Source: Polaribacter sp. L3A8 (GTDB taxonomy: Bacteria > Bacteroidota > Bacteroidia > Flavobacteriales > Flavobacteriaceae). Taken from it: a DNA stretch of 64,000 nucleotides. This document shows positions 1 to 64,000 of the stretch, in pieces. How positions within the stretch are numbered: the stretch's first letter is position 1; each line of letters starts with the position of its first letter. The notes beneath the pieces are model-generated. The model was not told the DNA's origin, made no database searches, and was given only the letters and a program-made list of their open reading frames with translations. The position numbers were made by a program, and so were the translations under genes. The stretch lies in NCBI RefSeq assembly GCF_009796785.1, contig NZ_CP047026.1:992001-1056000 (forward strand), given 5' to 3'.

Positions 1-873
1 AGGAAAGTGTCCTCTGTCATATAATTCTTTAAACGCTTTAATACCTTCTGTTTCCGTAATATTTGTTTCATTACACCAATTAACAAGTTTTTGTAATGCT
101 TCTGCAAATTTACCTCCAATATCTGATGAATCCTGATTAGAATCAGATGTAAAATGCCTAATCTTTATTTTATTTTGGTCAATATACGATAGGTGTATTG
201 CAACTGCTCTAGGTAAAAAACCTGACTCTGAATAATTATCTCCTATTGTTAGAAAATCACCAAACCCTACAAAATTATCATCTGTGTAATACTTATACTC
301 TTCCGAAAAGTCACTTACAGGAACTTGTAAATAATCTGCATTTCTATCTAGTTTTCTAAAATAATCATCTAAACTAACTCGAGTTTCTTGATTAAACTCT
401 CTATAATATCTTCTACTAGTTTTAGAAAAATAAATAAGGTTATACTTAATTTCTAAATTATCATTTAGCTGTTGGATAGCATTTTCTTCTATTTCAGAAT
501 TATGAATTAAAGTAAAACCATTATGATTTATATTGATTTTATCCGAAAATGCTAATAATTCAGGAATTCCTTGTTGTGTTTTTTTGTCTATGATAACACC
601 TATTTGAAAATTTGTATAACCTTTTAAATTTTCTTTTAAAATTTCGATAAGTCCATCTGAGGAATTAATAAAATTTCCAACTCTAGGATTTACAATAAAA
701 TTAAAATTTATTTTTTTTTCAACAAGCTCTTTCAGTGTACTGGCTAATGTACTAGAATCTTTCACAGGTTCAATTATCGGCGAAATTTTATCACTTTTAG
801 CAGACATAACCTCACTAAGTTCTCTTAGTGCTATTAATTCAAATTGTTTACCTCTTAAATATGGGAAATACAT
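1..873 (-). CDS. sce7725 family protein (beta-protein-like), partial
   Basis: Open reading frame of 291 codons that runs off the left edge, so its C-terminus is missing. It begins with ATG at 873 and reads MYFPYLRGKQFELIALREL, the opening I associate with the sce7725 family, named after a Sorangium cellulosum locus and similar to the phage T4 'beta protein' family. Further on it has SPIIEPVKDSS near residue 33, and near residue 215 a block with GFGDFLTIGD followed by PRAVAIHLSYID, also typical of that family. No signal peptide or membrane segment is visible. The start lies inside the end of the upstream sce7726-like gene (19 bp overlap), so the two are almost certainly translated together. 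The molecular function is not known to me. The family name is recalled, not searched. Confidence 0.75.
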   Translation of the reverse strand, partial: MYFPYLRGKQFELIALRELSEVMSAKSDKISPIIEPVKDSSTLASTLKELVEKKINFNFIVNPRVGNFINSSDGLIEILKENLKGYTNFQIGVIIDKKTQQGIPELLAFSDKININHNGFTLIHNSEIEENAIQQLNDNLEIKYNLIYFSKTSRRYYREFNQETRVSLDDYFRKLDRNADYLQVPVSDFSEEYKYYTDDNFVGFGDFLTIGDNYSESGFLPRAVAIHLSYIDQNKIKIRHFTSDSNQDSSDIGGKFAEALQKLVNWCNETNITETEGIKAFKELYDRGHFP

Positions 874-1739
874 AAATTACTTGGTTTATTTAGAAACGAG
901 TTTAATTCCTCATATTCAGGTTTAGATAAATTAAGTGAATAGCAAATATGTTTTAAATAACTAGGTACTCTTTTGTCTTTTAATAAATCTGGATTTTTAA
1001 GATTTCTTTTCTTTAGTACTTTTATTGCACTTTTTTGAAAATCTACAATATCAATATCATTCGCAAGATTAAAGCATTCTTTAAAAATTAAAGTGTTTGG
1101 TACTTTAGGTATTTGAATAGAATTTTCTTTTAAAGCATTAATATACTCATTTTTTCTCAAAGACTTAAATATTACAGAATGATCTAGTAAATCAATATTA
1201 GATAAAGCAGGTTTAATTTCTTTTAAACTATTCTTTTGGGTAAGTTCAATTATTCCAACTTTAGTTTCATTATATAAAGATATTAACTTTTCTATATGCT
1301 TTGAACTCGCAACAATATAAACATCAGTGGCAAATGAATAATAATCAGAAATCTGTTTTTCTAATTTCTCAAGTCCGTCAAGTTCTGTTTTAATTTCAAA
1401 AACTCTTGCTTTTCCATTGAGTAAAATAAAGTCAGCAATTGAGTTTCCTATTTTAAACTCATTTAATACTATTGTATTTTTAAGACTATATTTTTTTAAT
1501 AGTTTTTTATTTATTAGTGTATTTTTATAAACATACTCACTACGATAAGATTCCAATAATTCGTTATAAACATTATCCAATAATTCTAAATTGGTTATTG
1601 AATTAGAGAAAGTTGTATGTTTTTTAATTCTTTCAAAAGTATTAACATAGTCTTTTTTTCTAACAATTTTATTGAAATTGGCAGTTGAAAATATTTGAGA
1701 TAAACTCCTTAAACCTTCTATGTTATTGTTTATATTCAT
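855..1739 (-). CDS. sce7726 family protein, PD-(D/E)XK nuclease-like
   Basis: A 294-residue soluble protein if translation starts at the ATG at 1739. The frame stays open upstream to a TTG at 1796, but a good flavobacterial promoter element (TACCTTTG, 1746-1753) sits between the two, which favours the ATG. Residues about 100-120 read IADFILLNG then ARVFEIKTELDG, giving Asp103, Glu115 and Lys117 as a PD-(D/E)XK nuclease signature (D-x11-ExK). A QISDYY motif and a VYIVAS strand follow, as in restriction-endonuclease-like folds. The gene order, with an sce7725-like gene directly downstream and overlapping by 19 bp, fits the sce7725/sce7726 pairing I recall from NCBI protein families. The role is unknown. 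A nuclease acting in defence or conflict is plausible but unproven. The alternative is a DNA-repair nuclease. Confidence 0.72.
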   Translation of the reverse strand: MNINNNIEGLRSLSQIFSTANFNKIVRKKDYVNTFERIKKHTTFSNSITNLELLDNVYNELLESYRSEYVYKNTLINKKLLKKYSLKNTIVLNEFKIGNSIADFILLNGKARVFEIKTELDGLEKLEKQISDYYSFATDVYIVASSKHIEKLISLYNETKVGIIELTQKNSLKEIKPALSNIDLLDHSVIFKSLRKNEYINALKENSIQIPKVPNTLIFKECFNLANDIDIVDFQKSAIKVLKKRNLKNPDLLKDKRVPSYLKHICYSLNLSKPEYEELNSFLNKPSNLCISHI

Positions 1740-1745
1740 TGTTTT

Positions 1746-1753
1746 CAAAGGTA
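1746..1753 (-). promoter_or_regulatory. Candidate -7 promoter element of the sce7726/sce7725 pair
   Basis: On the minus strand this reads TACCTTTG, an exact match to the Bacteroidota TAnnTTTG element. It lies 6 nt before the ATG at 1739, so the transcript would be almost leaderless. No convincing TTG -33 element was found at 17-23 nt. A second match, TAAGTTTG at 1798-1805, lies further upstream. Confidence 0.4.
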
Positions 1754-1975
1754 CAAAAAACCATTTTGATCTTGTTCTATTTTGATTTATTTCCAATCAA
1801 ACTTAATTCAAAAACTATAATTTTAATTAAAGTTAACAATAATACTAGAATTAAGTTAGTTTTTTTACTCTAAAAAATCAATTATTAAACAACTCTGTTT
1901 ATCAACATTTAAATAACACTCTTTTAAAGTAAACCTATCTTTTTACAAAAACAACACCCCCACAAAACAATAACA

Positions 1976-2025
1976 AAAAAAACTCCAATTTAACTGTAAC
2001 CATTACAGAAATTAGAGGTTTTTAT
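1976..2025 (-). terminator. Rho-independent terminator downstream of the MarC gene
   Basis: A perfect inner stem CTGTAA/TTACAG (1994-1999 and 2003-2008) with a 3-nt loop is extended by a longer, imperfect A-rich/T-rich outer stem. On the minus strand it ends in a T tract. It separates the MarC/APC pair from the sce7726/sce7725 pair. Confidence 0.7.
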
Positions 2026-2065
2026 ATCGTTTTTACGAAGAAGTGTTTTTTATTTCACCTTTATT

Positions 2066-2683
2066 CTAAGCCAAATTAAAAGAAATTTTTATTCCTTCAA
2101 TAATCATACTTGTACCAATAATAGCAATGATTAATCCCATTATTTTACCAATTACAGAAATAACATTGTTCCCTATTTTTCGAACAATATAATCGCTTAA
2201 ACCAAAAGTAATATAGGTTAACAAGCACATAACCCCGAAAATAAGTATCACCAAACCAATGTGAATATAACTAGCATCAGACACAAAGTTCATGGCAGTT
2301 ACAATGGTTCCTGGTCCTGCTAAAATAGGAATCGCTAAAGGCGAAACCGCAATGTTTTCATCAATGTCTATACTTTTTAGATGCTTTATATTCGATTTCT
2401 TTGATTGTAACATTTCGAAACCAACAAAAAAGATTAAAATACCACCTGTAATCTTAAAGGCAGGAATCGTTATTCCAAATAACTCGAAAATAAATTTTCC
2501 TAAAACCACAAAAACAGTAACAATAATAAAAGCGATTATAACAGCCCGTTTATTTATTCTTTGCTTAGTTTCTTTACTTGCTCCGTCTAATAAAGTTAAG
2601 AAAATTGGTAAATTAGAAACCGGATTCATAATGGCTAAAAAACCGGTAAATACAGTAATTGAAAACGTTAAAAGATTATCCAT
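2066..2683 (-). CDS. MarC family integral membrane protein
   Basis: A 205-residue, very hydrophobic protein with about six membrane segments. It opens with a MarC/UPF0056 pattern: FLAIMNPVSNLPIF near residues 16-29, then GGILIFFVGFEML, and PLAIPILAGPGT near residue 115. The last is the conserved loop of the family. MarC proteins are inner-membrane proteins of unclear transport function; the old link to multiple antibiotic resistance was not upheld. The start codon directly abuts the stop codon of the upstream APC permease gene (no intervening base), so the two form a translationally coupled pair. A strong terminator follows the gene. Confidence 0.88.
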   Translation of the reverse strand: MDNLLTFSITVFTGFLAIMNPVSNLPIFLTLLDGASKETKQRINKRAVIIAFIIVTVFVVLGKFIFELFGITIPAFKITGGILIFFVGFEMLQSKKSNIKHLKSIDIDENIAVSPLAIPILAGPGTIVTAMNFVSDASYIHIGLVILIFGVMCLLTYITFGLSDYIVRKIGNNVISVIGKIMGLIIAIIGTSMIIEGIKISFNLA

Positions 2684-3961
2684 TTATTTTTTTTCTGTTT
2701 TTTTATAAATCCATTCCGCTATAAAACAAAACCCTATAATTGAAATAGAAATGAGTACTCCCAATAGATTCGTTTCGTACTGTTGGTTTATTAAAATAAT
2801 GGTGGCAAGCATACATAAAACAAAACCCATTAACGGAATTACTTTATTGCTTCCTGTGTTTTTAGACAATCTAAAACCAACAAAATTTACAATACCAAAA
2901 ATAAGTAAAAACCCAACACTACCTGCTGTAGAGATACTTTCTAAATCGAGAATATTTACAAGAATTAAAGTAGCAATGGCGGTTACCAATAACCCAATAG
3001 GTTGGTTCCATAATTTTGCTAAAAAATGATGATCTAGCTCGTCTTCTTCTGCAATTTCATAATTTACACGGCTAGCACCTAATAAAGAAGCATTTATTGC
3101 CGAAAACGTAGAAATTAAAGCGGCCACCGTAATTATAGAAAAACCAATTTGTCCTAACATTGGTTTTGCGGCTTCTGCCAAAACATAATCTTCTGCAGTA
3201 GCAATTTTTGAAAAAGGAAGAGAACCTACCGTAACAATTGCAATAATAATGTACAAAATAATAACAAAAATAACCGAGATGTAATAAGCTCTAGAAATAT
3301 TTTTTTCTGGATTGATAATATCAGGCGCTGCATTTGCTATTAACTCAAAGCCTTCGTAGGCCACAAAAATAACCATTCCGCCAGCAAATAATTTAATAGG
3401 AGCTTCCCAATTAGTCACTGCCAATTGCGTCAGTTCTGGATTTCCTATTAACCCGTAACCTCCAATAAAAATAAAGGCCACTAAAATTATCAGTTTAATA
3501 ACAACAGCATAAGCTTCTATTTTACCAACCACAGCAACACTATAATAATTTATTACAGTTGCCAAAACAATGATACCACTGGCATAAATATGAAAATCGA
3601 TGGTTTTATGGGGTGTAATTTCTAATAAATTAGGCGCATAAGAACCAAACGCAGAAGCATAAAGAGAAAGCATTATAATATAACTTACCCATAAAAGATT
3701 ATTAATTGCACCACTAAACACCGTTTTACCAAACCCTTGGTTGATAAACTTTACCGTTCCTCCCCTATTTGGGTACGCTATTGATAGTTTTACGTAACTG
3801 TAAGAGGTTATTAAAGCCAAAATTCCTGCCAATAAAAAAGCAATAGGTGTTCCTCCTTTTGCGAGTGATACCGCAAGACCAAGAACTGCAAAAATTCCAC
3901 CACCTACCATTCCGCCTACGCCAATAGATATTGCTTCTTTTAATCCTATTTTTTTGTTCAT
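2684..3961 (-). CDS. APC-superfamily amino acid permease
   Basis: A 425-residue membrane protein with about twelve predicted helices. The N-terminus has the APC signature: GLKEAISIGVGGMVGGGIFA (residues 6-25), with the glycine-rich unwound first helix that binds the substrate backbone. A second family feature, VAYEGFELIANAAPDI, lies near residue 200. It is expected to move an amino acid across the inner membrane with H+ or Na+; the substrate cannot be read from the sequence. It is followed without a gap by the MarC gene. The copper genes upstream end in their own terminator, so this pair is probably transcribed separately. Confidence 0.88.
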   Translation of the reverse strand: MNKKIGLKEAISIGVGGMVGGGIFAVLGLAVSLAKGGTPIAFLLAGILALITSYSYVKLSIAYPNRGGTVKFINQGFGKTVFSGAINNLLWVSYIIMLSLYASAFGSYAPNLLEITPHKTIDFHIYASGIIVLATVINYYSVAVVGKIEAYAVVIKLIILVAFIFIGGYGLIGNPELTQLAVTNWEAPIKLFAGGMVIFVAYEGFELIANAAPDIINPEKNISRAYYISVIFVIILYIIIAIVTVGSLPFSKIATAEDYVLAEAAKPMLGQIGFSIITVAALISTFSAINASLLGASRVNYEIAEEDELDHHFLAKLWNQPIGLLVTAIATLILVNILDLESISTAGSVGFLLIFGIVNFVGFRLSKNTGSNKVIPLMGFVLCMLATIILINQQYETNLLGVLISISIIGFCFIAEWIYKKTEKK

Positions 3962-4028
3962 TTGTGGTGATTTAAAGTATAAAGGTAAATTTTATTAAAG
4001 GATTCAGTATCAAATTTCCTTATAAAAT

Positions 4029-4064
4029 AAAAGCTCAAAACAACGTAATTGTGTTTTGAGCCTT
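4029..4064 (-). terminator. Terminator of the copper gene transcript
   Basis: Inverted repeat AAAGCTCAAAAC ... GTTTTGAGCCTTT with an 11-nt loop, followed on the minus strand by a T-rich run. It lies between the end of the CopZ-like gene and the APC permease gene. Confidence 0.7.
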
Positions 4065-4118
4065 TATGCTTCTTTGCACTATAAATAGAACTTACTTATT
4101 CTTCTTTTTAATTTCTTA

Positions 4119-4328
4119 TTAAATTTCTTCAATTTCGAAACCTACACTTTTTACAGCTTCTATTACACTGTTTTTATCTTCATCATCTAAAGTTACTTCT
4201 AAAATTTTATCATCGTGTTCTAAATCTACTTTCCATAAATCTACGTTATCTAAATTATTTAACGCAGGGGTTACAGATTTAATGCAACTTCCACAATGGA
4301 TATTTGTTTTGTATTTTACGGTTGTCAT
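4119..4328 (-). CDS. CopZ-like heavy-metal-associated (HMA) domain protein
   Basis: A 69-residue single-domain protein. The Cu(I) site is the CxxC in NIHCGSCIKS (residues 9-18), followed by a conserved hydrophobic pattern and the final strand VIEAVKSVGFEIEEI. This is the ferredoxin-like HMA fold of small cytoplasmic copper chaperones. The CxxC is preceded by His rather than the usual Met-Thr or Met-His context, which is common in Bacteroidota homologues. It lies 12 bp after the CopA-type ATPase gene on the same strand and presumably hands Cu(I) to that pump. No signal peptide is present, which fits a cytoplasmic role. Confidence 0.88.
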   Translation of the reverse strand: MTTVKYKTNIHCGSCIKSVTPALNNLDNVDLWKVDLEHDDKILEVTLDDEDKNSVIEAVKSVGFEIEEI

Positions 4329-4340
4329 CTTTTTTTATTT

Positions 4341-6554
4341 TTAATTAATATTTTTATTTTTTAGTCTTAAACTGTTAGAGAGTACAGATATAGAACTCAT
4401 AGACATTGCAGCCCCAGCAATCATTGGGTTTAATAAAAATCCGTTGATGGGATACAATGCTCCTGCTGCAATAGGAATGGCAATAAGGTTGTAAATAAAT
4501 GCCCAGAATAAATTCTGTTTGATGGTTTTCATCGTTGCTTTAGATAATTGAATCGCTTTAGAAATCTGTTTTAAATCGGAATGCATTAACGTGATTCCTG
4601 CACTTTCCATAGCAATATCTGTTCCGCTTCCCATAGCAATCCCAACATCTGCTTGTGCCAAAGCGTGCGAGTCATTAATTCCATCTCCGGCCATCGCAAC
4701 CACTTTTCCTTCTGCTTGTAGTTTTTTAACAAAAGCACCTTTGTCTGCAGGCATTACATTGGCTTGGTAGTTTTTTATCCCAACTTTGTTGGCAATTGCT
4801 TTTGCAGTTTGCTCATTATCGCCAGTTAACATATGTATTTCTATGCCCATTTGTTGTAATTTCTGTATCGCAGCAAGCGTTGTTTCTTTTACTTTATCGG
4901 CTACTGCAATAATACCAACTACGGTATTTTTATGCGCTACATACACCACTGTTTTTGCTTCTGATTTTAAACTATTTGCTTTCGTACTCAATTGGGTAGG
5001 AATTGTAATTTCCTTTTGAACCATTAAACTCTCATTCCCTATTCTATATAGTTCGTTTTTATAGGTTGCTTCTGCTCCTAAACCAGTAATACTTGTAAAA
5101 GAATCGATAGGAACATTTTCTTTATCTATCGTTTTTAAATGTGCCACAATTGCTTCTGCAATAGGATGCTCTGATTCTGATTCTATGGCAAATACTACTT
5201 TTTCTAGTTCGGTAGAAACTGTATTTTTATCCCAAATTAAATCGGTTACTTTTGGTTTTCCTTCGGTGATGGTTCCTGTTTTGTCTAATATTAAAGTATC
5301 AATTTTATAAGCCGTTTCTAATGCTTGCGCGTCTTTTATTAAAATTCCTTGTTGTGCTCCTTTACCAATACCCACCATTAAAGCGGTTGGAGTTGCCAAA
5401 CCTAAAGCACACGGACAAGCAATAATTAAAACAGTAATTGGTGTTAATAATGCGTAGGTTATAGAAGGATCTGGCCCTAAGAAATACCATAAAACGGAAG
5501 TCACTATTGCTAAACCAATTACAATAGGCACAAATATACCTGCAATTTTATCTGCCAATTTCTGAATAGCAGGCTTGCTAGATTGTGCTTCTTCTACCAA
5601 TTTAATAATTTGAGATAGTAAAGTTTCATCACCAATTTTAGTAGCAATAATTCTTAAAGATCCTTTCTGATTGATAGTACCTGCAAAAACTTTGCTTCCC
5701 TTCATTTTTTCTACCGGAATCGGTTCTCCAGAAATCATGCTTTCATCTATAAAAGAAGTTCCCTTTTTTACTTTTCCGTCTACAGGAATTTTATCTCCAG
5801 GTTTTAAGATAATGAGTTCTCCTTTTAGAATTTCATCATAAGAGATTACTTTTTCTTCGCCATTTCTAATTGCGGTTACTTTTTTAGGTTTTAAACCCAT
5901 TAATTTTTTAATGGCAGAAGAAGTTTTACTTTTTGCTTTTTCTTCAAAAAAACGTCCTAATAAAATTAACGTAATAATAATTACTGCCGATTCGAAATAC
6001 ACATGAGGTACCAAACCTTTGCTTAAAAAATACTGCGGATTTACGGTATTAAACACACTAAACAAAAAGGCAATTCCGGTACTTAGTGCCACCAATGTAT
6101 CCATATTTGTAGAAAAACTCTTTAACCTTTTCCATGCAATGGTGTAAAACTCTGCACCACTATAAAATAAAACAGGCAGTGCAAGCGCCATCATAATCCA
6201 ATTTTCATACGGTATTTTACCTATTAAAAACATAGACATGATAAAAATAGGCACCGAAAAGATTGCAGCGAAAATCAACTTCTTTTTAAGGGTTGCTAAT
6301 CTTTTTGCTTCTAAGGCTTCAAACTCTTTTTTAGTATCTTCTTTTGTGCCTAAAATCAATTTAAAACCTATTTCTTTAACTTTATTCCCAATAGTTTCCA
6401 ACGGAATAATATTCTCGTCATATGAAATGGTCACCGATTGATTTGGGTAATTTACAGCAACGTCAAGAATTCCTTTTTGTGGTTTTAAGTAAGATTCAAT
6501 ACTGATAGCACATGATGCACACGTCATACCAGCTACTTTATATTCTTCTTTCAT
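4341..6554 (-). CDS. copA: Copper-exporting P1B-type ATPase (CopA)
   Basis: A 737-residue heavy-metal-translocating P-type ATPase. It has one N-terminal HMA domain with GMTCASC (residues 9-15). The translocation motif ACPCALGLATP has its CPC at about 380-382, diagnostic of Cu(I)/Ag(I) pumps. The phosphorylation motif DKTGTIT is at 424-430, with TGD and MAGDGIND near 575-640 and the SEHPIAEAI motif of the nucleotide-binding domain in between. About eight membrane helices are present. It exports Cu(I) from the cytoplasm using ATP. The CopZ-like chaperone gene follows 12 bp downstream. An AraC-type regulator with a CxxC-bearing head lies directly upstream, and a palindrome overlaps the probable promoter, so copper-dependent control is likely. 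Confidence 0.96.
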   Translation of the reverse strand: MKEEYKVAGMTCASCAISIESYLKPQKGILDVAVNYPNQSVTISYDENIIPLETIGNKVKEIGFKLILGTKEDTKKEFEALEAKRLATLKKKLIFAAIFSVPIFIMSMFLIGKIPYENWIMMALALPVLFYSGAEFYTIAWKRLKSFSTNMDTLVALSTGIAFLFSVFNTVNPQYFLSKGLVPHVYFESAVIIITLILLGRFFEEKAKSKTSSAIKKLMGLKPKKVTAIRNGEEKVISYDEILKGELIILKPGDKIPVDGKVKKGTSFIDESMISGEPIPVEKMKGSKVFAGTINQKGSLRIIATKIGDETLLSQIIKLVEEAQSSKPAIQKLADKIAGIFVPIVIGLAIVTSVLWYFLGPDPSITYALLTPITVLIIACPCALGLATPTALMVGIGKGAQQGILIKDAQALETAYKIDTLILDKTGTITEGKPKVTDLIWDKNTVSTELEKVVFAIESESEHPIAEAIVAHLKTIDKENVPIDSFTSITGLGAEATYKNELYRIGNESLMVQKEITIPTQLSTKANSLKSEAKTVVYVAHKNTVVGIIAVADKVKETTLAAIQKLQQMGIEIHMLTGDNEQTAKAIANKVGIKNYQANVMPADKGAFVKKLQAEGKVVAMAGDGINDSHALAQADVGIAMGSGTDIAMESAGITLMHSDLKQISKAIQLSKATMKTIKQNLFWAFIYNLIAIPIAAGALYPINGFLLNPMIAGAAMSMSSISVLSNSLRLKNKNIN

Positions 6555-6575
6555 GCTATCACTTTTATTGTACTA

Positions 6576-6583
6576 CAAAAGTA
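6576..6583 (-). promoter_or_regulatory. Candidate -7 promoter element of copA
   Basis: Minus-strand TACTTTTG, an exact TAnnTTTG match, 21 nt before the copA start codon. It overlaps the edge of the palindrome at 6581-6595. Confidence 0.5.
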
Positions 6584-6595
6584 CAGCTACTGTAC
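6581..6595. promoter_or_regulatory. Candidate copper-regulator operator (palindrome)
   Basis: A perfect inverted repeat GTACAG-CTA-CTGTAC sits next to the -7 element of copA, in the gap between the AraC/HMA regulator and copA. The TACA...TGTA half-sites resemble the cop-box style of copper operators, but with a 5-nt centre instead of 2. The protein that binds it is inferred, not known. Confidence 0.5.
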
Positions 6596-6654
6596 ACCAA
6601 ATTTGTTACAGAATTATGAGTATCATTTGTATAATTCTGATTTAATGATTTTAC

Positions 6655-7224
6655 TTAAAGCGAATCTAAAGATTGATGCTTGGGATCTTTCATCTTTTTA
6701 AACTGAGAAGGAGACATACCTGTTTCTTTTTTAAACTGCGCAGAAAGATGTGCTACACTGCTATAATTCATTTGAATAGCAATTTCTGAAAGCGAATATT
6801 CTTTGTAAAAAAGGAGTTCTTTTACATGTTCTATTTTCTGTTTTAAAATAAAACGTTCTATAGTAATCCCTTCTACAGAAGAAAAAAGCCTACTAAGAGA
6901 AGCATAATCATGCTGTAATTCATCAGAAATATAATCTGAAAAATTGATATTTAAAGGTTCTTTAGAGTGATGTACTTGTGCAATTATTAAGGCTTTAATT
7001 TGCGTTATAATTTTTTGATTCTTATCCTCTAACAACTCAAAACCTCTTTCTTTTAAACGCGTACCCAATGCTAATTTTAAAGCATCATTTATTACTGTAG
7101 TACTTTCTAACTTCCCTAACTGAAGGTGTTGAATAGAGATCTGTAAATCTGCACAAATTTCTTTTACCACATCAACACAACGTGGACAAACCATGTTTTT
7201 TATATAGATTGTATCTGTGTCCAT
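6655..7224 (-). CDS. AraC-family regulator with HMA-like CxxC head
   Basis: A 189-residue protein in two parts. Residues 1-75 look like a heavy-metal-associated domain: IYIKNMVCPRCVDVV with Cys13 and Cys16 in the CxxC position of copper chaperones. Residues about 85-185 are an AraC/XylS DNA-binding domain with two helix-turn-helix units; the second reads SLSEIAIQMNYSSVAHLSAQ and ends in FKKETGMSPSQFKK. The gene lies directly upstream of copA and copZ. I infer a cytoplasmic copper sensor controlling the pump. It lies 37 bp after the KtrA-like gene on the same strand, so it may be co-transcribed with the potassium genes. The metal and target genes are not proven. Confidence 0.85.
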   Translation of the reverse strand: MDTDTIYIKNMVCPRCVDVVKEICADLQISIQHLQLGKLESTTVINDALKLALGTRLKERGFELLEDKNQKIITQIKALIIAQVHHSKEPLNINFSDYISDELQHDYASLSRLFSSVEGITIERFILKQKIEHVKELLFYKEYSLSEIAIQMNYSSVAHLSAQFKKETGMSPSQFKKMKDPKHQSLDSL

Positions 7225-7261
7225 TTTTAGATTTTAAAGAGTAATTAGGGTTTATTTTTGA

Positions 7262-7945
7262 TTATTTATTGGTAAATTTTCTTAAATCTTTATTAGCACC
7301 ATAGATTACTAAAATATCATTTTCACTTAAAACGGTATCTGGTGCAATTACACCTTGCACCTGTTCTTCGTTTCTAGATTTACCAACAAGAGATTTTACT
7401 TTTCTTTTTTTAATGGTGGTTAACGCTAAGATATTGTATTTTCTACGAAGCTGAATTTCCTTAATAGTGCTACCAATATATCTTTCAGGTATATTTACCT
7501 CAATAATGCTAAAATCTGCACTCAACTCAAAAGAATCAACCACATTTGTTAAACATAATTTTTTAGCCCAACGCTCTGCAGATTCTTCTTCTGGATGCAC
7601 TATTTCTTCAATACCAATGGCGTTTAAAACTTTTTCGTGCAAAGGATTTATCGCCCTACTAATTAATCGTTTTACTTGAAAATTTTTAAACAATGCCGTT
7701 GTCATAACATTAGCTCCTTGATCTTGCCCAAAGGCGATAATAACCACATCGGTATCACTTAATGGCAATCCAGAAACGGTAGATTCATCCGTAGCATCCA
7801 TACAAATAGTATGAGAAATTCTTTCTTTATACAATTCAACTTTTGCCATATTGCTATCTATCCCAATAACTTCATTTCCTTGCGTAGTTAGTTTTTCTGC
7901 CAATGGAGCACCAAAATTTCCGAGTCCTACAATAATATATTTCAT
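7262..7945 (-). CDS. KtrA/TrkA-type potassium channel regulatory subunit
   Basis: A 227-residue cytoplasmic RCK protein. The N-terminal Rossmann domain begins YIIVGLGNFGAPLAEKL (GxGxxG at residues 7-12), with an acidic GIDSN at the end of the second strand that contacts NAD or ATP ribose. The C-terminal RCK_C domain spans about 140-227 (EVNIPERYIGSTIKEIQL ... ENDILVIYGANKD). It gates the ion-conducting subunit encoded 4 bp upstream. One RCK unit rather than two fits the Ktr type. Confidence 0.92.
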   Translation of the reverse strand: MKYIIVGLGNFGAPLAEKLTTQGNEVIGIDSNMAKVELYKERISHTICMDATDESTVSGLPLSDTDVVIIAFGQDQGANVMTTALFKNFQVKRLISRAINPLHEKVLNAIGIEEIVHPEEESAERWAKKLCLTNVVDSFELSADFSIIEVNIPERYIGSTIKEIQLRRKYNILALTTIKKRKVKSLVGKSRNEEQVQGVIAPDTVLSENDILVIYGANKDLRKFTNK

Positions 7946-7949
7946 AATA

Positions 7950-9698
7950 TTAGTTTATGGTTATTTCTTCGCTTGGGTAGCGATAATTTTTATGTTTAAT
8001 TTTTCTAAAAACGGCTACCATTATAGAAAGCATACTTACTCTTCCTATAAACATAATAGCAATTACAACTAATTTGCTTGCCGTACCAAGACTAGACGTA
8101 ATACCTAAACTTAAACCAACAGTACTATAGGCAGAAAAACTTTCGAAAGCGATTTTTAACAACCCTAATTCTGGGTTAAAAATAGTAATTAGCATAATAC
8201 TAGAACCTATTACAATTAATGACAGTGCTATGGTTGCAAATGCTCTTTTTACAGAAATATCTGCAATTTCTCTTCGGTATACTTCTATTCTGTTTTTACC
8301 TTTTGCTAAACTGAGTATATTTAAAATAGCAATGGCAAAAGTACTGGTTTTTATACCACCTCCGGTGGATGCAGGCGAAGCTCCAATCCACATTAATAAA
8401 AAGGTAATCATTATTGTTGGAGATGCCAAAGCAGTCATGTCTACCGAATTAAAACCGGCTGTTCTAGGTGTGGTTGCAATAAATAAAGCATTGACCATTT
8501 TACCAAAAAGCGAATGTTCTTCTAAAGTATTATGGTATTCTATAATAAAGAAAAGTATAAAAGCAATACCTGTAAGAGATAAAGTAGTAACTAAATTAAT
8601 TCGGCTGTTAATTTTTAGTACCCAAGGTTTATAGGTTTTTCTATAAGATTGAAACTTAAAAAAATTAAGAATAACATGTTTTAAATATTTTAAGAGGTTT
8701 ACTACAATAGGAAACCCTAAACTCCCAAGAAAAAAAGTAGCAATAATAACCAGTTGTAAAGGATAATTAAAACGAAAACCAACTTCATAAATACTATTAC
8801 TTAACGTAGAAAAACCTGCGTTACAAAAAGCAGATATAGCATGAAAAACAGAGAAAAAAGCTTTGTCTACAAAATTGGTTACTAAGGCATCATCTAAAGA
8901 AACGTAAATAAGTATGGCGGCGATTAACTCTACCGTTACAGTGATTACAATAATATTTTTTAAGGTATTAAAAACACCTCCAATTCTTTGTGAATTTGTC
9001 ATTTCACTTAACGTTAATTGATTCTCATACGTGCTACCACCTTTAAAGAAATAACTAAAATAGCTCGCAAAAGTTAAAATTCCTAAACCACCAATTTGAA
9101 TTAGAATTAAAATGATAGATTGCCCAAAAACGGTAAAGTAAGAACCCGTATCTACTACAGCCAATCCTGTAACACAAACAGCACTTGCAGACGTAAACAA
9201 AGCATCTATAAAAGGCAAACCATTATAGGTTGCTTTTGGCATCATCAATAATAAAGAGCCTAAAAAGATGATGGTTAAAAAACTTAAAATAAATAACTGA
9301 GCAGGGTTCAAATAAATTCTATTGAAATTTAATTTCAATTCAGAAAACTCTCTTATAAATGATAAAATAACAGCAAAAACCAACCACAACGGATTGTCTA
9401 AAACCAAATCTGTTTGAAAGGATTCACCAACAAACAAATACATATAAATAATACCTAATAGATATCCGATAGAAAGGAGGTCAAAGACCAATACATTCCT
9501 TTTTAAAAGATGCGGATTTTCATAATACCGCACAAAAGTAGACGTTAAGCCTAATGCAATTACAATAAAGTAAAAGCCATCTATAAGCTGCTGTACAAAA
9601 ATAGATTGCTCAAAACCAAAATGAAATATAAAAGCAAACAACCCTAAAACACTTGCCCAAAATGCAGACTTATATATTTTTTTAAAAGCAATATTCAT
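7950..9698 (-). CDS. TrkH/KtrB-family potassium uptake protein
   Basis: A 582-residue membrane protein. The selectivity-filter-like loops are visible as TSASAVCVTGLAVVDTG (first pore), FHAISAFCNAGFSTLSNS (second), ATTPRTAGFNSVDM (third) and ESFSAYSTVGLSLGIT (fourth). This four-repeat layout is characteristic of TrkH/KtrB K+ transporters. It has about 120 extra N-terminal residues with added membrane segments compared with classical KtrB. It forms an operon with the RCK protein 4 bp downstream. A TAnnTTTG element lies only 4 nt ahead of the ATG at 9698, so the mRNA may be leaderless or the true start may be slightly downstream. Confidence 0.93.
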   Translation of the reverse strand: MNIAFKKIYKSAFWASVLGLFAFIFHFGFEQSIFVQQLIDGFYFIVIALGLTSTFVRYYENPHLLKRNVLVFDLLSIGYLLGIIYMYLFVGESFQTDLVLDNPLWLVFAVILSFIREFSELKLNFNRIYLNPAQLFILSFLTIIFLGSLLLMMPKATYNGLPFIDALFTSASAVCVTGLAVVDTGSYFTVFGQSIILILIQIGGLGILTFASYFSYFFKGGSTYENQLTLSEMTNSQRIGGVFNTLKNIIVITVTVELIAAILIYVSLDDALVTNFVDKAFFSVFHAISAFCNAGFSTLSNSIYEVGFRFNYPLQLVIIATFFLGSLGFPIVVNLLKYLKHVILNFFKFQSYRKTYKPWVLKINSRINLVTTLSLTGIAFILFFIIEYHNTLEEHSLFGKMVNALFIATTPRTAGFNSVDMTALASPTIMITFLLMWIGASPASTGGGIKTSTFAIAILNILSLAKGKNRIEVYRREIADISVKRAFATIALSLIVIGSSIMLITIFNPELGLLKIAFESFSAYSTVGLSLGITSSLGTASKLVVIAIMFIGRVSMLSIMVAVFRKIKHKNYRYPSEEITIN

Positions 9699-9702
9699 TT
9701 TG

Positions 9703-9710
9703 CAAAAATA
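9703..9710 (-). promoter_or_regulatory. Candidate -7 element immediately before the TrkH-family gene
   Basis: Minus-strand TATTTTTG (TAnnTTTG), 4 nt upstream of the assigned ATG. No TTG was found at the expected -33 distance. Confidence 0.3.
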
Positions 9711-10196
9711 ATCTTCATAATTCGTATTCCGTTTTTAATATTTGTCTTCAATGGCAGAAGTCAATGCAGTAGTGTTTTATAACAAGTAATTGTTCTATTT
9801 CATTTTAATAAGCGACCTTCTTAACCTTTAATTTTTTGTACCGCTAATAGAGATTAAATTTAGGTATTAATTTGAAACAAGCATCAAAATTTAACCTTAA
9901 ATAAAATCGTTTTTATGATAAACCTCAGTTATAAAGCAATAAGCCTAATTCTAGGTACAAAGTTATCTTTTTCAAGCTCAGAAAAAAACTATATCATCAT
10001 TAGAGAGAAAGATTTATCAGTCTAACAAATCTAAAATAGAACTTTAACTATTTATCAAAAAAATGTACCGAATTTTATGTAATTTTGATTATTAATGTCA
10101 TCCCGAATCAAGAATAAGGAGAAATCTAGAAGTCTTTAATTAGAATTTAGAAACTTCATCGAACAAAAAAAGGACAAACACCTAAAAATAAGTCAT
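9711..10196. other. Intergenic region, about 490 bp, with one repeat fragment
   Basis: This stretch separates divergent genes (the TrkH-family gene on minus, priA on plus). It should hold both promoters, but I see no complete TTG/TAnnTTTG pair for priA. The only recognisable structure is a short dispersed-repeat fragment at 10096-10129. A 36-codon reading frame at 9915-10025 has no supporting features. Confidence 0.5.
10096..10129. repeat. Fragment of a dispersed intergenic repeat
   Basis: Begins TGTCATCCCGAA and ends AGGAGAAATCT. The same outline (TGTCATnnCGA ... AGGAGAAA) appears in inverted orientation at 32176-32198. It is probably a degenerate copy of the palindromic repeat family seen elsewhere in the window. 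Confidence 0.45.
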
Positions 10197-12641
10197 TTGT
10201 TACATTTTATAGACGTCATACTGCCCATTCCTATTCAGAAAACATTTACGTATTCTGTGACTGAAGAAGAAGCTATTTTTTTGCAAAAAGGAATGCGTGT
10301 TGCTGTTTCTTTTGGAAAATCGAAGATGTATTCTGCATTGGTTTTAAACATTCATCAAACAAAACCAACGTTATATGAAGCTAAAGAAATTCATCAGATT
10401 TTAGATGAAGTACCTTTGGTTAATGAGTTGCAATTACAGCATTGGCAATGGATTTCTAATTATTACATCTGTTCTTTAGGTGATGTGTATAGAGCTGCTT
10501 TACCTTCTGCTTTTTTATTAGAAAGCGAAACCATTATCAATAAAAATGAAGCTTTTACAGAAGAGGATCTTTTAGCTGATGATGAATATTTAATTTATGA
10601 AGCTTTACAACATCAATCTCAATTAACCATTCATCAGGTTGCAGCCATTTTAGGAAAGAAAAAAGTAATGCCCATTGTTAATTCGTTGATAAAAAAAACG
10701 GCGATCACTATAAAAGAAGAAATTTACGAACAATACAAACCTAAATTAGTAAAATATGTTCGTTTACATTCTGATTATTCTTCGGATGATTCTTTAGGTA
10801 AACTACTAGAAGATTTATCTAGAGCCAAAAAACAACGAGAAGCTGTTTTAGGTTTCTTTCAATTATCAACGTCTAAAAAACCAATAAAAGCAAAAGAATT
10901 AGAAGAAAAAGCAAACGTATCTTCTACTATTTTAAAATCTCTAGTTGATAAAAACATCTTTGAATTTTACCATATTCAAACTGATAGAATTCAGTTTAAA
11001 GGAGATACAAACGATTTAAAAGTGCTCAATGAATTTCAAGAAAAAGCACTTTCTGAAATTAAGGAAACCTTTGTAGAAAAAGACGTAACACTCTTACACG
11101 GAGTTACAAGTTCTGGTAAAACAGAAGTTTATACAAAACTAATTCAAGAAGTTTTAGATGAAGGAAAACAAGTGTTATTCTTGTTGCCAGAAATAGCATT
11201 AACCACACAAATTATAACGCGTTTACAATTTTATTTTGGAGAACAAATTTCTGTTTTTCACTCTAAATATTCCATGAACGAACGTGTAGAAGTTTGGAAT
11301 AATGTTTTAGAAAACAAACCAAAAGCCAGAATTATTTTAGGAGCTCGTTCTTCTATCTTTTTACCGTTTTCTAACTTAGGTTTAATTGTTGTTGATGAAG
11401 AGCATGAAACTTCTTACAAACAGTTTGAACCATCTCCAAGATATAATGCTAGAGACGCTGCTATTGTTTTAGCCAAGATTCACAAAGCAAAAATATTATT
11501 GGGTTCTGCTACTCCATCTCTAGAGAGTTACTTTAATGCACAACAAAAAAAATATGGTTTTGTAGCATTAAATAGGCGACACGGAAATGTTTTATTACCA
11601 AAAATTGAATTGATTAACGTTAAAGAGAAGCAACGAAAAAAAGAAATGAAAGGTCATTTTTCTGATTGTTTGCTAAAATTGATTCAAGAAGCTTTAGACT
11701 TAAAAGAGCAAGTAATTTTGTTTCAAAACAGACGTGGTTTTTCGCCTGTTGTAGAGTGTAAAACTTGTGGTATTTCGCCTCAATGCCCAAATTGTGATGT
11801 GAGTTTAACCTATCATAAATTTAGAAACGAATTACGTTGTCATTACTGTAATTATCAGCGTGCAATGCCAAATAGTTGTGGCGCTTGCGGTAGTAATACT
11901 TTAGATAATAAAGGTTTTGGTACAGAACAAATTGAATTAGAATTAACTGAACTTTTTCCTGATCATAAAATAGGAAGAATGGATTTAGACACTACTCGTG
12001 GTAAATATGGTTATCAGAAAATAATTGGTGCTTTTGAAGCCCGTGAAATAGATGTTTTAGTGGGTACACAAATGCTTTCTAAAGGTTTAGATTTTGACAA
12101 TGTTACTTTAGTGGGGATTTTAAATGCAGATTCTATGCTAAACTTCCCCGATTTTAGAGCGCATGAACGTGCCTACGATATGATGGTACAGGTTTCTGGT
12201 AGAGCAGGTAGAAATAAAAAACAAGGAAATGTAGCCATACAAACCTACAATCCGTTTCATCAAATACTGCAACAAGTTTCTACAACCAATTATGCAGAAA
12301 TGTATAAAGAACAATTGCAAGAACGTTGGCAATTTAAATATCCTCCTTATTACAGGTTGATAAAAATAACACTAAAACACAAAGATTATAACAAAGTTGA
12401 TAGTGGCGTAAATTGGTTGTTTAAAGCGTTAACTAGTTCTTTTGGAGAGCATGTTTTAGGCCCTTCTGCCCCTGCAGTTTCTAGAATTAGAAATCAATAT
12501 ATTAAAAATATTGTTATTAAAATTCCTCCAAAACAGAGTTTAGCAAGCACAAAAAAACAACTTCAAAAGATAAAAGATACTTTTGAAGCTGTTAAAGATT
12601 TTAGGCCCATCCGTTTTATAACTGATGTGGATGCGTATTAA
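10197..12641 (+). CDS. priA: Primosomal protein N' (PriA helicase)
   Basis: An 814-residue replication-restart helicase. The N-terminal 3'-DNA-binding domain starts LHFIDVILPIPIQKTFTYSV. Walker A is GVTSSGKTEV near residue 303 and the DEEH box is near 400. The zinc-binding insert (about 520-565) has eight cysteines in CxxC-type pairs: CKTCG, CPNC, CHYC and CGAC. GTQMLSKGLDFDNV and SGRAGR form the helicase C-terminal motifs. It reloads the replicative helicase at stalled forks. The N-terminus matches the family when TTG (10197) is used; no ATG is available nearby, so TTG is the best start but remains uncertain. Confidence 0.94.
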   Translation: MLHFIDVILPIPIQKTFTYSVTEEEAIFLQKGMRVAVSFGKSKMYSALVLNIHQTKPTLYEAKEIHQILDEVPLVNELQLQHWQWISNYYICSLGDVYRAALPSAFLLESETIINKNEAFTEEDLLADDEYLIYEALQHQSQLTIHQVAAILGKKKVMPIVNSLIKKTAITIKEEIYEQYKPKLVKYVRLHSDYSSDDSLGKLLEDLSRAKKQREAVLGFFQLSTSKKPIKAKELEEKANVSSTILKSLVDKNIFEFYHIQTDRIQFKGDTNDLKVLNEFQEKALSEIKETFVEKDVTLLHGVTSSGKTEVYTKLIQEVLDEGKQVLFLLPEIALTTQIITRLQFYFGEQISVFHSKYSMNERVEVWNNVLENKPKARIILGARSSIFLPFSNLGLIVVDEEHETSYKQFEPSPRYNARDAAIVLAKIHKAKILLGSATPSLESYFNAQQKKYGFVALNRRHGNVLLPKIELINVKEKQRKKEMKGHFSDCLLKLIQEALDLKEQVILFQNRRGFSPVVECKTCGISPQCPNCDVSLTYHKFRNELRCHYCNYQRAMPNSCGACGSNTLDNKGFGTEQIELELTELFPDHKIGRMDLDTTRGKYGYQKIIGAFEAREIDVLVGTQMLSKGLDFDNVTLVGILNADSMLNFPDFRAHERAYDMMVQVSGRAGRNKKQGNVAIQTYNPFHQILQQVSTTNYAEMYKEQLQERWQFKYPPYYRLIKITLKHKDYNKVDSGVNWLFKALTSSFGEHVLGPSAPAVSRIRNQYIKNIVIKIPPKQSLASTKKQLQKIKDTFEAVKDFRPIRFITDVDAY

Positions 12642-12644
12642 ATA

Positions 12645-12941
12645 GTGAGCAATATTTAGTGGGCAGTGTTCAGTATCAGTTTACAGTAACGGTTCTCAGT
12701 TCCCCCGTGCAATTATAAACTATTAATAGATACTATAATGTTTAGTCTCTTCACTAGCTATAGCGAGTGTCCCGCTCGTAAAGACCACCATAGCATACTG
12801 TTTTCATTTTAAAACCCACTTGCTACGGTACGATCGTGACACTAACACTCTCGCTTATGAGTTACTATCACAGCTCAATTGGTAGCAATTTTTTAATAAA
12901 AAACTAACTGCCTACTGCAACTGTAAACTGAAAACTGTAAC
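12645..12941. repeat. Composite repeat element between priA and the GlmU-like gene
   Basis: The gap of about 300 bp is filled by repeat-like sequence. The outer parts are CAGT-rich: an 11-bp perfect inverted repeat CAGTTTACAGT (12677-12687) / ACTGTAAACTG (12920-12930) brackets the middle. The inner part carries AGCGAGTGTCCCGCTCGT (12762-12779), another palindromic type, and a weaker inverted relative near 12829-12861. No coding potential is visible. It is probably a degenerate non-autonomous element, perhaps several nested ones. Confidence 0.5.
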
Positions 12942-12944
12942 TTT

Positions 12945-14120
12945 TTAATAATTTCTATATTGTTTTGTTTCTTCGAAAACGTATTCTAATATTTTTTGCT
13001 CCATTTCATCAAAAACAATATCTCTACGTTTCATAACAACTTCGGCAACTTCAAAAACTTTGTTGGTTTTGTATTCTGTAAATCCAGATGCTCCTCCCCA
13101 ACTAAAAGAAGGTACAAAGTTTCTTGGAAATCCGCTTCCAAAAAGATTTACGCTAACGCCAACTACAGTTCCTGTATTAAACATGGTGTTAATTCCGCAT
13201 TTAGAATGATCTCCCATCATTAAACCACAAAACTGTAAACCCGTTTTAGCAAAACGACCTGTTTCATAATCCCATAATTTTACTTCAGCATAATTATTCT
13301 TTAAATTAGAATTGTTGGTATCTGCACCTAAATTACACCATTCTCCTAAAACAGAGTTCCCTAAATAACCATCATGTCCTTTACTAGAATAGCCAAATAA
13401 AACAGAATTACTAACCTCTCCTCCTACTTTACAGTACGGTCCTAAAGTGGTTCCTCCATATATTTTTGCGCCCATTTTTAATACGGCATGTTCTCCCATT
13501 GCAAAGGGTCCTTTTACAGCACTGTTTTCTAAAACTACCGCATCTTTACCAATATAAATAGGTCCTTCAGAAGCATTTAAAGTCGCAAAAGTAATTTCTG
13601 CTCCTTCTTCAATAAAAATATTTTCGGCATTAATACACCTTGTTCCTGCTGGTATTGGCTCAGACGTTCTACCTTCTGTAATTAAATCGAAATCTTGTTG
13701 AATTGCTGATGCATTTAAAGAAAAAATATCCCAAGTGTTTTTTACTTGTAAAAGATCTTCTTCAAATTCTATTTGTGTGTATTCATCAAAATTAACTTCT
13801 TCTTGAGAATCTGATGTGTAAAAAGCAATAACATCTTCTCCTTTAAAAATAGCTTCATTTTTTGATAATTCTTTAATCTTATCAACCAAACTCTCTGTCG
13901 GACAAAAAGAAGCGTTTATCAAAATATTTTCTTCCATTTCTACCATCGGATATTTTTCTTCTAAATATTCCTCAGTAACAGTTGTTGTAGTTAAGCCTAA
14001 GTGTTTCTCCCATTTTTCTCTAATGGTTAAAATTCCTATTCTAATCTCTGCAACTGGTCTTGTGTATGTAAATGGTAATAACGAGTTTCTAACATCGCCA
14101 TCAAATAGAATATAATTCAT
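12945..14120 (-). CDS. GlmU-like sugar nucleotidyltransferase/acetyltransferase family protein
   Basis: A 391-residue protein. Its start is set at the ATG giving MNYILFDGDVRNSLLPFTYT, the usual opening of this Bacteroidota family; eight more codons are open upstream but look untranslated. The N-terminal part (1-180) resembles a nucleotidyltransferase with the ISO-type TRPVAEIRIGILTIREKWE. The C-terminal part (about 190-360) is a left-handed beta helix with hexapeptide repeats: IYIGKDAVVLENSAVKGPFA, then GGTTLGPYCKVGGEVSNS. It is probably a sugar-1-phosphate nucleotidyltransferase for cell-wall or surface sugars; the substrate is unknown. A TAAATTTG promoter element lies 21 nt upstream. Confidence 0.85.
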   Translation of the reverse strand: MNYILFDGDVRNSLLPFTYTRPVAEIRIGILTIREKWEKHLGLTTTTVTEEYLEEKYPMVEMEENILINASFCPTESLVDKIKELSKNEAIFKGEDVIAFYTSDSQEEVNFDEYTQIEFEEDLLQVKNTWDIFSLNASAIQQDFDLITEGRTSEPIPAGTRCINAENIFIEEGAEITFATLNASEGPIYIGKDAVVLENSAVKGPFAMGEHAVLKMGAKIYGGTTLGPYCKVGGEVSNSVLFGYSSKGHDGYLGNSVLGEWCNLGADTNNSNLKNNYAEVKLWDYETGRFAKTGLQFCGLMMGDHSKCGINTMFNTGTVVGVSVNLFGSGFPRNFVPSFSWGGASGFTEYKTNKVFEVAEVVMKRRDIVFDEMEQKILEYVFEETKQYRNY

Positions 14121-14141
14121 TTTTTTATTTTTAAAGTGATA

Positions 14142-14149
14142 CAAATTTA
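14142..14149 (-). promoter_or_regulatory. Candidate -7 promoter element of the GlmU-like gene
   Basis: Minus-strand TAAATTTG, an exact TAnnTTTG match, 21 nt before the chosen ATG at 14120. It also argues against the longer reading frame that would start at 14144. Confidence 0.45.
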
Positions 14150-14164
14150 CTTTAAAATGAGCAT

Positions 14165-14200
14165 TAAAAAAACCGATTCTAATAATTTGAGTCGGGTTTT
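14165..14200 (-). terminator. Terminator-like hairpin in a divergent intergenic region
   Basis: AAAAACCGATTC ... GAGTCGGGTTTT forms a stem with a small bulge, followed on the minus strand by a run of seven T. It lies upstream of both flanking divergent genes, so no annotated transcript ends here. Confidence 0.5.
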
Positions 14201-14387
14201 ATCAATTTAAAAAAAAAATCAGTTAATTAAGATTCTTTTATATGCTACAGGAATCTAAAAATCATTAATTGTCGCAATTTCATTCACTAAATTATAAGTT
14301 ATCTTTAATATTCTACTATATTTATCATTAAATCCTTAATAATTTTTAATAAGGACTGTTTTTTATGCAATAGCGTAAATAAAACTA

Positions 14388-14395
14388 TAATTTTG
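14388..14395 (+). promoter_or_regulatory. Candidate -7 promoter element of the thioesterase gene
   Basis: TAATTTTG (TAnnTTTG), 41 nt before the ATG at 14437 and followed by CG as in other elements in this window. The region 14201-14387 holds no other feature I can name. Confidence 0.4.
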
Positions 14396-14436
14396 CGTCT
14401 ACATAAAAGTATTATTTTAAGGATAAAATTAAGTAT

Positions 14437-14985
14437 ATGACTAAGAAGTTTAAATTTATAGAAGAATCACAAGTAAAAATAATGGAGTTAATGAAACCAT
14501 CTAACTCTAATTTTAGTGGTAAAATTCATGGAGGTTATATTTTAAATTTGATGGACCAAATTGCATTTGCCTGTGCTTCTAAACATTCTGGAAATTACTG
14601 TGTAACGGCTTCTGTAAATAAAGTAGATTTTTTAAACCCTATAGAAGTTGGAGAGTTGGTAACCATGAAAGCTTCTATTAATTTTACAGGTAGAACTTCT
14701 ATGGTTGTTGGGTTGCGTGTAGATTCTGAAAACATAAGAACCGGAAAAACAAAACATTGTAACTCTTCTTATTTTACAATGGTGGCAAAAGATGACGATG
14801 GTAAAAGTACTCCAGTTCCTGGAATTGTATTAACAACCAAAGATGAAGTAAGACGTTTTGCTAGAAGTATTACTAGACAAAGTGAAGGAAGACACAGAAC
14901 CTCTCGTTTTAGTAGTAATGTTTTTGAAATAAATGATTATATCCATTTATTAGAAGAAAGCAATTCTAAAATTGACTTAAAATAG
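14437..14985 (+). CDS. Acyl-CoA thioesterase (hotdog fold)
   Basis: A 182-residue protein with the YciA/BACH-type hotdog pattern: SNFSGKIHGGYILNLMDQIA (residues 24-43) with the helix-entry Asp, then CVTASVNKVDFLNPIEVGEL and the typical strand VTMKASINFTGRTSMVVGLRV. It should hydrolyse acyl-CoA to free fatty acid and CoA in the cytoplasm. The last 40 residues are charged and less conserved. The gene stands alone and ends before a strong bidirectional terminator shared with the convergent membrane-protein gene. Confidence 0.9.
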   Translation: MTKKFKFIEESQVKIMELMKPSNSNFSGKIHGGYILNLMDQIAFACASKHSGNYCVTASVNKVDFLNPIEVGELVTMKASINFTGRTSMVVGLRVDSENIRTGKTKHCNSSYFTMVAKDDDGKSTPVPGIVLTTKDEVRRFARSITRQSEGRHRTSRFSSNVFEINDYIHLLEESNSKIDLK

Positions 14986-15009
14986 CTTTTATCTAAATTT
15001 ATAAAATCA

Positions 15010-15048
15010 AAAAAAACCGAGTAAAATTAATTTACTCGGTTTTTTATT
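15010..15048. terminator. Bidirectional terminator
   Basis: A perfect 10-bp stem ACCGAGTAAA / TTTACTCGGT with a 5-nt loop, with A and T runs on both sides. It serves the thioesterase gene (plus) and the membrane-protein gene ending at 15103 (minus). Confidence 0.85.
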
Positions 15049-15102
15049 AAAATATATTTTAAGTTTTATAATGCAATTACAGAAGTATAAAAATTGATAA
15101 TC

Positions 15103-15984
15103 TTACTCTACACCAATCTCATTAATCATAGTTCTTGATGGGTTTCTTTGTTCTTTAATATCATAATAAATAAACACAGTAGCAACTGTTGTTACGGTAT
15201 ATAAAATGAATTTAATGAAGTATGAAAAAACCAATAAGATGATATAAATAGGATCTTTAAAAATATTCAAAATTTCAACAGCATCTTCATTTTTTACACC
15301 AAAACCTATATGTATAAATTGATAAAAAGTTGCAGGTAAATCTACCACAACACTAATAACCATTATAATTAACTGAATAACAATTAAAACACCAAAGGTT
15401 TCCCACCAATGTCCTTTTATAAAGTTAAAAGAATCTGTAATAGCATCCATTGCACTTTTTTCTTGAAAAATAAGCAAACAAATAGATAACGATAATACAA
15501 CTCCTAAATAGATTCCTGGTAAAAAACAAAACAAAGCACCAACAAATACAATGATTCCGTTTAGTAAAAACAAACCAATATAAGCGCCAAATTTGTCTTT
15601 TGCTAAAGTTTCTACTCCCTTTATATTTACAACTCCTTTATTGGCAATGTATGATTTTATGTAAGACAAAGCCGAAACTGTTACCAAAGCATAAGCAACC
15701 AAATAAGCACTTATAAAAATAAATACAGGAATTATTAGTTCCGTAAAATTTAAATTAAAAGGATTATCAAAATCGCTTGTGTTTGCCATATCTCCAAAAA
15801 CAGTTGTAGAAGATATTGCATAATATATCATTGCACCAATAGCTACAAAAATTGGAATAATTGCTGCTTTAAGAATGCTTCCAAAAAAGGATTTCCATTC
15901 CGTACTTAGAAATTTAAAAGTATCAGAGATTATTGCACCTAAATCCCTTTTTTTCTTAAACTCTATAAAAATTTTATCTTGCAT
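15103..15984 (-). CDS. Predicted multi-spanning membrane protein
   Basis: A 293-residue protein with about six membrane segments separated by short loops. It starts with a basic cytoplasmic stretch (FIEFKKKRDLGAIISDTFKF) and has a central pair of helices around GLFLLNGIIVFVGALFCFLPG. The RDLGxIIxDTFxF opening and the glycine/proline-containing helices recall the 'glycerophosphoryl diester phosphodiesterase membrane domain'/YciC-like group of flavobacteria, but I cannot assign a function. It starts 35 bp after guaB on the same strand and may be co-transcribed with it. It ends at a bidirectional terminator. Confidence 0.7.
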   Translation of the reverse strand: MQDKIFIEFKKKRDLGAIISDTFKFLSTEWKSFFGSILKAAIIPIFVAIGAMIYYAISSTTVFGDMANTSDFDNPFNLNFTELIIPVFIFISAYLVAYALVTVSALSYIKSYIANKGVVNIKGVETLAKDKFGAYIGLFLLNGIIVFVGALFCFLPGIYLGVVLSLSICLLIFQEKSAMDAITDSFNFIKGHWWETFGVLIVIQLIIMVISVVVDLPATFYQFIHIGFGVKNEDAVEILNIFKDPIYIILLVFSYFIKFILYTVTTVATVFIYYDIKEQRNPSRTMINEIGVE

Positions 15985-16019
15985 TCCTATCGGATGTTTT
16001 AACAGCTTGTATTTCTAAA

Positions 16020-17495
16020 TTACCTTCTGCTATAATTAGGCGATTCTTTAGTAATAACAACATCATGAGGATGACTTTCATTAATTCCGCTTGCGGTAAT
16101 TCTTACAAATCGTCCTGTTTCTTTTAATGTTTCTACATCTTTAGCACCACAGTATCCCATACCTGCACGTAAACCTCCAATAAATTGGTGAATACTTTCT
16201 GCTAACTCACCTTTATAAGGAACACGACCTACAATACCTTCTGGAACTAATTTTTTAATATCATCTTCTACATCTTGAAAGTATCTATCTTTAGAACCAT
16301 GTTTCATTGCTTCTACAGATCCCATACCTCTATAAGACTTAAATTTTCTTCCTTCGTAAATAATAGTTTCTCCTGGAGATTCTTTTGTTCCGGCCAATAA
16401 AGAACCCAACATTACAGAATCTGCTCCGGCTGCAATTGCTTTAGGAATATCTCCTGTATAACGAATTCCACCATCTGCAATAACTGGTACTCCACTTCCT
16501 TTAATAGCTGCGGCAACTTCTAAAACTGCAGAAAATTGAGGAAAACCAACTCCTGCAACAATTCTTGTTGTACAAATAGAACCTGGACCAATACCAACTT
16601 TTACAGCATCTGCTCCTGCTTCTACTAAATATTTAGCTGCTGCACCAGTTGCTATATTACCAACAACTACATCTAAGTTTGGAAACTTTGCTTTTACTGC
16701 TTTTAAAACCATTACTACACCTTTTGTATGACCATGGGCAGTATCTATAATTACAGCATCTACACCTGCATTTACTAAAGCTTCTGCTCTATCTACAGCA
16801 TCACCAGTAACACCTAAGGCAGCTGCAACTCTTAATCTACCAAAAGAATCTTTGTTAGCAATTGGCTTTTGAGTTACTTTGGTAATATCTCTAAATGTTA
16901 TTAATCCTTTTAATTTGTAATCTTCATCAACAATTAAAAGTTTTTCTATTTTATAATTCTGAAGAATTTTTTCGGCATCACCCAAAGAAGTTCCTACAGA
17001 AGCAGTTACTAGATTTTCGCTAGTCATTACTTCTACAATTGGTCTTTGTCCATCATGCTCAAAACGTAAATCTCTATTCGTAACAATACCTTTTAAAATA
17101 CCATTGTCATCTATAATAGGAATTCCTCCAATACCATGTTCTTTCATGTTTGCTTTCGCTTCAGAAACAACAGCTGTTAAAGGCAAAGTTACCGGATCTA
17201 AAATCATTCCGCTTTCTGCACGTTTTACTTTTCTAACTTCTTTCGCTTGTTGCTCAATAGTCATATTTTTATGTAAAACACCAATACCACCTTCTCTTGC
17301 AATTGCAATTGCTAAAGCAGATTCTGTAACAGTATCCATTGCTGCAGATGCAATTGGTACGTTGATTGTAATGTTTCTAGTAAATTTTGTTTGAATACTT
17401 ACTTCTCTTGGAAGTACTTCTGAAAAGGCTGGGACCAAAAGAACGTCGTCGTATGTTAATCCTTCTCCTAAAATTTTGTTGTTGTGTGCTGTCAT
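16020..17495 (-). CDS. guaB: Inosine-5'-monophosphate dehydrogenase (GuaB)
   Basis: A 491-residue enzyme converting IMP to XMP with NAD+, the first committed step to GMP. The TIM barrel is interrupted by two CBS domains (about residues 95-215). The catalytic loop is [17 protein letters not shown] with the active Cys near residue 307, followed by the IMP phosphate site [11 protein letters not shown] and the mobile flap with [12 protein letters not shown]. The N-terminus reads [17 protein letters not shown], as expected. The full length matches bacterial GuaB. A TAAATTTG element lies 26 nt upstream of the start. Confidence 0.97.
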
Positions 17496-17520
17496 GTTGC
17501 AATTAAGATATAATTGCGTG

Positions 17521-17528
17521 CAAATTTA
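17521..17528 (-). promoter_or_regulatory. Candidate -7 promoter element of guaB
   Basis: Minus-strand TAAATTTG followed by CACGC, an exact TAnnTTTG match, about 26 nt before the guaB ATG. The matching TTG is closer than the usual spacing. Confidence 0.45.
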
Positions 17529-17608
17529 CATATAATATATCAATTTTATACTATCATTAACCTAGTATCTATAATGATAACAATTAGTTTACATTAAAAG
17601 TTATTTTT

Positions 17609-17656
17609 ATTTATTCTAAATAAGATTTGTGTAATTGTATTTGAATTGTATATTTG
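17609..17656 (+). promoter_or_regulatory. Promoter of the imelysin/DUF1111 operon with a TCTAAATAA motif
   Basis: TTG at 17627-17629 and TATATTTG at 17649-17656 are separated by 19 nt, an excellent match to the Bacteroidota TTG/TAnnTTTG promoter. Immediately upstream and reaching to the -33 element is the near-palindromic TTATTCTAAATAA (17611-17623). The same TCTAAATAA-n-n-TTTG arrangement precedes the DUF4856 lipoprotein gene on the other strand, which makes it a candidate iron-responsive operator. Confidence 0.6.
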
Positions 17657-17702
17657 CGCTAAAAAAAACACTATTTTAAATAAATCTAAATAAAATTAAA
17701 TA

Positions 17703-18920
17703 ATGAAATTCAACTTTACAAAACTATCTATAGTATTTTTTACAAGCATTATGGCTATTTCTTGCTCTAATAATAATGAAGATGAAATACCAACAGAACA
17801 AGTAACTAAAGCAGATTTTATAGAAAACTATGCAACAATAGCATCTACAAATTACGCTGACACTTATAATACTGCGGTAGCAATGCAAACAAAAATTAGT
17901 GCTTTTATTGCAGCGCCTACAGAAACTACTTTAGCAGAAGCAAGAACATCTTGGTTGCATGCTAGAGATTTTTACGGACAAACAGAAGCGTATAGAGAAG
18001 CTAACGGACCAATAGATAACGAAGATTTATTAGCAACCGAAGGACAAATTAACGCATGGCCATTAGATGAAGGGTATATAGATTATGTTTTTAATACTAC
18101 TGGAGGAACTGTACAAAATGGTTTAATTGGTGATACTACTGTTGAATTAACAGCAGCAAACCTTATAGCTAAAAATGAAGATGGTGGTGCAGATAATATT
18201 GCTACAGGATGGCACGCTATTGAGTTTTTACTTTGGGGACAAGATTTAAACTACGATCCTATTAACCATACTACAGATAATTATGCTGTTTCTGGAGATA
18301 GACCTTACACAGATTATACAACAGAAAAATTTGCCAACAGAAGAGCTACTTATTTACAAGTTGTTACAGATTTATTAATTAATGACTTAAATGATTTAAA
18401 TAATACTTGGGCAGTTGGTGGTGCTTATAGAACAACTTTTGAAGCTTTAGATGAAGATGTTGCTTTAAAAAACATCTTAAACGGTATTGGTTTTATTTCT
18501 AATGGAGAAGTTGCTCAAGAAAGAATTTATGCTGCTATTGATGAAGGGCAAGAAAATGAACATTCTTGTTTTTCTGACAATACAAACCAAGATATGTGGG
18601 CAAATGTACATGGATTAAATAATATTATTGTTGGTAGCTATACTACAGAAAGTGGTGCTATTATTTCTGGAGTTTCATTAATAGAATTAGTGAATCAAAA
18701 TAATGCAACTTTTGGAGCGTCTTTAGACACAAAAGCTTCCGAAACTATTTCTAAATTAAATACTTTATTAGGTTTGGGTAAAAATTTCGATGAAATTATT
18801 AGCGAAGAAAATTTAACCTCTGGTGGTCCTGCTAATGATTTAGCAGTAGCATTAATAAATCAAAGTCACGCAATTTCTGATGCAGCGGGTGCTTTAGGTG
18901 TTAGTATTACTGTGGAGTAA
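17703..18920 (+). CDS. Imelysin-family (EfeO/IrpA-like) lipoprotein
   Basis: A 405-residue lipoprotein: the signal peptide ends in the lipobox IMAISCSN with Cys21. Imelysin proteins are periplasmic or surface iron-binding proteins, once called peptidase M75, with two helical bundles. The signature GxHxxE is intact as GWHAIEFLLWG near residue 166. WLHARDFYGQTEAYR near 81 and NEDLLATEG-type loops belong to the IrpA subgroup. It is first in a plus-strand set with a di-haem oxidoreductase and a second imelysin. A terminator-like hairpin lies between it and the next gene. A role in iron uptake is inferred from family and context. Confidence 0.9.
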   Translation: MKFNFTKLSIVFFTSIMAISCSNNNEDEIPTEQVTKADFIENYATIASTNYADTYNTAVAMQTKISAFIAAPTETTLAEARTSWLHARDFYGQTEAYREANGPIDNEDLLATEGQINAWPLDEGYIDYVFNTTGGTVQNGLIGDTTVELTAANLIAKNEDGGADNIATGWHAIEFLLWGQDLNYDPINHTTDNYAVSGDRPYTDYTTEKFANRRATYLQVVTDLLINDLNDLNNTWAVGGAYRTTFEALDEDVALKNILNGIGFISNGEVAQERIYAAIDEGQENEHSCFSDNTNQDMWANVHGLNNIIVGSYTTESGAIISGVSLIELVNQNNATFGASLDTKASETISKLNTLLGLGKNFDEIISEENLTSGGPANDLAVALINQSHAISDAAGALGVSITVE

Positions 18921-18949
18921 GTAATTTAAATAATACAATTATTATTAAT

Positions 18950-18985
18950 AAAACTGAAGGCTTTTATGGTCTTCAGTTTTCTCTA
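18950..18985 (+). terminator. Intra-operon terminator-like hairpin after the first imelysin gene
   Basis: AAACTGAAG (18951-18959) pairs with CTTCAGTTT (18971-18979), loop 11 nt, followed by a T-rich run. The next gene on the same strand starts at 19005, so this could give partial termination and more product from the first gene. Confidence 0.65.
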
Positions 18986-19004
18986 TTTTATAAATAAAAA
19001 GTAA

Positions 19005-20414
19005 ATGAAGTATTTTTTTTACGTTCTAATTTTTTTCCTTTTCTCTTGTACAACTGATGAGTTTTCTGAAGAAGAATATATAGACATTAATTACGAAGCA
19101 GACGAAGAAAATCTAGTATCGGATTTATCTATAGAAGCTTTTACAGGAGAAAAAGCATTTGGTAGATCAATTCCAGGATTATCAAATTTAGAACTCGCTT
19201 TTTTTGGTGTTGGTAATGCCATGTTTGAGCAAAGTTGGGTTTCTGCACCTGCAACCACTACTTCTAGAGATGGTTTAGGTCCCATATTTAATGCAAGAGC
19301 TTGTGCTACTTGTCACTCTAATGATGGTAGAGGAACTCCTTTATTAGAAAACGGAGCAGTTTCCGAAGGCTTTTTAATCCGTTTAAGTTCTGGAAACGAT
19401 TTAATTACAGGCCCAATTGGTATTGCTAATTACGGAGGTCAATTACAAGACAATTCTAATTTAGGCATAGATAAAGAAGCAACCATTAATGTGCATTTCG
19501 AAACAATTACAGGTAGCTATTCTGATGGAGAAGCTTACGAACTAAGAAAACCAACCTATACAATTGTAAATGAAAATTATGGTTCTTTAAACAACCCAAA
19601 ACAATCTCCACGTGTTGGTCCACAAGTAATTGGTTTAGGTTTTATAGATGCTTTAAGCGAAGCTAGCATTTTAGCAAACGAAGATATTAATGATATTGAT
19701 GGAGACGGAATTTCTGGAAAAGCAAATTATGTTTGGAATGTTAAAGAGTCTAAATCTACCATTGGTAAATTTGGATGGAAAGCCAATCAACCAACATTAG
19801 AACAACAAGTTGCTGGCGCTTTTAATGGAGATATGGGTTTAACGTCTTCTTTATTTCCGGATGAAAATTGTCCGCATGGTGTAGATTGTAGCAAATTAAA
19901 TAATGGCAATAATGTTAATGAAACAGTAGAAGTACCAGATACTCAAATGAGCAGAATAATGGTATACCAAGCAGCTATTTCTGTACCAAAAAGAAGAGAT
20001 TTTAAAACGATTGATGTCTTAGAAGGGAAACAGTTATTTAATGATTTAGCTTGTGTTACTTGCCATGTAAACAATTTTACAACAGGCAATGACTACTCAT
20101 TATTAACACAACTAGAAAATATAACTATTAGACCTTATTCAGATTTTTTATTGCATGATATGGGTGATGAATTAGCAGATAATAGAGCCGATTTTTTAGC
20201 TGATGGAAACGAATGGAGAACACAACCTCTTTGGGGTTTAGGCTTAATCGAAGAAGTTAATAAGCATACTTTTTTATTACACGATGGTAGAGCCAGAAAT
20301 ATTGAAGAAGCTATTTTATGGCATGGTGGCGAAGCAGAAAACGCTAAGAATAACTTCAAAAAATTATCAAAAGAAAAACGAGAACAACTACTTAAATTTT
20401 TAAACTCATTATAA
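19005..20414 (+). CDS. Di-haem oxidoreductase (DUF1111 family) lipoprotein
   Basis: A 469-residue protein with a signal peptide ending in a short lipobox (LFSCTT). Two c-type haem sites are seen: ACATCHSNDGRG near residue 100 and ACVTCHVNN near residue 350. FGRSIPGLSNLELAFFGVGN and QTQPLWGLGL-type blocks are typical of the DUF1111 'thiol oxidoreductase' family. Proteins of this family often sit beside imelysins in iron-regulated operons, as here, and may oxidise or reduce iron outside the inner membrane. The downstream imelysin gene starts 2 bp after the stop codon, so the two are coupled. Confidence 0.92.
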   Translation: MKYFFYVLIFFLFSCTTDEFSEEEYIDINYEADEENLVSDLSIEAFTGEKAFGRSIPGLSNLELAFFGVGNAMFEQSWVSAPATTTSRDGLGPIFNARACATCHSNDGRGTPLLENGAVSEGFLIRLSSGNDLITGPIGIANYGGQLQDNSNLGIDKEATINVHFETITGSYSDGEAYELRKPTYTIVNENYGSLNNPKQSPRVGPQVIGLGFIDALSEASILANEDINDIDGDGISGKANYVWNVKESKSTIGKFGWKANQPTLEQQVAGAFNGDMGLTSSLFPDENCPHGVDCSKLNNGNNVNETVEVPDTQMSRIMVYQAAISVPKRRDFKTIDVLEGKQLFNDLACVTCHVNNFTTGNDYSLLTQLENITIRPYSDFLLHDMGDELADNRADFLADGNEWRTQPLWGLGLIEEVNKHTFLLHDGRARNIEEAILWHGGEAENAKNNFKKLSKEKREQLLKFLNSL

Positions 20415-20416
20415 TC

Positions 20417-21484
20417 ATGAAAAAACATTTTTTCTTTTTTCTATCTGCAATAACATTCCTTTCTTCTTGTAGTAAAGAAAATTCAAATTCATCATCTGCA
20501 ATACATCTTTTTCACGAAGAATATTACAGCGTAAATATATTGCCGTCTTTAAACAATTTTAAGGCAGCTATAGAAAAACAAATAACACTTACAGAAGATT
20601 TTAAAACCAATACAACGCAAGAAAACTTTACGTTATTACAAACGCAATGGGTAAATTGTGCAAGTACTTTTTCTAAAACACGTGTATATAATGTAGTAGA
20701 TGTAAAGTCTTTATATTATGATATTATAATTTATAATTTCCCAGCAAAACCAAGTTTTATTGAAAGCAATATTCTAGAAAAAACAACTTTTAATACCGAT
20801 TATGTTAGCAATAGCAGTACGGTTTCTAAAGGATTGGCAGCAATGGAATATTTACTTTATAATGAAAATGGTACAAAAAACAGTCTTACTCTTTTGCAAG
20901 AGGATACCTTTAGGGTAAATTATTTATTAGCCATTACAAAAGAAAATTTAAGGCAAATAAACCTATTAATCGATTTTTGGGAACAAGGTTACAAAGACAC
21001 TTTTAAGAACTACAAAAGCTTGTCTTGTATAGAAAACGCACGTTGTTTGGCATTTAATCAACTTATAAATATTATAGATATTATTAGAGTTACCAAAATA
21101 GGAAAACCTGCAGGATTAGAAAAAACACCTAATACAGATGTAGAACTTTTAGAAGCATATAGAAGTAAAAGTTCTTTAAAATTGATACAAAGTTCTTTAG
21201 AGGAAATACAAAATGCCTATGCTTTAAGTAGCGTTAATTTTGCCAATATTGTTGATGAAATATCAGATTCATCAGAAATATCTACGGAAATAAATAATAG
21301 TTTTAATACTGTTTTTAATAATATTGATGCTATTGATATCGATTTGTATACTGCCATTTCTAATGGAGATAAAAGTGTAGAAACCTTGTATAATTCTTTA
21401 TTCGATTTAATAAAATATTTCTCTGTAGATGCTGCAAGCACGCTGTCTGTAAACGTATTACCAACCGATAATGATGGAGATTAA
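20417..21484 (+). CDS. Imelysin-family lipoprotein, variant motif
   Basis: A 355-residue lipoprotein (lipobox LSSCSK, Cys18). The fold-level pattern of imelysins is recognisable: TLLQTQWVNCASTFSKTRVY, then KGLAAMEYLLYNENG, and the C-terminal IDIDLYTAISNGDKSVE. The motif GxHxxE reads GLAAME, so the metal-site His is replaced by Ala while the Glu remains. It ends with a short acidic NDGD tail. It is translationally coupled to the DUF1111 gene (2 bp gap) and followed by a strong terminator. It probably acts with the other two periplasmic components but may not bind metal in the same way. Confidence 0.88.
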   Translation: MKKHFFFFLSAITFLSSCSKENSNSSSAIHLFHEEYYSVNILPSLNNFKAAIEKQITLTEDFKTNTTQENFTLLQTQWVNCASTFSKTRVYNVVDVKSLYYDIIIYNFPAKPSFIESNILEKTTFNTDYVSNSSTVSKGLAAMEYLLYNENGTKNSLTLLQEDTFRVNYLLAITKENLRQINLLIDFWEQGYKDTFKNYKSLSCIENARCLAFNQLINIIDIIRVTKIGKPAGLEKTPNTDVELLEAYRSKSSLKLIQSSLEEIQNAYALSSVNFANIVDEISDSSEISTEINNSFNTVFNNIDAIDIDLYTAISNGDKSVETLYNSLFDLIKYFSVDAASTLSVNVLPTDNDGD

Positions 21485-21540
21485 GAACAATCATTCTTTA
21501 AAATAAGTAATACAAACTCCATTGTATTTCAACAAAAAAA

Positions 21541-21578
21541 AAATCAACCTATACGTTAAGCATAGGTTGATTTTTTTT
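21541..21578. terminator. Bidirectional terminator between the convergent iron operons
   Basis: An 11-bp perfect stem AATCAACCTAT / ATAGGTTGATT with a 9-nt loop, A-rich on the left and eight T on the right. It lies between the imelysin operon (plus) and the TonB receptor operon (minus). Confidence 0.9.
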
Positions 21579-21606
21579 ATCAATAAGTTGCATCAATTTA
21601 AGTGTT

Positions 21607-24006
21607 TTAAAACTTAAACTCTAAAGTAACATAATAGTTTCTTGGTGCAGAAGGTATAATTCCTGGTCCAGGATATCCCGTTGCTCTACGCGTAAAATAA
21701 CTGTTATCTAAAAGGTTGTTTACACCCGTTTCTATCTTCATAAACTTGTATTTGTAAGAAGCAGAAAAGTCTAAAATATCATAGGCCGGTATTTCTCCTG
21801 TAACGCCACTAATACTTCCGCCTGTTGCATTGGTAGCATCAGAAAACTGACGAGATAAATAAGAGTATTGAATACTTGCTAAAAAATCTTTGTATCCAAA
21901 ACGAGCACCTGTTTTAATATTAACGTTTGGTATAAATTCTACCTCATTCCCTTCTACTCCATTAATATCAGATTCGGTATATTCTGATGTTATAAAAGAA
22001 GAGTTGATAAAGTAATTTAAGACATAATCAGAATTGTTTGTAAACAACTTTTTAATATTAAAATCGATCAAACTTTCAACTCCTAAAATTCTTGCATCAC
22101 CAATATTAGCTCTTTCTGCTTTACCATCGTCTCTTGTATAAATATTAATTCTATCATTATAAAACAATCCAAAAACATTGGCATCATAAGAAAAGAAGTT
22201 TTTATAATTGCCACGGAAACCTGCATCAATTGTAAATCCTTTTTCATCAGAAATATCAGGAGAAATTTCAAAAGCAGGGTTTGCAGTACTAATATCAGAA
22301 AAGGTTACAGAACGGTAATTCTGAGAAATATTACCATAAAACTCTGTTGTTCTATTCAGTTTATAACTAGAACCTAAACCTAATAAAACAAAACTTCTTT
22401 CATTTGTTTCTTCTTCATCTCTTAAGTTTTCATTAATTACATTTCCCGCAGCATCTGTTACAATGTCTTTTATAATCTCGTCTCTTTTTGTGTTGATGTA
22501 TTCTAATCTAAAACCAGGTGTTATTGATAATTTATCATTTACATAAATAATATTTTCACCAAATAAAGACACATTTAGATTTGGAAATTTACTATCCGAT
22601 TGTCTTGGATACTCTGGATACTGATCTAAATACATATTAAAATCTGCATCCGATCCATCAGAACCAGGTCCTTGCATATTGGTATTGTTTGCTTTGTAAA
22701 ATTTTGTACCAATTAAAAAGGTAGATTTTTTATCGAACAACGTGTAATTACTTACCAAACGCGACTCAAAACCATAGTTTTTAAATGTCCCTTTTATCAA
22801 ATCTCTTTCCTCACCAGAATCTACCTGACTTACTCTATTGGTTCTAAAACCCAAGGCATCTCTAGAAGCATCTAAACCAAAGAAACTAAAAGAAAAGTTG
22901 GTATTATCAGAAAAAGCGTGTTCCCACTTTAGATTGTACAAAAACCATTTTACCTGAAACCAATTACGCGCTCTATTGCTCTGTAAAGGGTCTTCATTAA
23001 ACATTTGATCTGTTAAACCACCTGCTTGTTGTGCTAGATATTTTAAACCCGTAACCTCTGCAGATAATTTACTTTTATCATTAATTTGATATCCTAAGTG
23101 TGCAAATACGTTTGTAGATTCAAACTCAGAATTGGGTCTAAATCCATCTCCTTTTTTATAGTTGACATACGTGTAATAACTAAATTTACCGTGTGTATCG
23201 CTTAAACTGGTAAAGTTAGTGTACAAACCATTACTACCTACCGTATTTCTAAAAACGATTTCTTGATCTTCTGTTGGTTTCTTGGTTACAAAATTTACCA
23301 AACCACCAAATTGCGTTCCGTATTGCAAAGAAGCTGCGCCACGAATTACCTGTATTTCATCCAATCCTTCGGATGCTGGCGTATAATAACTTTCTGGATA
23401 TCCTAAAACATCTGCACTAATATCATATCCATTCTGACGCGTATTAAAATTAGCAGTTCTGTTAGGGTCTAAACCTCTACCACCAATATTTAATTGCAAA
23501 CCTGCATCATCATTCTGATAAATATTTAAACCTGCAACTTGGTTAAAAATCTGACGTGCATTGTTTGTTGATAATGCTGCCGCAGATTGATTTACCAAAA
23601 CTACTTCTGTTTTTTTACCTGCAAAAATCGAAGTTCCTTCTACATCTTTTAATCTTTTTAGCTCAAAAACCTTACGTTTTCTTGCCTTTATCTCTATTTC
23701 TGATAATTCTTCTGAAAACGAGTTTAAGACAATTTTTACCTCAACGTAGTTTGCTGCGCTTAAAACGGTTCTTTCTACTTTAAAATTATCCGTATAAAAA
23801 ACCAACGAAATTGTTTCTGTATCAATAGAAAATAAAAATTTTCCTAAAGCATCTGTTTCTGTTAATAATCCGCCAGATTCATTATAAATCTGTACTTTTT
23901 TTAAGGGCTTATTATCGTCAGAAACTACGGTTCCAGAAACTTTATACTGACTATAAATGGCTGTTTGTAGTAAGGCAAGAATGATAAAAATGATTCTAAA
24001 CTTCAT
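21607..24006 (-). CDS. TonB-dependent receptor, FecA-like, with carboxypeptidase-regulatory-like domain
   Basis: A 799-residue outer-membrane receptor. The signal peptide (1-19) is followed by an Ig-like CarboxypepD_reg domain (about 20-100; KVSGTVVSDDNKPLKKVQIY). The plug domain follows, with ARQIFNQVAGLNIYQNDDAG and the motif NGYDISADVLGYPESYYTP, which I associate with FecA-type siderophore/ferric-citrate receptors. The C-terminal beta-barrel ends in the expected aromatic residue (LEFKF). No N-terminal FecA signalling domain is seen. Its position beside imelysin genes supports iron-chelate import. It starts 4 bp after the HTTM gene on the same strand. Confidence 0.93.
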   Translation of the reverse strand: MKFRIIFIILALLQTAIYSQYKVSGTVVSDDNKPLKKVQIYNESGGLLTETDALGKFLFSIDTETISLVFYTDNFKVERTVLSAANYVEVKIVLNSFSEELSEIEIKARKRKVFELKRLKDVEGTSIFAGKKTEVVLVNQSAAALSTNNARQIFNQVAGLNIYQNDDAGLQLNIGGRGLDPNRTANFNTRQNGYDISADVLGYPESYYTPASEGLDEIQVIRGAASLQYGTQFGGLVNFVTKKPTEDQEIVFRNTVGSNGLYTNFTSLSDTHGKFSYYTYVNYKKGDGFRPNSEFESTNVFAHLGYQINDKSKLSAEVTGLKYLAQQAGGLTDQMFNEDPLQSNRARNWFQVKWFLYNLKWEHAFSDNTNFSFSFFGLDASRDALGFRTNRVSQVDSGEERDLIKGTFKNYGFESRLVSNYTLFDKKSTFLIGTKFYKANNTNMQGPGSDGSDADFNMYLDQYPEYPRQSDSKFPNLNVSLFGENIIYVNDKLSITPGFRLEYINTKRDEIIKDIVTDAAGNVINENLRDEEETNERSFVLLGLGSSYKLNRTTEFYGNISQNYRSVTFSDISTANPAFEISPDISDEKGFTIDAGFRGNYKNFFSYDANVFGLFYNDRINIYTRDDGKAERANIGDARILGVESLIDFNIKKLFTNNSDYVLNYFINSSFITSEYTESDINGVEGNEVEFIPNVNIKTGARFGYKDFLASIQYSYLSRQFSDATNATGGSISGVTGEIPAYDILDFSASYKYKFMKIETGVNNLLDNSYFTRRATGYPGPGIIPSAPRNYYVTLEFKF

Positions 24007-24010
24007 ATAT

Positions 24011-25393
24011 TTAAATTCCTTTAATTTTTATTTTTGACGAAAACGGAACAATCCAATCTTTGTGTTTAAAGTTTTCTTTTTGTTGATATAAATCTACTTT
24101 TGGGTTTATATATCTTGTACTTAGCCTTCCGTTTAAAGCCACGTAACTATCTGCAAAAATAGCAATATTTTTATGGCCCTGACTTTTAAAGTGATTTCCT
24201 AAATAATGTGCATATTCTAAGATAAAATCTGGCTGATAACTCATTTGCTTTTCTTGAAACGGAGTTAAAAAATCTTTATTATCAACCATAAAAAAACTGC
24301 CTGTTTTAGTGTTTACAATTCTAAAATTTGTTATTCCTGCTTTTTCCATTAACATAACGCGCCAAGAAAAACGGTAGCCTTCTTCTGTCCAAAATAATTC
24401 TCCCGGATATAATAACGATCTAAAAGGTAAAAGTAGTTGAATAACTAAAAACGTAATTAAAATTGGTAAAACAAACTTTATTTTCGTTTTTGAGAATTGA
24501 TAGTTTTGCTTTAAAACAAGACCTCTCGACTGCGCTCGAGGAGACAAATTGAATACTAATTTTTTAATAAAACCGATTATTTTCTCATGAAAACCTGCTT
24601 CAAAAAATATCAAGGTAGAAACAATCATAATAAAAGGAAACATACCAATTGGGAACAAAATTCTTGTAAAAACATGAAAAAAGACCACAATTACAAAAGC
24701 AAAAACTCGTGTTCTTTTGTATAACAGTAAAAACGGAATACTTAAATCGTACAACATGCCAGACCAAGCCATTGCAAAATGAAACCAATCTTGTTGCATT
24801 AAAGTGTTGCCTATTAAAGGAAGATCATACTTAGAAGGTAACCATATTTTTAAAGGCATTGCTCTAAACAACCAATCTGAATTTAATTTTGCCAAACCTG
24901 CATAAAAATACACAACGCCTAAAAGGACTTTAATAATATCTATAGTCCATTTTGGAATGTTTAGGTACTTCTTTTTAGTCCGTAAATTATCAACAGAAAA
25001 AACAGCACTTGCAGGTAAAAAAATAAGCACAAAACTAATAACACTTATAAAGTAATAATGGTTTAAGTACGTTGTTTTATCCATAAATTCTATATAACCA
25101 AAAGATAGAAAAAAGGTAATAATTGCCATTCTATACTTATAACCAAACGCTACAAATAAGGCAGATAAACCACAAATAACAAACAATAAATAGGTGTAAT
25201 TGCCAATAGGTTTTATAAAACTAAGGCCGTAATAAGAAAAATGAAATTTGGGTACTAAGTACAGTTTTTCTATCCACCCGTTTGCCCAAAAACGTACGAT
25301 ACTTGCAAACATCATAAAACCAAAAAACAAACGAAAAACAGCTAAAGGAGCTGCATTTGTTTGTTCTTTAAAATTGTATTTTAAAAGTTTCAT
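24011..25393 (-). CDS. HTTM-domain membrane protein (vitamin K-dependent carboxylase-like)
   Basis: A 460-residue protein with an HTTM domain: about eight to ten membrane helices from residue 20 to 330, with PLAVFRLFFGFMMFASIVRF at the N-terminus and YFYAGLAKLNSDWLFRAMPL in the middle, both typical of the VKG_Carbox/HTTM family. The C-terminal 130 residues are a soluble extension. Around residue 290 a stretch SPRAQSRG is encoded by a dispersed palindromic repeat. The start is the ATG at 25393, only 6 nt after the T tract of a terminator hairpin. It is coupled to the TonB receptor (4 bp gap). Bacterial members have no proven carboxylase activity; a link to iron uptake rests on context. Confidence 0.85.
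   Translation of the reverse strand: MKLLKYNFKEQTNAAPLAVFRLFFGFMMFASIVRFWANGWIEKLYLVPKFHFSYYGLSFIKPIGNYTYLLFVICGLSALFVAFGYKYRMAIITFFLSFGYIEFMDKTTYLNHYYFISVISFVLIFLPASAVFSVDNLRTKKKYLNIPKWTIDIIKVLLGVVYFYAGLAKLNSDWLFRAMPLKIWLPSKYDLPLIGNTLMQQDWFHFAMAWSGMLYDLSIPFLLLYKRTRVFAFVIVVFFHVFTRILFPIGMFPFIMIVSTLIFFEAGFHEKIIGFIKKLVFNLSPRAQSRGLVLKQNYQFSKTKIKFVLPILITFLVIQLLLPFRSLLYPGELFWTEEGYRFSWRVMLMEKAGITNFRIVNTKTGSFFMVDNKDFLTPFQEKQMSYQPDFILEYAHYLGNHFKSQGHKNIAIFADSYVALNGRLSTRYINPKVDLYQQKENFKHKDWIVPFSSKIKIKGI
24521..24546. repeat. Dispersed palindromic repeat inside the HTTM coding sequence
   Basis: Core CTCGACTGCGCTCGAG (24525-24540), flanked by CC/GG-rich arms. The same core recurs between genes at 29684-29708 and 32029-32051. 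On the coding (minus) strand it is in frame and supplies the residues SPRAQSRG. Confidence 0.75.
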
Positions 25394-25399
25394 CAAAAT

Positions 25400-25440
25400 A
25401 AAAAAAACCTGAGCACTTATTTTATCAATAAATGCTCAGG
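25400..25440 (-). terminator. Terminator hairpin directly ahead of the HTTM start codon
   Basis: CCTGAGCA (25408-25415) pairs with TGCTCAGG (25433-25440); an inner TTATT/AATAA extends the stem. On the minus strand a tract of eight T follows and the ATG comes 6 nt later. It can end the imelysin transcript from 25630 or act as an attenuator for the HTTM/TonB genes. Confidence 0.8.
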
Positions 25441-25629
25441 GTTTATGTTATACCAAATGAACATCAAAATGACCGATTAAATTCGTTTCTTTTTCCTTAA
25501 TATTTTAATATAAAATAGAATCGTAACTAAGGCTATGATTAGATTTTCTATTGCATATTTAGAAAAAATAATTCAAATTTATTATCAATCATTTTAAAAT
25601 TCACTTGATATTAGTTTATACTATAGGCC

Positions 25630-26730
25630 TTAATCTCCGTCTGCATCAACATAATCTACACTTATATTAAATGCTTGTAACATATCAACTTTTAAGAAAA
25701 CAACTACTTTTTGTAATTCATCGTAAGCCTTTCTCATGGCAACATCATTTGTATTTATCTGCTCGTAAAAATTAGCATTTAATGTATTAATCTGCGTTTT
25801 AGCAACAGTATTTTGATTGATAATTGCTGTAGAAACATTTGCTTTATCAATTGCGATTAAATAATCACTAAAACTGACTCCTTTTGTAGTAGCATTGTAA
25901 TGTTTACCTTCAAATAAATTTACAACTGCGTTTAAAGCTTCTAATGCCAATTCTTTAGAATAAACCCTACTATAAAAACCTTCTACTTTTTCTGGTAAAG
26001 GATTTGTAGAAAAATTACCTACAGGAGTTCCTATTTTATTTGCTCTTAAACCTTTTTCGTAATAAAAAATATAATCATTTACCAACATGTTTCCTGCACT
26101 TGTAACCGTGTTAGCAGTACTTGTAACAAACTCATTTCTATAAGAAGTCCAATCTGTAACAACTTGCGCTGTTAAATTACTCATTTGGTTTAAAACGTCT
26201 GTTATGTATTTTTTGTAACCAACCGCATTTGCATCTGTAGTATATTTTGCAAGAATAGCAGTATCTGTATCTGCAACACCATATAATAAATAATCTAATG
26301 CAGGGAAACCTTGTGCATCGTGGTTGTTGGAGCTATCTAAATCGTACGTTCCGTTAGAAATATTCTTTTCTACATCGGCAACCGTTAAAGGGTAAATATT
26401 CATGTAAAAAGAATATTGTAATTCTTCTGCTTTACCAATATTAAACATTTCTACTTGTTGCCAAGTGGTATATGCTGCTAACCAAGATGTTCTTAAAGCA
26501 TCTAAATTTGTTTGGTCTGGAGTGGCAGTAAACGTTTCTCCTGCAGTTTTTAATGTTGTTAATTTAGCACTAAAATCATTATAAGCTGGTACAATAATAT
26601 TATCTGCAATATTAGTTAGCATTGCTGCTCTATCAAAATTATCTGTTGCTACCACTTCTCCTTCACCAGAAGAACTACAAGAAGCAAAAAGAACGATTGA
26701 TAGAAAAAGGATACAAAAATTTTTAATCAT
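25630..26730 (-). CDS. Imelysin-family lipoprotein, IrpA-like
   Basis: A 366-residue lipoprotein; lipobox VLFASCSS with Cys19. The imelysin pattern is clear: TSWLAAYTTWQQVEMFNIG near residue 85, HDAQGFPALDYLLYG near 145 and the final helices with KVVVFLKVDMLQAFNISVDY. Here the GxHxxE position reads GFPALD, so His is replaced by Pro and Glu by Asp. It ends with the same DxDGD-like acidic tail as the imelysin at 20417. It is encoded upstream of the HTTM/TonB pair and downstream of the DUF4856 lipoprotein, all on the minus strand. Periplasmic iron handling is the likely role. Confidence 0.88.
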   Translation of the reverse strand: MIKNFCILFLSIVLFASCSSSGEGEVVATDNFDRAAMLTNIADNIIVPAYNDFSAKLTTLKTAGETFTATPDQTNLDALRTSWLAAYTTWQQVEMFNIGKAEELQYSFYMNIYPLTVADVEKNISNGTYDLDSSNNHDAQGFPALDYLLYGVADTDTAILAKYTTDANAVGYKKYITDVLNQMSNLTAQVVTDWTSYRNEFVTSTANTVTSAGNMLVNDYIFYYEKGLRANKIGTPVGNFSTNPLPEKVEGFYSRVYSKELALEALNAVVNLFEGKHYNATTKGVSFSDYLIAIDKANVSTAIINQNTVAKTQINTLNANFYEQINTNDVAMRKAYDELQKVVVFLKVDMLQAFNISVDYVDADGD

Positions 26731-26761
26731 CTTATTTTTATTAAATCTAAATATAAAGCAA

Positions 26762-26802
26762 AAATAGTAAAAAGCATTTAAACAAAATACTTTTTACTAT
26801 TC
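26762..26802 (-). terminator. Terminator after the DUF4856 gene, overlapping the imelysin leader
   Basis: AGTAAAAAGCATTT (26766-26779) pairs with AAATACTTTTTACT (26785-26798) with one mismatch and a 5-nt loop. On the minus strand a T-rich TATTTTTG follows, which also matches the promoter element TAnnTTTG of the next gene, so both readings are possible. Confidence 0.6.
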
Positions 26803-26824
26803 TTAAAACTAAACAAGTAAGGTA

Positions 26825-28015
26825 TTAACTACCTGCTTGTGCAACTGTAAAATTGAATTTTGCTGCAATAGTTTCTGATACCTCATCTAAAGTAGCTGCG
26901 GTAACATCCCAAAAACCATTACCAGATTGTAGCCTACTTAAAATAGTATCTACTTCTGTTTTTGATAAATATGGTTCTGTAGAATTTGGTTGTCTAGTAA
27001 ACTGTAGGCTATAAATAAAACCAACTGCTTCTGATAATGCATGAAAAGCAGATGCTTTATCTACAGCTAAAGATTTTTTACCTTGTTGTAAATAGTAAAT
27101 ACCTCTTACAGCAATTACTTCAGAAATTTTTTCTTTAATAATTTCTGCCTGACTATCTCTTGTAGTATAATCGTTATTTACAATTGCAGCTCTACCTAAA
27201 GTAAATGCATTGTAAATATCGTCTGCAATACCTGCAAAGTCAGTATCGTCATTTACTCTACTTAAATACTCGTTTAAAAAACTGTCGTTATTTAAAACAG
27301 GTGCTGTAGCGTCTGGTTCTACTGCATATAAGTAACCAAAAGCTTCATCCCATTTATGCTCCATAGAAGTGTACTTTTTACCGTCTAATAAAACATCTGC
27401 ATCATTATCAGCAACATTTGTACCTGCATCTAAAACAGCAGTGCTTAAATAATTGTTTAAAATTTGGTCTACAACTAAAGCTCCAATAAGTCCTTTATTA
27501 ATTGCTTGGTTATATTCTAATCCTTTTGCATTAATATACCTTACAGATCCACCACCAGATTGTTGTATTTGACCTGCAACACCAGCAGATGCATCTACAT
27601 TCCAATTTGTAAAAACCTCATTTACTTGTGCAGAAATCCAAGTATCAAACTGTGTTTTTATAGCAGCAGCATCCGTTGAGTTTGCAGCGAAAAAATCTGT
27701 AGACGCAGCTGTTTTACTTCTAATACTTTTATCTGACGTATTTAAATTAGCGTCGGTAAAATCAGAATCTCCTTCCGAATGTGCAAATTTACCTGCTAAA
27801 GAAGCTACTGTTTCTGTAGGTACTTTTAAAGCATCTAACAACTCTTCTCCCATTAGAATTCTTGTAGTTTGCCCACTATAACTAACTGTTGAAGCTCCAT
27901 TTCTCTCAAAACTATAGTTTGATGGTGCAACCGTTGGGTTGTCATTATCGTTGTCGTTATTATTACAAGAGATTAATGTTGCTACAATTGCTAACGATAG
28001 AATTACTTTTTTCAT
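26825..28015 (-). CDS. DUF4856-family lipoprotein
   Basis: A 396-residue lipoprotein, starting at the ATG that gives MKKVILSLAIVATLISCNN (lipobox Cys17); 14 extra upstream codons are open but would spoil the signal peptide. The mature part begins YSFERNGASTVSYSGQTTRI and contains the DUF4856 hallmark region KYTSMEHKWDEAFGYLYAVE near residue 225. The family is found in Bacteroidota next to imelysins and TonB receptors; its biochemical role is not known to me. The promoter region carries a TCTAAATAA motif shared with the first imelysin operon, which suggests common (probably iron-responsive) control. Confidence 0.87.
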   Translation of the reverse strand: MKKVILSLAIVATLISCNNNDNDNDNPTVAPSNYSFERNGASTVSYSGQTTRILMGEELLDALKVPTETVASLAGKFAHSEGDSDFTDANLNTSDKSIRSKTAASTDFFAANSTDAAAIKTQFDTWISAQVNEVFTNWNVDASAGVAGQIQQSGGGSVRYINAKGLEYNQAINKGLIGALVVDQILNNYLSTAVLDAGTNVADNDADVLLDGKKYTSMEHKWDEAFGYLYAVEPDATAPVLNNDSFLNEYLSRVNDDTDFAGIADDIYNAFTLGRAAIVNNDYTTRDSQAEIIKEKISEVIAVRGIYYLQQGKKSLAVDKASAFHALSEAVGFIYSLQFTRQPNSTEPYLSKTEVDTILSRLQSGNGFWDVTAATLDEVSETIAAKFNFTVAQAGS

Positions 28016-28048
28016 TTTATTTAGATTAATTACAAATAATTGTATAAT

Positions 28049-28111
28049 TTTTCGCAAATATAAAATTGATTTTTACATTAACAAAGTTTATTTAGATTTA
28101 ATTTAAATAAA
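28049..28111 (-). promoter_or_regulatory. Promoter of the DUF4856 gene with palindromic TCTAAATAA region
   Basis: On the minus strand: TTG of ACTTTGTTAATG, then TATATTTG about 20 nt later, a good -33/-7 pair. Just upstream is TTTATTTA-n9-TAAATAAA (28087-28111), an 8-bp perfect inverted repeat containing TCTAAATAAA. The arrangement matches that at 17609-17656. Confidence 0.55.
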
Positions 28112-28138
28112 AACAATAATTAACACATCCATAAGAAA

Positions 28139-29644
28139 TTAGATGGTTTTTAAATAAGAAATAACGGCTTTTCTAATATCAAAATTTAGTTCTTCTGCTT
28201 TAGGCGTATAAATAGAAAGCACTTCTTTGTTTTCTTCGGATAAAAAAGGAATATCAAACCCTTTTAATAAATAGTCAGAAAATGCAACCGTATACGTTTT
28301 ATTGATGTCTAACTCTTGGTTTTTAACCATCCAGGTATCCCCTACTTTTTCTGCATTATAGCGTTGTAGATAAGCGCCATTTCCTGCAGCCAAAACACCA
28401 TAATCTAACACTCTTTTTAATAATCTTCCTTTAATTTCTACTTTTAAGACTTCGCCTCCGTAAGGCAATACTCTAAAAATATCTACTGCGGTAATATGAC
28501 CACTTAGCTGATCATCAATTCTTATAGAACCTCCATTAACCAACGCACAATCTACCTCATCATTAAAACCAAAAGACATTGCCTTGGTAATAAGTTGCCC
28601 TAAATTGGTTTGTGTACTTCTAATTGGTGTATCTCTACCGTCTAAAGGTGTTGAAGCTTTAAAAATAACTTCATCTGGATTCTGAATAATTTCTTTAATT
28701 TTTGATGTTAAAATAGTTTGCCATTTGTTAACTATTTCAGCAACTTTTTCATCCGATTTTATCGTTGCATTAATTTCTTTTAATTCAGATTTTACACTCG
28801 TTTTCTTTGTTTTCTTATCATAAGAAATTCTATGTACATATACTGTTTTTGCATTGGCATCTGCTTTAGCAATAAGCACGTTACCTATAGTATCATAAGA
28901 ATTGGTGTGTTCATGACCGCCCATAATTAGCGGTAAATTTGGTATTAACTTTGCAATTCTTTTATCATTATTTATTTTAACGTGTGTTAAACCAAAAACA
29001 ACATCTACAGAATCTTTTACAGCAGCATAAGCAGCTCTTGCTTTTACAAACATATTACTATATTCTACAAACTCTTTTGGATTAGACGGAATGCAAACAC
29101 TTATAAAACCTACTTTAATTTTTGTTCCATCAGCATCAGAAAATTCTTTGATAAATGTTTCTCCTACATGTTCTTTATGACCATTTACTTCTTTGTAAAA
29201 AGGAATTGCTGCTTCTTTTGTTTTTTGCTTTACGTTGGCAGTTATCCAAGAAAAAGTACTTTCATTTAATCTTTTCTGAAGGTCTTGTTTAGAAACATCA
29301 AACTCATGATTACCAAACGCTACCAAATCAAAATTCATAGCATTCATAACCTCAACCATTTGTTTACCTCGTACTCTTTCTCCGTCTACTTTTATGGTTC
29401 CTAGTAAAGACGGATTTAAAAAATCTCCCGCCATAAAAAGCATCGTATTTGGGTTTTCTTGCAGCAATTCTTTATGAACAGTTTCTACTCTTGCCATTCC
29501 GCCATATTCTCCTCCTTGTATCGGTGCAATCTCATACACGTCATTTAGTTGCAGAAATGTAAAATCAATTTTCTGATCATCTTTATTACAAGACGCTAAA
29601 AATAAGATTGATAAAAAGTATAGAAGTGATTTTGTGAATTTCAT
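28139..29644 (-). CDS. 5'-nucleotidase-family metallophosphoesterase lipoprotein
   Basis: A 501-residue lipoprotein (LFLASCNKDD). Metallophosphoesterase motifs run in order: LQLNDVYEI (Asp-x-x variant of DxH), GDFLNPS, FGNHEFD (GNHE) near residue 116, LTHVKIN near 222 and GGHEHT near 243. The C-terminal 5'-nucleotidase domain follows (LVNGGSIRID near 368, then KGRLLKRVLDYGV). It should release phosphate from nucleotides outside the inner membrane. In the first motif DVY replaces the usual DxH, so one metal-coordinating His is altered, a feature of a known sub-branch. It is a single-gene unit. Confidence 0.9.
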   Translation of the reverse strand: MKFTKSLLYFLSILFLASCNKDDQKIDFTFLQLNDVYEIAPIQGGEYGGMARVETVHKELLQENPNTMLFMAGDFLNPSLLGTIKVDGERVRGKQMVEVMNAMNFDLVAFGNHEFDVSKQDLQKRLNESTFSWITANVKQKTKEAAIPFYKEVNGHKEHVGETFIKEFSDADGTKIKVGFISVCIPSNPKEFVEYSNMFVKARAAYAAVKDSVDVVFGLTHVKINNDKRIAKLIPNLPLIMGGHEHTNSYDTIGNVLIAKADANAKTVYVHRISYDKKTKKTSVKSELKEINATIKSDEKVAEIVNKWQTILTSKIKEIIQNPDEVIFKASTPLDGRDTPIRSTQTNLGQLITKAMSFGFNDEVDCALVNGGSIRIDDQLSGHITAVDIFRVLPYGGEVLKVEIKGRLLKRVLDYGVLAAGNGAYLQRYNAEKVGDTWMVKNQELDINKTYTVAFSDYLLKGFDIPFLSEENKEVLSIYTPKAEELNFDIRKAVISYLKTI

Positions 29645-29683
29645 TTTGATTCAATTATAATTTATAATAAAAGATTGCAATAA

Positions 29684-29708
29684 CCTTTCGACTGCGCTCA
29701 AGGTGACA
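29684..29708. repeat. Dispersed palindromic repeat, intergenic copy
   Basis: CCTTTCGACTGCGCTCAAGG followed by TGACA. It shares the TCGACTGCGCTC core with the copies at 24521 and 32029 and lies in the 139-bp gap upstream of the 5'-nucleotidase gene. Confidence 0.7.
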
Positions 29709-29783
29709 TGTTACAATTTGACAAAACATTGAGACTTTATTCAAACTTGCTGTTTTAAAACATTAAGAGAAACGTTAGTAACT

Positions 29784-30641
29784 CTAAATAAAAACCTCTA
29801 AAGCCTTATTGTAAGCACTCTCAAAACTCATTGGTTTTAAATTTGTATCTGCTTTTTGAGCAGTAAAATAACTTAGTAGTTTTTCTGTTGGCATATTACC
29901 CGTTAATTCGTCTTTTGCCATTGGGCAACCTCCGTAACCTTTAATTGCGCCATCAAATCGGTTGCAACCAGCTTTAAAAGCTGCATCTACTTTTTCGTGC
30001 CATTTGTCTGGCGTAGTATGTAAATGTGCACCAAATTCTATAGATGGGTATTGCGGAATTAAATTAGAAAATAAATACGATATTACCACTGGTGTAGAAC
30101 TCCCCACCGTATCTGAAAGCGACAATATTTTTACGCCCATTTTAGAGAGTTTCTCTGTCCACTCACCTACTATTTCTACATTCCAAGGATCTCCATACGG
30201 GTTTCCAAACCCCATAGATAAATAAGCAACAACTTCTTTGTTTGTTTTATCAGCAATATTTAAAATTGCGTCCAAAGTTTCTATAGATTCTTGTATTGTT
30301 TTATGCGTATTACGCATTTGAAAGTTTTCTGATATTGAAAAAGGATATCCTAAATAATCAATTTCTTCAAACTGAGAAGCGTCATTTGCACCTCTAATAT
30401 TGGCAATAATGGCTAACAATTTACTTTGCGTTCTAGACAAATCTAATTTTGATAAAACCGCAGCAGTATCTCGCATTTGCGGAATTGCTTTTGGAGAAAC
30501 AAAGCTGCCAAAATCTATAGTATCAAACCCCACTTTTAATAAGGAGTTTATATACAATGCTTTTTTCTCTGTAGAAATAAAATGAGATTTTATTCCTTGC
30601 ATTGCGTCACGAGGACATTCTATGATTTTTACTTTTTTCAT
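29784..30641 (-). CDS. Hydroxymethylglutaryl-CoA lyase
   Basis: A 285-residue TIM-barrel enzyme of the HMGL-like family. The start MKKVKIIECPRDAMQGIKSH puts the catalytic Arg/Asp pair of the first strand (PRDAMQG) near residue 10. Forty more codons are open upstream but overlap the divergent MFS gene. Further motifs are GSFVSPKAIPQM near 48, AYLSMGFGNPYGDP near 145, FGAHLHTTPD near 205 (metal-binding HxH) and CNRFDGAIKGYGGCPMA near 240 with the active Cys. It cleaves HMG-CoA to acetyl-CoA and acetoacetate, the last step of leucine breakdown. It is transcribed alone, divergent from the transporter. Confidence 0.92.
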   Translation of the reverse strand: MKKVKIIECPRDAMQGIKSHFISTEKKALYINSLLKVGFDTIDFGSFVSPKAIPQMRDTAAVLSKLDLSRTQSKLLAIIANIRGANDASQFEEIDYLGYPFSISENFQMRNTHKTIQESIETLDAILNIADKTNKEVVAYLSMGFGNPYGDPWNVEIVGEWTEKLSKMGVKILSLSDTVGSSTPVVISYLFSNLIPQYPSIEFGAHLHTTPDKWHEKVDAAFKAGCNRFDGAIKGYGGCPMAKDELTGNMPTEKLLSYFTAQKADTNLKPMSFESAYNKALEVFI

Positions 30642-30726
30642 CAGAATCAAAGATAGAGATTCTAATGAACTGGCAAAATATTTTTTATTGATTATTGTCT
30701 CCTTTTTGGTACTTTCGTTTTCTTCT

Positions 30727-31902
30727 ATGAGCAAATCAAAATACATACTTCCAATAATCATTATTTCTCAATTTTGCTGTACCTCAATCTGGTTTGCAAG
30801 CAACGGAGTAATGACAGATATAGTAACTAGTTTTAATTTAAGTGATATTGCATTAGGCTATTTAACATCTGCAGTACAATTTGGCTTTATAATGGGTACT
30901 TTAGTATTTGCTTTGTTTACCATAGCAGACCGTTTTTCGCCATCTAAAGTGTTTTTTTTCTGTGCAATTTTAGGTGCATTTTTCAATTTGAGACTTATTT
31001 TTGAAAATCAAACTTTTCTTACTTTAATTGGTATGCGTTTTTTAACCGGATTTTTCTTAGCAGGAATTTACCCCGTAGGCATGAAAATTGCCACAGATTA
31101 TTTTAACAAAGGCTTAGGCAAATCTTTAGGTTATTTAGTTGGAGCCTTGGTTTTAGGTACTGCCTTACCACATTTATTGAAAGATTTAATGCAAGGGTAT
31201 TCATGGAAAACAATTATAATATCCATCTCGGTTTTAGCGGCTTTCGGCGGATTATTAATGTTGCTTTTTGTACCTAATGGACCTTACAGAACTGCTGGAA
31301 AAAAGCTAGATATTACCATTTGTTTTTCAATATTTAAAAATGTAAATTTTAGAAAAGCGGCTTTTGGTTATTTCGGACACATGTGGGAGCTCTATACCTT
31401 TTGGACTTTTGTACCTATTCTTTTAAAAGTCTATGCGAATTCACATACGAACACGCATTTTAATATTCCGTTACTATCCTTTTTTATTATAGCAATAGGA
31501 AGTTTGTCTTGTGTAGTAGCAGGTTATTTATCCGAGAAATTTGGCCCCAAGAACATTGCATATTTGGCTTTATTTTTCTCTTGTGTTTGTTGCCTTGTTG
31601 CTCCGTTGATGTTTCAGCTAGCAAATGAAAATATATTTATTGCTTTTTTACTCTTCTGGGGAATGGTGGTTGTTGCAGATTCTCCGTTATTTTCTACTTT
31701 AGTGGCACAAAATGTAGCATCAGAAAACAAAGGAACCGCATTAACCATTGTAAATTGTATTGGCTTTACCATTACTATTGTTAGCATTCAATTGATAAGT
31801 AGCTATACAGAAACTACGGATTCTAACCTTATTTATCTGCTATTGGCAATTGGTCCTATTTTGGGTTTACTTACTTATTCGAGAAAAAAAGTTATTTCGT
31901 AA
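30727..31902 (+). CDS. MFS transporter
   Basis: A 391-residue, twelve-helix transporter starting at MSKSKYILPIIIISQFCCTS. An upstream open stretch from 30622 is rejected because it overlaps the HMG-CoA lyase start and adds an odd charged segment. The MFS motif between helices 2 and 3 is degenerate (FTIADRFSPSKVF). GMRFLTGFFLAGIYPVGMKI (helices 4-5) is a typical MFS substrate-path segment, and LSEKFGPKNIAY is the second-half repeat of the 2-3 loop. It resembles the CynX/NimT-like or YfkF-like drug/organic-anion branch; the substrate is unknown. The 85 bp to the divergent lyase gene must hold both promoters. Confidence 0.87.
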   Translation: MSKSKYILPIIIISQFCCTSIWFASNGVMTDIVTSFNLSDIALGYLTSAVQFGFIMGTLVFALFTIADRFSPSKVFFFCAILGAFFNLRLIFENQTFLTLIGMRFLTGFFLAGIYPVGMKIATDYFNKGLGKSLGYLVGALVLGTALPHLLKDLMQGYSWKTIIISISVLAAFGGLLMLLFVPNGPYRTAGKKLDITICFSIFKNVNFRKAAFGYFGHMWELYTFWTFVPILLKVYANSHTNTHFNIPLLSFFIIAIGSLSCVVAGYLSEKFGPKNIAYLALFFSCVCCLVAPLMFQLANENIFIAFLLFWGMVVVADSPLFSTLVAQNVASENKGTALTIVNCIGFTITIVSIQLISSYTETTDSNLIYLLLAIGPILGLLTYSRKKVIS

Positions 31903-31980
31903 TCTTAAAAACATCTCGATACAATTTTTCGAAAGCAATATCACTCGATGTACCAATTCTATATTAAATTTAGTAACGCA

Positions 31981-32051
31981 AGATGTCTGGTTGAGTGCAG
32001 TCGAAACCTAATTCAAAATTCAAATAATTCTCGACTGCGCTCGAATAGACA
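31981..32051. repeat. Inverted pair of dispersed palindromic repeats (REPIN-like)
   Basis: Left copy AGATGTCTGGTTGAGTGCAG (from 31981, continuing TCGAAACC) and right copy TCTCGACTGCGCTCGAATAG (32029-32048) are in opposite orientation, with about 20 bp between them. Paired inverted copies are the typical arrangement of REP doublets. Confidence 0.65.
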
Positions 32052-32175
32052 AAAGAGAATTTTAAAACTTTTAATCAATAAAAAAGGACAGTAAAACTAA
32101 TTACTATCCTTATATTCTTATTCTACTTTACTAAAATTCAAACTGATCAATTTAGTGCGATCACAGTAATGTGGT

Positions 32176-32198
32176 TTCTCCTAAAGTCGAAATGACAA
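32176..32198. repeat. Degenerate copy of the dispersed repeat
   Basis: TTTCTCCTAAAGTCGAAATG followed by ACA; the reverse complement matches the outline of the fragment at 10096-10129. Confidence 0.45.
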
Positions 32199-32206
32199 AT
32201 AATACG

Positions 32207-33277
32207 TTAGATTTTAGTCAAAACCCAAAGTTGCACTTCTTCTAAAGCAGTTACTTTTTTGTCTCTTTTAGATTTATCAACTGGTGGTTTTATCGTTTTC
32301 TTTAAACACTTTTCTAGTTTAAAACGAATTCCTTTTGCCAATTCTTTTTCTATCGGATTCTCTTTTGTAAGATTCTTTATTTGCGCTGCATTAGAAAATA
32401 AAACCACTAATTTTCCGTCTTCAGACAATTTATTATTTGCTTCTGCAAAAAACTTAGGAAACAAGTTTTTGTTATAATAAACAGCTTCGTCTATATTTTC
32501 TTCATTAGAAATTGCTGGCAACCAAGGCGGATTAAAAACAATTAATTCGGTTTCTTTTTCTATCGTAGCAAAAAGGTTTCCGTAATTCAATTCTATTTTA
32601 CGAGATAACTTTGTGTCTCCCATAAATTCTTTCAAACCTAAAATAGCATTCGGTTTTGTATCTGTACCAAAAACTTTCTGAAAACCATGTTGTACAATCT
32701 GAAAAGACAATACTCCACTACCAATACCAACATCTATTGCAGATTTCTTAGGGCCTTCGTAACGTTTTAACCAATTATCAAACAAGGTTAAATGATCGAA
32801 ACGAGTAGGAAAATACACTCCGTAATAAGGATGTACTTTGTTTCTTAAAACAGGTACTTTAACGCCTTTATGAAACTTTTGCCATGCACTATTTAATCTT
32901 TGTACTTCTGGAAACGTTAATAAAAAATCATTTTTACCGGTATACAATGTATGTAACCAACCAATTTTAGGAGCCTTATCTACCGCTACTTCTTGATTCG
33001 TAATTTTTAATAAAATTAAATTAGAAAGTCTATGGTATTCTGCTCTAAAAGCATGTTGTTCTTTTATGGTTTTATTAGGCAAACGGATTTTTAAATGCTT
33101 TTGTAACTCTTTTAAAAGCAACATTCCGTTGCTATAAAATTCTGTAATTAAAACCGATTTACCAGCTTTCATCGCATACAATGTTTCTCTTATATCTGTA
33201 TTGCTATCAAATCTTACTAGATCTTCACCTGGCGCAATTGGTGTTGGTTTGTTTATTTTTAGTTTGGCACTCATCAA
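32207..33277 (-). CDS. Class I SAM-dependent methyltransferase
   Basis: A 356-residue protein with a Rossmann methyltransferase domain in the C-terminal half. Motif I is AIDVGIGSGVLSFQI near residue 180, the acidic end of strand 2 is VFGTDTKPNAI, and motif IV is LIVFNPPWLPA near 240. The NPPW (N/DPPY-like) motif is that of enzymes methylating amino groups of bases or protein Gln/Asn side chains (MTS domain). The N-terminal 170 residues carry an unassigned domain. The target is unknown. It could start at the second Met. A candidate promoter element, minus-strand TATCTTTG, is at 33397-33404. Confidence 0.8.
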   Translation of the reverse strand: MMSAKLKINKPTPIAPGEDLVRFDSNTDIRETLYAMKAGKSVLITEFYSNGMLLLKELQKHLKIRLPNKTIKEQHAFRAEYHRLSNLILLKITNQEVAVDKAPKIGWLHTLYTGKNDFLLTFPEVQRLNSAWQKFHKGVKVPVLRNKVHPYYGVYFPTRFDHLTLFDNWLKRYEGPKKSAIDVGIGSGVLSFQIVQHGFQKVFGTDTKPNAILGLKEFMGDTKLSRKIELNYGNLFATIEKETELIVFNPPWLPAISNEENIDEAVYYNKNLFPKFFAEANNKLSEDGKLVVLFSNAAQIKNLTKENPIEKELAKGIRFKLEKCLKKTIKPPVDKSKRDKKVTALEEVQLWVLTKI

Positions 33278-33602
33278 TTTATGTTTAATTAAATAGAATT
33301 ACAGACAAATGGTGTTTGCAACGCATGATTTTAAGATAATATTAAAAAAGAACTTAGCAACAATAAGTATCTAATTGTTTGCTAAATAATATTTGGCAAA
33401 GATACTTTTTAAAACCTAGTATACATGCCAATTACAGAAATAGCACCGATTAATACTTATACTTTTTAAATCTCTCAAATTATCAGTTTTTCAAATCATT
33501 TTTTATGGAATCGATAAAAATAATAAAAGAAGTTTTTTCTGATAGAAATAATGAGTTTTTTATTCAGATATTTGTGTACAGAATACTTATTTACACAACA
33601 AA
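33278..33602. other. Intergenic region, about 325 bp, between divergent genes
   Basis: Holds a candidate -7 element for the methyltransferase gene (33397-33404, minus strand, TATCTTTG, with a TTG 24 nt further) and a 33-codon reading frame at 33505-33606 that overlaps the next gene by ATGA. I see nothing else. Confidence 0.45.
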
Positions 33603-36500
33603 ATGATTCAAAACGCTGTTTTAGAACAACTTCATAATTCACTTTCTGGTGATGTCCTTTTCGATGATTTACATAAAACTTTATACGCTACAGATGCTTC
33701 TGTATATCGTAAAATTCCTTTAGCGGTTGCTTTTCCAAAGGATGAAAAAGATATTAAAACCTTAATTGATTTTGCTACAAAAAATAAAATTACACTAATA
33801 CCTAGAACTGCCGGAACTTCCTTGGCAGGACAATGTGTTGGAGATGGACTTGTAGTGGATGTTTCTAAACATTTTACTAAAATTATTTCTTTTGATGAAA
33901 AAGCAAAAACAATTACGCTACAACCAGGTGTTGTAAGAGATTCTTTAAATGCGTATTTAAAACCTTTTGGTTTGTTTTTTGGACCAAACACCTCTACCTC
34001 TAACCGATGTATGATGGGCGGAATGGTTGGTAACAACTCCTCTGGAAGTACGTCTATAAAATACGGTGCAACTCGTGATAAAGTAGTAGAAGTTGATGCT
34101 ATTTTAAGTGATGGAAGCACTGCCGTTTTTAAAGACATTAACTCTGCAGAGTTTATCAAAAAAACAAAAGAAAACACCCAAGAAGGAAAAATTTATAAAC
34201 ATCTTTTTGATGAACTTTCTAACACAGAAAATCAACAAGAAATAAAAAATGAGTTTCCTAAAAAAACCATTCATAGAAGATGTACCGGTTATGCGGTTGA
34301 TGAGTTATTAGTTTCAGATTTATTTGGCGGAACATCACCAACAGTAAATGTTGCAAAATTATTAACGGGTAGTGAAGGTACTTTGGCTTTTTCAACATCA
34401 ATTACGTTGCAATTAGACAACCTTCCTCCTACAGAAAGTATTATGGTTTGTACGCATTTTAAATCTATAAACGAGAGTTTAAATGCTACTATAATTGCTA
34501 TGAATCACAATTTATATAATTGTGAGTTGATGGATAAAACCATTTTAGATTGTTCTAAAAACAATAGAGAATTAGCTAAAAATCGTTTCTTTTTACAAGG
34601 TGATCCAGAAGCTGTTTTAATGTTAGAGGTTTCTGCAAACACCATTGAAGAAACAGAAATTTTAGCAGATAAATTAATTGCAGACTTAGAAAAAAATAAT
34701 TTCGGGTATCATCACCCAAAAGTATACGGAGCAGATATTGCTAAAGTGCATTATTTACGTAAAGCAGGTTTAGGTGCTTTGGCAAATATTATTGGCGATA
34801 AAAAAGCGGTTGCATGTATAGAAGACACTGCGGTTGCTTTAGAAGATTTACCAAATTATATTAAAGAGTTTACCCAAATTATGACGAAGTACCAACAAAA
34901 TGCTGTGTATTATGCGCATGCTGGTGCAGGGGAATTGCATTTACGTCCGATTTTAAATTTAAAGAAAAAAGAAGATGTAGTTTTATTTAGAAAAATTACC
35001 ACAGAAACGGCAGAGCTAGTAAAAAAATACAAAGGTTCTTTTTCTGGTGAACATGGAGACGGAATTGTGCGTGCAGAGTTTATACCTTTAATGATTGGTG
35101 ATAAAAATTATCAATTATTAAGACGATTAAAAAAAGCATTTGATCCTAACAACGTTTTTAACCAAGGTAAAATTACAGATGCTTTTGCGATGGATGAAAG
35201 CCTGCGATATGAAATTGGTAGAGATGAACCTACAATAAAAACCATTCAAGATTATTCTGATAGTGAAGGAATTTTAAAATTAGCAGAAAAATGTAATGGT
35301 TCTGGAGATTGTAGAAAACCTGTAGAAGCTGGCGGAACCATGTGCCCAAGTTACAGAGCTACAAAAGACGAAAAAGATACTACAAGAGCAAGAGCAAATA
35401 CGTTGCGTGAGTTTTTAACCAACTCAGACCAAGCAAATAAATTTAATCATAAAGAGTTAAAACAAGTTTTTGACCTTTGTTTAAGCTGTAAAGCATGTGC
35501 GTCAGAATGCCCAAGTAATGTTGATATTGCTACTATGAAAGCAGAGTTTTTATATCAATATCAAGAAACAAACGGCTATTCTTTTAGAAATAAAATGTTT
35601 GCAAACAATGCCAAATACAATAAATTAGGAAGTGCTTTTCCTACTATTACTAACTTTTTTACCAACTCTACGCTTGCTAAAAAAGTTTTAGGAGTTGCTG
35701 TAGAACGTACAGTGCCTAAATTAGCAAATCAGACTTTAGATAGTTGGTTAAAGAAGCATCACCCTAAAACATCTAAAAAAGCCGTTTATTTATTTAACGA
35801 TGAATTTACCAATTTTTACGATGCAGAAATTGGACAAGATGCCGTTATTTTATTAGAAAAATTAGGGTATGAAGTAAAAACCGTTGCCCACGATGAAAGT
35901 GGAAGAAGTCATATTTCTAAAGGATTTTTAAAAGAAGCAAAACAAATTTGTAATAATAATGTGTCTATTTTTAAAGACATTATAACAGACGAAACTCCGT
36001 TATTAGGTTTAGAACCTTCTGCAATTTTAGGCTTTAGAGACGAATATATTCGTTTAGCTGATGATAAAGCATCCGCAGAAAAAATTGCGAAAAATAGTTT
36101 TACGTTCGAAGAGTTTTTAGCGAAAGAATTAGAAAAAGGAAATATTGATACAACTCTATTTACAAGTGCCACTAAGACTTTAAAAATACACGGACATTGT
36201 CATCAAAAAGCATTGTCTGGAACACATGCTAGTTTTCAAATTTTAAATATTCCAACAAACTATTCGGTAACAATTATCAATTCTGGTTGTTGCGGAATGG
36301 CAGGTTCTTTTGGGTATGAAAAAGAACATTATAAAGTATCAATGCAAGTTGGTGAAGATACTTTGTTTCCTAAAATTAGAAATACACCCGAAGAAACGCA
36401 AATTGTTGCGGCGGGTACAAGTTGTAGACATCAAATTTTTGATGGAACAAAACGTGTTGCAAAACACCCAATAACTATTTTAAAAGAAGCATTAGCATAA
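33603..36500 (+). CDS. FAD-linked oxidase / Fe-S oxidoreductase fusion (D-lactate/glycolate dehydrogenase type)
   Basis: A 965-residue two-part enzyme. Residues 30-210 form an FAD-binding (PCMH) domain with IPRTAGTSLAGQCVG and MGGMVGNNSSGSTSIKYG. Residues 250-520 form the FAD-oxidase C-terminal domain ending SGEHGDGIVRAEFIPLM. The Fe-S part has CNGSGDCRKP ... GGTMCPSYRATKDE near 560 and CLSCKACASECPSNVD near 625. A CCG domain has INSGCCGMAGSFGYE near 895. It should oxidise a 2-hydroxy acid such as D-lactate or glycolate and pass electrons to the quinone pool, as fused GlcD-GlcF proteins do. The aldo-keto reductase gene follows about 100 bp downstream. Confidence 0.92.
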   Translation: MIQNAVLEQLHNSLSGDVLFDDLHKTLYATDASVYRKIPLAVAFPKDEKDIKTLIDFATKNKITLIPRTAGTSLAGQCVGDGLVVDVSKHFTKIISFDEKAKTITLQPGVVRDSLNAYLKPFGLFFGPNTSTSNRCMMGGMVGNNSSGSTSIKYGATRDKVVEVDAILSDGSTAVFKDINSAEFIKKTKENTQEGKIYKHLFDELSNTENQQEIKNEFPKKTIHRRCTGYAVDELLVSDLFGGTSPTVNVAKLLTGSEGTLAFSTSITLQLDNLPPTESIMVCTHFKSINESLNATIIAMNHNLYNCELMDKTILDCSKNNRELAKNRFFLQGDPEAVLMLEVSANTIEETEILADKLIADLEKNNFGYHHPKVYGADIAKVHYLRKAGLGALANIIGDKKAVACIEDTAVALEDLPNYIKEFTQIMTKYQQNAVYYAHAGAGELHLRPILNLKKKEDVVLFRKITTETAELVKKYKGSFSGEHGDGIVRAEFIPLMIGDKNYQLLRRLKKAFDPNNVFNQGKITDAFAMDESLRYEIGRDEPTIKTIQDYSDSEGILKLAEKCNGSGDCRKPVEAGGTMCPSYRATKDEKDTTRARANTLREFLTNSDQANKFNHKELKQVFDLCLSCKACASECPSNVDIATMKAEFLYQYQETNGYSFRNKMFANNAKYNKLGSAFPTITNFFTNSTLAKKVLGVAVERTVPKLANQTLDSWLKKHHPKTSKKAVYLFNDEFTNFYDAEIGQDAVILLEKLGYEVKTVAHDESGRSHISKGFLKEAKQICNNNVSIFKDIITDETPLLGLEPSAILGFRDEYIRLADDKASAEKIAKNSFTFEEFLAKELEKGNIDTTLFTSATKTLKIHGHCHQKALSGTHASFQILNIPTNYSVTIINSGCCGMAGSFGYEKEHYKVSMQVGEDTLFPKIRNTPEETQIVAAGTSCRHQIFDGTKRVAKHPITILKEALA

Positions 36501-36505
36501 AATTA

Positions 36506-36534
36506 GTAAACAGTTTTCAGTTTCAGTTACCAGT
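36506..36534. repeat. CAGT-rich repeat fragment
   Basis: GTAAACAGTTTTCAGTTTCA followed by GTTACCAGT. It resembles the CAGT-rich arms of the composite element at 12645-12941. Confidence 0.4.
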
Positions 36535-36605
36535 CTCACTATTAATTAATAAAAAGTTCTTATTTTTTAACAACTTTTTGGTTTAAAAAAATATTTCTAA
36601 ATATA

Positions 36606-37604
36606 ATGAGTATAAAACAAAAATACAAAGCAGATTCAGAAAGATATAATAAAATGAACTACAGAAGAACAGGAAATAGCGGTTTGCTTTTACCTGAACT
36701 TTCTTTAGGTTTATGGCATAATTTTGGTAAAAATGACGATTTTGACAACGCTCGAAATTTGTTAAAATGTGCCTTTGATAACGGAATTACACATTTTGAT
36801 TTGGCAAACAACTATGGACCGCCTTATGGTTCTGCAGAAAAAACGTTTGGTAAAATCTTAAAAAAGGATTTTAAAAAATACAGAGATGAATTGATTATTT
36901 CATCAAAAGCAGGTTTTGATATGTGGGAAGGTCCTTATGGAAATTTTGGCTCTAAGAAATATTTAATTTCTAGTTTAGACCAAAGTTTACAAAGAATGGA
37001 CTTAGATTATGTTGATATTTTTTATCATCACAGACCAGATAACGATACTCCTTTAGAAGAAACTATGGGTGCCTTAGATTTAATAGTAAGACAAGGAAAG
37101 GCTTTGTATGTTGGTATTTCTAACTATCAACCTAAAGAAGCAGAAAAAGCTTTTAAAATATTAAAAGATTTAGGAACGCCTTGTTTAATACATCAACCTA
37201 GATATAGTTTATTTGATCGTTGGATAGAAGATGGATTGGTAGATTTATTAGGAAATTCGGGTGTTGGAGCTATTTGCTTTTCTCCTTTGGCACAAGGAAT
37301 GTTAACAGGTAAATATATTAATGGTTTGCCAAAAGATTCTAGAGCCGTAAAAGATGGTCGTTATTTAAAAACGGATAAAGTATTAGAAATGCTACCTAAA
37401 ATTAAAGCTTTAAACGAAGTTGCTAAAAGTAGAAACCAAAATTTAGCACAAATGGCAATTTCTTGGATTTTAAAAGATGATAGAATTACATCTGTATTAA
37501 TTGGAGCAAGTAAAACAACTCAAATTTTAGACAGTATAAAAGCCACTGAAAACACTGTTTTTTCTGAGGATGAATTAGCTAATATTAATGCTATTTTAGA
37601 ATAA
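36606..37604 (+). CDS. Aldo/keto reductase (YghZ/MgrA-like)
   Basis: A 332-residue TIM-barrel oxidoreductase. The N-terminus NYRRTGNSGLLLPELSLGLW is typical of the L-glyceraldehyde-3-phosphate reductase (YghZ) branch. Active-site residues are visible: Asp and Tyr in HFDLANNYGPPYGSAE (about 62-77), Lys in LIISSKAGFDMW and His in VDIFYHHRPDNDTP. The cofactor loop near the C-terminus is TSVLIGASKTTQILDSIKA. It should reduce aldehydes or sugars with NADPH; the true substrate is unknown. A strong terminator follows. Confidence 0.92.
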   Translation: MSIKQKYKADSERYNKMNYRRTGNSGLLLPELSLGLWHNFGKNDDFDNARNLLKCAFDNGITHFDLANNYGPPYGSAEKTFGKILKKDFKKYRDELIISSKAGFDMWEGPYGNFGSKKYLISSLDQSLQRMDLDYVDIFYHHRPDNDTPLEETMGALDLIVRQGKALYVGISNYQPKEAEKAFKILKDLGTPCLIHQPRYSLFDRWIEDGLVDLLGNSGVGAICFSPLAQGMLTGKYINGLPKDSRAVKDGRYLKTDKVLEMLPKIKALNEVAKSRNQNLAQMAISWILKDDRITSVLIGASKTTQILDSIKATENTVFSEDELANINAILE

Positions 37605-37627
37605 ACACTATTCCATAAAATTGTAAC

Positions 37628-37668
37628 AAATCCTTCAGGATTTTAAAACCTGAAGGATTTGTTTTTAA
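37628..37668 (+). terminator. Terminator of the aldo/keto reductase gene
   Basis: A 12-bp stem AAATCCTTCAGG / CCTGAAGGATTT with a 9-nt loop, followed by GTTTTTAAT on the plus strand. Confidence 0.85.
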
Positions 37669-37793
37669 TCATAATATTTTTATTTTTTACCTCATCCCCC
37701 ATATTAAACAGTCTAAAAATTAACTATCTTTTATTACAATCTATTCTCGGTATTTCTGTTAATATTATTTTAAAAATCGGTATTAAATTTACT

Positions 37794-40757
37794 TTAATTT
37801 TTAAATTTATTTAATTCTTCACGAACATCTGGATGATAATTTACCATCATTATTTGGTACTTTACAGAAGCTTCACTTAATAGTCTGCCAGTTGCAGGTT
37901 GCACAACTCCCCATTTATCTAGGTCATATTCCGTTTTAGATTTAGAACTTAATATAGATGTAATAGTATCATTATTTTCTTTAATTAAATTTAATATTTT
38001 ATCTAATTTTCCTTCTTTATAATCTGGAAAACCACCCAGTATTTTTTTAAGGTCTTTGAAATTAAAACAATGTGGCAAGAAAATAGAAATTAACTCATAT
38101 TCTCTCTTAATTGTCTCTTTAATATAAGCTGGATTATGTCCTGTAGCAGATAATACATTTAAAATACCAGCATACTCTGCGGTAGGATCTATAGCGTCTA
38201 AAAATATAGTTTTTTTATTTTTTCGAATAAATTCTAAAATATAGTTTTCTTTAGAATTGATAAAATTTACAAACTTAATATTCTTGGTAGCATCATTCTT
38301 TTTAATAACCTTTTCCGACTCTAAAAAACGGGCAAAACTGTGTGCACTTAACAAGCCTGAATTTTCAAAAATACCACCATCCAAAAAATGACCTTTTTTT
38401 TGTATTTGAGCAGTAGGACTTAAAACCGGGAATCTATTACTAGTAGATGCAACCCGATACAAGGAAAGCTCCTCCCCTTTTTTTGAACCCAAAATATTAA
38501 TTGCTCCCGGAAAAATTGTATCATAATTATCATTCATTTCTTTGTCTAAAACCAAAGATAAAGAGTTGGCATATCTACCATTTAAGGAAGTAGAATTAAT
38601 GATTAAAGGAGGAAACGGATCAATAATTTTATTATAACTTCTATAAAAAGTTTCTGATTGTTCTTGTAGAGAATCATTAAATACTAATAAATGTTGTTTC
38701 ATTCCATAAAAAGAACGGTCTTTACCCTTAAACTTTGTAATTACACTTGGTATTAATTCTCGTAACCAATCGGCTCCTAAAAGAAAAACAATATCTAGAG
38801 AAAGAGAATTTAACCTCCCCAATTCTTCAATTTTTTCAGTTCTATTTTCAATTTTATTGGCTTTCATAAATGCAAAATTTGCAGCGCCTACAGTTCCTCC
38901 AGAAACCGTTGAAATACATCTTGCGTTTTCAAAAAAATCATTTTTACGGCATTCTAATTTATCAAGTAACAACATGGTCCATAAATTTGACTTTAGTCCT
39001 CCGCCAAAAGATGCTACAAAATAATGCTTATCCTTACCTTTTATAGTATCCTTAAAATTGGATATTGATGTTTCTTTTCCAGTTCTTTTTATAGTTTGCA
39101 ATTCATGTAAATCATTTCCTGTAAAGATACTAAAGACACCAATTACAGTTAAAATGGTTAAAGCTCCCGGAATGTAATATTTCCATAATTCTTGATACTT
39201 TTTTATTTTATCAAAATTTGATGGTATCACCTGTTCTTCCTCTTGTAAATAATATTTTTTATGCTTAATATATATTACTAACATGCCATAATACGCCATG
39301 TAATACATTAAAAAAATTGGTATTGGATTTACTAAATGAATTTTATTCCAAAAAATAGTTAAAAACACTAAAGATAAAACACATAAAGCCCCAATAATTG
39401 AAATAATTCGCAAATAAACTATATTATTACTAAAAAGTGATAAAAGACTAAATACCTTTGGTTTAAATGGTTTTATCTGGCGTTGTAAAATAGGGTCTAT
39501 GTAGGAGGTAGTATTTGCTTCTAAAAACATTTTTGTCCACTTTTCTGAATAAAAAACATATTTTAAATAAGATCTTCCAACAACAGAAACTATATATAAA
39601 ATAGCTAATAAAAAATTGGTTATTAACGCTAAGAATACATATGTCTTGGACCATTCTGCCTCATTTATTAAAAAATATAGTATAAATAGCGCTATTAAAA
39701 CTAAAATAAAGGGTAACATCTTTATAATAAAAACAAACCTCTTTTCCTCTTTTATAAATTCTTTTAATGCACTTTCACTTTCTTTAAAAGAAGCGTCTAC
39801 TATATCCTTTAGACTTGAAAAATACCAAGTAAACCAAAAAAGTAAAATTGCTATAAAAAAGGTAATTGGTACTGTAAGGTTTAAGTTATAAACTTTATCA
39901 ATAGCCTTTAACGACATAAAAAAGAAGGAAAGAAAGAATAATACTCCTAAACATCTTCTTAAAAACTGCATTAAAAAAATATCATCCTTACTTTTATTTT
40001 CCGTTCTCTTATCTAATTGACCTGGGTTATCAACTTTAGTAAAATAGATAATTCCGAATGATAAAAACCTTATGGTTTTACTTAATACAAATTCATAATG
40101 ATTAGAATTCATATATTTAGAATTTTTAAAATAAATGGGGTAATGTGCAGTTGGTATGGCTACTACAGATAATAAAAGAAGCGTTAACACTAAATTATAT
40201 TTACTTTCATATAAGGTAATTAAAATGTCTCCGCCCTGATCTACAAAACCGATAAGAAAGGATACAATTATAATAAACACCAAACTAATTCTAGCGTCTA
40301 TTATGAGTTTTATTAATACAGATTTATACTTTTTAATCATAACAATAAAAAAGAGTAAAAAAGACAAAGCATACAAACCTTCTTTAACTGGTTTTATAAA
40401 CTTTAAAGCATCAAACTTCATTAATAAATACAACCAATTCTCAATAAAATCTGAACAATAAGTGATTATAAAAAAGTAGTAAATTATTTTTAATCGTTTA
40501 TTATTCTTAATTTTTAAATCTAATATTCTATATAAAAAATATAACAGAATAGGTGCCCAAATAAAATCAATTAAAAAGAAAATATAATACCATACATCTT
40601 GTTTTATGTCAGTAATAAAATTAATATAATATGGAGTAGTAATATTAAATTGAGGATGGTTTATTAATTCGTTTACATAAAACAAACTTCCTACTATGCC
40701 CATACATAGTGTTAAGATTAGTAAAATAAAAAAATGGGTAGATAAATTAGGTTTCAT
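37794..40757 (-). CDS. Large membrane protein with C-terminal patatin-like lipase domain
   Basis: A 987-residue protein. The N-terminal ~550 residues hold roughly twelve to fourteen hydrophobic segments (several clusters, e.g. 10-30, 150-210, 265-320, 345-400, 445-500). The remaining part looks like a patatin/cPLA2-type hydrolase. It has a glycine-rich oxyanion-hole segment FVASFGGGLKSNLW near 585, the nucleophile segment ISTVSGGTVGAANFAFMKA near 612 (Ser within VSGG rather than the canonical GxSxG), and the catalytic Asp in FLDGGIFENSGLLSAHSF near 791 (DGG/DGA motif). I infer an inner-membrane phospholipase acting on the cytoplasmic side. The substrate is unknown. The gene stands alone. Confidence 0.75.
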   Translation of the reverse strand: MKPNLSTHFFILLILTLCMGIVGSLFYVNELINHPQFNITTPYYINFITDIKQDVWYYIFFLIDFIWAPILLYFLYRILDLKIKNNKRLKIIYYFFIITYCSDFIENWLYLLMKFDALKFIKPVKEGLYALSFLLFFIVMIKKYKSVLIKLIIDARISLVFIIIVSFLIGFVDQGGDILITLYESKYNLVLTLLLLSVVAIPTAHYPIYFKNSKYMNSNHYEFVLSKTIRFLSFGIIYFTKVDNPGQLDKRTENKSKDDIFLMQFLRRCLGVLFFLSFFFMSLKAIDKVYNLNLTVPITFFIAILLFWFTWYFSSLKDIVDASFKESESALKEFIKEEKRFVFIIKMLPFILVLIALFILYFLINEAEWSKTYVFLALITNFLLAILYIVSVVGRSYLKYVFYSEKWTKMFLEANTTSYIDPILQRQIKPFKPKVFSLLSLFSNNIVYLRIISIIGALCVLSLVFLTIFWNKIHLVNPIPIFLMYYMAYYGMLVIYIKHKKYYLQEEEQVIPSNFDKIKKYQELWKYYIPGALTILTVIGVFSIFTGNDLHELQTIKRTGKETSISNFKDTIKGKDKHYFVASFGGGLKSNLWTMLLLDKLECRKNDFFENARCISTVSGGTVGAANFAFMKANKIENRTEKIEELGRLNSLSLDIVFLLGADWLRELIPSVITKFKGKDRSFYGMKQHLLVFNDSLQEQSETFYRSYNKIIDPFPPLIINSTSLNGRYANSLSLVLDKEMNDNYDTIFPGAINILGSKKGEELSLYRVASTSNRFPVLSPTAQIQKKGHFLDGGIFENSGLLSAHSFARFLESEKVIKKNDATKNIKFVNFINSKENYILEFIRKNKKTIFLDAIDPTAEYAGILNVLSATGHNPAYIKETIKREYELISIFLPHCFNFKDLKKILGGFPDYKEGKLDKILNLIKENNDTITSILSSKSKTEYDLDKWGVVQPATGRLLSEASVKYQIMMVNYHPDVREELNKFKN

Positions 40758-40914
40758 AGCGTTTGGTAGTATTAATTGGTTAGCATTTTTTTTTCATTAA
40801 AGATAAAAAAAAATTGATAAACAAAACCTCTATTAATTCAACCTAAAAAAACTAAACACTTAATTTATAATGTATTAAAAAAAACAACAATGCATTTTAA
40901 GAAAGTTTAAAGCA

Positions 40915-40946
40915 TAAAAAAACTCCTATAAAAAGGAGCTTTTTTT
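40915..40946 (-). terminator. Terminator of the downstream OmpA-family gene
   Basis: On the minus strand AGCTCC ... GGAGTT with a TTTTTAT-type loop and a run of T. It is nearly identical to the hairpin at 41964-41996 that follows the paralogous gene. Confidence 0.75.
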
Positions 40947-40977
40947 AAATATATTGATATTGTTTAGCAGAAAACAA

Positions 40978-41826
40978 CTACTCTTCAATAACCTCACCTT
41001 CTTCTGCTAATAAAGCAAAAAACTTATTCAGGTTAGGCATAATAATAATTTTAGTTCTTCTGTTTTTAGCTCTATTTTCTTCACTTGTATTTAAAAACAA
41101 AGGCATTGTATCTCCTCTACCAGAAGCAATTAACCTACTTCCTTCTATTTTAAACTTCTCTTGTAAAAGTCTCACAATAGAAGTCGCTCTTTTTACACTT
41201 AAATCCCAATTATCCTGCACACTTGCATTATTAATAGTTTTCGAGTCTGTGTGCCCTTCTATCATAACGTCAATACTAGGTTCAGATTCAATAATATCTG
41301 CTAATTTTGTAATTAGCATTAATGCACCTTGTTTAACCTTATAACTTCCTGTATTAAATAACAATTTATCTGAAACAGAAATCATTACTACAGTTTGATC
41401 GATGTCTATATTTATATCATCAGAATTTTGAAGTTCATTAGAAACAAATGTCTTTTTAAAAATATTATAAGCTACTACAAGGTTTAAAGTATCTTTAAAA
41501 GTCTTCGCATTTGCTAATTTTTTAGGATCAATTTTAGTTAACGTTTCATTCATTAACTTTCTACCTTTTTTAGAAATAACGGGTACACCATCTACCATTT
41601 TAAACTTTACGGCGTTTTCTTTTTCTAGAGTAACATTATCGCTTTTTAGAGAATTAATTTTATCATTATAGGCTTGAACTCTTTGATCAATCTTTTCAAA
41701 TTTAAGTTCTAACTTTTGCAAATTACCTTTGGCATCTACATACTTTTTTTCTAAATCTACATACTTTTTTTTAGAGACACAAGAAACTGATATTAAGACA
41801 ATTAATAATATAAGTGAATTTTTCAT
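40978..41826 (-). CDS. OmpA-family lipoprotein (copy 1)
   Basis: A 282-residue lipoprotein (ISVSCVSKKKYVDLE, Cys16). Residues 20-75 form a heptad-like coiled coil. Residues about 150-270 are an OmpA C-terminal domain that binds peptidoglycan, with the motifs LLFNTGSYKV, VMIEGHTDSKTI, NWDLSVKRATSIVRLLQE and NRAKNRRTKIIIMPN. The Asp and Arg of these segments bind diaminopimelate. It anchors the outer membrane to the wall. It is a close tandem paralogue of the gene at 42021, and both have their own terminators, so they are probably independent transcripts. Confidence 0.92.
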   Translation of the reverse strand: MKNSLILLIVLISVSCVSKKKYVDLEKKYVDAKGNLQKLELKFEKIDQRVQAYNDKINSLKSDNVTLEKENAVKFKMVDGVPVISKKGRKLMNETLTKIDPKKLANAKTFKDTLNLVVAYNIFKKTFVSNELQNSDDINIDIDQTVVMISVSDKLLFNTGSYKVKQGALMLITKLADIIESEPSIDVMIEGHTDSKTINNASVQDNWDLSVKRATSIVRLLQEKFKIEGSRLIASGRGDTMPLFLNTSEENRAKNRRTKIIIMPNLNKFFALLAEEGEVIEE

Positions 41827-41963
41827 ATTTTTTTTATTTACTTCAATAGTACGATTTTATTATTTTTATCACAAATAAAAGAGAAAACTAGATACGTGTC
41901 TCTCATTTTTTAAAGGATTTATTACGCTATTATTAAAAGAGAATCCCCCCTTATTTATAGCAT

Positions 41964-41996
41964 AAAAAAAACTCCTTTAAAAGGAGCTTTTTTTAT
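41964..41996 (-). terminator. Terminator between the tandem OmpA-family genes
   Basis: CTCCTT (41972-41977) and AAGGAG (41981-41986) with A/T runs on both sides. It resembles the terminator at 40915-40946. Confidence 0.8.
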
Positions 41997-42020
41997 TATG
42001 TATTTATTTAAACCTACTTA

Positions 42021-42887
42021 TTAATCTGAAAGTTGATCATCTGATATTAAAGCAAAGAATTTATCTAAATTTGGTAAAATAACAATTCTTGTTCTTCTGT
42101 TTTTTGCTCTATTAGCGTTTGTAGTATTTTCTACTAAAGGCACTGTAGATCCTCTACCTGCAGCAATTAATCTACTTCCTTCAATATTATATTTACTTTC
42201 TAAAAGACGTACAATAGAGGTTGCTCTTTTTACACTTAAATCCCAATTGTCTTGCACCGTAGCATTGTTAATTGTTCTAGAATCTGTATGACCTTCAATC
42301 ATAACATCCATACTAGGTTCTGACTTAATAACGTTTGCTAATTTTTCAATTAAACTATAAGCACCTCTTTTAACTTTATAACTAGCTGTGTTAAATAACA
42401 ATTTATCAGAAACAGAAATCATAACCACTGTTTGATCAATATCAATATTGATATCCTCTGAATTATTTAAATCTGTAGTATTCATCTTATTTTTTAAATT
42501 ATAAGATATTGCCAAGTTTAAAGAATCTTTTAAAGTTTTTGCATTAGAAAGTAACGCAGGATCTACTTTTGATAACGTTGCTCTCATCCTTTCTCTAGTG
42601 TTATTAGAAATAACAGCTGTTTTACCAACCATATCTAACTTAACATCATTGGCATCTTGTAAGCTTGAATTATCACTTTTTAAGGAGTTAATTTTCTCAT
42701 TATAACTAGCAACTCTACTCTCTATTTTCGCAAATTTACCTTCTAAAGCTTCTTTTTCTAAAGTTGTTTTTTGAAGCACTCCTTTAGTATCTGTATACTG
42801 ATTTTCTAAAGCAACATACTTTTTCTTAGAAACACATGATGTTGCCAACAAAGAGATGGCTACAACTGGAATAATTAATTTTTTCAT
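42021..42887 (-). CDS. OmpA-family lipoprotein (copy 2)
   Basis: A 288-residue lipoprotein (LLATSCVSKKKYVALE, Cys18). The layout is the same as in the downstream paralogue: coiled coil about 25-85 and OmpA peptidoglycan-binding domain about 155-275, with LLFNTASYKVKRGAY, VMIEGHTDSRTI, DLSVKRATSIVRLLES and NRAKNRRTRIVILPN. The C-terminal ends (LDKFFALISDD and LNKFFALLAEE) are also alike. It was probably produced by a local duplication that included the terminator. It links the outer membrane to peptidoglycan. Confidence 0.92.
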   Translation of the reverse strand: MKKLIIPVVAISLLATSCVSKKKYVALENQYTDTKGVLQKTTLEKEALEGKFAKIESRVASYNEKINSLKSDNSSLQDANDVKLDMVGKTAVISNNTRERMRATLSKVDPALLSNAKTLKDSLNLAISYNLKNKMNTTDLNNSEDINIDIDQTVVMISVSDKLLFNTASYKVKRGAYSLIEKLANVIKSEPSMDVMIEGHTDSRTINNATVQDNWDLSVKRATSIVRLLESKYNIEGSRLIAAGRGSTVPLVENTTNANRAKNRRTRIVILPNLDKFFALISDDQLSD

Positions 42888-42983
42888 TATGTTAAGTTTT
42901 ATTTAATAGTTACACTCTAAACCCTAAAAAGGATTAAATATTATAAATCTGTATTCGTTTTAGCTATTTTTAACTAAATATGT

Positions 42984-43022
42984 TAAAAAACCCATAATAG
43001 CATTCTAATATGGGGTTTTTCT
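42984..43022 (-). terminator. Terminator of valS
   Basis: AAAAAACCCAT ... ATGGGGTTTTT on the plus strand gives a stem with a T run on the minus strand, 23 bp past the valS stop codon. Confidence 0.7.
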
Positions 43023-43044
43023 TCAAATTTTATGTAAGATCCAA

Positions 43045-45681
43045 TTATTTAAGCGAGCTTAAACTACTTTTTATCGTTTCTATTTTCGCAATTGTATCAG
43101 ACTCTTTTTTACGTTCTAATTCTAATACTTTTTCTGGTGCATTAGACACAAAACGCTCATTAGATAACTTTTTTGTAATTCCGAATAAGAAACCTTCTGC
43201 TCTTTTAAGTTCTCCTTCTAGTTTTTTAATTTCAGCTTCTACATCAATATTTTCTATAGAAATAGGTACAAAGTATTCATTAGATTTTACTCTAAATGAT
43301 GCGCCTTCTACTTTTTCTGAAACATAGTTTATAATAGATGTATTTGTTAATTTCTGAATAACAGCATCAAATTCTTTAGTGCTTTTGTCATTATCAATTA
43401 CAAACAATTCTACCGCATCTTTAAAAGAAATATTTTTATCTTTTCTGATGGTTCTAATTCCTGATACAACTCCGGTTGCAAATTCGAAATCTGCTATAAT
43501 CTTCGCATCAAAATCTTTAATTACTGGATATTTAGCAATAATTAAGGCTTCTTCTGGCGTTCTATCTGCAATATATTGCCAAATATCTTCCGATAAAAAT
43601 GGCATAAATGGATGCAATACTTTTAAGTTGTTTTCTAAAACTTCTATAATAGCATCAAATGTTTGCTTGTCTATTGGTTGTTGGTAAGCAGGCTTAACAA
43701 TCTCTAATAACCAAGATGAAAAATCATCATTAATTAGTTTGTAAATAGCCATTAAAGCATCACTTAAACGGTATTTAGAAAAATGATCTTCTATTTCTGC
43801 TAACGTTTTTTGAAACTTTGCCTCATACCATTCTAAACCAATTTTAGACGTTTCTGGTTGTGGTAAACTTGCAGCTACTTCCCAACCTTTTATCAAACGG
43901 AAAGCATTCCAAATTTTATTTGCAAACCCTTTTCCTTGCTGACATAAGTCTTCATCGAACATTAAATCGTTTCCGGCAGCAGAACTTAATAAAAGACCTA
44001 CTCTTACACCATCTGCACCATAAGCTTTAATCAATCCTAATGCATCTGGCGAGTTTCCTAAAGATTTAGACATTTTACGTCTTTGTTTATCTCTAACCAA
44101 ACCAGTTAAATACACATTATTAAAAGGCTTTTCGTCTTTATATTCATACCCAGCAACAATCATTCTTGCCACCCAGAAAAATAAAATATCTGGTCCGGTA
44201 ACTAAATCGTTTGTTGGGTAATAATATTTAATTTCTTCGTTCTCTGGATTTCTAATTCCGTCGAAAACAGACATTGGCCATAACCAAGAAGAAAACCAAG
44301 TATCTAAAGCATCTTCATCCTGTGTTAAGTCGTTGGTTGTTAGTTGTTGGTTGTTAGTTTTTCCTTTCGCAAGCTCAAGAGCAGTATCAATATTCTCTGC
44401 AACTACAAAATCTTCTTTTCCGTCTCCGTAGAAAAAAGCAGGAATTTGTTGTCCCCACCAAAGCTGACGAGAAATATTCCAATCACGCACATTTTCCATC
44501 CAATGACGGTAAGTGTTTTCAAATTTCTTTGGATATAAATTGATTTCTGCATCTTCACCTAAAACTGCATCAATTGCAGGTTGTGCAAGATCTTTCATCT
44601 TTAAAAACCATTGGTCAGACAATCTAGGTTCTATAACGGCTTTTGTTCTTTCTGAAGTACCCACTTTATGAACGTGAACTTCTGTTTTTACTAAAATTCC
44701 TTTTTCTTCTAACTCTTTAGCAACCTCTTTACGAACAACAAAACGATCTTTTCCTTGATAATGTAATCCGAAGGAATTTAAAGAAGCATCATCATTAAAA
44801 ATATCGATAACCTCTAAATTGTGTTTATCACCTAAATTTTTATCATTTTCATCGTGTGCAGGTGTTACTTTTAAACAACCTGTACCAAATTCTAAATCTA
44901 CATATTCATCCTCAATAATAGGAATTACTTTATTAGATAAAGGTACAATTGCTTTTTTCCCTTTTAAATGCGTAAAACGTTCATCATTTGGGTTGATACA
45001 AATTGCAGTATCACCAAAAATAGTTTCTGGTCTTGTAGTCGCAATGGTTAAAGTATCCTCAGATCCTTCAATTTTATATTCTAAATAATACAAGTTTCCT
45101 TGTCTTTCTTCGTGGATTACTTCTTCATCAGAAAGTGTAGTTTTTGCTTCTGGATCCCAGTTTACCATTCTATACCCTCTATAAATTAAACCTTTGTTGT
45201 ATAAATCAACAAAAACTTTAATTACAGATTCAGACATTTCCGGATCCATTGTAAAAGCAGTTCTTTCCCAATCGCAAGAAGCTCCTAGTTTTTTTAATTG
45301 CTCTAAAATGATTCCTCCGTATTCATCTTTCCAATCAAAAGCGTGTTGTAAAAACTCTTCACGCGTTAAATCGCTTTTGCTTATACCTTGTTCTTTTAAT
45401 TTGGCAACCACTTTTGCTTCTGTAGCAATAGATGCATGATCTGTACCGGGAACCCAACATGCATTTTTACCTAACAAACGTGCACGTCTTATCAATACAT
45501 CTTGTATGGTATTGTTTAGCATATGCCCCATGTGTAATACTCCTGTTACGTTTGGCGGCGGAATTACAATTGTGTAAGGCTCTCTTTCATCTGGCGTAGA
45601 ATGAAAATAGTTGTTTTTCATCCAGTAGTCGTACCATTTATCTTCTACTTGGCTTGCATCATATTTAGATGGAATTGTCAT
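43045..45681 (-). CDS. valS: Valyl-tRNA synthetase
   Basis: An 878-residue class I synthetase charging tRNA-Val. It starts at [20 protein letters not shown]; eleven codons open upstream are not needed. HIGH box: [15 protein letters not shown] near residue 45. KMSKS box: [15 protein letters not shown] near 530. The editing domain ([17 protein letters not shown]), a [16 protein letters not shown] block and the anticodon-binding domain follow. A C-terminal coiled coil ([16 protein letters not shown]) spans the last 65 residues. Just before [11 protein letters not shown] the sequence carries [10 protein letters not shown], encoded by a tandem DNA repeat, which looks like an in-frame insertion in a surface loop. 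The promoter-like TACTTTTG lies at 45712-45719. Confidence 0.97.
44332..44363. repeat. Short tandem repeat read in frame within valS
   Basis: Repeats of GTTGGTTGTTA on the plus strand (two copies: GTTGGTTGTTA-GTTGTTGGTTGTTA). On the coding strand they give the residues NNQQLTTND in a loop close to the catalytic core. Confidence 0.65.
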
Positions 45682-45711
45682 ACTTTGGTATTGTTTTTGT
45701 AATATAGTTAG

Positions 45712-45719
45712 CAAAAGTA
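45712..45719 (-). promoter_or_regulatory. Candidate -7 promoter element of valS
   Basis: Minus-strand TACTTTTG (TAnnTTTG), 30 nt before the chosen start at 45681. This supports the shorter valS start, since the longer frame would begin inside the element. Confidence 0.45.
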
Positions 45720-45804
45720 CAATTATCTATTTTCTAGAGAAAATTAGTAGTTGATTTTTTAAAACAAATTATTAGTCTTAATTTTACAGTATAAAATATT
45801 TATT

Positions 45805-46209
45805 ATGAAAACCTTTGGTACATTATTAGTAATTTTCTTTATTTCTTTTTCTATAAACGCGCAAGAATTTAAATTTGAAGAAGAAACAATTAACTATGGT
45901 AAAATTGATAAAAATTCTAATGGAGAAAGAGTTTTTATTTTTACAAATATTGGAGATCAACCATTAATTATAAAAAACATTCAGTCTTCTTGTGGTTGTA
46001 CGGTTCCTAAAAAACCAGAACACCCAATTATGCCAGGAGAAAAAGGCGAAATTAAAGTTTCTTATGATACCAATAGAGTTGGTGGTTTTTCTAAAACAAT
46101 TACTGTTTTTTCTAATGCAAAAAACCCTAGAAAGCCAATTAAAATTAAAGGTTTTGTAAATAAACAAATTTCTTTAGAAAAAGATAAAAGTGTGGTTACC
46201 CAGCATTAA
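45805..46209 (+). CDS. DUF1573 (Ig-like) secreted protein
   Basis: A 134-residue protein with a signal peptide (MKTFGTLLVIFFISFSINAQ) and one Ig/ASH-like DUF1573 domain: FKFEEETINYGKIDKNSN, then NIGDQPLIIKNIQSSCGCTVP with the conserved CxC pair near residue 70, and GEKGEIKVSYDTNRVGGFSK. Such proteins are common in Bacteroidota envelopes and have no assigned biochemical function. Its stop region overlaps the stop region of the convergent protease gene by 4 bp, so the two transcripts must overlap. Confidence 0.9.
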   Translation: MKTFGTLLVIFFISFSINAQEFKFEEETINYGKIDKNSNGERVFIFTNIGDQPLIIKNIQSSCGCTVPKKPEHPIMPGEKGEIKVSYDTNRVGGFSKTITVFSNAKNPRKPIKIKGFVNKQISLEKDKSVVTQH

Positions 46210-47540
46210 ACTTTTTTTTCTAAACGAAATTCGAATTTCATTTTTGTACCATTTCGCATAACTGTAATTCTAATTTTCTTTTTATCTTTTTCTCGAAATT
46301 TATGAATAATATAAGCTATATCTAATTGATGGGCTTGTTTGCCATTAATTTCTAGAATAACATCATCTTTTAATAAGCCCGCTTTTTCTGCTGCTGAGTT
46401 TTTTACAACATGACGAATTACAAAAGAAGGTTTAAAATTAAAAGAGTATCTGGTAACAAAAGAAACTGAATTTCTATCTGATCTTTCCCTATTATAAGGA
46501 TTTGTAGCCTTTTCTACGACTTCTTCTTTTACCAACTGTTTGCCGTTATAACCAATATCTAACCCACTCATATTATAATTAAAATCGTCAGTGAAAGAAC
46601 CATTCTTTTTTAAAGTAATTTTTTTATTAGGATAATCTATCCAAACTTTAAACCGACTTAAAATACCACCTCCAATACTTCCATTTCTTGCTTTAAATTT
46701 TCTAGCATTATGTGTTGATACTGAATCTAAAAAAGAAACCGTTGGGTTCTTAATTACAAACCGACCTAATTTAAACTTAGAAACTCTACTTCTATTGCCA
46801 AAAATAGATCCGCTTAATCCTTCACCTAAAATATCTTTAAAAAATAATTTAGGCGTTCTAATCATTTTTTTAGAATTTTCGAAAAGCCAAATAGCATCAC
46901 TTCCTCCAGAATCTACTAATAATTTTACATCTGTAAATGTATCTCCAATGGTGTCTAAACCAACCTTAGCCTTAATATAAGGTTTCCTTCTATAAAACTG
47001 AAACGGAATCGTTTCGCATTTTTTACACTTTTTATAGGTATAGGTTAAAGGATTGTAAAAGTGAATCTTTTTTGTTTTGTAATTGATATTTATAATTACG
47101 TCTTTTAATAAACTATACCCAATAATACCATGAATGGTTGTCCCCATTTTACTGGATAAATCAAAAAAGTCATTTAAAACAACATATACCGCTTCATTGT
47201 TACTTACTAACCCTTTTATTTTAAAGGTGTTTTTTTGTGATATTATAGCCTCTACGGCATCCCCACTTCCTAAACCTCGTAACTGAATATTAGAAGTATT
47301 TAACAAACCAATACTATCTTTATCCGATAAACGAAATATAATAGTTTTATTTACACCGGTATCTAAAATAAAAGACAATTCCTTTCCATTAACTTCTATA
47401 GGAATTACAATTAAATTATTAATGAGTCTAAAACGTATTTGTTGATGATTTTTTAGACCTTTAAAAACAAACCCCGTTTGAGAACTCAACTCAAATGAGA
47501 AGAATATTGATAAGATAATAAGAAAGCAGGTTTTTATCAA
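46206..47540 (-). CDS. Retropepsin-like aspartyl protease with PDZ domain
   Basis: A 444-residue secreted protein. The signal peptide (1-21) is followed by two retropepsin-like half-domains: LSFILDTGVNKTIIF with Asp60 and VKLLVDSGGSDAIWLF with a second Asp near residue 208, so the two catalytic aspartates come from one chain. The C-terminal PDZ domain spans about 365-440 (FVIRHVVKNSAAEKAGLLKDD, then the GxxA-type ligand loop). Members of this Bacteroidota family are predicted periplasmic proteases; the substrate is unknown. It is transcribed alone and ends tail-to-tail with the DUF1573 gene. Confidence 0.88.
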   Translation of the reverse strand: MIKTCFLIILSIFFSFELSSQTGFVFKGLKNHQQIRFRLINNLIVIPIEVNGKELSFILDTGVNKTIIFRLSDKDSIGLLNTSNIQLRGLGSGDAVEAIISQKNTFKIKGLVSNNEAVYVVLNDFFDLSSKMGTTIHGIIGYSLLKDVIININYKTKKIHFYNPLTYTYKKCKKCETIPFQFYRRKPYIKAKVGLDTIGDTFTDVKLLVDSGGSDAIWLFENSKKMIRTPKLFFKDILGEGLSGSIFGNRSRVSKFKLGRFVIKNPTVSFLDSVSTHNARKFKARNGSIGGGILSRFKVWIDYPNKKITLKKNGSFTDDFNYNMSGLDIGYNGKQLVKEEVVEKATNPYNRERSDRNSVSFVTRYSFNFKPSFVIRHVVKNSAAEKAGLLKDDVILEINGKQAHQLDIAYIIHKFREKDKKKIRITVMRNGTKMKFEFRLEKKV

Positions 47541-47687
47541 GTTGATCTTTTTACATATACAAGATACAACTTAAGATTTTAACCTATAATATCGATAAAT
47601 ATTAACCTCGTTAAAGTTTCTTTAATATACTCTTTTAAGTAAAATATATTTCGGAAATTCGCATATACAAATATTTAAAACATAACT

Positions 47688-48878
47688 ATGCCTGCAATAT
47701 CTAAGAAAGGATTAAAAATGCCAGAATCACCAATTAGAAAATTGGTACCGTATGCCGAAGATGCTAAAAAAAGAGGTGTTAAAGTATTCCATTTAAATAT
47801 AGGTCAACCAGATATAAAAACACCACAAGTTGCTTTAGACGCAGTAAAAAACAATACGATTACCACATTAGCGTATGCGCGTTCTGAAGGTTCTGAAGAA
47901 TACAGAAACAAACTCGTTTCTTATTACAAAAAACACAATGTAAATGTAACTGCAGACAATATTGTAATTACAACAGGAGGTTCTGAAGCCTTGCTTTTTA
48001 CAATTGGAAGTATTACAGATCCGGGTGATGAAATAATAATTCCTGAGCCTTTTTATGCAAATTACAACGGATTTTCTACAGCTTCTGGAGTTAGCGTTGT
48101 ACCTGTAATTTCTAAAATTGAAGATAATTTTGCATTGCCAAAAATAGAAGAGTTCGAGAAATTAATTACAAAAAAAACCAAAGCTATATTAATATGTAAC
48201 CCTGGTAATCCTACAGGATATTTATACTCTAAAGAAGAAATTCAGAAATTAAAAGCAATTGTTTTAAAACACGATTTATATTTAATTGCAGATGAAGTTT
48301 ATAGAGAATTTACTTATGATGGTTTAGATCATACCTCAGTATTAGCTTTAGATGGTTTAGATGAAAACGCAATTATTATAGATTCTGTATCTAAACGTTA
48401 CAGCATGTGTGGTGCCAGAATTGGTTGCATTGTTTCTAAAAATAAAGAATTTATAAAAACAGCTATTAAATTTGCGCAAGCACGTTTAAGTCCGCCAACG
48501 TACGCTTTAATTGCTAGTGAAGCTGCTTTAGACACGCCTCAACAATATTTTGATGATGTAAAAGAAGAGTATGTAGAAAGAAGAAATACTTTAATTGCAG
48601 AATTAGGTAAAATTGATGGTGTAAAAGTTGCCAACCCAAAAGGTGCTTTTTACTGCGTTGCACAATTACCTGTAAAAGATGCAGATCATTTTGCAAAGTG
48701 GTTATTAGAAGATTTTAATTTAAATAACGAAACGGTTATGGTAGCGCCTGCAAGCGGATTTTATTCTACGGAAGGTGAAGGTAAAAACCAAATTAGAATG
48801 GCTTATGTTTTAAACAAAAGTGATTTAATTAGATCTGTAGAAATTTTAGGAGAAGCTTTAAAAGTATATAAAGATTAG
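47688..48878 (+). CDS. PLP-dependent class I aminotransferase
   Basis: A 396-residue fold-type I aminotransferase. Visible motifs are VFHLNIGQPDIKTPQ near residue 37, VITTGGSEALLFTIG near 98 (cofactor phosphate), LICNPGNPTGYLYSKEE near 170, LIADEVYREFTYDG near 205 and the PLP-lysine segment IDSVSKRYSMCGARIGCIVS near 235. It belongs to the aspartate/aromatic aminotransferase group; the donor and acceptor cannot be read from sequence. The last helix ends in LGEALKVYKD. It heads a plus-strand run of genes ending in murB. Confidence 0.92.
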   Translation: MPAISKKGLKMPESPIRKLVPYAEDAKKRGVKVFHLNIGQPDIKTPQVALDAVKNNTITTLAYARSEGSEEYRNKLVSYYKKHNVNVTADNIVITTGGSEALLFTIGSITDPGDEIIIPEPFYANYNGFSTASGVSVVPVISKIEDNFALPKIEEFEKLITKKTKAILICNPGNPTGYLYSKEEIQKLKAIVLKHDLYLIADEVYREFTYDGLDHTSVLALDGLDENAIIIDSVSKRYSMCGARIGCIVSKNKEFIKTAIKFAQARLSPPTYALIASEAALDTPQQYFDDVKEEYVERRNTLIAELGKIDGVKVANPKGAFYCVAQLPVKDADHFAKWLLEDFNLNNETVMVAPASGFYSTEGEGKNQIRMAYVLNKSDLIRSVEILGEALKVYKD

Positions 48879-48941
48879 TTTAACTGGTACTATAAAAATA
48901 GTAGCGAATTAAAAAACTAATTTATAATGTTTTAAGTAAAA

Positions 48942-49478
48942 ATGATAAAAGCTGACATCAATATTAAAATAGTAAAAGCTAGTATTGAACATGCTGAGTT
49001 AATTGCCGAAATTGGTAAAAAAGCATTTTTAGAATCTCACGGACATAGTGCTTCCGCAGAAGACATGAATAGTTTTATTTCTAAGACTTACAATAAAACA
49101 AGTATATCTAAGGAGTTTAAAAATATAAAAACCCAGTATCATATTATCTATGTTGATGATAAAGTTGCTGGGTTTTCTAAAATTGAATTGAACTCTGCAA
49201 ACAAAGATATTGATGATTTATATGTAACTAAACTAGATAGAATATATCTTTTAAAGGAGTTTTACGGACAAAAATTAGGTACTAAACTATTAGATTTTAA
49301 TATTCAATTATCAAAAAAACATCATCAGAAAGGTATTTGGTTGGCAGTTTGGGTAGAGAACCAAAGAGCTCTAAATTTTTATACAAAAAGAGGCTTTAAG
49401 ATTGTAGGTAAATATAATTTCAAAATATCTAAAACCAAATCAAATCCTAATCATATAATGTATCTTAAATACGAGTAG
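48942..49478 (+). CDS. GNAT-family N-acetyltransferase
   Basis: A 178-residue acetyltransferase. The acetyl-CoA motif A appears as LYVTKLDRIYLLKEFYGQKL followed by GTKLLDFNI, giving Q-x-L-G-T-K (an R/QxxGxG/A-type loop), then GIWLAVWVENQRALNFYTKR and GFKIVGKYNF (motif B). It resembles PaiA/YkkB-type GNATs that modify polyamines or small amines; the substrate is unknown. It is preceded by a 63-bp gap after the aminotransferase gene and has its own leader. Confidence 0.88.
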   Translation: MIKADINIKIVKASIEHAELIAEIGKKAFLESHGHSASAEDMNSFISKTYNKTSISKEFKNIKTQYHIIYVDDKVAGFSKIELNSANKDIDDLYVTKLDRIYLLKEFYGQKLGTKLLDFNIQLSKKHHQKGIWLAVWVENQRALNFYTKRGFKIVGKYNFKISKTKSNPNHIMYLKYE

Positions 49479-49502
49479 TAATAATTAAATTTATAAAAAA
49501 AC

Positions 49503-49922
49503 ATGAAAAACATAGTATTCGCAATTATGATGTTAACAACAATCATATCGTGTAAAAAACATAATGGAAATGAAAATAACCAAACTGTAGTTGATAAAAA
49601 TATGTCTCAAGAAAAAGTGATTTCTGTAACCGGAAAAACATTTGAATATAATTACGGAGACTCTGTGTATGAAGTGCATTTCAAATCAGAAAACATTCTA
49701 CATTGGAAATGTATAAAAGGAGAAGAAAAAGATAGAGAAGAAGATGAAAACTACTCTAAACAAAGACTTAATAATTATACCTTATTTCTTTCTTGGATTG
49801 AAAAAGATGGCTTAGGTGTTAGTCAAGTGGTTAATTTAAAGAAAAACTCTGTCAATACTTTTTTAACAATTCAAAAAGAAATTATACCAATATCAGGAAC
49901 AATTCGTGAGTTAAAAAAATAA
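49503..49922 (+). CDS. Small lipoprotein, possibly MoaF-like lipocalin fold
   Basis: A 139-residue lipoprotein: MMLTTIISCKKHNGNEN has the lipobox with Cys17. The mature part begins with GKTFEYNYGDSVYEVHFKSE, followed by LHWKCIKGEE and strands with NYTLFLSWIEKDGLGVSQVV. The pattern of short alternating strands with a WK motif is like MoaF-related calycin proteins, but this is a tentative fold-level guess. It lies 24 bp after the GNAT gene. No function is proposed. Confidence 0.6.
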   Translation: MKNIVFAIMMLTTIISCKKHNGNENNQTVVDKNMSQEKVISVTGKTFEYNYGDSVYEVHFKSENILHWKCIKGEEKDREEDENYSKQRLNNYTLFLSWIEKDGLGVSQVVNLKKNSVNTFLTIQKEIIPISGTIRELKK

Positions 49923-50029
49923 AACTGGTTAAATTTAGAGCAGTATAATTTTAAACTTGGTAATGACGTACAACCCGACTTTTTGATAAAGTTTAAACTA
50001 AATAAAAGTCAATTAAAAAAACTAATGAT

Positions 50030-50431
50030 ATGTCTGGAGAAACAAATTTAGCCGAATTAATAAAAGGAATGACTCCAAAGTTAAATGACGGCGAATATGT
50101 GTTTTCTACCGTAAAAGAGATCGATATTATATACCGAAAAGACACCATTTGTGAATTTAAAGAAAAAGAAGGGACAACAATTGTTTTAGAAAGGAAAAAA
50201 GCAGATAAACTAAACCTTAAGTACCATTATGTTGCTTCTTGGATTACACTTACCATTCACTCGTCTCTTGATGCAGTTGGTTTAACAGCAATATTTTCAA
50301 CAGAATTAGCTGAAAATAATATTAGCTGTAATGTAATTTCAGGTTATTATCATGATCATATTTTTGTAGATAAAAAAGACGCAGAAAAAGCAATTAAAGT
50401 TTTGATTGCATTATCTGAAAAGCAGCTATAA
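50030..50431 (+). CDS. ACT-domain protein (ACT_3 type)
   Basis: A 133-residue cytoplasmic protein with two parts. Residues 1-65 have [20 protein letters not shown] and the adjoining strand [18 protein letters not shown]. Residues 66-133 are an ACT fold with [20 protein letters not shown], then [20 protein letters not shown]. This matches the DUF2241/ACT_3 family, presumed small-ligand (amino acid) sensors. It is about 110 bp after the preceding lipoprotein and is followed by an unrelated secreted protein. The ligand is unknown. Confidence 0.85.
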
Positions 50432-50461
50432 AAATAAGTAACAACACGTTAAAAATTGGAA

Positions 50462-51049
50462 ATGAAAAAAATATTTTTAGTAGTTATAGTAAGTATAACT
50501 TGTTTAAATTATAGTTTTAGCCAAGAATTACAAGACGGAGAAAAAAGATGGAGTACTGATAAAAAACTAGCTTTAAACGATTTTAAAATAAAAACTAGTG
50601 ACAACAATAATCAAAATGTTTACAGTCAATTTGTAATTTCATATTCTGCAAAAGGATTTGATTTTTTGAAAAAAAATCTAAATAAAAACGTTGAAAATTT
50701 ATTTTCAGGAAACGCTTCTTGGATAGATACCTCTAATGTAAAGAATATTGATCAACAAATAGAATTTCAGCAAATGCAATTTGATCTTGCCGAAATTCAC
50801 GCTCGGAAATTTAGACAGCAATTGTTTTTAAAGAAATGGAAAATAACCAGAGGTTTTGACATTCTAAAAAAGCTTAGTAATAAAATAATGGCCGAATTTT
50901 CTGAACAAAGAATGATCCTAATTAAAGAAACAGAAGGTGGTATAAATCAAGAAAAATTATTGGAGTGGAAAGAAAAAATTTCTAAAGACCTAAAAGAGTT
51001 ATATGAATTTAGGTTTGAAAATAAGAAGAAAATAAAACGAAAAAAGTAA
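50462..51049 (+). CDS. Secreted protein of unknown function
   Basis: A 195-residue protein starting at the ATG of MKKIFLVVIVSITCLNYSFS; a TTG two codons upstream is less likely. The signal peptide ends near SQELQDG. The mature part is helical and rich in Lys, with KRWSTDKKLALNDFKIKTSD near its start and an end of mostly charged residues (ENKKKIKRKK). The segment 95-130 reads QIEFQQMQFDLAEIHARKFRQ, a long amphipathic helix. WSxDKKLxxxDFK recalls DUF922-like surface proteins, but I do not trust this enough to name it. Confidence 0.6.
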   Translation: MKKIFLVVIVSITCLNYSFSQELQDGEKRWSTDKKLALNDFKIKTSDNNNQNVYSQFVISYSAKGFDFLKKNLNKNVENLFSGNASWIDTSNVKNIDQQIEFQQMQFDLAEIHARKFRQQLFLKKWKITRGFDILKKLSNKIMAEFSEQRMILIKETEGGINQEKLLEWKEKISKDLKELYEFRFENKKKIKRKK

Positions 51050-51158
51050 AACTTATAAGCAATATATTAGATAAAAAATTGCGGATCCAATATACATCAA
51101 AAACACTTACTTTAAATTGATGTAAAAGAATAAACATCGTTATAAATTTACAGAAAAA

Positions 51159-52169
51159 ATGAATATACTAAAAAACATATCACTAAAAAACTACAACACA
51201 TTTGGTATTTCTGTAAATGCCAAACGTTTTATTTCTGTAGATTCTGTCTATCAATTACAGCAACTTTTAAAGGTTGAAAAAGACCTCTTTTTAATTTCTG
51301 GAGGAAGTAATATGTTGCTTACAAAAGATATTGAAAAGTTAGTAGTGCATATAGACATTAAAGGTGTTTCTATTGATAATGAAGATGACAATGCAGCGTA
51401 CATTACGATAAATGCTGGTGAAAACTGGCACGATTTTGTGCTTTGGTGTGTTTCTGAAAACTATGGCGGAATTGAAAATTTATCATTAATACCAGGAAAT
51501 GTAGGTACCTGCCCTATTCAGAATATTGGTGCGTATGGTGTAGAAGTAAAAGATACCATTACAAAAGTAGAAGCTTTAGAAATTGAAACAGGTAAATTAG
51601 TTCAGTTTTCTAACGAAGTCTGTAATTTTGGTTATAGAAACTCCATTTTTAAAAATGAAGAAAAAGGGAAATACATCATTACTTCTGTCAGTTTTAAATT
51701 GACAAAAAACAACCATAATTTAAACTTTTCTTACGGAGCCATTGAAACAGAATTAATATCTAAAAACATAAAAAAACCAACTTTAAAAAATATTTCTGAT
51801 GCTGTTATTGCTATTAGAAAATCGAAACTTCCAGACCCTAAAGAAATAGGAAACAGCGGTAGTTTTTTTAAAAACCCAGTCATTGCTACTTCTCAATTTT
51901 TAGAGCTTCAAAAAGAATATACCAACATACCAAGTTATGAGGTTTCTGATACTGAAGTGAAAGTTCCGGCAGGTTGGTTAATAGAACAAGCAGGTTTTAA
52001 AGGAAAACGTTTTGGTAATTGCGGAGTGCATGAAAAACAAGCGTTGGTTTTAGTTAACTATGGTAATGCCAGTGGGAACGAAATTTATCAGCTTGCTGAA
52101 AAAATAAAAGAAACCATCTTTAAAAAATTTGGAATTCCTTTAGAAATTGAAGTAAATATTATTGCATAA
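51159..52169 (+). CDS. murB: UDP-N-acetylenolpyruvoylglucosamine reductase (MurB)
   Basis: A 336-residue flavoenzyme reducing UDP-GlcNAc-enolpyruvate to UDP-MurNAc in peptidoglycan synthesis. Motifs: NISLKNYNTFGISVNAKRFI at the start, LISGGSNMLL (FAD phosphate loop) near residue 47, SLIPGNVGTCPIQNIGAYGVE near 112, the catalytic-Ser region EIGNSGSFFKNP near 232 and the final Glu in FGIPLEIEVNII. The length and the FGIPLxxEV end fit type I MurB. A weak bidirectional hairpin (52173-52196) follows. Confidence 0.96.
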   Translation: MNILKNISLKNYNTFGISVNAKRFISVDSVYQLQQLLKVEKDLFLISGGSNMLLTKDIEKLVVHIDIKGVSIDNEDDNAAYITINAGENWHDFVLWCVSENYGGIENLSLIPGNVGTCPIQNIGAYGVEVKDTITKVEALEIETGKLVQFSNEVCNFGYRNSIFKNEEKGKYIITSVSFKLTKNNHNLNFSYGAIETELISKNIKKPTLKNISDAVIAIRKSKLPDPKEIGNSGSFFKNPVIATSQFLELQKEYTNIPSYEVSDTEVKVPAGWLIEQAGFKGKRFGNCGVHEKQALVLVNYGNASGNEIYQLAEKIKETIFKKFGIPLEIEVNIIA

Positions 52170-52221
52170 AAAAACCTCATCAAATTAATGATAAGGTTAA
52201 GTATATACAATTTCTAAAATA

Positions 52222-52896
52222 CTATATTTCTAATTTTAATGTTTTAATATCTGCAATTAATTGTTTTACAGAATTTTTACTTAAACCATTGTAAATACCT
52301 CTAATGTGTTTGTTTTTATCAATAAGAACAAAATTTTCTGTGTGTAAAAAATCGTCAATGCTTTTTGGTTTCCCTAGATCTTCTTCTACAAAATATGATT
52401 TTCTGCCTAAGTCGTAAATTTCTTTTTTATCACCAGTAACCAAATGCCAGTTCTTACCAATTTCTTTATCTAAAGCATATTTTTTTAACTGCGCAACAGA
52501 ATCTATGCTAGGTGTTACAGAATGAGAAAGTAATAATACTTCATCATCATTTTTAAAAGCATCTTGCACTAAAGACATATTACTTGTCATTTTAGGACAA
52601 ATACCTGGACACGTAGTAAAGAAAAAATCGGCCACATAAATTTTATTTTCAAATGTTTTCTGAGTAATATTTTTCCCATCCTGATCTGTTAAACTAAAAT
52701 CTGGAATGGTATGAAAAGATGTTAACTGATCACTTTTAGCAGCTATCCATTTAGGTGTAAATGAAGCTTCATTATAATAAGGTAAAACGTCGGTTTTACT
52801 AGAAATTTCTTTATGATCTGTTTTTTTACAACTTAAAAAAAGAAGTAAACTCACAACAACAAAACTATATATCTTTCTTTTCTTCAACTTTTTCAT
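52222..52896 (-). CDS. SCO family protein (copper/thiol protein)
   Basis: A 224-residue lipoprotein or membrane-anchored thioredoxin-fold protein; the N-terminal hydrophobic segment ends LLFLSCKKTDH. The SCO copper-binding site is visible as FFFTTCPGICPKMTSN near residue 95 (CxxxC), with the partner His in DFLHTENFVLIDK near 185. SCO proteins deliver copper to cytochrome oxidase or act as thiol-disulfide reductants. The start codon lies 32 bp inside the upstream YwqK-repeat gene, so translation is coupled. It is the last gene of a sigma-motif-controlled unit with YHYH and YwqK-type genes. Confidence 0.93.
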   Translation of the reverse strand: MKKLKKRKIYSFVVVSLLLFLSCKKTDHKEISSKTDVLPYYNEASFTPKWIAAKSDQLTSFHTIPDFSLTDQDGKNITQKTFENKIYVADFFFTTCPGICPKMTSNMSLVQDAFKNDDEVLLLSHSVTPSIDSVAQLKKYALDKEIGKNWHLVTGDKKEIYDLGRKSYFVEEDLGKPKSIDDFLHTENFVLIDKNKHIRGIYNGLSKNSVKQLIADIKTLKLEI

Positions 52897-53485
52897 TTTT
52901 TAATTGATAACATAAATTTGCGCGTTTCATACCAAAGGTTCTACCATTTTTAGCTTCATAGTTTACATAAATCTTACCATTTTGTAACCAAGCTCTTTGT
53001 AAACCGTTTTCATTTCCTTTTAGTAAATGTCTTTCTTTAGATAAGGTTCCGTTAGAAAACCATTGACGTTCTACTCCTTCTAACTTGCCCTTTTTGTAGT
53101 TTGCTTCAAAAGCTAAAGTTCCGTTTTGCCACCAAGCCTTGTAACTCCCTACAAGTACGTTTTGTTGGTAATGAGAAGCCATTTTTAAAACACCACTTTT
53201 AAACCAAACTTTGTAAACACCTTCTTTTTTACCATTATAAAAACCAGTTTTTTCTTTTAAAGTATCATTGGCGTGATATTTTACAGCAAACCCATTAAAA
53301 AGTGCATTCTTATAATACCAATTCCCTTCATTACCATTTAAAACCAAGCTATCTTTATGAACAATAATCTTGGTGTTAATTTCTACTTTTTTAAGAACGG
53401 TATCCTTTTTTGCACTATTGCTTGAAGAATTACAACCAATAATACAAATTGAAAAAAGGGGAAATAATAATCTTAAAAATCTCAT
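52865..53485 (-). CDS. YwqK/MORN-repeat lipoprotein
   Basis: A 206-residue lipoprotein starting at MRFLRLLFPLFSICIIGCNS; 21 upstream codons overlap the YHYH gene and would hide the signal peptide. Several MORN/YwqK-type repeats follow: GFYNGKKEGVYKVWFKSGVL, GSYKAWWQNGTLAFEANYKK and GVERQWFSNGTLSKERHLLK, each of about 20-24 residues with G-x-x-x-x-W/Y-x-x-G-x-L/K. The NCBI name for this group is 'YwqK family antitoxin', but no toxin partner is seen; a surface-exposed repeat scaffold is more likely. It lies between the YHYH and SCO genes in one unit. Confidence 0.85.
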   Translation of the reverse strand: MRFLRLLFPLFSICIIGCNSSSNSAKKDTVLKKVEINTKIIVHKDSLVLNGNEGNWYYKNALFNGFAVKYHANDTLKEKTGFYNGKKEGVYKVWFKSGVLKMASHYQQNVLVGSYKAWWQNGTLAFEANYKKGKLEGVERQWFSNGTLSKERHLLKGNENGLQRAWLQNGKIYVNYEAKNGRTFGMKRANLCYQLKNEKVEEKKDI

Positions 53486-53486
53486 T

Positions 53487-54254
53487 TTAGTAACCTTGGT
53501 AAGGACCTTCAAAAGCAATATAAGAACCTGTTGTAGCATATAATTCATTAATAATATGATAATGATATTCCTCTATCCCATCAGAATGTTGTGTTGTAGA
53601 AGTATGACCTCCAGAAGTATCTAAATCTGTTGGATACGTACCTGTTGCGTTACATTTTCTACCATACAAGAAAACTCCATCTAATAAAACACCTACTAAT
53701 TTGTCATCATCATCAGAAAATGCTTTTGGTTCTAAATGATAATGATAAACTCCAGGACCAATGTGTGCCCCAGTCCAATCTAAACTTGCTGCTGCTTGAT
53801 CTAAAGCTCCGTTTCCTTCTTGGTCATTAAAAATAGAAGCACCACTTACAGCAATACCTATGGTGTTTAATTGTGTACTAACAGTGCTACCCGTTAAATT
53901 TGGAGTAGCATCTACCGTAATGGTGGTTGCATTATTATTACTAGACATAATAGACGGCGTTGTAGCTACACCAGATTCCTCTCTATATAACTCACTTCCC
54001 TCTCCCCAATACACAGTTTCATGGTTTGGTAAACCTGTGGTTTCTATGGTAACGGTTGTACCACTATTAGATAAATAAATATCTGTAGCATCTGTATTAA
54101 ATTCGGAATATGCAGCATGTAATTCTGTAATTACAGTATCTGTATCGCTAACATCTACATCTGCCGCATCTACATCTGTATCTGAAGTACAAGAAACAAA
54201 TGCCGAAAAAAGTAATACTATAAGTGATGTGGTCTTAATAAATCGGTTTTTCAT
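53487..54254 (-). CDS. YHYH-domain lipoprotein
   Basis: A 255-residue lipoprotein (LFSAFVSCTSDTDVD). The acidic linker after the Cys is rich in Asp (DVDAADVDVSDTD), like several secreted proteins here. The YHYH domain shows two copies of its motif: GPGVYHYHLEPKAF near residue 165 and IEEYHYHIINELYA near 225, with LDGVFLYGRKC between them. Clustered His/Tyr suggests a metal site (copper?), which would fit the SCO protein in the same operon; this is inference. The stop is one base before the start of the YwqK-repeat gene. A conserved sigma-like promoter motif lies 26 nt upstream of the start. Confidence 0.88.
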   Translation of the reverse strand: MKNRFIKTTSLIVLLFSAFVSCTSDTDVDAADVDVSDTDTVITELHAAYSEFNTDATDIYLSNSGTTVTIETTGLPNHETVYWGEGSELYREESGVATTPSIMSSNNNATTITVDATPNLTGSTVSTQLNTIGIAVSGASIFNDQEGNGALDQAAASLDWTGAHIGPGVYHYHLEPKAFSDDDDKLVGVLLDGVFLYGRKCNATGTYPTDLDTSGGHTSTTQHSDGIEEYHYHIINELYATTGSYIAFEGPYQGY

Positions 54255-54280
54255 TTTTAGTGGTTTTGGGTTATTTAATA

Positions 54281-54308
54281 TTTAGATGCGAGCTCTATAA
54301 TAAACTTG
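54281..54308 (-). promoter_or_regulatory. Conserved bipartite promoter motif, YHYH/YwqK/SCO unit
   Basis: Minus strand: CAAGTTT, 14 nt, ATCTAAA. The -10-like part ends 26 nt before the ATG at 54254. It is one of five matching sites that precede the five transcription units downstream of the sigma factor gene at 60654. Confidence 0.65.
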
Positions 54309-54321
54309 CAATTTTTATTAT

Positions 54322-55410
54322 TTATTTTCTATTCGGTTTAGGTCCTTTCTCTAATTCATCTTTTGAAACATATCCATCTTTATTGCTATCAACCTTAGAA
54401 AAATCTTGCTTTAAAGGCCCTTTTACTTCTGTTCTAGATAATTTTCCGTCCTTATCGGTATCCATCATTTCTAATAGTTCCTCAAAGTTTTTACGCTTCC
54501 CTCCTTTTCTTCCATCATTTCCATCTCTAGGCGGTCCTCTACGTTCATCTTCTTTTACCTCTCCCATTAAACATCTGCTTACATACGGAAACTCATTTGT
54601 AACCAAGTACATATATTTTCCATCTATTGTAATTCCGTTGCATTCATCTAGATCTCCAGAATTTGCAACATATTCAAAATCGGAACCATAGGTTCCATCA
54701 TGATTATCGTTTAAAGCTATTTTTATGGTTTCTTTCGGATTTTCATAAACACAATCTTCTCCCTCTCTCGTTCCGTCTAATAATTTATAACTCGGTTTAT
54801 AGGCATTACTTTTAGAGTAATAAATAGGAAAACCATCGTGTGCAAAACCAACGTGTACCAAATCTTTTCCAGTATCAAATTCTTTAATTACAGAAGTTGG
54901 AGTTCCGTGATAATGATACTCCCCTGTTGGCTGTACGTGCGCATGATTAAAATCGAGACCAAGATCTATTACATCTTGGAAAGCTTCTACCCTATAATTC
55001 TCTCCCGTTTCACAAACAACAACTTCCGCGGTTCCTGGTTCAAACTTTACTCCGTTTAACGCAACTCCTGGTTCTCTAACCCAAGTTGCTTTCCCTGTAT
55101 ACTTTGGTTTTGCAGGAAAGGTGTATGTTTTATTCTGAGCAGAAATTATATTCGGATTTCCTTTTCTTGGAAAAGCACCTGTTTTATGATCTGGCAATGC
55201 ATTTGTAACCATTTTTCGTTCATCACCAGTTACAGTAACAATTGTTTTTGTTCCAAAAATTTTACTTATTAAACTATAGGAATCAAAATAATTTACAGCA
55301 ATACGTGTGTGGCTTTCTGTTTCTCCATTATGTGTATGCTTAGTCGCTTGACTTTTACACCCTATTAATAAAATACTTGCTAATATTGGTATGAAATACT
55401 TTTTCATCAT
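54322..55410 (-). CDS. YHYH lipoprotein with C-terminal EF-hand pair
   Basis: A 362-residue lipoprotein (ASILLIGCKSQ). Residues 90-285 form a YHYH-type domain with GEYHYHGTPTSV near 170, HVGFAHDGFPIYYSKSNAY near 200 and a Cys-containing tail. A basic/Pro/Gly linker follows. Residues 310-360 carry two EF-hand loops, DTDKDGKLSRTEV and DSNKDGYVSKDELE, with the canonical Asp/Asn/Gly/Glu spacing for Ca2+ binding. The EF-hand module is strikingly like that of the separate 97-residue protein at 59280. It forms its own transcription unit with the shared promoter motif 20 nt upstream. Confidence 0.88.
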   Translation of the reverse strand: MMKKYFIPILASILLIGCKSQATKHTHNGETESHTRIAVNYFDSYSLISKIFGTKTIVTVTGDERKMVTNALPDHKTGAFPRKGNPNIISAQNKTYTFPAKPKYTGKATWVREPGVALNGVKFEPGTAEVVVCETGENYRVEAFQDVIDLGLDFNHAHVQPTGEYHYHGTPTSVIKEFDTGKDLVHVGFAHDGFPIYYSKSNAYKPSYKLLDGTREGEDCVYENPKETIKIALNDNHDGTYGSDFEYVANSGDLDECNGITIDGKYMYLVTNEFPYVSRCLMGEVKEDERRGPPRDGNDGRKGGKRKNFEELLEMMDTDKDGKLSRTEVKGPLKQDFSKVDSNKDGYVSKDELEKGPKPNRK

Positions 55411-55430
55411 TTTAAATTGTTTTATAAAAG

Positions 55431-55458
55431 TTTAGATGTCCTTTTATGAATAAACTTG
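55431..55458 (-). promoter_or_regulatory. Conserved bipartite promoter motif, YHYH/EF-hand gene
   Basis: Minus strand: CAAGTTT, 14 nt, ATCTAAA, ending 20 nt before the ATG at 55410. The spacing is identical to the motifs at 54281, 59603 and 60624. Confidence 0.65.
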
Positions 55459-55484
55459 TGTTCTTTAACTTTTTTTAACAAAAA

Positions 55485-55514
55485 AAGCTTTCTAATTTCT
55501 TAGAAAGCTTTTAA
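55485..55514 (-). terminator. Terminator of the VTC/DUF4956/DUF2490 unit
   Basis: AAAAGCTTTCTAA / TTAGAAAGCTTTT: a perfect long stem with a short TTTC-type loop and flanking A/T runs, about 20 bp past the DUF2490 stop codon. Confidence 0.85.
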
Positions 55515-55534
55515 TAATTAATCGAACTTTAATA

Positions 55535-56284
55535 CTATTTTTTTCGTTTAGATGATTTTTTATTTTTAAAAGAGTAGGTATATTTTAGTCCTAAAATATT
55601 TGTGATGTCCGGAAAATCTACATTCAACTCTTTTTCAAATCGATAAAACACCCCTACTTTACCAAAATTTTTTATTTTATAGTCTGTACCTAAAGTTAAT
55701 CTATATTTATTAAATCCATTTTCATCTCCATCTTGAAACTTATTAAATATTTCTGCAGAAAATTTAGGATCAAATTTCCAATTTTTAAAATTGTATTCTA
55801 GAGAAGTCTTAAAACGAATGTTTTGATTTGCCTCATCTCCTTCATCAGTAGAAACACCTAATTCATTTTTATTTTGATAACGCAATCTATATCCAATTTC
55901 TAGATTATTAATTTGATGTTTGTACATGGCATCAACCTGAAATCTAAAATGATTTTCATAGCCTTGTATATTTCCTTTATTATCATTCTCTCTTATATAC
56001 CTTGCACCTACACCCATTTTAAAATCTTTAAACAAGGTGTATTCTGCATTTAATTCGGTAAAAAAGGCATCAACTTCAGAGAAGTTTTCTTTTAATCTAA
56101 ACTGTTCTTCTAAGCCAAAACTCCACTTTTTATTCAACTTATATTCTACTCCCAAGGTACTCCAAGAAGCCCAATCACTATCTGCTGTTTGCCCATAATT
56201 TAAACTTGTAAATAAAATTGCATTTAAGACTAACAACTTTAAAAATAGTGCTTTTTTTGTGCTGATTATACTCATTATATCCAT
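55535..56284 (-). CDS. DUF2490-family outer-membrane beta-barrel-like protein
   Basis: A 249-residue protein with a signal peptide (ending near LNYGQTADSDW). The mature part reads as repeated amphipathic beta-strands: WSSWSTLGVEYKLNKKWSF-like pattern, MGVGARYIRENDNKGNIQG, LEIGYRLRYQNKNELG and KYRLTLGTDYKIKNFGKVGV. This is the DUF2490 pattern, a small outer-membrane barrel. The C-terminal residues are Lys/Arg-rich after the last strand. It lies 19 bp after the DUF4956 gene and is third in the unit with VTC and DUF4956. It may form the outer-membrane part of that system. Confidence 0.85.
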   Translation of the reverse strand: MDIMSIISTKKALFLKLLVLNAILFTSLNYGQTADSDWASWSTLGVEYKLNKKWSFGLEEQFRLKENFSEVDAFFTELNAEYTLFKDFKMGVGARYIRENDNKGNIQGYENHFRFQVDAMYKHQINNLEIGYRLRYQNKNELGVSTDEGDEANQNIRFKTSLEYNFKNWKFDPKFSAEIFNKFQDGDENGFNKYRLTLGTDYKIKNFGKVGVFYRFEKELNVDFPDITNILGLKYTYSFKNKKSSKRKK

Positions 56285-56303
56285 TTATTTTTAAGTTAAA
56301 AGC

Positions 56304-56906
56304 CTATTTATTTTTGTAATAAAAAATAACAATTGTTGCAGTATCTTTTAAAAAATCTACCTGACCAATATCTATAGAGTTAATAGACAAACCCGTTCTG
56401 TTTTCTAAATCTTCTTTTAAGAGATGATAATTTTCAGGTTTAATATTTTCTATATTTTCATAAACAATAGACTTAGAAACCACTTGTTTTAAAGCCCAAT
56501 ATTTTTCGATAAGCAACAGTACAGTAACAATAATTATATTTGCAGATAAAATTTCTGCATAACTCATTTTTTTATTTGCCAAAGAATTAATTATTGAAAC
56601 CCCAATAACCACAAACAAATACGTCATTTCTTTAATATCTACAGGATTTGTTCTGTATCTAATAATACCAAAAATGGCAAATAACCCCAAGGCCATTCCA
56701 ATATCCATTTGATATTTTTTAAGCGTAAAACATAAGAAAAACACAATGAGACTAATTAAGTAATACGTAAAAACGTAGTCTTTTCTTTTTGAAATAGGAT
56801 AGTAAATAAATCGAATAATTATGGTTAGAAAAATATAGTTTAAACAAAGTCTAAACATCATTTTAAAAAAATCATCATCGAATAAAGGGATATCTAAAAA
56901 CTCCAT
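56304..56906 (-). CDS. DUF4956-family membrane protein
   Basis: A 200-residue protein with four to five membrane helices in its first 130 residues (segments near 18-36, 48-63, 70-88, 93-110, 115-132). The conserved loop DIGMALGLFAIFGIIRYRTN, with the PVDIKEMTYLF that follows, is the DUF4956 signature and resembles MgtC-type membrane proteins. The C-terminal 65 residues form a small soluble domain (LKEDLENRTGLSINSIDIGQ). The start is 2 bp after the VTC gene stop. VTC and DUF4956 genes are, to my knowledge, often neighbours, together with CotH. Its function is unproven. Confidence 0.9.
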   Translation of the reverse strand: MEFLDIPLFDDDFFKMMFRLCLNYIFLTIIIRFIYYPISKRKDYVFTYYLISLIVFFLCFTLKKYQMDIGMALGLFAIFGIIRYRTNPVDIKEMTYLFVVIGVSIINSLANKKMSYAEILSANIIIVTVLLLIEKYWALKQVVSKSIVYENIENIKPENYHLLKEDLENRTGLSINSIDIGQVDFLKDTATIVIFYYKNK

Positions 56907-56908
56907 AG

Positions 56909-57658
56909 TTATGCAATTATATTATTTATTTTTATTAATTTTCTTTTAAAAACATTGTACTTTAAATCATTATAAAGACTAACCATACCAATACAATACT
57001 TGCTAATACTATAAGGATTTTGATGAATTGATTTTAATGATTTTACAATTTCTGATTTTCGGTTAAACCGTTCTTGTTTTACCTCTATCACTACTAGATT
57101 CTTGAAGTCTTTTTTAACTTCATTCATTTTATACGATAAATTAAGATCTACCGTAACACGTTCTTTACTTTTTAAATTTACAAGTGTTATTCTATTAAAA
57201 CCATTCCATAAACTAGGCTCTAAATGATATTCTTGAAGTGTAGTCGATGAAATAAAATCTTTAGAAGATTGGGTTAAGTTCAACTCAAAATCAGAAACAG
57301 GTATTCTTGATTTATTGGTTTCTCCTTTACCATTTTTTTGTTTTATCTCTAAAAAACAAAGATCAGATTCTATATATTTTCTTTGTCTAATTTTTGTTCT
57401 GTTATTTTTTCCGTTATGATGATCGTTATAAAATTTATTTTCAATTGTATCAAAATATAAAGACGAATAACTCATTATTCTATCTTTTTTAATTTCTAAA
57501 ACCTTATAATGATTTCTTATTTCTTTTAGAATAGAAAATAACTGAATTTTATTAATTACAAATTTAGTATCCGTTCTTTTCATTAATGCTACACTATTCA
57601 TTTCCTCTAAAGAAATCGAAGAAAAATTTTCCATAATACTTTTAATATTATCTACCAT
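56909..57658 (-). CDS. VTC-domain protein (polyphosphate polymerase-like)
   Basis: A 249-residue soluble protein of the VTC/triphosphate-tunnel family. The tunnel residues are in alternating charged strands: LMKRTDTKFVINKIQL near residue 25, SSLYFDTIENKFYNDHHNGK near 63, RTKIRQRKY near 86, LCFLEIKQKNGKGETNKSRI near 97, RVTVDLNLSYKM near 168 and VVIEVKQERF near 188. The end has ISKYCIGMVSLY, matching the family's SK-x-C-x-G motif. In yeast the Vtc4 domain makes polyphosphate from ATP. The bacterial homologues next to DUF4956 and CotH are uncharacterised to my knowledge. It is first in its unit. Confidence 0.9.
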   Translation of the reverse strand: MVDNIKSIMENFSSISLEEMNSVALMKRTDTKFVINKIQLFSILKEIRNHYKVLEIKKDRIMSYSSLYFDTIENKFYNDHHNGKNNRTKIRQRKYIESDLCFLEIKQKNGKGETNKSRIPVSDFELNLTQSSKDFISSTTLQEYHLEPSLWNGFNRITLVNLKSKERVTVDLNLSYKMNEVKKDFKNLVVIEVKQERFNRKSEIVKSLKSIHQNPYSISKYCIGMVSLYNDLKYNVFKRKLIKINNIIA

Positions 57659-57693
57659 ATATTCATTTTATATTATAATTATGTTATATAAAG

Positions 57694-57718
57694 TTTAGAT
57701 ACTGTTTTTTTAAACTTG
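57694..57718 (-). promoter_or_regulatory. Bipartite promoter motif (shorter spacer), VTC unit
   Basis: Minus strand: CAAGTTT, 11 nt, ATCTAAA, ending 35 nt before the ATG at 57658. Both halves are exact but the spacer is 3 nt shorter than in the other four, so this site is weaker or the alignment differs. Confidence 0.5.
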
Positions 57719-57743
57719 TATTACCTTCAGTGAAAAAGACATT

Positions 57744-57780
57744 AAAAAAAAGCCTCACAATTTTATATGAAGCTTTTAAT
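57744..57780 (-). terminator. Terminator of the EF-hand/CotH unit
   Basis: AAAAGCCTCA ... TGAAGCTTTT on the plus strand; imperfect stem with a long T run on the minus strand, about 30 bp past the CotH stop codon. Confidence 0.6.
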
Positions 57781-57808
57781 AACTAACCAAACTCAAATAC
57801 TATTTTCT

Positions 57809-59236
57809 TTAATTTAAATAAGCTGCTACTGCAGCTTTTCTAGAAGTTGCATGTGATTTTAATTGGCTAACTGCCGATTGAAAATCTGAACTGTTATTTA
57901 AAAATGTATAACCTGTAACTTCTGATGTTGCATATTCTTCTACTAAAGCGGCATAGCTTGTATATAAAGCCTGAATTGTAGATTCATTAAACGCACCGTT
58001 TATAACCTCTTCTACATACGCATCATACTTTTCTTTATACACTTCATCTTGATACATATACCCTATTAATGGCCATTGAGAAGCTGTTAATCCAGAGAAA
58101 TTTAAAGATAAAGCACCACCTTGTTTACCTGTCTGTAAAGCTTCATTATTATCCCAAGGAATCCAAGTTAGTTTACTCGTAGCAGGATCATTGTATAAGA
58201 AATAATTATGTGTCATTCTACCATAGGTATCCCAATTTTGAACCACTGTATTTACAGCCAAGTATTTTAAAAATATGTCGGTATCAAAAACAGCATCTAA
58301 ACTTGTTCTCCAAGCGGCAGCATCTGTAGTTTTTGTACCATCATTTATAATTGTTAAAAGACTTTGTACATCAGAAAAATCTGCCTCATCTTCATTATTT
58401 TTCTTTACATATTCGTCTTCATCAAAAGTTCCATTTGCAAAACTTGCAGCATCACCATCTGGTTTGTATAGATTTCCTCCATCATCAGAAAATTGTGTAT
58501 CTAAAACACTACCATCTACCTCTTCTACTAAAGTATACAATCCAAAATATTGTGGTCCATTACCATGATCCACATATAATGTGTAAAAAGCGGTATGAGA
58601 CGCCACTAAGCCAGCGTTTCTAAACACATCTGTAGCTACTTTTTCTCTTAACATAGAACTATCATCATAATTATTTTTAAGACTTAATTTCTTAATTCCG
58701 TAAAAACGTTGATTCTTTATTTGAGGATAATCATCTTCAAACTCATCAAAATCTAATTTGAATGATAATTTTAAAATCCCTGCTTGCCAACTACTTTTTA
58801 AACTTGAATTTCCTTTAAAACGCAAACCAACTCTATACCATTCTTTCCCTTCATAAAACACTTCTCCAGGCACAAAAATTGGATCTTCATCGATATCTAC
58901 AGAAACACCAGGTCCTCCTGCAGAACTTCCTCCAAATGTTCCATAAAGGTTCTCCATATCATCTAACATGGTTTGCCAACGAGCTTCCGTAATAACAAAG
59001 TCTAACCTTTTTACTGTGTTATCTTCAAAAACTTCGCTAATATTAGCATCTACATCTTTACTATGTGTAGCCTCTGTCCAGTCTATAGCTTCAAAATCTG
59101 TATCATCTATTACTACAGCAACTTCATTACTATCATCTGTATCATCTACTGTAACATCAGAAACATCATCACTTGTACACGAAAAAATAAAAAGTGTAAT
59201 CACTAATGAGAATAATTTAATTTTATAATTTTTCAT
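57809..59236 (-). CDS. CotH kinase-family lipoprotein
   Basis: A 475-residue lipoprotein starting at MKNYKIKLFSLVITLFIFSC; 28 further codons are open upstream but include a charged stretch that would ruin the signal peptide. The Asp-rich linker DDVSDVTVDDTDDSN follows the Cys. The CotH domain shows VKRLDFVITEARWQTML near 70, RVGLRFKGNSSLKSSWQAG near 140, KKLSLKNNYDDSSMLREKVA near 185, then TVVQNWDTYGRMTHNYFLYN and KLTWIPWDNNEAL near 355, the metal-binding DN motif. CotH of Bacillus spores is an atypical protein kinase. It follows the EF-hand gene in the same unit. Confidence 0.92.
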   Translation of the reverse strand: MKNYKIKLFSLVITLFIFSCTSDDVSDVTVDDTDDSNEVAVVIDDTDFEAIDWTEATHSKDVDANISEVFEDNTVKRLDFVITEARWQTMLDDMENLYGTFGGSSAGGPGVSVDIDEDPIFVPGEVFYEGKEWYRVGLRFKGNSSLKSSWQAGILKLSFKLDFDEFEDDYPQIKNQRFYGIKKLSLKNNYDDSSMLREKVATDVFRNAGLVASHTAFYTLYVDHGNGPQYFGLYTLVEEVDGSVLDTQFSDDGGNLYKPDGDAASFANGTFDEDEYVKKNNEDEADFSDVQSLLTIINDGTKTTDAAAWRTSLDAVFDTDIFLKYLAVNTVVQNWDTYGRMTHNYFLYNDPATSKLTWIPWDNNEALQTGKQGGALSLNFSGLTASQWPLIGYMYQDEVYKEKYDAYVEEVINGAFNESTIQALYTSYAALVEEYATSEVTGYTFLNNSSDFQSAVSQLKSHATSRKAAVAAYLN

Positions 59237-59279
59237 AATTAATTGTTTGATTGATTTTTTTGATTCTATTTTGTTATCC

Positions 59280-59573
59280 TTATTTTCTTGGTCTTTCTCT
59301 TCTCTCTGGTTTAGGAGCATCTTTCAGTTCTTTTTCTGAAATGAAACCATCTTCATCAGTATCAACTTTTTTAAAATCTTTTGCCAAAGGCCCTTTTACT
59401 TCTTTTTGAGAAATTTTACCATCTTCGTTTGCATCAAATTCTTTTAAAAGTTGTTTAAATGTTGGTGGTCCTTTTGGTTTGTCATCAGAATTATCTGCTT
59501 GTGCAAAACTTGATGCTGACACCCCTAAAGAAACTATTATGACTGCTAAAATTTTATTTGTTGAGTTTTTCAT
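59280..59573 (-). CDS. Secreted EF-hand protein
   Basis: A 97-residue protein with a signal peptide (ILAVIIVSLGVSASSFAQAD). Two EF-hand loops follow: DANEDGKISQKEV and DTDEDGFISEKELK, with all calcium-coordinating positions filled. Between them is EVKGPLAKDFKKV, nearly the same as the EVKGPLKQDFSKV of the YHYH protein at 54322. The C-terminus is Pro/Arg-rich (PKPERRERPRK). It lies 43 bp upstream of the CotH gene and shares its promoter motif, 29 nt before the start. It is likely a periplasmic or surface calcium-binding partner of the CotH kinase-like protein. Confidence 0.9.
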   Translation of the reverse strand: MKNSTNKILAVIIVSLGVSASSFAQADNSDDKPKGPPTFKQLLKEFDANEDGKISQKEVKGPLAKDFKKVDTDEDGFISEKELKDAPKPERRERPRK

Positions 59574-59602
59574 TTTAAATCTATTTATTAAGTTTATATA
59601 CC

Positions 59603-59630
59603 TTTAGATGCTAGTCCTTTTAAAAACTTG
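59603..59630 (-). promoter_or_regulatory. Conserved bipartite promoter motif, EF-hand/CotH unit
   Basis: Minus strand: CAAGTTT, 14 nt, ATCTAAA, ending 29 nt before the ATG at 59573. The 9 nt before ATCTAAA end in CTAGC, as in the site at 60624. Confidence 0.65.
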
Positions 59631-59739
59631 TGCACGTTAACTTTACTTTAACATATCTAATTAAAAAATAGTAACACCTAAAACTAAAGCATTAACTTTA
59701 TTATAAAATACTTTAAAAACCAACTTTATAATTCTCAAA

Positions 59740-59778
59740 AAAAAAAGATCCAAAGCAGTTAAGCTTTGGATCTTTTTT
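59740..59778. terminator. Terminator after the Spy/CpxP-like gene
   Basis: AAAAAAGATCCAAAGC / GCTTTGGATCTTTTTT, a long perfect stem with a 5-7 nt loop and symmetrical A/T runs. Confidence 0.9.
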
Positions 59779-59802
59779 ATAACTAAATTATTTATAAATA
59801 TA

Positions 59803-60264
59803 TTATCTTGGTGGAGGCATCCTTCTATTATTTGGTGGCATTCTATCTCCGCCCCTTATTGCTTCTTTAATTATTTTATCAAACTTTTGCACTTGATCTG
59901 CAGTACAAATTTTTCTTACTTGTTTAAAAAAAGTAAAAACCTCTGCATCTTTTTTTGCTTGTAAAAGTCCAATTTTTGTAGTTAAAGAATCAATTGTAAA
60001 ATTTTCTTTATTAAAGCCATCAAATAAAAGATCTTTTTGATTTTTAACTTGATCCTCTAAATTTCTCATAACATCTCTATGCGCAACATCTAAAGTTCTA
60101 AATGCTTCTTTTTGAGTTTCAGAAAAACTTAATTGAGCTGTTAAAAAATTCCTTTTTGGATTGTTATGTTGATTTTCATGCGGTTTTTTTACCAACATAA
60201 AAATTAGTACTCCATTTAATAATACTAACAAGATGATAAGAATAGGAAGTAATTTTGATTTCAT
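59803..60264 (-). CDS. Spy/CpxP-like periplasmic metal-stress protein
   Basis: A 153-residue protein with one N-terminal membrane segment or uncleaved signal (LPILIILLVLLNGVLIFMLV) and a helical periplasmic part. AQLSFSETQKEAFRTLDVAH near residue 45 resembles the first LTxxQ-type repeat of Spy/CpxP/heavy-metal-sensor (CnrX-like) proteins, and KICTADQVQKFDKIIKEAI near 115 the second. The C-terminus is Pro/Arg/Met-rich (GGDRMPPNNRRMPPPR). In the five-unit cluster it would act as the periplasmic sensor or chaperone arm, next to an anti-sigma-like gene. The exact ligand is not visible. Confidence 0.82.
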   Translation of the reverse strand: MKSKLLPILIILLVLLNGVLIFMLVKKPHENQHNNPKRNFLTAQLSFSETQKEAFRTLDVAHRDVMRNLEDQVKNQKDLLFDGFNKENFTIDSLTTKIGLLQAKKDAEVFTFFKQVRKICTADQVQKFDKIIKEAIRGGDRMPPNNRRMPPPR

Positions 60265-60269
60265 AACTT

Positions 60270-60593
60270 TTAATTTAAAATAGAACTGCTATCTGATTGT
60301 AAAGAGTATTCTTGTGCAAATGTTTTAATATCTGAGGTAGAACTAGCACTTTGTGACGAATTGTTAAAAGCATAAAAAATAGTTCCGAAATTTAATAACA
60401 ATATAACACTCAGAGTTGCCAATTGCAATTGCGGTGTAAACCAAGAAAAAACAGGTGTCTTCTCTTCCTTTTCTGCATTTAACTTTTGCAAAACCTTATG
60501 TTTAAAAAAGTGATTTACTTCAACTTTTTTAATATTATCTAATGCTTTAAAAGCATCATCTACCTGCTGATTTATGTCTTTTTTAGTTTTCAT
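60270..60593 (-). CDS. Single-spanning anti-sigma-like protein
   Basis: A 107-residue protein with a cytoplasmic N-terminus of about 50 residues (DINQQVDDAFKALDNIKKVE ... FFKHKVLQKLNAE), one membrane helix near 57-75 (TLSVILLLNFGTIFYAF) and a short periplasmic tail rich in Ser. The size, single helix, position directly after a sigma-factor gene and proximity to a CpxP-like gene fit an anti-sigma factor. No zinc-binding (HxxxCxxC) motif is present, so the assignment rests on context. It has its own copy of the promoter motif, which begins 3 bp past the sigma gene stop. Confidence 0.7.
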   Translation of the reverse strand: MKTKKDINQQVDDAFKALDNIKKVEVNHFFKHKVLQKLNAEKEEKTPVFSWFTPQLQLATLSVILLLNFGTIFYAFNNSSQSASSTSDIKTFAQEYSLQSDSSSILN

Positions 60594-60623
60594 TTTTTTG
60601 TGTTCTTAAAACAATACTATTTA

Positions 60624-60651
60624 TTTAGATGCTAGAAATTATAAAAACTTG
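60624..60651 (-). promoter_or_regulatory. Conserved bipartite promoter motif, anti-sigma/CpxP unit
   Basis: Minus strand: CAAGTTT, 14 nt, ATCTAAA, ending 30 nt before the ATG at 60593. It is placed just after the sigma-factor stop codon, so the anti-sigma-like gene can be induced separately from the sigma gene. Confidence 0.65.
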
Positions 60652-60653
60652 CA

Positions 60654-61232
60654 CTAATTTTCTGATTTATAAAAATTCTCTAATTTATCTTGCAATCCTT
60701 TCTTAGCCCTAAACATTAAAGATTCTACTGATGATAAGCTTTTACCTGTAATTTCTACAATTTCTTGGTAACTTTTATCATCAATCTTTGCCAACGTAAA
60801 AACAACTCTTTGTGCTTCTGGCAAGGTATTTATAGCCTTAAAGATGATGGCAGATTTTTCTTGGTTCTCTAATAAAATTCCTGGATGATTAACTTCTGTA
60901 AAGTAACTTGTCTTATCTATAGGTATTTCATTACCTAAAATTGTTTGCATAAACGCAAACCTTTTTTTAGTGTTCTTTTTTCTGATGAATTCTAAACACT
61001 TATTGGTAGCTATCTTGTATATCCAAGTAGATAATTTAGAATCACCTTTAAATTTATTTATCGACTTAAACACTTCTAAAAAAACTTCTTGCGCAACATC
61101 TTCTGCATCTTCTTTATTTGGAATAAAGGAAATACAGGTACCAAAAACTTTCTGCTGGTAATCATCTAAAAGTTGACTAAATGCAGCTTGTTTTCCTGCT
61201 TGTAATTCTACTATAAAAGATTCTTCGTTCAA
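60654..61232 (-). CDS. ECF-type RNA polymerase sigma factor
   Basis: A 192-residue sigma-70 family protein if started at TTG (61232). A longer frame reaches ATG at 61298, but its first codons lie inside a terminator hairpin and encode a Phe/Leu/Tyr-rich stretch foreign to sigma factors. Region 2 is clear: DYQQKVFGTCISFIPNKEDA, then EDVAQEVFLEVFKSINKFKG and SKLSTWIYKIATNKCLEFIR. Region 4 is LPEAQRVVFTLAKIDDKSYQ followed by EIVEITGKSLSSVESLMFRA. It directs RNA polymerase to special promoters; the CAAGTTT-N14-ATCTAAA motif in front of five following units is the best candidate. No such motif precedes the sigma gene itself. Confidence 0.92.
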   Translation of the reverse strand: MNEESFIVELQAGKQAAFSQLLDDYQQKVFGTCISFIPNKEDAEDVAQEVFLEVFKSINKFKGDSKLSTWIYKIATNKCLEFIRKKNTKKRFAFMQTILGNEIPIDKTSYFTEVNHPGILLENQEKSAIIFKAINTLPEAQRVVFTLAKIDDKSYQEIVEITGKSLSSVESLMFRAKKGLQDKLENFYKSEN

Positions 61233-61263
61233 AGGGGGGCGCTTATTAAAAAAGTAAACATAC

Positions 61264-61296
61264 AAAAAAAGACTGCTTCTTAAAACAGTCTTTTCC
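61264..61296 (-). terminator. Terminator-like hairpin ahead of the sigma-factor start
   Basis: AAAAAGACTG ... CAGTCTTTTCC: AAAGACTG pairs with CAGTCTTT, loop 10 nt, and a T run follows on the minus strand. It lies 19-20 bp past the start side of the MscS stop codon and upstream of the TTG start of the sigma gene. Confidence 0.75.
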
Positions 61297-61315
61297 AAAT
61301 ATATGTAATTATAAT

Positions 61316-62146
61316 TTATTTTGTCATGGTAACAACACGTTGTGGTAAAGGTGCTTCGTAATTTGCATTACCAAGAGCTTCTACAATTTCTTGTCTTGTG
61401 TCCCAATAAACATCCCAATAGTTTTCACAATTTGCATATGGTAAAGCTAATAATTCTACACTATTAACACCTAAGTTATTTACAGCAACTCTTGGAGCAC
61501 TTGCTCCTTCTTGTAATACATTTTTATCCTTTTTAAGAACATCTAAAACAATTTGTTTTGCTTTTGCAATATCCGAACCATATCTAATAGCAAACGGCAT
61601 ATCGATACGTAAGTTTCCTATTTTAGTTAAATTGGTTATTTTATTAGAAGTAATTGCCGAATTTGGAATAATTTCTGTTTCATTTTGAAACGTTTCTATA
61701 ACCGTAACAAAAACAGAAATTTCTTTTACAAACCCAAAAGCTCCGTTTGTTTTAATTAAGTCTCCTACTTTAAAAGGTTTAAAAATAAGTAACATAATAC
61801 CAGAAGCAATATGCCCCAAAGAACCATTAAAAGCTGCACCAATTGCTAAACCAACACCCGCTAATAAAGCTGCAAAAGAAGCCATCGGTAAACCTACAAT
61901 ACCTGCAATAGAAATAATTAATAATAGTTTTAAAATAAAACCAATAGTTGTTAGTAGAAATGGTTGTAAAGTTTCATCTAATTTTGTTTTTTCAAACGCT
62001 TTAGAGATTCCTTTCATAAGCATCCTAATAATCCAAAGTCCAATAATTAAAGCAGCAAGAGCTCCTATTAATTGAAGTCCCCAGTCTCCTAAACCTGAAG
62101 AAATTGAATTGTAAAAATTTTTTAAAGCTTCTGTTGTTGTTTCCAT
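61316..62146 (-). CDS. MscS-family mechanosensitive channel
   Basis: A 276-residue channel starting at METTTEALKNFYNSISSGLG; ten upstream codons form a Lys-rich run unlikely to be translated. Three membrane helices are present. The pore helix TM3 is SFAALLAGVGLAIGAAFNGS near residue 85, followed by the cytoplasmic beta domain FKVGDLIKTNGAFGFVKEI. The segment TEIIPNSAITSNKITNLTK near 155 is the MscS hallmark. It releases solutes on hypo-osmotic shock. It lies between the sigma-controlled cluster and a plus-strand operon, transcribed alone. Confidence 0.95.
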   Translation of the reverse strand: METTTEALKNFYNSISSGLGDWGLQLIGALAALIIGLWIIRMLMKGISKAFEKTKLDETLQPFLLTTIGFILKLLLIISIAGIVGLPMASFAALLAGVGLAIGAAFNGSLGHIASGIMLLIFKPFKVGDLIKTNGAFGFVKEISVFVTVIETFQNETEIIPNSAITSNKITNLTKIGNLRIDMPFAIRYGSDIAKAKQIVLDVLKKDKNVLQEGASAPRVAVNNLGVNSVELLALPYANCENYWDVYWDTRQEIVEALGNANYEAPLPQRVVTMTK

Positions 62147-62256
62147 AATATTTTTTTTTAATTTTTTTGTTCTCAAAATTAAGACACTTTAATTTTTAAA
62201 AAGTCACTCTATAAAAATATTTGTGATAGATTTTTAAATAAGAAAATTAGAATATG

Positions 62257-62264
62257 TATCTTTG
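62257..62264 (+). promoter_or_regulatory. Candidate -7 promoter element of the 62282 operon
   Basis: TATCTTTG (TAnnTTTG), 17 nt before the ATG at 62282. No TTG was seen at the standard distance. Confidence 0.4.
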
Positions 62265-62281
62265 TAATACAATTATTTTTT

Positions 62282-62485
62282 ATGAAATTATTATTTATAA
62301 CTATAGGTTTATTAGCACTTGGCGTTGCTGGAATCGCTATTAAAATTTGGGCAAAAAAAGATGGTAAATTTGCAGGTACTTGTGCAAGTCAAAACCCAAT
62401 GTTAAATAAAACAGGGGAGTCTTGTGGCTTTTGCGGAAAATCTCCTGAACAGTTTGAATCTTGTGCTGAACCACAACATAATTAA
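62282..62485 (+). CDS. Small Cys-rich membrane protein
   Basis: A 67-residue protein with one N-terminal hydrophobic helix (LLFITIGLLALGVAGIAIKI) and a short soluble tail with four cysteines at 34, 48, 51 and 61. CGFCG (48-52) is a CxxC-type pair. The arrangement C-x13-CxxC-x9-C is compatible with a metal site or disulfides. Similar small proteins occur next to glycosyltransferase genes in flavobacteria to my recollection, but no function is known. The next gene starts 15 bp downstream, so the two form an operon with the partial sigma gene. Confidence 0.8.
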   Translation: MKLLFITIGLLALGVAGIAIKIWAKKDGKFAGTCASQNPMLNKTGESCGFCGKSPEQFESCAEPQHN

Positions 62486-62500
62486 TTCCTTTTTTTCTGA

Positions 62501-63604
62501 ATGATTTTATCTGTACTCTTCTACTTATTTGTAGTCTTTACAGGAATTCAACTTACCTATTATTTTGTTTTTTCTTCATTTTTATTTGAAACTAAAAAAG
62601 ATAAAAAAAAAGGTCTTGATATTCCTATTTCTGTAATTATTTGCGCAAAAAATGAAGCTGAAAATCTACAAAAATTTTTACCTTCTATTTTAAATCAAGA
62701 ATATCCTAATTTCGAAGTTATTTTAATTGATGATGCCTCTTCTGATGAAACTTCAGAAATAATGTTATCATTTAAAGAGAAACACAGTAATATTAAAATT
62801 ATTAGTGTAGAAAACATTGAAGCTTTTTGGGGAAATAAAAAATATGCACTTACTTTAGGTATTAAAGCTGCAAAAAACGAGCATCTATTATTTACAGATG
62901 CAGATTGCAAACCAGTATCTAAATATTGGATTTCTGAAATGTCTCAAAATTTCACTAAAGAAAAAACCATTATTTTAGGATATGGCAAATATAAAAAGGA
63001 AAAATCATTAGTAAACCTTTTTGTACGTTTCGAAACGTTGTTAACAGCCGTTCAGTATTTTAGTTACGCAAAATTAGGTGCCCCTTATATGGGGGTTGGT
63101 AGAAACTTGGCTTATCATAGATCAGAATTTTTTAATGTAAAAGGTTTTATAAACCACATGCATATTAAATCTGGAGATGATGATTTATTTATTCAAGATG
63201 CTGCTACCAAAGAAAACACCACCTTTTCAATTTCTAAAAAAAGTTTTACAGAATCATTAGCTCCAGAAAGTTTCACGGAGTGGTTTCAACAAAAAAGGAG
63301 ACATATTTCTACAGCTAAACATTATAAAACGCAACACAAATTATTTTTAGGGTTGTTCTTTATTAGTAAAGTGTTCTTTTACCTTTTAGCAATTCCTTTA
63401 TTTTTCTTGTATTCTTGGCAAATTATATTGCCCATATTTTTAACCTATTATTTAGTGCAATTTATTGTGATAGGCTTTTCTTCAAAAAAATTAAAAGAAC
63501 CTACCATTACTTATTTCTTACCTTTTTTAGAAATAGGCTTGCTAATTTTCCAATTTTCGATATTTATCACTAATTTGTCTTCAAAACCAAATCATTGGAA
63601 ATAA
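62501..63604 (+). CDS. Family 2 glycosyltransferase, membrane-anchored
   Basis: A 367-residue GT-A enzyme. One membrane helix (residues 1-27) precedes the catalytic domain: ISVIICAKNEAENLQKFLPS near 43, the DXD-like EVILIDDASSDETSEIML near 73, KKYALTLGIKAAKNEHLLFT and the metal-binding DADC near 132, and the acceptor-side GDDDLFIQDAA near 226 with the catalytic-base region and FQQKRRHIST (QxxRR, a processive or GT2 hallmark) near 262. Two to three C-terminal helices complete it. It transfers a sugar to a lipid or polysaccharide; substrate unknown. Its end overlaps the next gene by 10 bp. Confidence 0.92.
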   Translation: MILSVLFYLFVVFTGIQLTYYFVFSSFLFETKKDKKKGLDIPISVIICAKNEAENLQKFLPSILNQEYPNFEVILIDDASSDETSEIMLSFKEKHSNIKIISVENIEAFWGNKKYALTLGIKAAKNEHLLFTDADCKPVSKYWISEMSQNFTKEKTIILGYGKYKKEKSLVNLFVRFETLLTAVQYFSYAKLGAPYMGVGRNLAYHRSEFFNVKGFINHMHIKSGDDDLFIQDAATKENTTFSISKKSFTESLAPESFTEWFQQKRRHISTAKHYKTQHKLFLGLFFISKVFFYLLAIPLFFLYSWQIILPIFLTYYLVQFIVIGFSSKKLKEPTITYFLPFLEIGLLIFQFSIFITNLSSKPNHWK

Positions 63605-64000
63605 AGGATCCTAAACTTGAAATAAACATATCTAAAGCTAAAGGCGGCAATCAATCTGCATTTAGGTATCTATTAGATACTTTTTGGTCTGCTGTTTATA
63701 ATTATCAATTAAAACGTACACAAAGCGAAAACGAGGCAGAAGATATTACAATTCAAACCTTTTCTAAAGCCTTTGATAAAATTAATACTTTTGATGAAAA
63801 ATATGTTTTTAAGACTTGGTTAATTGCTATTTCTAAGAATGTTCATATCGATTTATTACGAAAAAAAAATATTTCTATCGCTGCAGATACATCTAAAGAG
63901 CAAGAAGAAAAAGCTTATTTAGTGGTTGATGAAAGCCCTACACCTGAAGACAAAATTATTACCGAACAAAATTTAGCAAAATTGTTAAGAGACATCAAAC
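63595..64000 (+). CDS. RNA polymerase sigma factor (sigma-70/ECF), partial
   Basis: A reading frame of about 135 codons that runs off the right edge. With TTG at 63595 as start it reads MEIKDPKLEINISKAKGGNQ, a typical flavobacterial ECF-sigma N-terminus, and overlaps the glycosyltransferase gene by 10 bp; no ATG is available near by. Region 2 is visible: QSAFRYLLDTFWSAVYNYQL, then AEDITIQTFSKAFDKINTFD and FKTWLIAISKNVHIDLLRKK. The region-4 end is cut off after TPEDKIITEQNLAKLLRDIK. It is distinct from the sigma factor at 60654. Targets are unknown. Confidence 0.88.
   Translation, partial: MEIKDPKLEINISKAKGGNQSAFRYLLDTFWSAVYNYQLKRTQSENEAEDITIQTFSKAFDKINTFDEKYVFKTWLIAISKNVHIDLLRKKNISIAADTSKEQEEKAYLVVDESPTPEDKIITEQNLAKLLRDIK

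Follow-up and report, generated by a model that had tools for sequence, protein, structure and literature searches.

A bipartite motif, GC[GA]CAAGTTT-N13-CATCTAAA, recurs ahead of the gene units that follow an ECF sigma factor gene (60654..61232) in the 64-kb window, the whole stretch of DNA analysed from a marine flavobacterium, and is strongly supported by sequence comparison as the target promoter of that sigma factor. The initial annotation had proposed this relation and a single regulon, and the proposal was supported by a matrix search, by the joint presence of motif and sigma gene among genomes, by the fixed N13 spacer and by orthologous clusters. All features of the window described below lie on the minus strand.

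The motif in the window and in the genome

In its first form, CAAGTTT-N14-ATCTAAA, the motif was matched with 0 mismatches at the four places where it had been reported (54281-54308, 55431-55458, 59603-59630 and 60624-60651), which are its sole exact copies in the window. When up to three mismatches were allowed, 38 matches were found in the window against 39.3 expected, so only exact matches were informative at this scale. A PWM was trained on 82 sites from other genomes only, with the genome of the window excluded; it scored the sites at 59603..59630, 60624..60651, 54281..54308 and 55431..55458 at 44.3, 39.1, 36.5 and 35.7 bits, respectively, while the next-best place in the window reached 4.2 and the top score across 20 simulated windows was 10.1. 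The distance from the second block to the start codon, earlier given as 20-35 nt, was measured as 26, 20, 35, 29 and 30 nt for the five sites in order of position.

The search was extended to the 4.22-Mb genome, in which five exact sites of the N13-CATCTAAA form were found: the four in the window and one at G000:C1:1715837-1715864, 0.66 Mb from the cluster, ahead of a gene for a 188-aa protein, the sixth target. An exact motif precedes this distant gene in four genomes (G000, G034, G015 and G024). A "Spy-like" label for its product was dropped because no Pfam family matched at E 0.01. With up to two mismatches, 66 sites were found in the genome and 54 in the reversed control, so that genomic near-matches are mostly due to chance. 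Three one-mismatch sites were set aside: 2006990, which lies between converging genes with an apparent hairpin and T-run as judged by eye (PWM 17.1), 2375104, antisense within a 675-codon frame (PWM -1.2), and 617979 (PWM -0.4). The two two-mismatch sites that were scored, 301720 and 507572, gave 4.9 and 14.3. The contrast between 36-44 bits at the exact sites and 4.2 elsewhere in the window, together with the five exact genomic copies, shows that the motif is not random.

A fifth site in the window, 57694..57718 ahead of the VTC operon, had been described with an 11-nt spacer, and both blocks are indeed present. Its -35 half scored 9.9 bits and its -10 half 8.1 bits against the family model, and its spacer is 3 nt short, with 10 nt before CATCTAAA rather than the 13 of the motif family; the site does not fit the family spacing model. 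The earlier view that five units share the motif stands for the four exact sites, and the site of the VTC unit is off-spacing. A normally spaced motif precedes the VTC gene in 7 of 80 named loci, and in one relative (G019) an exact motif is found upstream of a VTC operon on a separate contig. In G023, which has no close copy of the sigma gene, the VTC site reads CCCGTTT...CATCTAAA; at the other eight VTC loci read in genomes that lack such a copy, no match within two mismatches was found upstream of VTC.

Occurrence of the motif and the sigma gene across genomes

Exact sites were present in 12 of 12 related genomes with the sigma gene and in only 1 of 47 that lack a close copy of it, and that lone site lies inside a 502-codon open frame and scored 9.5 with the PWM. 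In the 12 sigma-bearing genomes, the N13 spacer accounted for 35 sites, and 25 other spacers combined for 34. The motif stood between the sigma and anti-sigma genes in all 11 genus relatives (10 exact, one with one mismatch), at all 29 loci belonging to other genera within the family (20 exact, six with one mismatch and three with two) and at 79 of 80 named Flavobacteriaceae loci, where the sole miss, L225, runs out at the end of its contig. There is partial overlap among the three sets, and the 80 loci include some genomes that supplied PWM training sites. The 29 loci were drawn from 34 further sigma-bearing family genomes, with G274 and G144 added later and G268, G286 and G327 left out. The orthologous clusters of relatives thus carry the same motif at the same place. 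Upstream of the sigma gene itself the motif was found at 22 of the 80 named loci, none of them from a Polaribacter-titled record; its absence there, as stated earlier, holds for the window by PWM and does not extend to the whole family. Gene order and grouping vary by species, and motifs precede the first gene in most runs.

The motif, its spacing and its co-occurrence with the gene fit bipartite promoter recognition by the sigma factor. The two conserved blocks could also be read as half-sites of an operator bound by a regulator of another kind, with the sigma gene a neighbour by chance. This is very improbable, since the blocks do not repeat each other in either direct or inverted orientation, the site faces a gene (an ATG frame of at least 80 codons begins within 120 nt of 82 of 96 sites), the motif tracks the sigma gene at unlinked sites too, and its shape and start-codon distance match an ECF promoter. 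The motif might also, or instead, be used by a different ECF sigma factor encoded in the genome: 18 sigma-like matches were found, the gene at 60654 included, and the clusters of several relatives have nearby an ECF sigma gene of roughly 25-35% identity. This too is unlikely, if somewhat less so, because exact sites are absent from 46 of the 47 genomes without the sigma gene, most of which have several ECF matches. Recognition by the sigma factor at 60654 is the preferred reading.

The sigma factor and its putative control

The sigma gene encodes 192 aa from a TTG start, and its product contains only Sigma70 regions 2 and 4 (Sigma70_r2 6e-17, Sigma70_r4_2 4e-15 in Pfam) in about 190 aa, which is the ECF architecture. 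Of the 80 named loci, 73 were readable at this point, and each has a TTG either exactly at the aligned start or no more than two codons from it. Its nearest relatives of solved structure are Escherichia coli RpoE (8e-26) and Bacillus subtilis SigW (8e-22), with CnrH further away (4e-8). The RpoE consensus and the present motif are both bipartite, and both have AA in the -35 and TCTAA in the -10. The motif differs from the RpoE type in its -35, CAAGTT instead of GAACTT, and in its -10, CATCTAAA, and no RseA-like domain was detected by Pfam.

The first target unit, behind the motif at 60624..60651, encodes an anti-sigma factor candidate of 107 aa (60270..60593), assigned by alignment and by its position after the sigma gene, and a membrane-anchored CnrX-like sensor of 153 aa (59803..60264), assigned from a structure model. 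The candidate matched no Pfam or NCBIfam family, any one Pfam family was matched by at most 2 of 39 homologs, and its profile against PDB gave as best match an unrelated protein (E 0.17). Its alignment shows a conserved FFKdK segment, a hydrophobic span and a C-terminal FAe.YGL, and its length and single span are compatible with a CnrY-like class II anti-sigma factor. For the sensor model, CnrX was the best structural match, and the CnrX fold is combined with an N-terminal membrane anchor; against PDB sequences the sensor profile matched Spy best (2.3e-5).

The CnrYXH and NccYXH systems of Cupriavidus metallidurans consist of an ECF sigma factor, an anti-sigma factor and a membrane-anchored metal sensor, encoded by adjacent genes. 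The present locus resembles them in its adjacent genes for a sigma factor, a small single-span anti-sigma candidate and a CnrX-fold sensor. Since the two genes after the sigma gene encode this candidate and a sensor whose model matches CnrX best, the switch probably works like CnrH-CnrY-CnrX. The present sigma factor, however, is nearer to RpoE and SigW than to CnrH, no efflux pump is encoded among the targets read, and the phylum is different. The metal ligands of CnrX are H42, H46, E63, H119 and M123, whereas the equivalent sensor positions, estimated from aligned ranges as about 37, 41, 58, 112 and 116, are apparently not conserved as ligands; position 112, an approximate equivalence, is His in 19 of 39 sequences. 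Other conserved residues of the sensor are H62 (35/39), M66 (34/39) and C120 (37/39). ECF sigma factors of Bacteroidota are seldom found beside a recognised anti-sigma domain, and 6% are accompanied by one of class I (PMC7406223).

In the proposed mechanism, the 107-aa protein would hold the sigma factor at the inner membrane in the resting cell, and the sensor would keep or release this grip, a role that we infer from the arrangement of the genes, the fold and the precedent of CnrYXH. A signal would free the sigma factor for transcription from GC[GA]CAAGTTT-N13-CATCTAAA promoters. By transcribing the anti-sigma and sensor genes, the sigma factor would close a negative feedback loop; its further targets would be the EF-hand/CotH, YHYH-EF and YHYH-MORN-SCO1 units, the distant 188-aa-protein gene and perhaps the VTC operon. 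Sigma binding, anti-sigma action and sensing are deduced steps, and the model as a whole, with sigma-recognised promoter, anti-sigma/sensor control and listed targets, is very probably correct.

Target genes and possible signals

Across the five units there are 11 predicted genes, and not ten as first counted. Unit 2, behind the motif at 59603..59630, encodes a 97-aa EF-hand pair protein with a signal-like start (59280..59573, EF-hand_1 6e-11) and a 475-aa CotH kinase-domain protein with a lipoprotein-like start (57809..59236, CotH 2e-70), followed by a terminator-like hairpin (57748..57777). Unit 3, behind the off-spacing copy, encodes a 249-aa VTC-domain protein, a putative polyphosphate polymerase (56909..57658, VTC 2e-29) whose charged residues are invariant across 18 aligned homologs, a 200-aa DUF4956 protein (56304..56906, 8e-52) and a 249-aa DUF2490 protein, probably an outer-membrane barrel (55535..56284, 5e-26), with a terminator-like hairpin at 55483..55512. 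Unit 4, behind 55431..55458, consists of a 362-aa YHYH protein with C-terminal EF-hands (54322..55410, YHYH 2e-54, EF-hand_5 2e-10). Unit 5, behind 54281..54308, encodes a 255-aa YHYH-family protein (53487..54254, 8e-8), a MORN-repeat protein (52865..53548 as longest frame, true start perhaps 53486; MORN_2 1e-8) and a 224-aa SCO1/SenC protein (52222..52896, 1e-26), and is followed by a third terminator-like hairpin (52173..52198). The VTC and YHYH profiles found no meaningful sequence relative in PDB, and the YHYH structure model was too poor for use (mean pLDDT 58.9). YHYH, MORN, SCO1, EF-hand and CotH proteins recur as targets across species, and VTC-DUF4956-DUF2490 in some; G019 has an unlinked exact motif upstream of a second CotH-domain gene.

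A set of CotH, polyphosphate polymerase and DUF4956 genes adjoins pel clusters, which direct Pel polysaccharide, in Gram-positive bacteria (PMC7112168); the same three families are present here, under an ECF-type motif and with EF-hand, YHYH and SCO1 proteins. Within the same bacterial family, the SM6 promoter class of Flavobacterium psychrophilum, an ECF class derived from mapped start sites, is marked by a CGT box and lies ahead of T9SS and other genes (PMC9723704), while the present motif has CATC and a different gene set. In the open-access PMC literature, none of the titles and abstracts among the matches listed treats the present regulon or motif.

Sister systems in two other families adjoin MbnP/MbnH or CotH-VTC genes, and in them the sigma gene is followed by a single-span frame of 80-89 aa and then by the sensor gene. 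In L072 and L073, it was position and not similarity that identified the presumed anti-sigma frames, which measure 80 and 89 aa and have a single hydrophobic span. By eye, AAGGA-N15-CGTC[TA]AA precedes this frame in L073, and both this frame and a YHYH gene in L072; with three sites, this amounts to a hint. Dyad enumeration in L073 found no motif repeated between units, its genes being nearly head to tail.

Copper is touched on by several observations: the SCO1 gene, MbnH-like di-heme genes directly downstream of exact motifs in L069, L070 and L218, and MbnP with an MbnH-like enzyme encoded beside the sigma and sensor genes in L072. Our best guess for the signal, at somewhat less than even odds, is periplasmic copper or another soft metal there. 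It is also quite conceivable that the regulon is as described and answers to envelope misfolding or surface damage through a Spy/CpxP-like protein instead of a metal, as the Spy match of the sensor profile and the apparently secreted or membrane-bound nature of most targets would suggest. One far-reaching form of the metal reading, in which the CnrX-fold sensor would use a new His/Met/Cys site to release the sigma factor and so turn on the target set as a copper or soft-metal envelope programme of Flavobacteriales, is a speculative proposal and rather unlikely. If true, the programme would comprise a CotH surface kinase, Ca-binding EF-hand proteins, a polyphosphate polymerase together with DUF4956 as its partner, and YHYH-MORN-SCO1; the last would be a new copper-handling unit, and YHYH proteins would gain a function.

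Dozens of genomes show a stress-type sigma factor together with its anti-sigma candidate, sensor, likely promoter motif and putative targets, which makes the regulon testable. The cell-envelope gene set that recurs behind the motif is mostly obscure in function, and since YHYH, MORN, DUF4956, DUF2490, bacterial VTC and CotH proteins would be joined in one programme, their possible roles would be narrowed.

The promoter motif in the window and the whole genome

The two-part motif CAAGTTT-N14-ATCTAAA had been described in the initial annotation before five minus-strand transcription units. Four of these sites were recovered without mismatch, with no further exact match in the window; the fifth carries both blocks at a spacer of 11 nt and departs from the pattern. 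In its exact form, with a 13-nt spacer followed by CATCTAAA, the motif has five copies in the whole genome, four in the window and one at G000:C1:1715837-1715864. A position weight matrix (PWM) was trained on 82 sites from other genomes only; they came from a pool of 96 sites in 31 loci, each with one mismatch or none, and 14 were dropped for want of an 80-codon ATG frame within 120 nt. With this matrix the four window sites scored 44.3, 39.1, 36.5 and 35.7 bits; the next-best place in the window reached 4.2 bits, and the maximum over 20 simulated windows was 10.1. The extended consensus reads GC[GA]CAAGTTTTT, then about ten freer bases, then GCATCTAAA. Terminator-like hairpins were located 3' of the CotH, DUF2490 and SCO1 genes of the window, a position that fits separate transcription units.

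Association of the motif with the sigma gene

The inference that these units form a regulon of the ECF sigma factor encoded at 60654..61232 (minus strand) held up well, and comparative genomics strongly supports the regulatory link. Among 59 genomes searched, including that of the window, the sigma gene was found at 75-99% identity in 12 (one copy being a fragment at a contig end), and the best match in the remaining 47 was 40% identical. Since these genomes are related, formal probabilities for the counts overstate how independent they are. Exact sites occurred in all 12 sigma-bearing genomes (1-5 each, 35 in total) and in one of the 47 others, as a single site inside a 502-codon frame with a PWM score of 9.5. 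The reversed control pattern gave 9 sites across the same 59 genomes. When the spacer was left free from 3 to 28 nt, the sigma-bearing genomes yielded 69 sites, 35 at N13 and 34 over the other 25 lengths, and the other 47 yielded 68, one of them at N13 and 13 from one repeat of G046. This 1.9-Mb genome has 13 identical copies of CAAGTTTTATTATCATCTAAA, which form a dispersed repeat and seem to have no connection with the promoter.

The sigma gene was also searched in 299 genomes of the family (E up to 1e-40) and was found in 35, the present one counted, and in 29 of 236 genera. The motif lies between the sigma and anti-sigma genes in all of the 29 further loci that were read (20 exact, 6 with one mismatch, 3 with two). 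The same holds at a PWM score of at least 20 for 79 of 80 named loci, which were the top 80 among 223 relatives found; 22 of these 80 have an additional motif before the sigma gene. The window belongs to Polaribacter in the wide sense, its nearest named sigma genes being from that genus (90-91% identity). The sigma gene appears to use a TTG start codon (region 61230-61239, minus strand). Of the 80 named loci (L206-L285), 73 could be read, and every one of these has a TTG no more than two codons from the aligned start; in most of them no ATG in frame is close by. Six consecutive C lie one base before the TTG of the window. Another ECF sigma gene, sharing about 25-32% identity, is found on the opposite strand near the cluster in several of L186-L203 and in L206-L208.

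Target genes and their rearrangement

The 80 named loci contain 275 motifs, and the first gene after each was anti-sigma (77), EF-hand (54), YHYH2 (42), sigma (22), CotH (16), YHYH-EF (16), VTC (7) or another frame (17); for 24 motifs no gene was found. Within 20 longer family loci, YHYH2 was matched in 18, SCO1 in 17, EF-hand in 17 (including EF-hand parts of YHYH proteins), CotH in 10 and VTC in 2; L189 has none of the five, L204 is a short locus, and some genes of L204 and L205 are inverted. Cthe_2159, ASST, Lcl_C and MbnH-like di-heme proteins stand behind motifs less often, and sulfatase-like proteins, named by eye, are among the rarer genes. In the VTC protein (56909-57658), R87, K89, R91, R93, E104, K106, R156, E192 and K194, presumably residues with a role in the polymerase, are kept in all 18 aligned homologs, which makes an active bacterial polymerase plausible from sequence conservation.

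Gene order and grouping vary by species, and motifs precede the first gene of most runs. VTC of G015 and the YHYH-MORN-SCO1 genes of L061 and L068 depart from this: they lie behind other target genes and have no separate motif. In G019 the VTC operon, located on a separate contig, has an exact site, and so does this genome's second gene with a CotH domain, at another place. The VTC site of G023, which has no close sigma copy, reads CCCGTTT...CATCTAAA (PWM 15.8). The DUF2490 match of G015 (L066:7460-9141) looks interrupted, its two parts being separated by about 1 kb. At the gene for a 188-aa protein, 0.66 Mb from the window cluster, the motif is present in G000, G034, G024 and G015 and absent in G019, G021, G001 and G026, in G023, G013 and G031 (these three lack the sigma gene), and in all 14 remoter relatives, a distribution that lends partial support.

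Sister systems and the likely mechanism

Related systems were found beyond the close homologs. In G039, from another family (L072:11616-15957), a sigma gene of 40% identity is accompanied by a single-span frame of 89 aa and a sensor like that of the window. The locus also encodes MbnP (1e-37), an MbnH-like enzyme and a YHYH protein that carries a T9SS tail, and it has a variant motif, AAGGA-N15-CGTCTAA, at two places. In G045 (L073:4011-15548; sigma 38%) an 80-aa single-span frame, the presumed anti-sigma, is preceded by AAGGA-N15-CGTCAAA, and besides the sensor the locus holds ASST, two CotH, VTC, DUF4956 and DUF2490 nearly head to tail in one run. Copper as the signal is a guess, somewhat less likely than not. 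Among 113 loci MbnP had no further copy besides that of G039, and MbnH-like proteins occurred in 5, a scarcity that speaks against a general copper reading.

A CnrYXH-like mechanism is likely, in which the sigma factor would be held by the anti-sigma candidate (60270..60593) and released through the membrane-anchored CnrX-like sensor (59803..60264); the freed sigma factor would then read the motif, with feedback via the anti-sigma/sensor unit.
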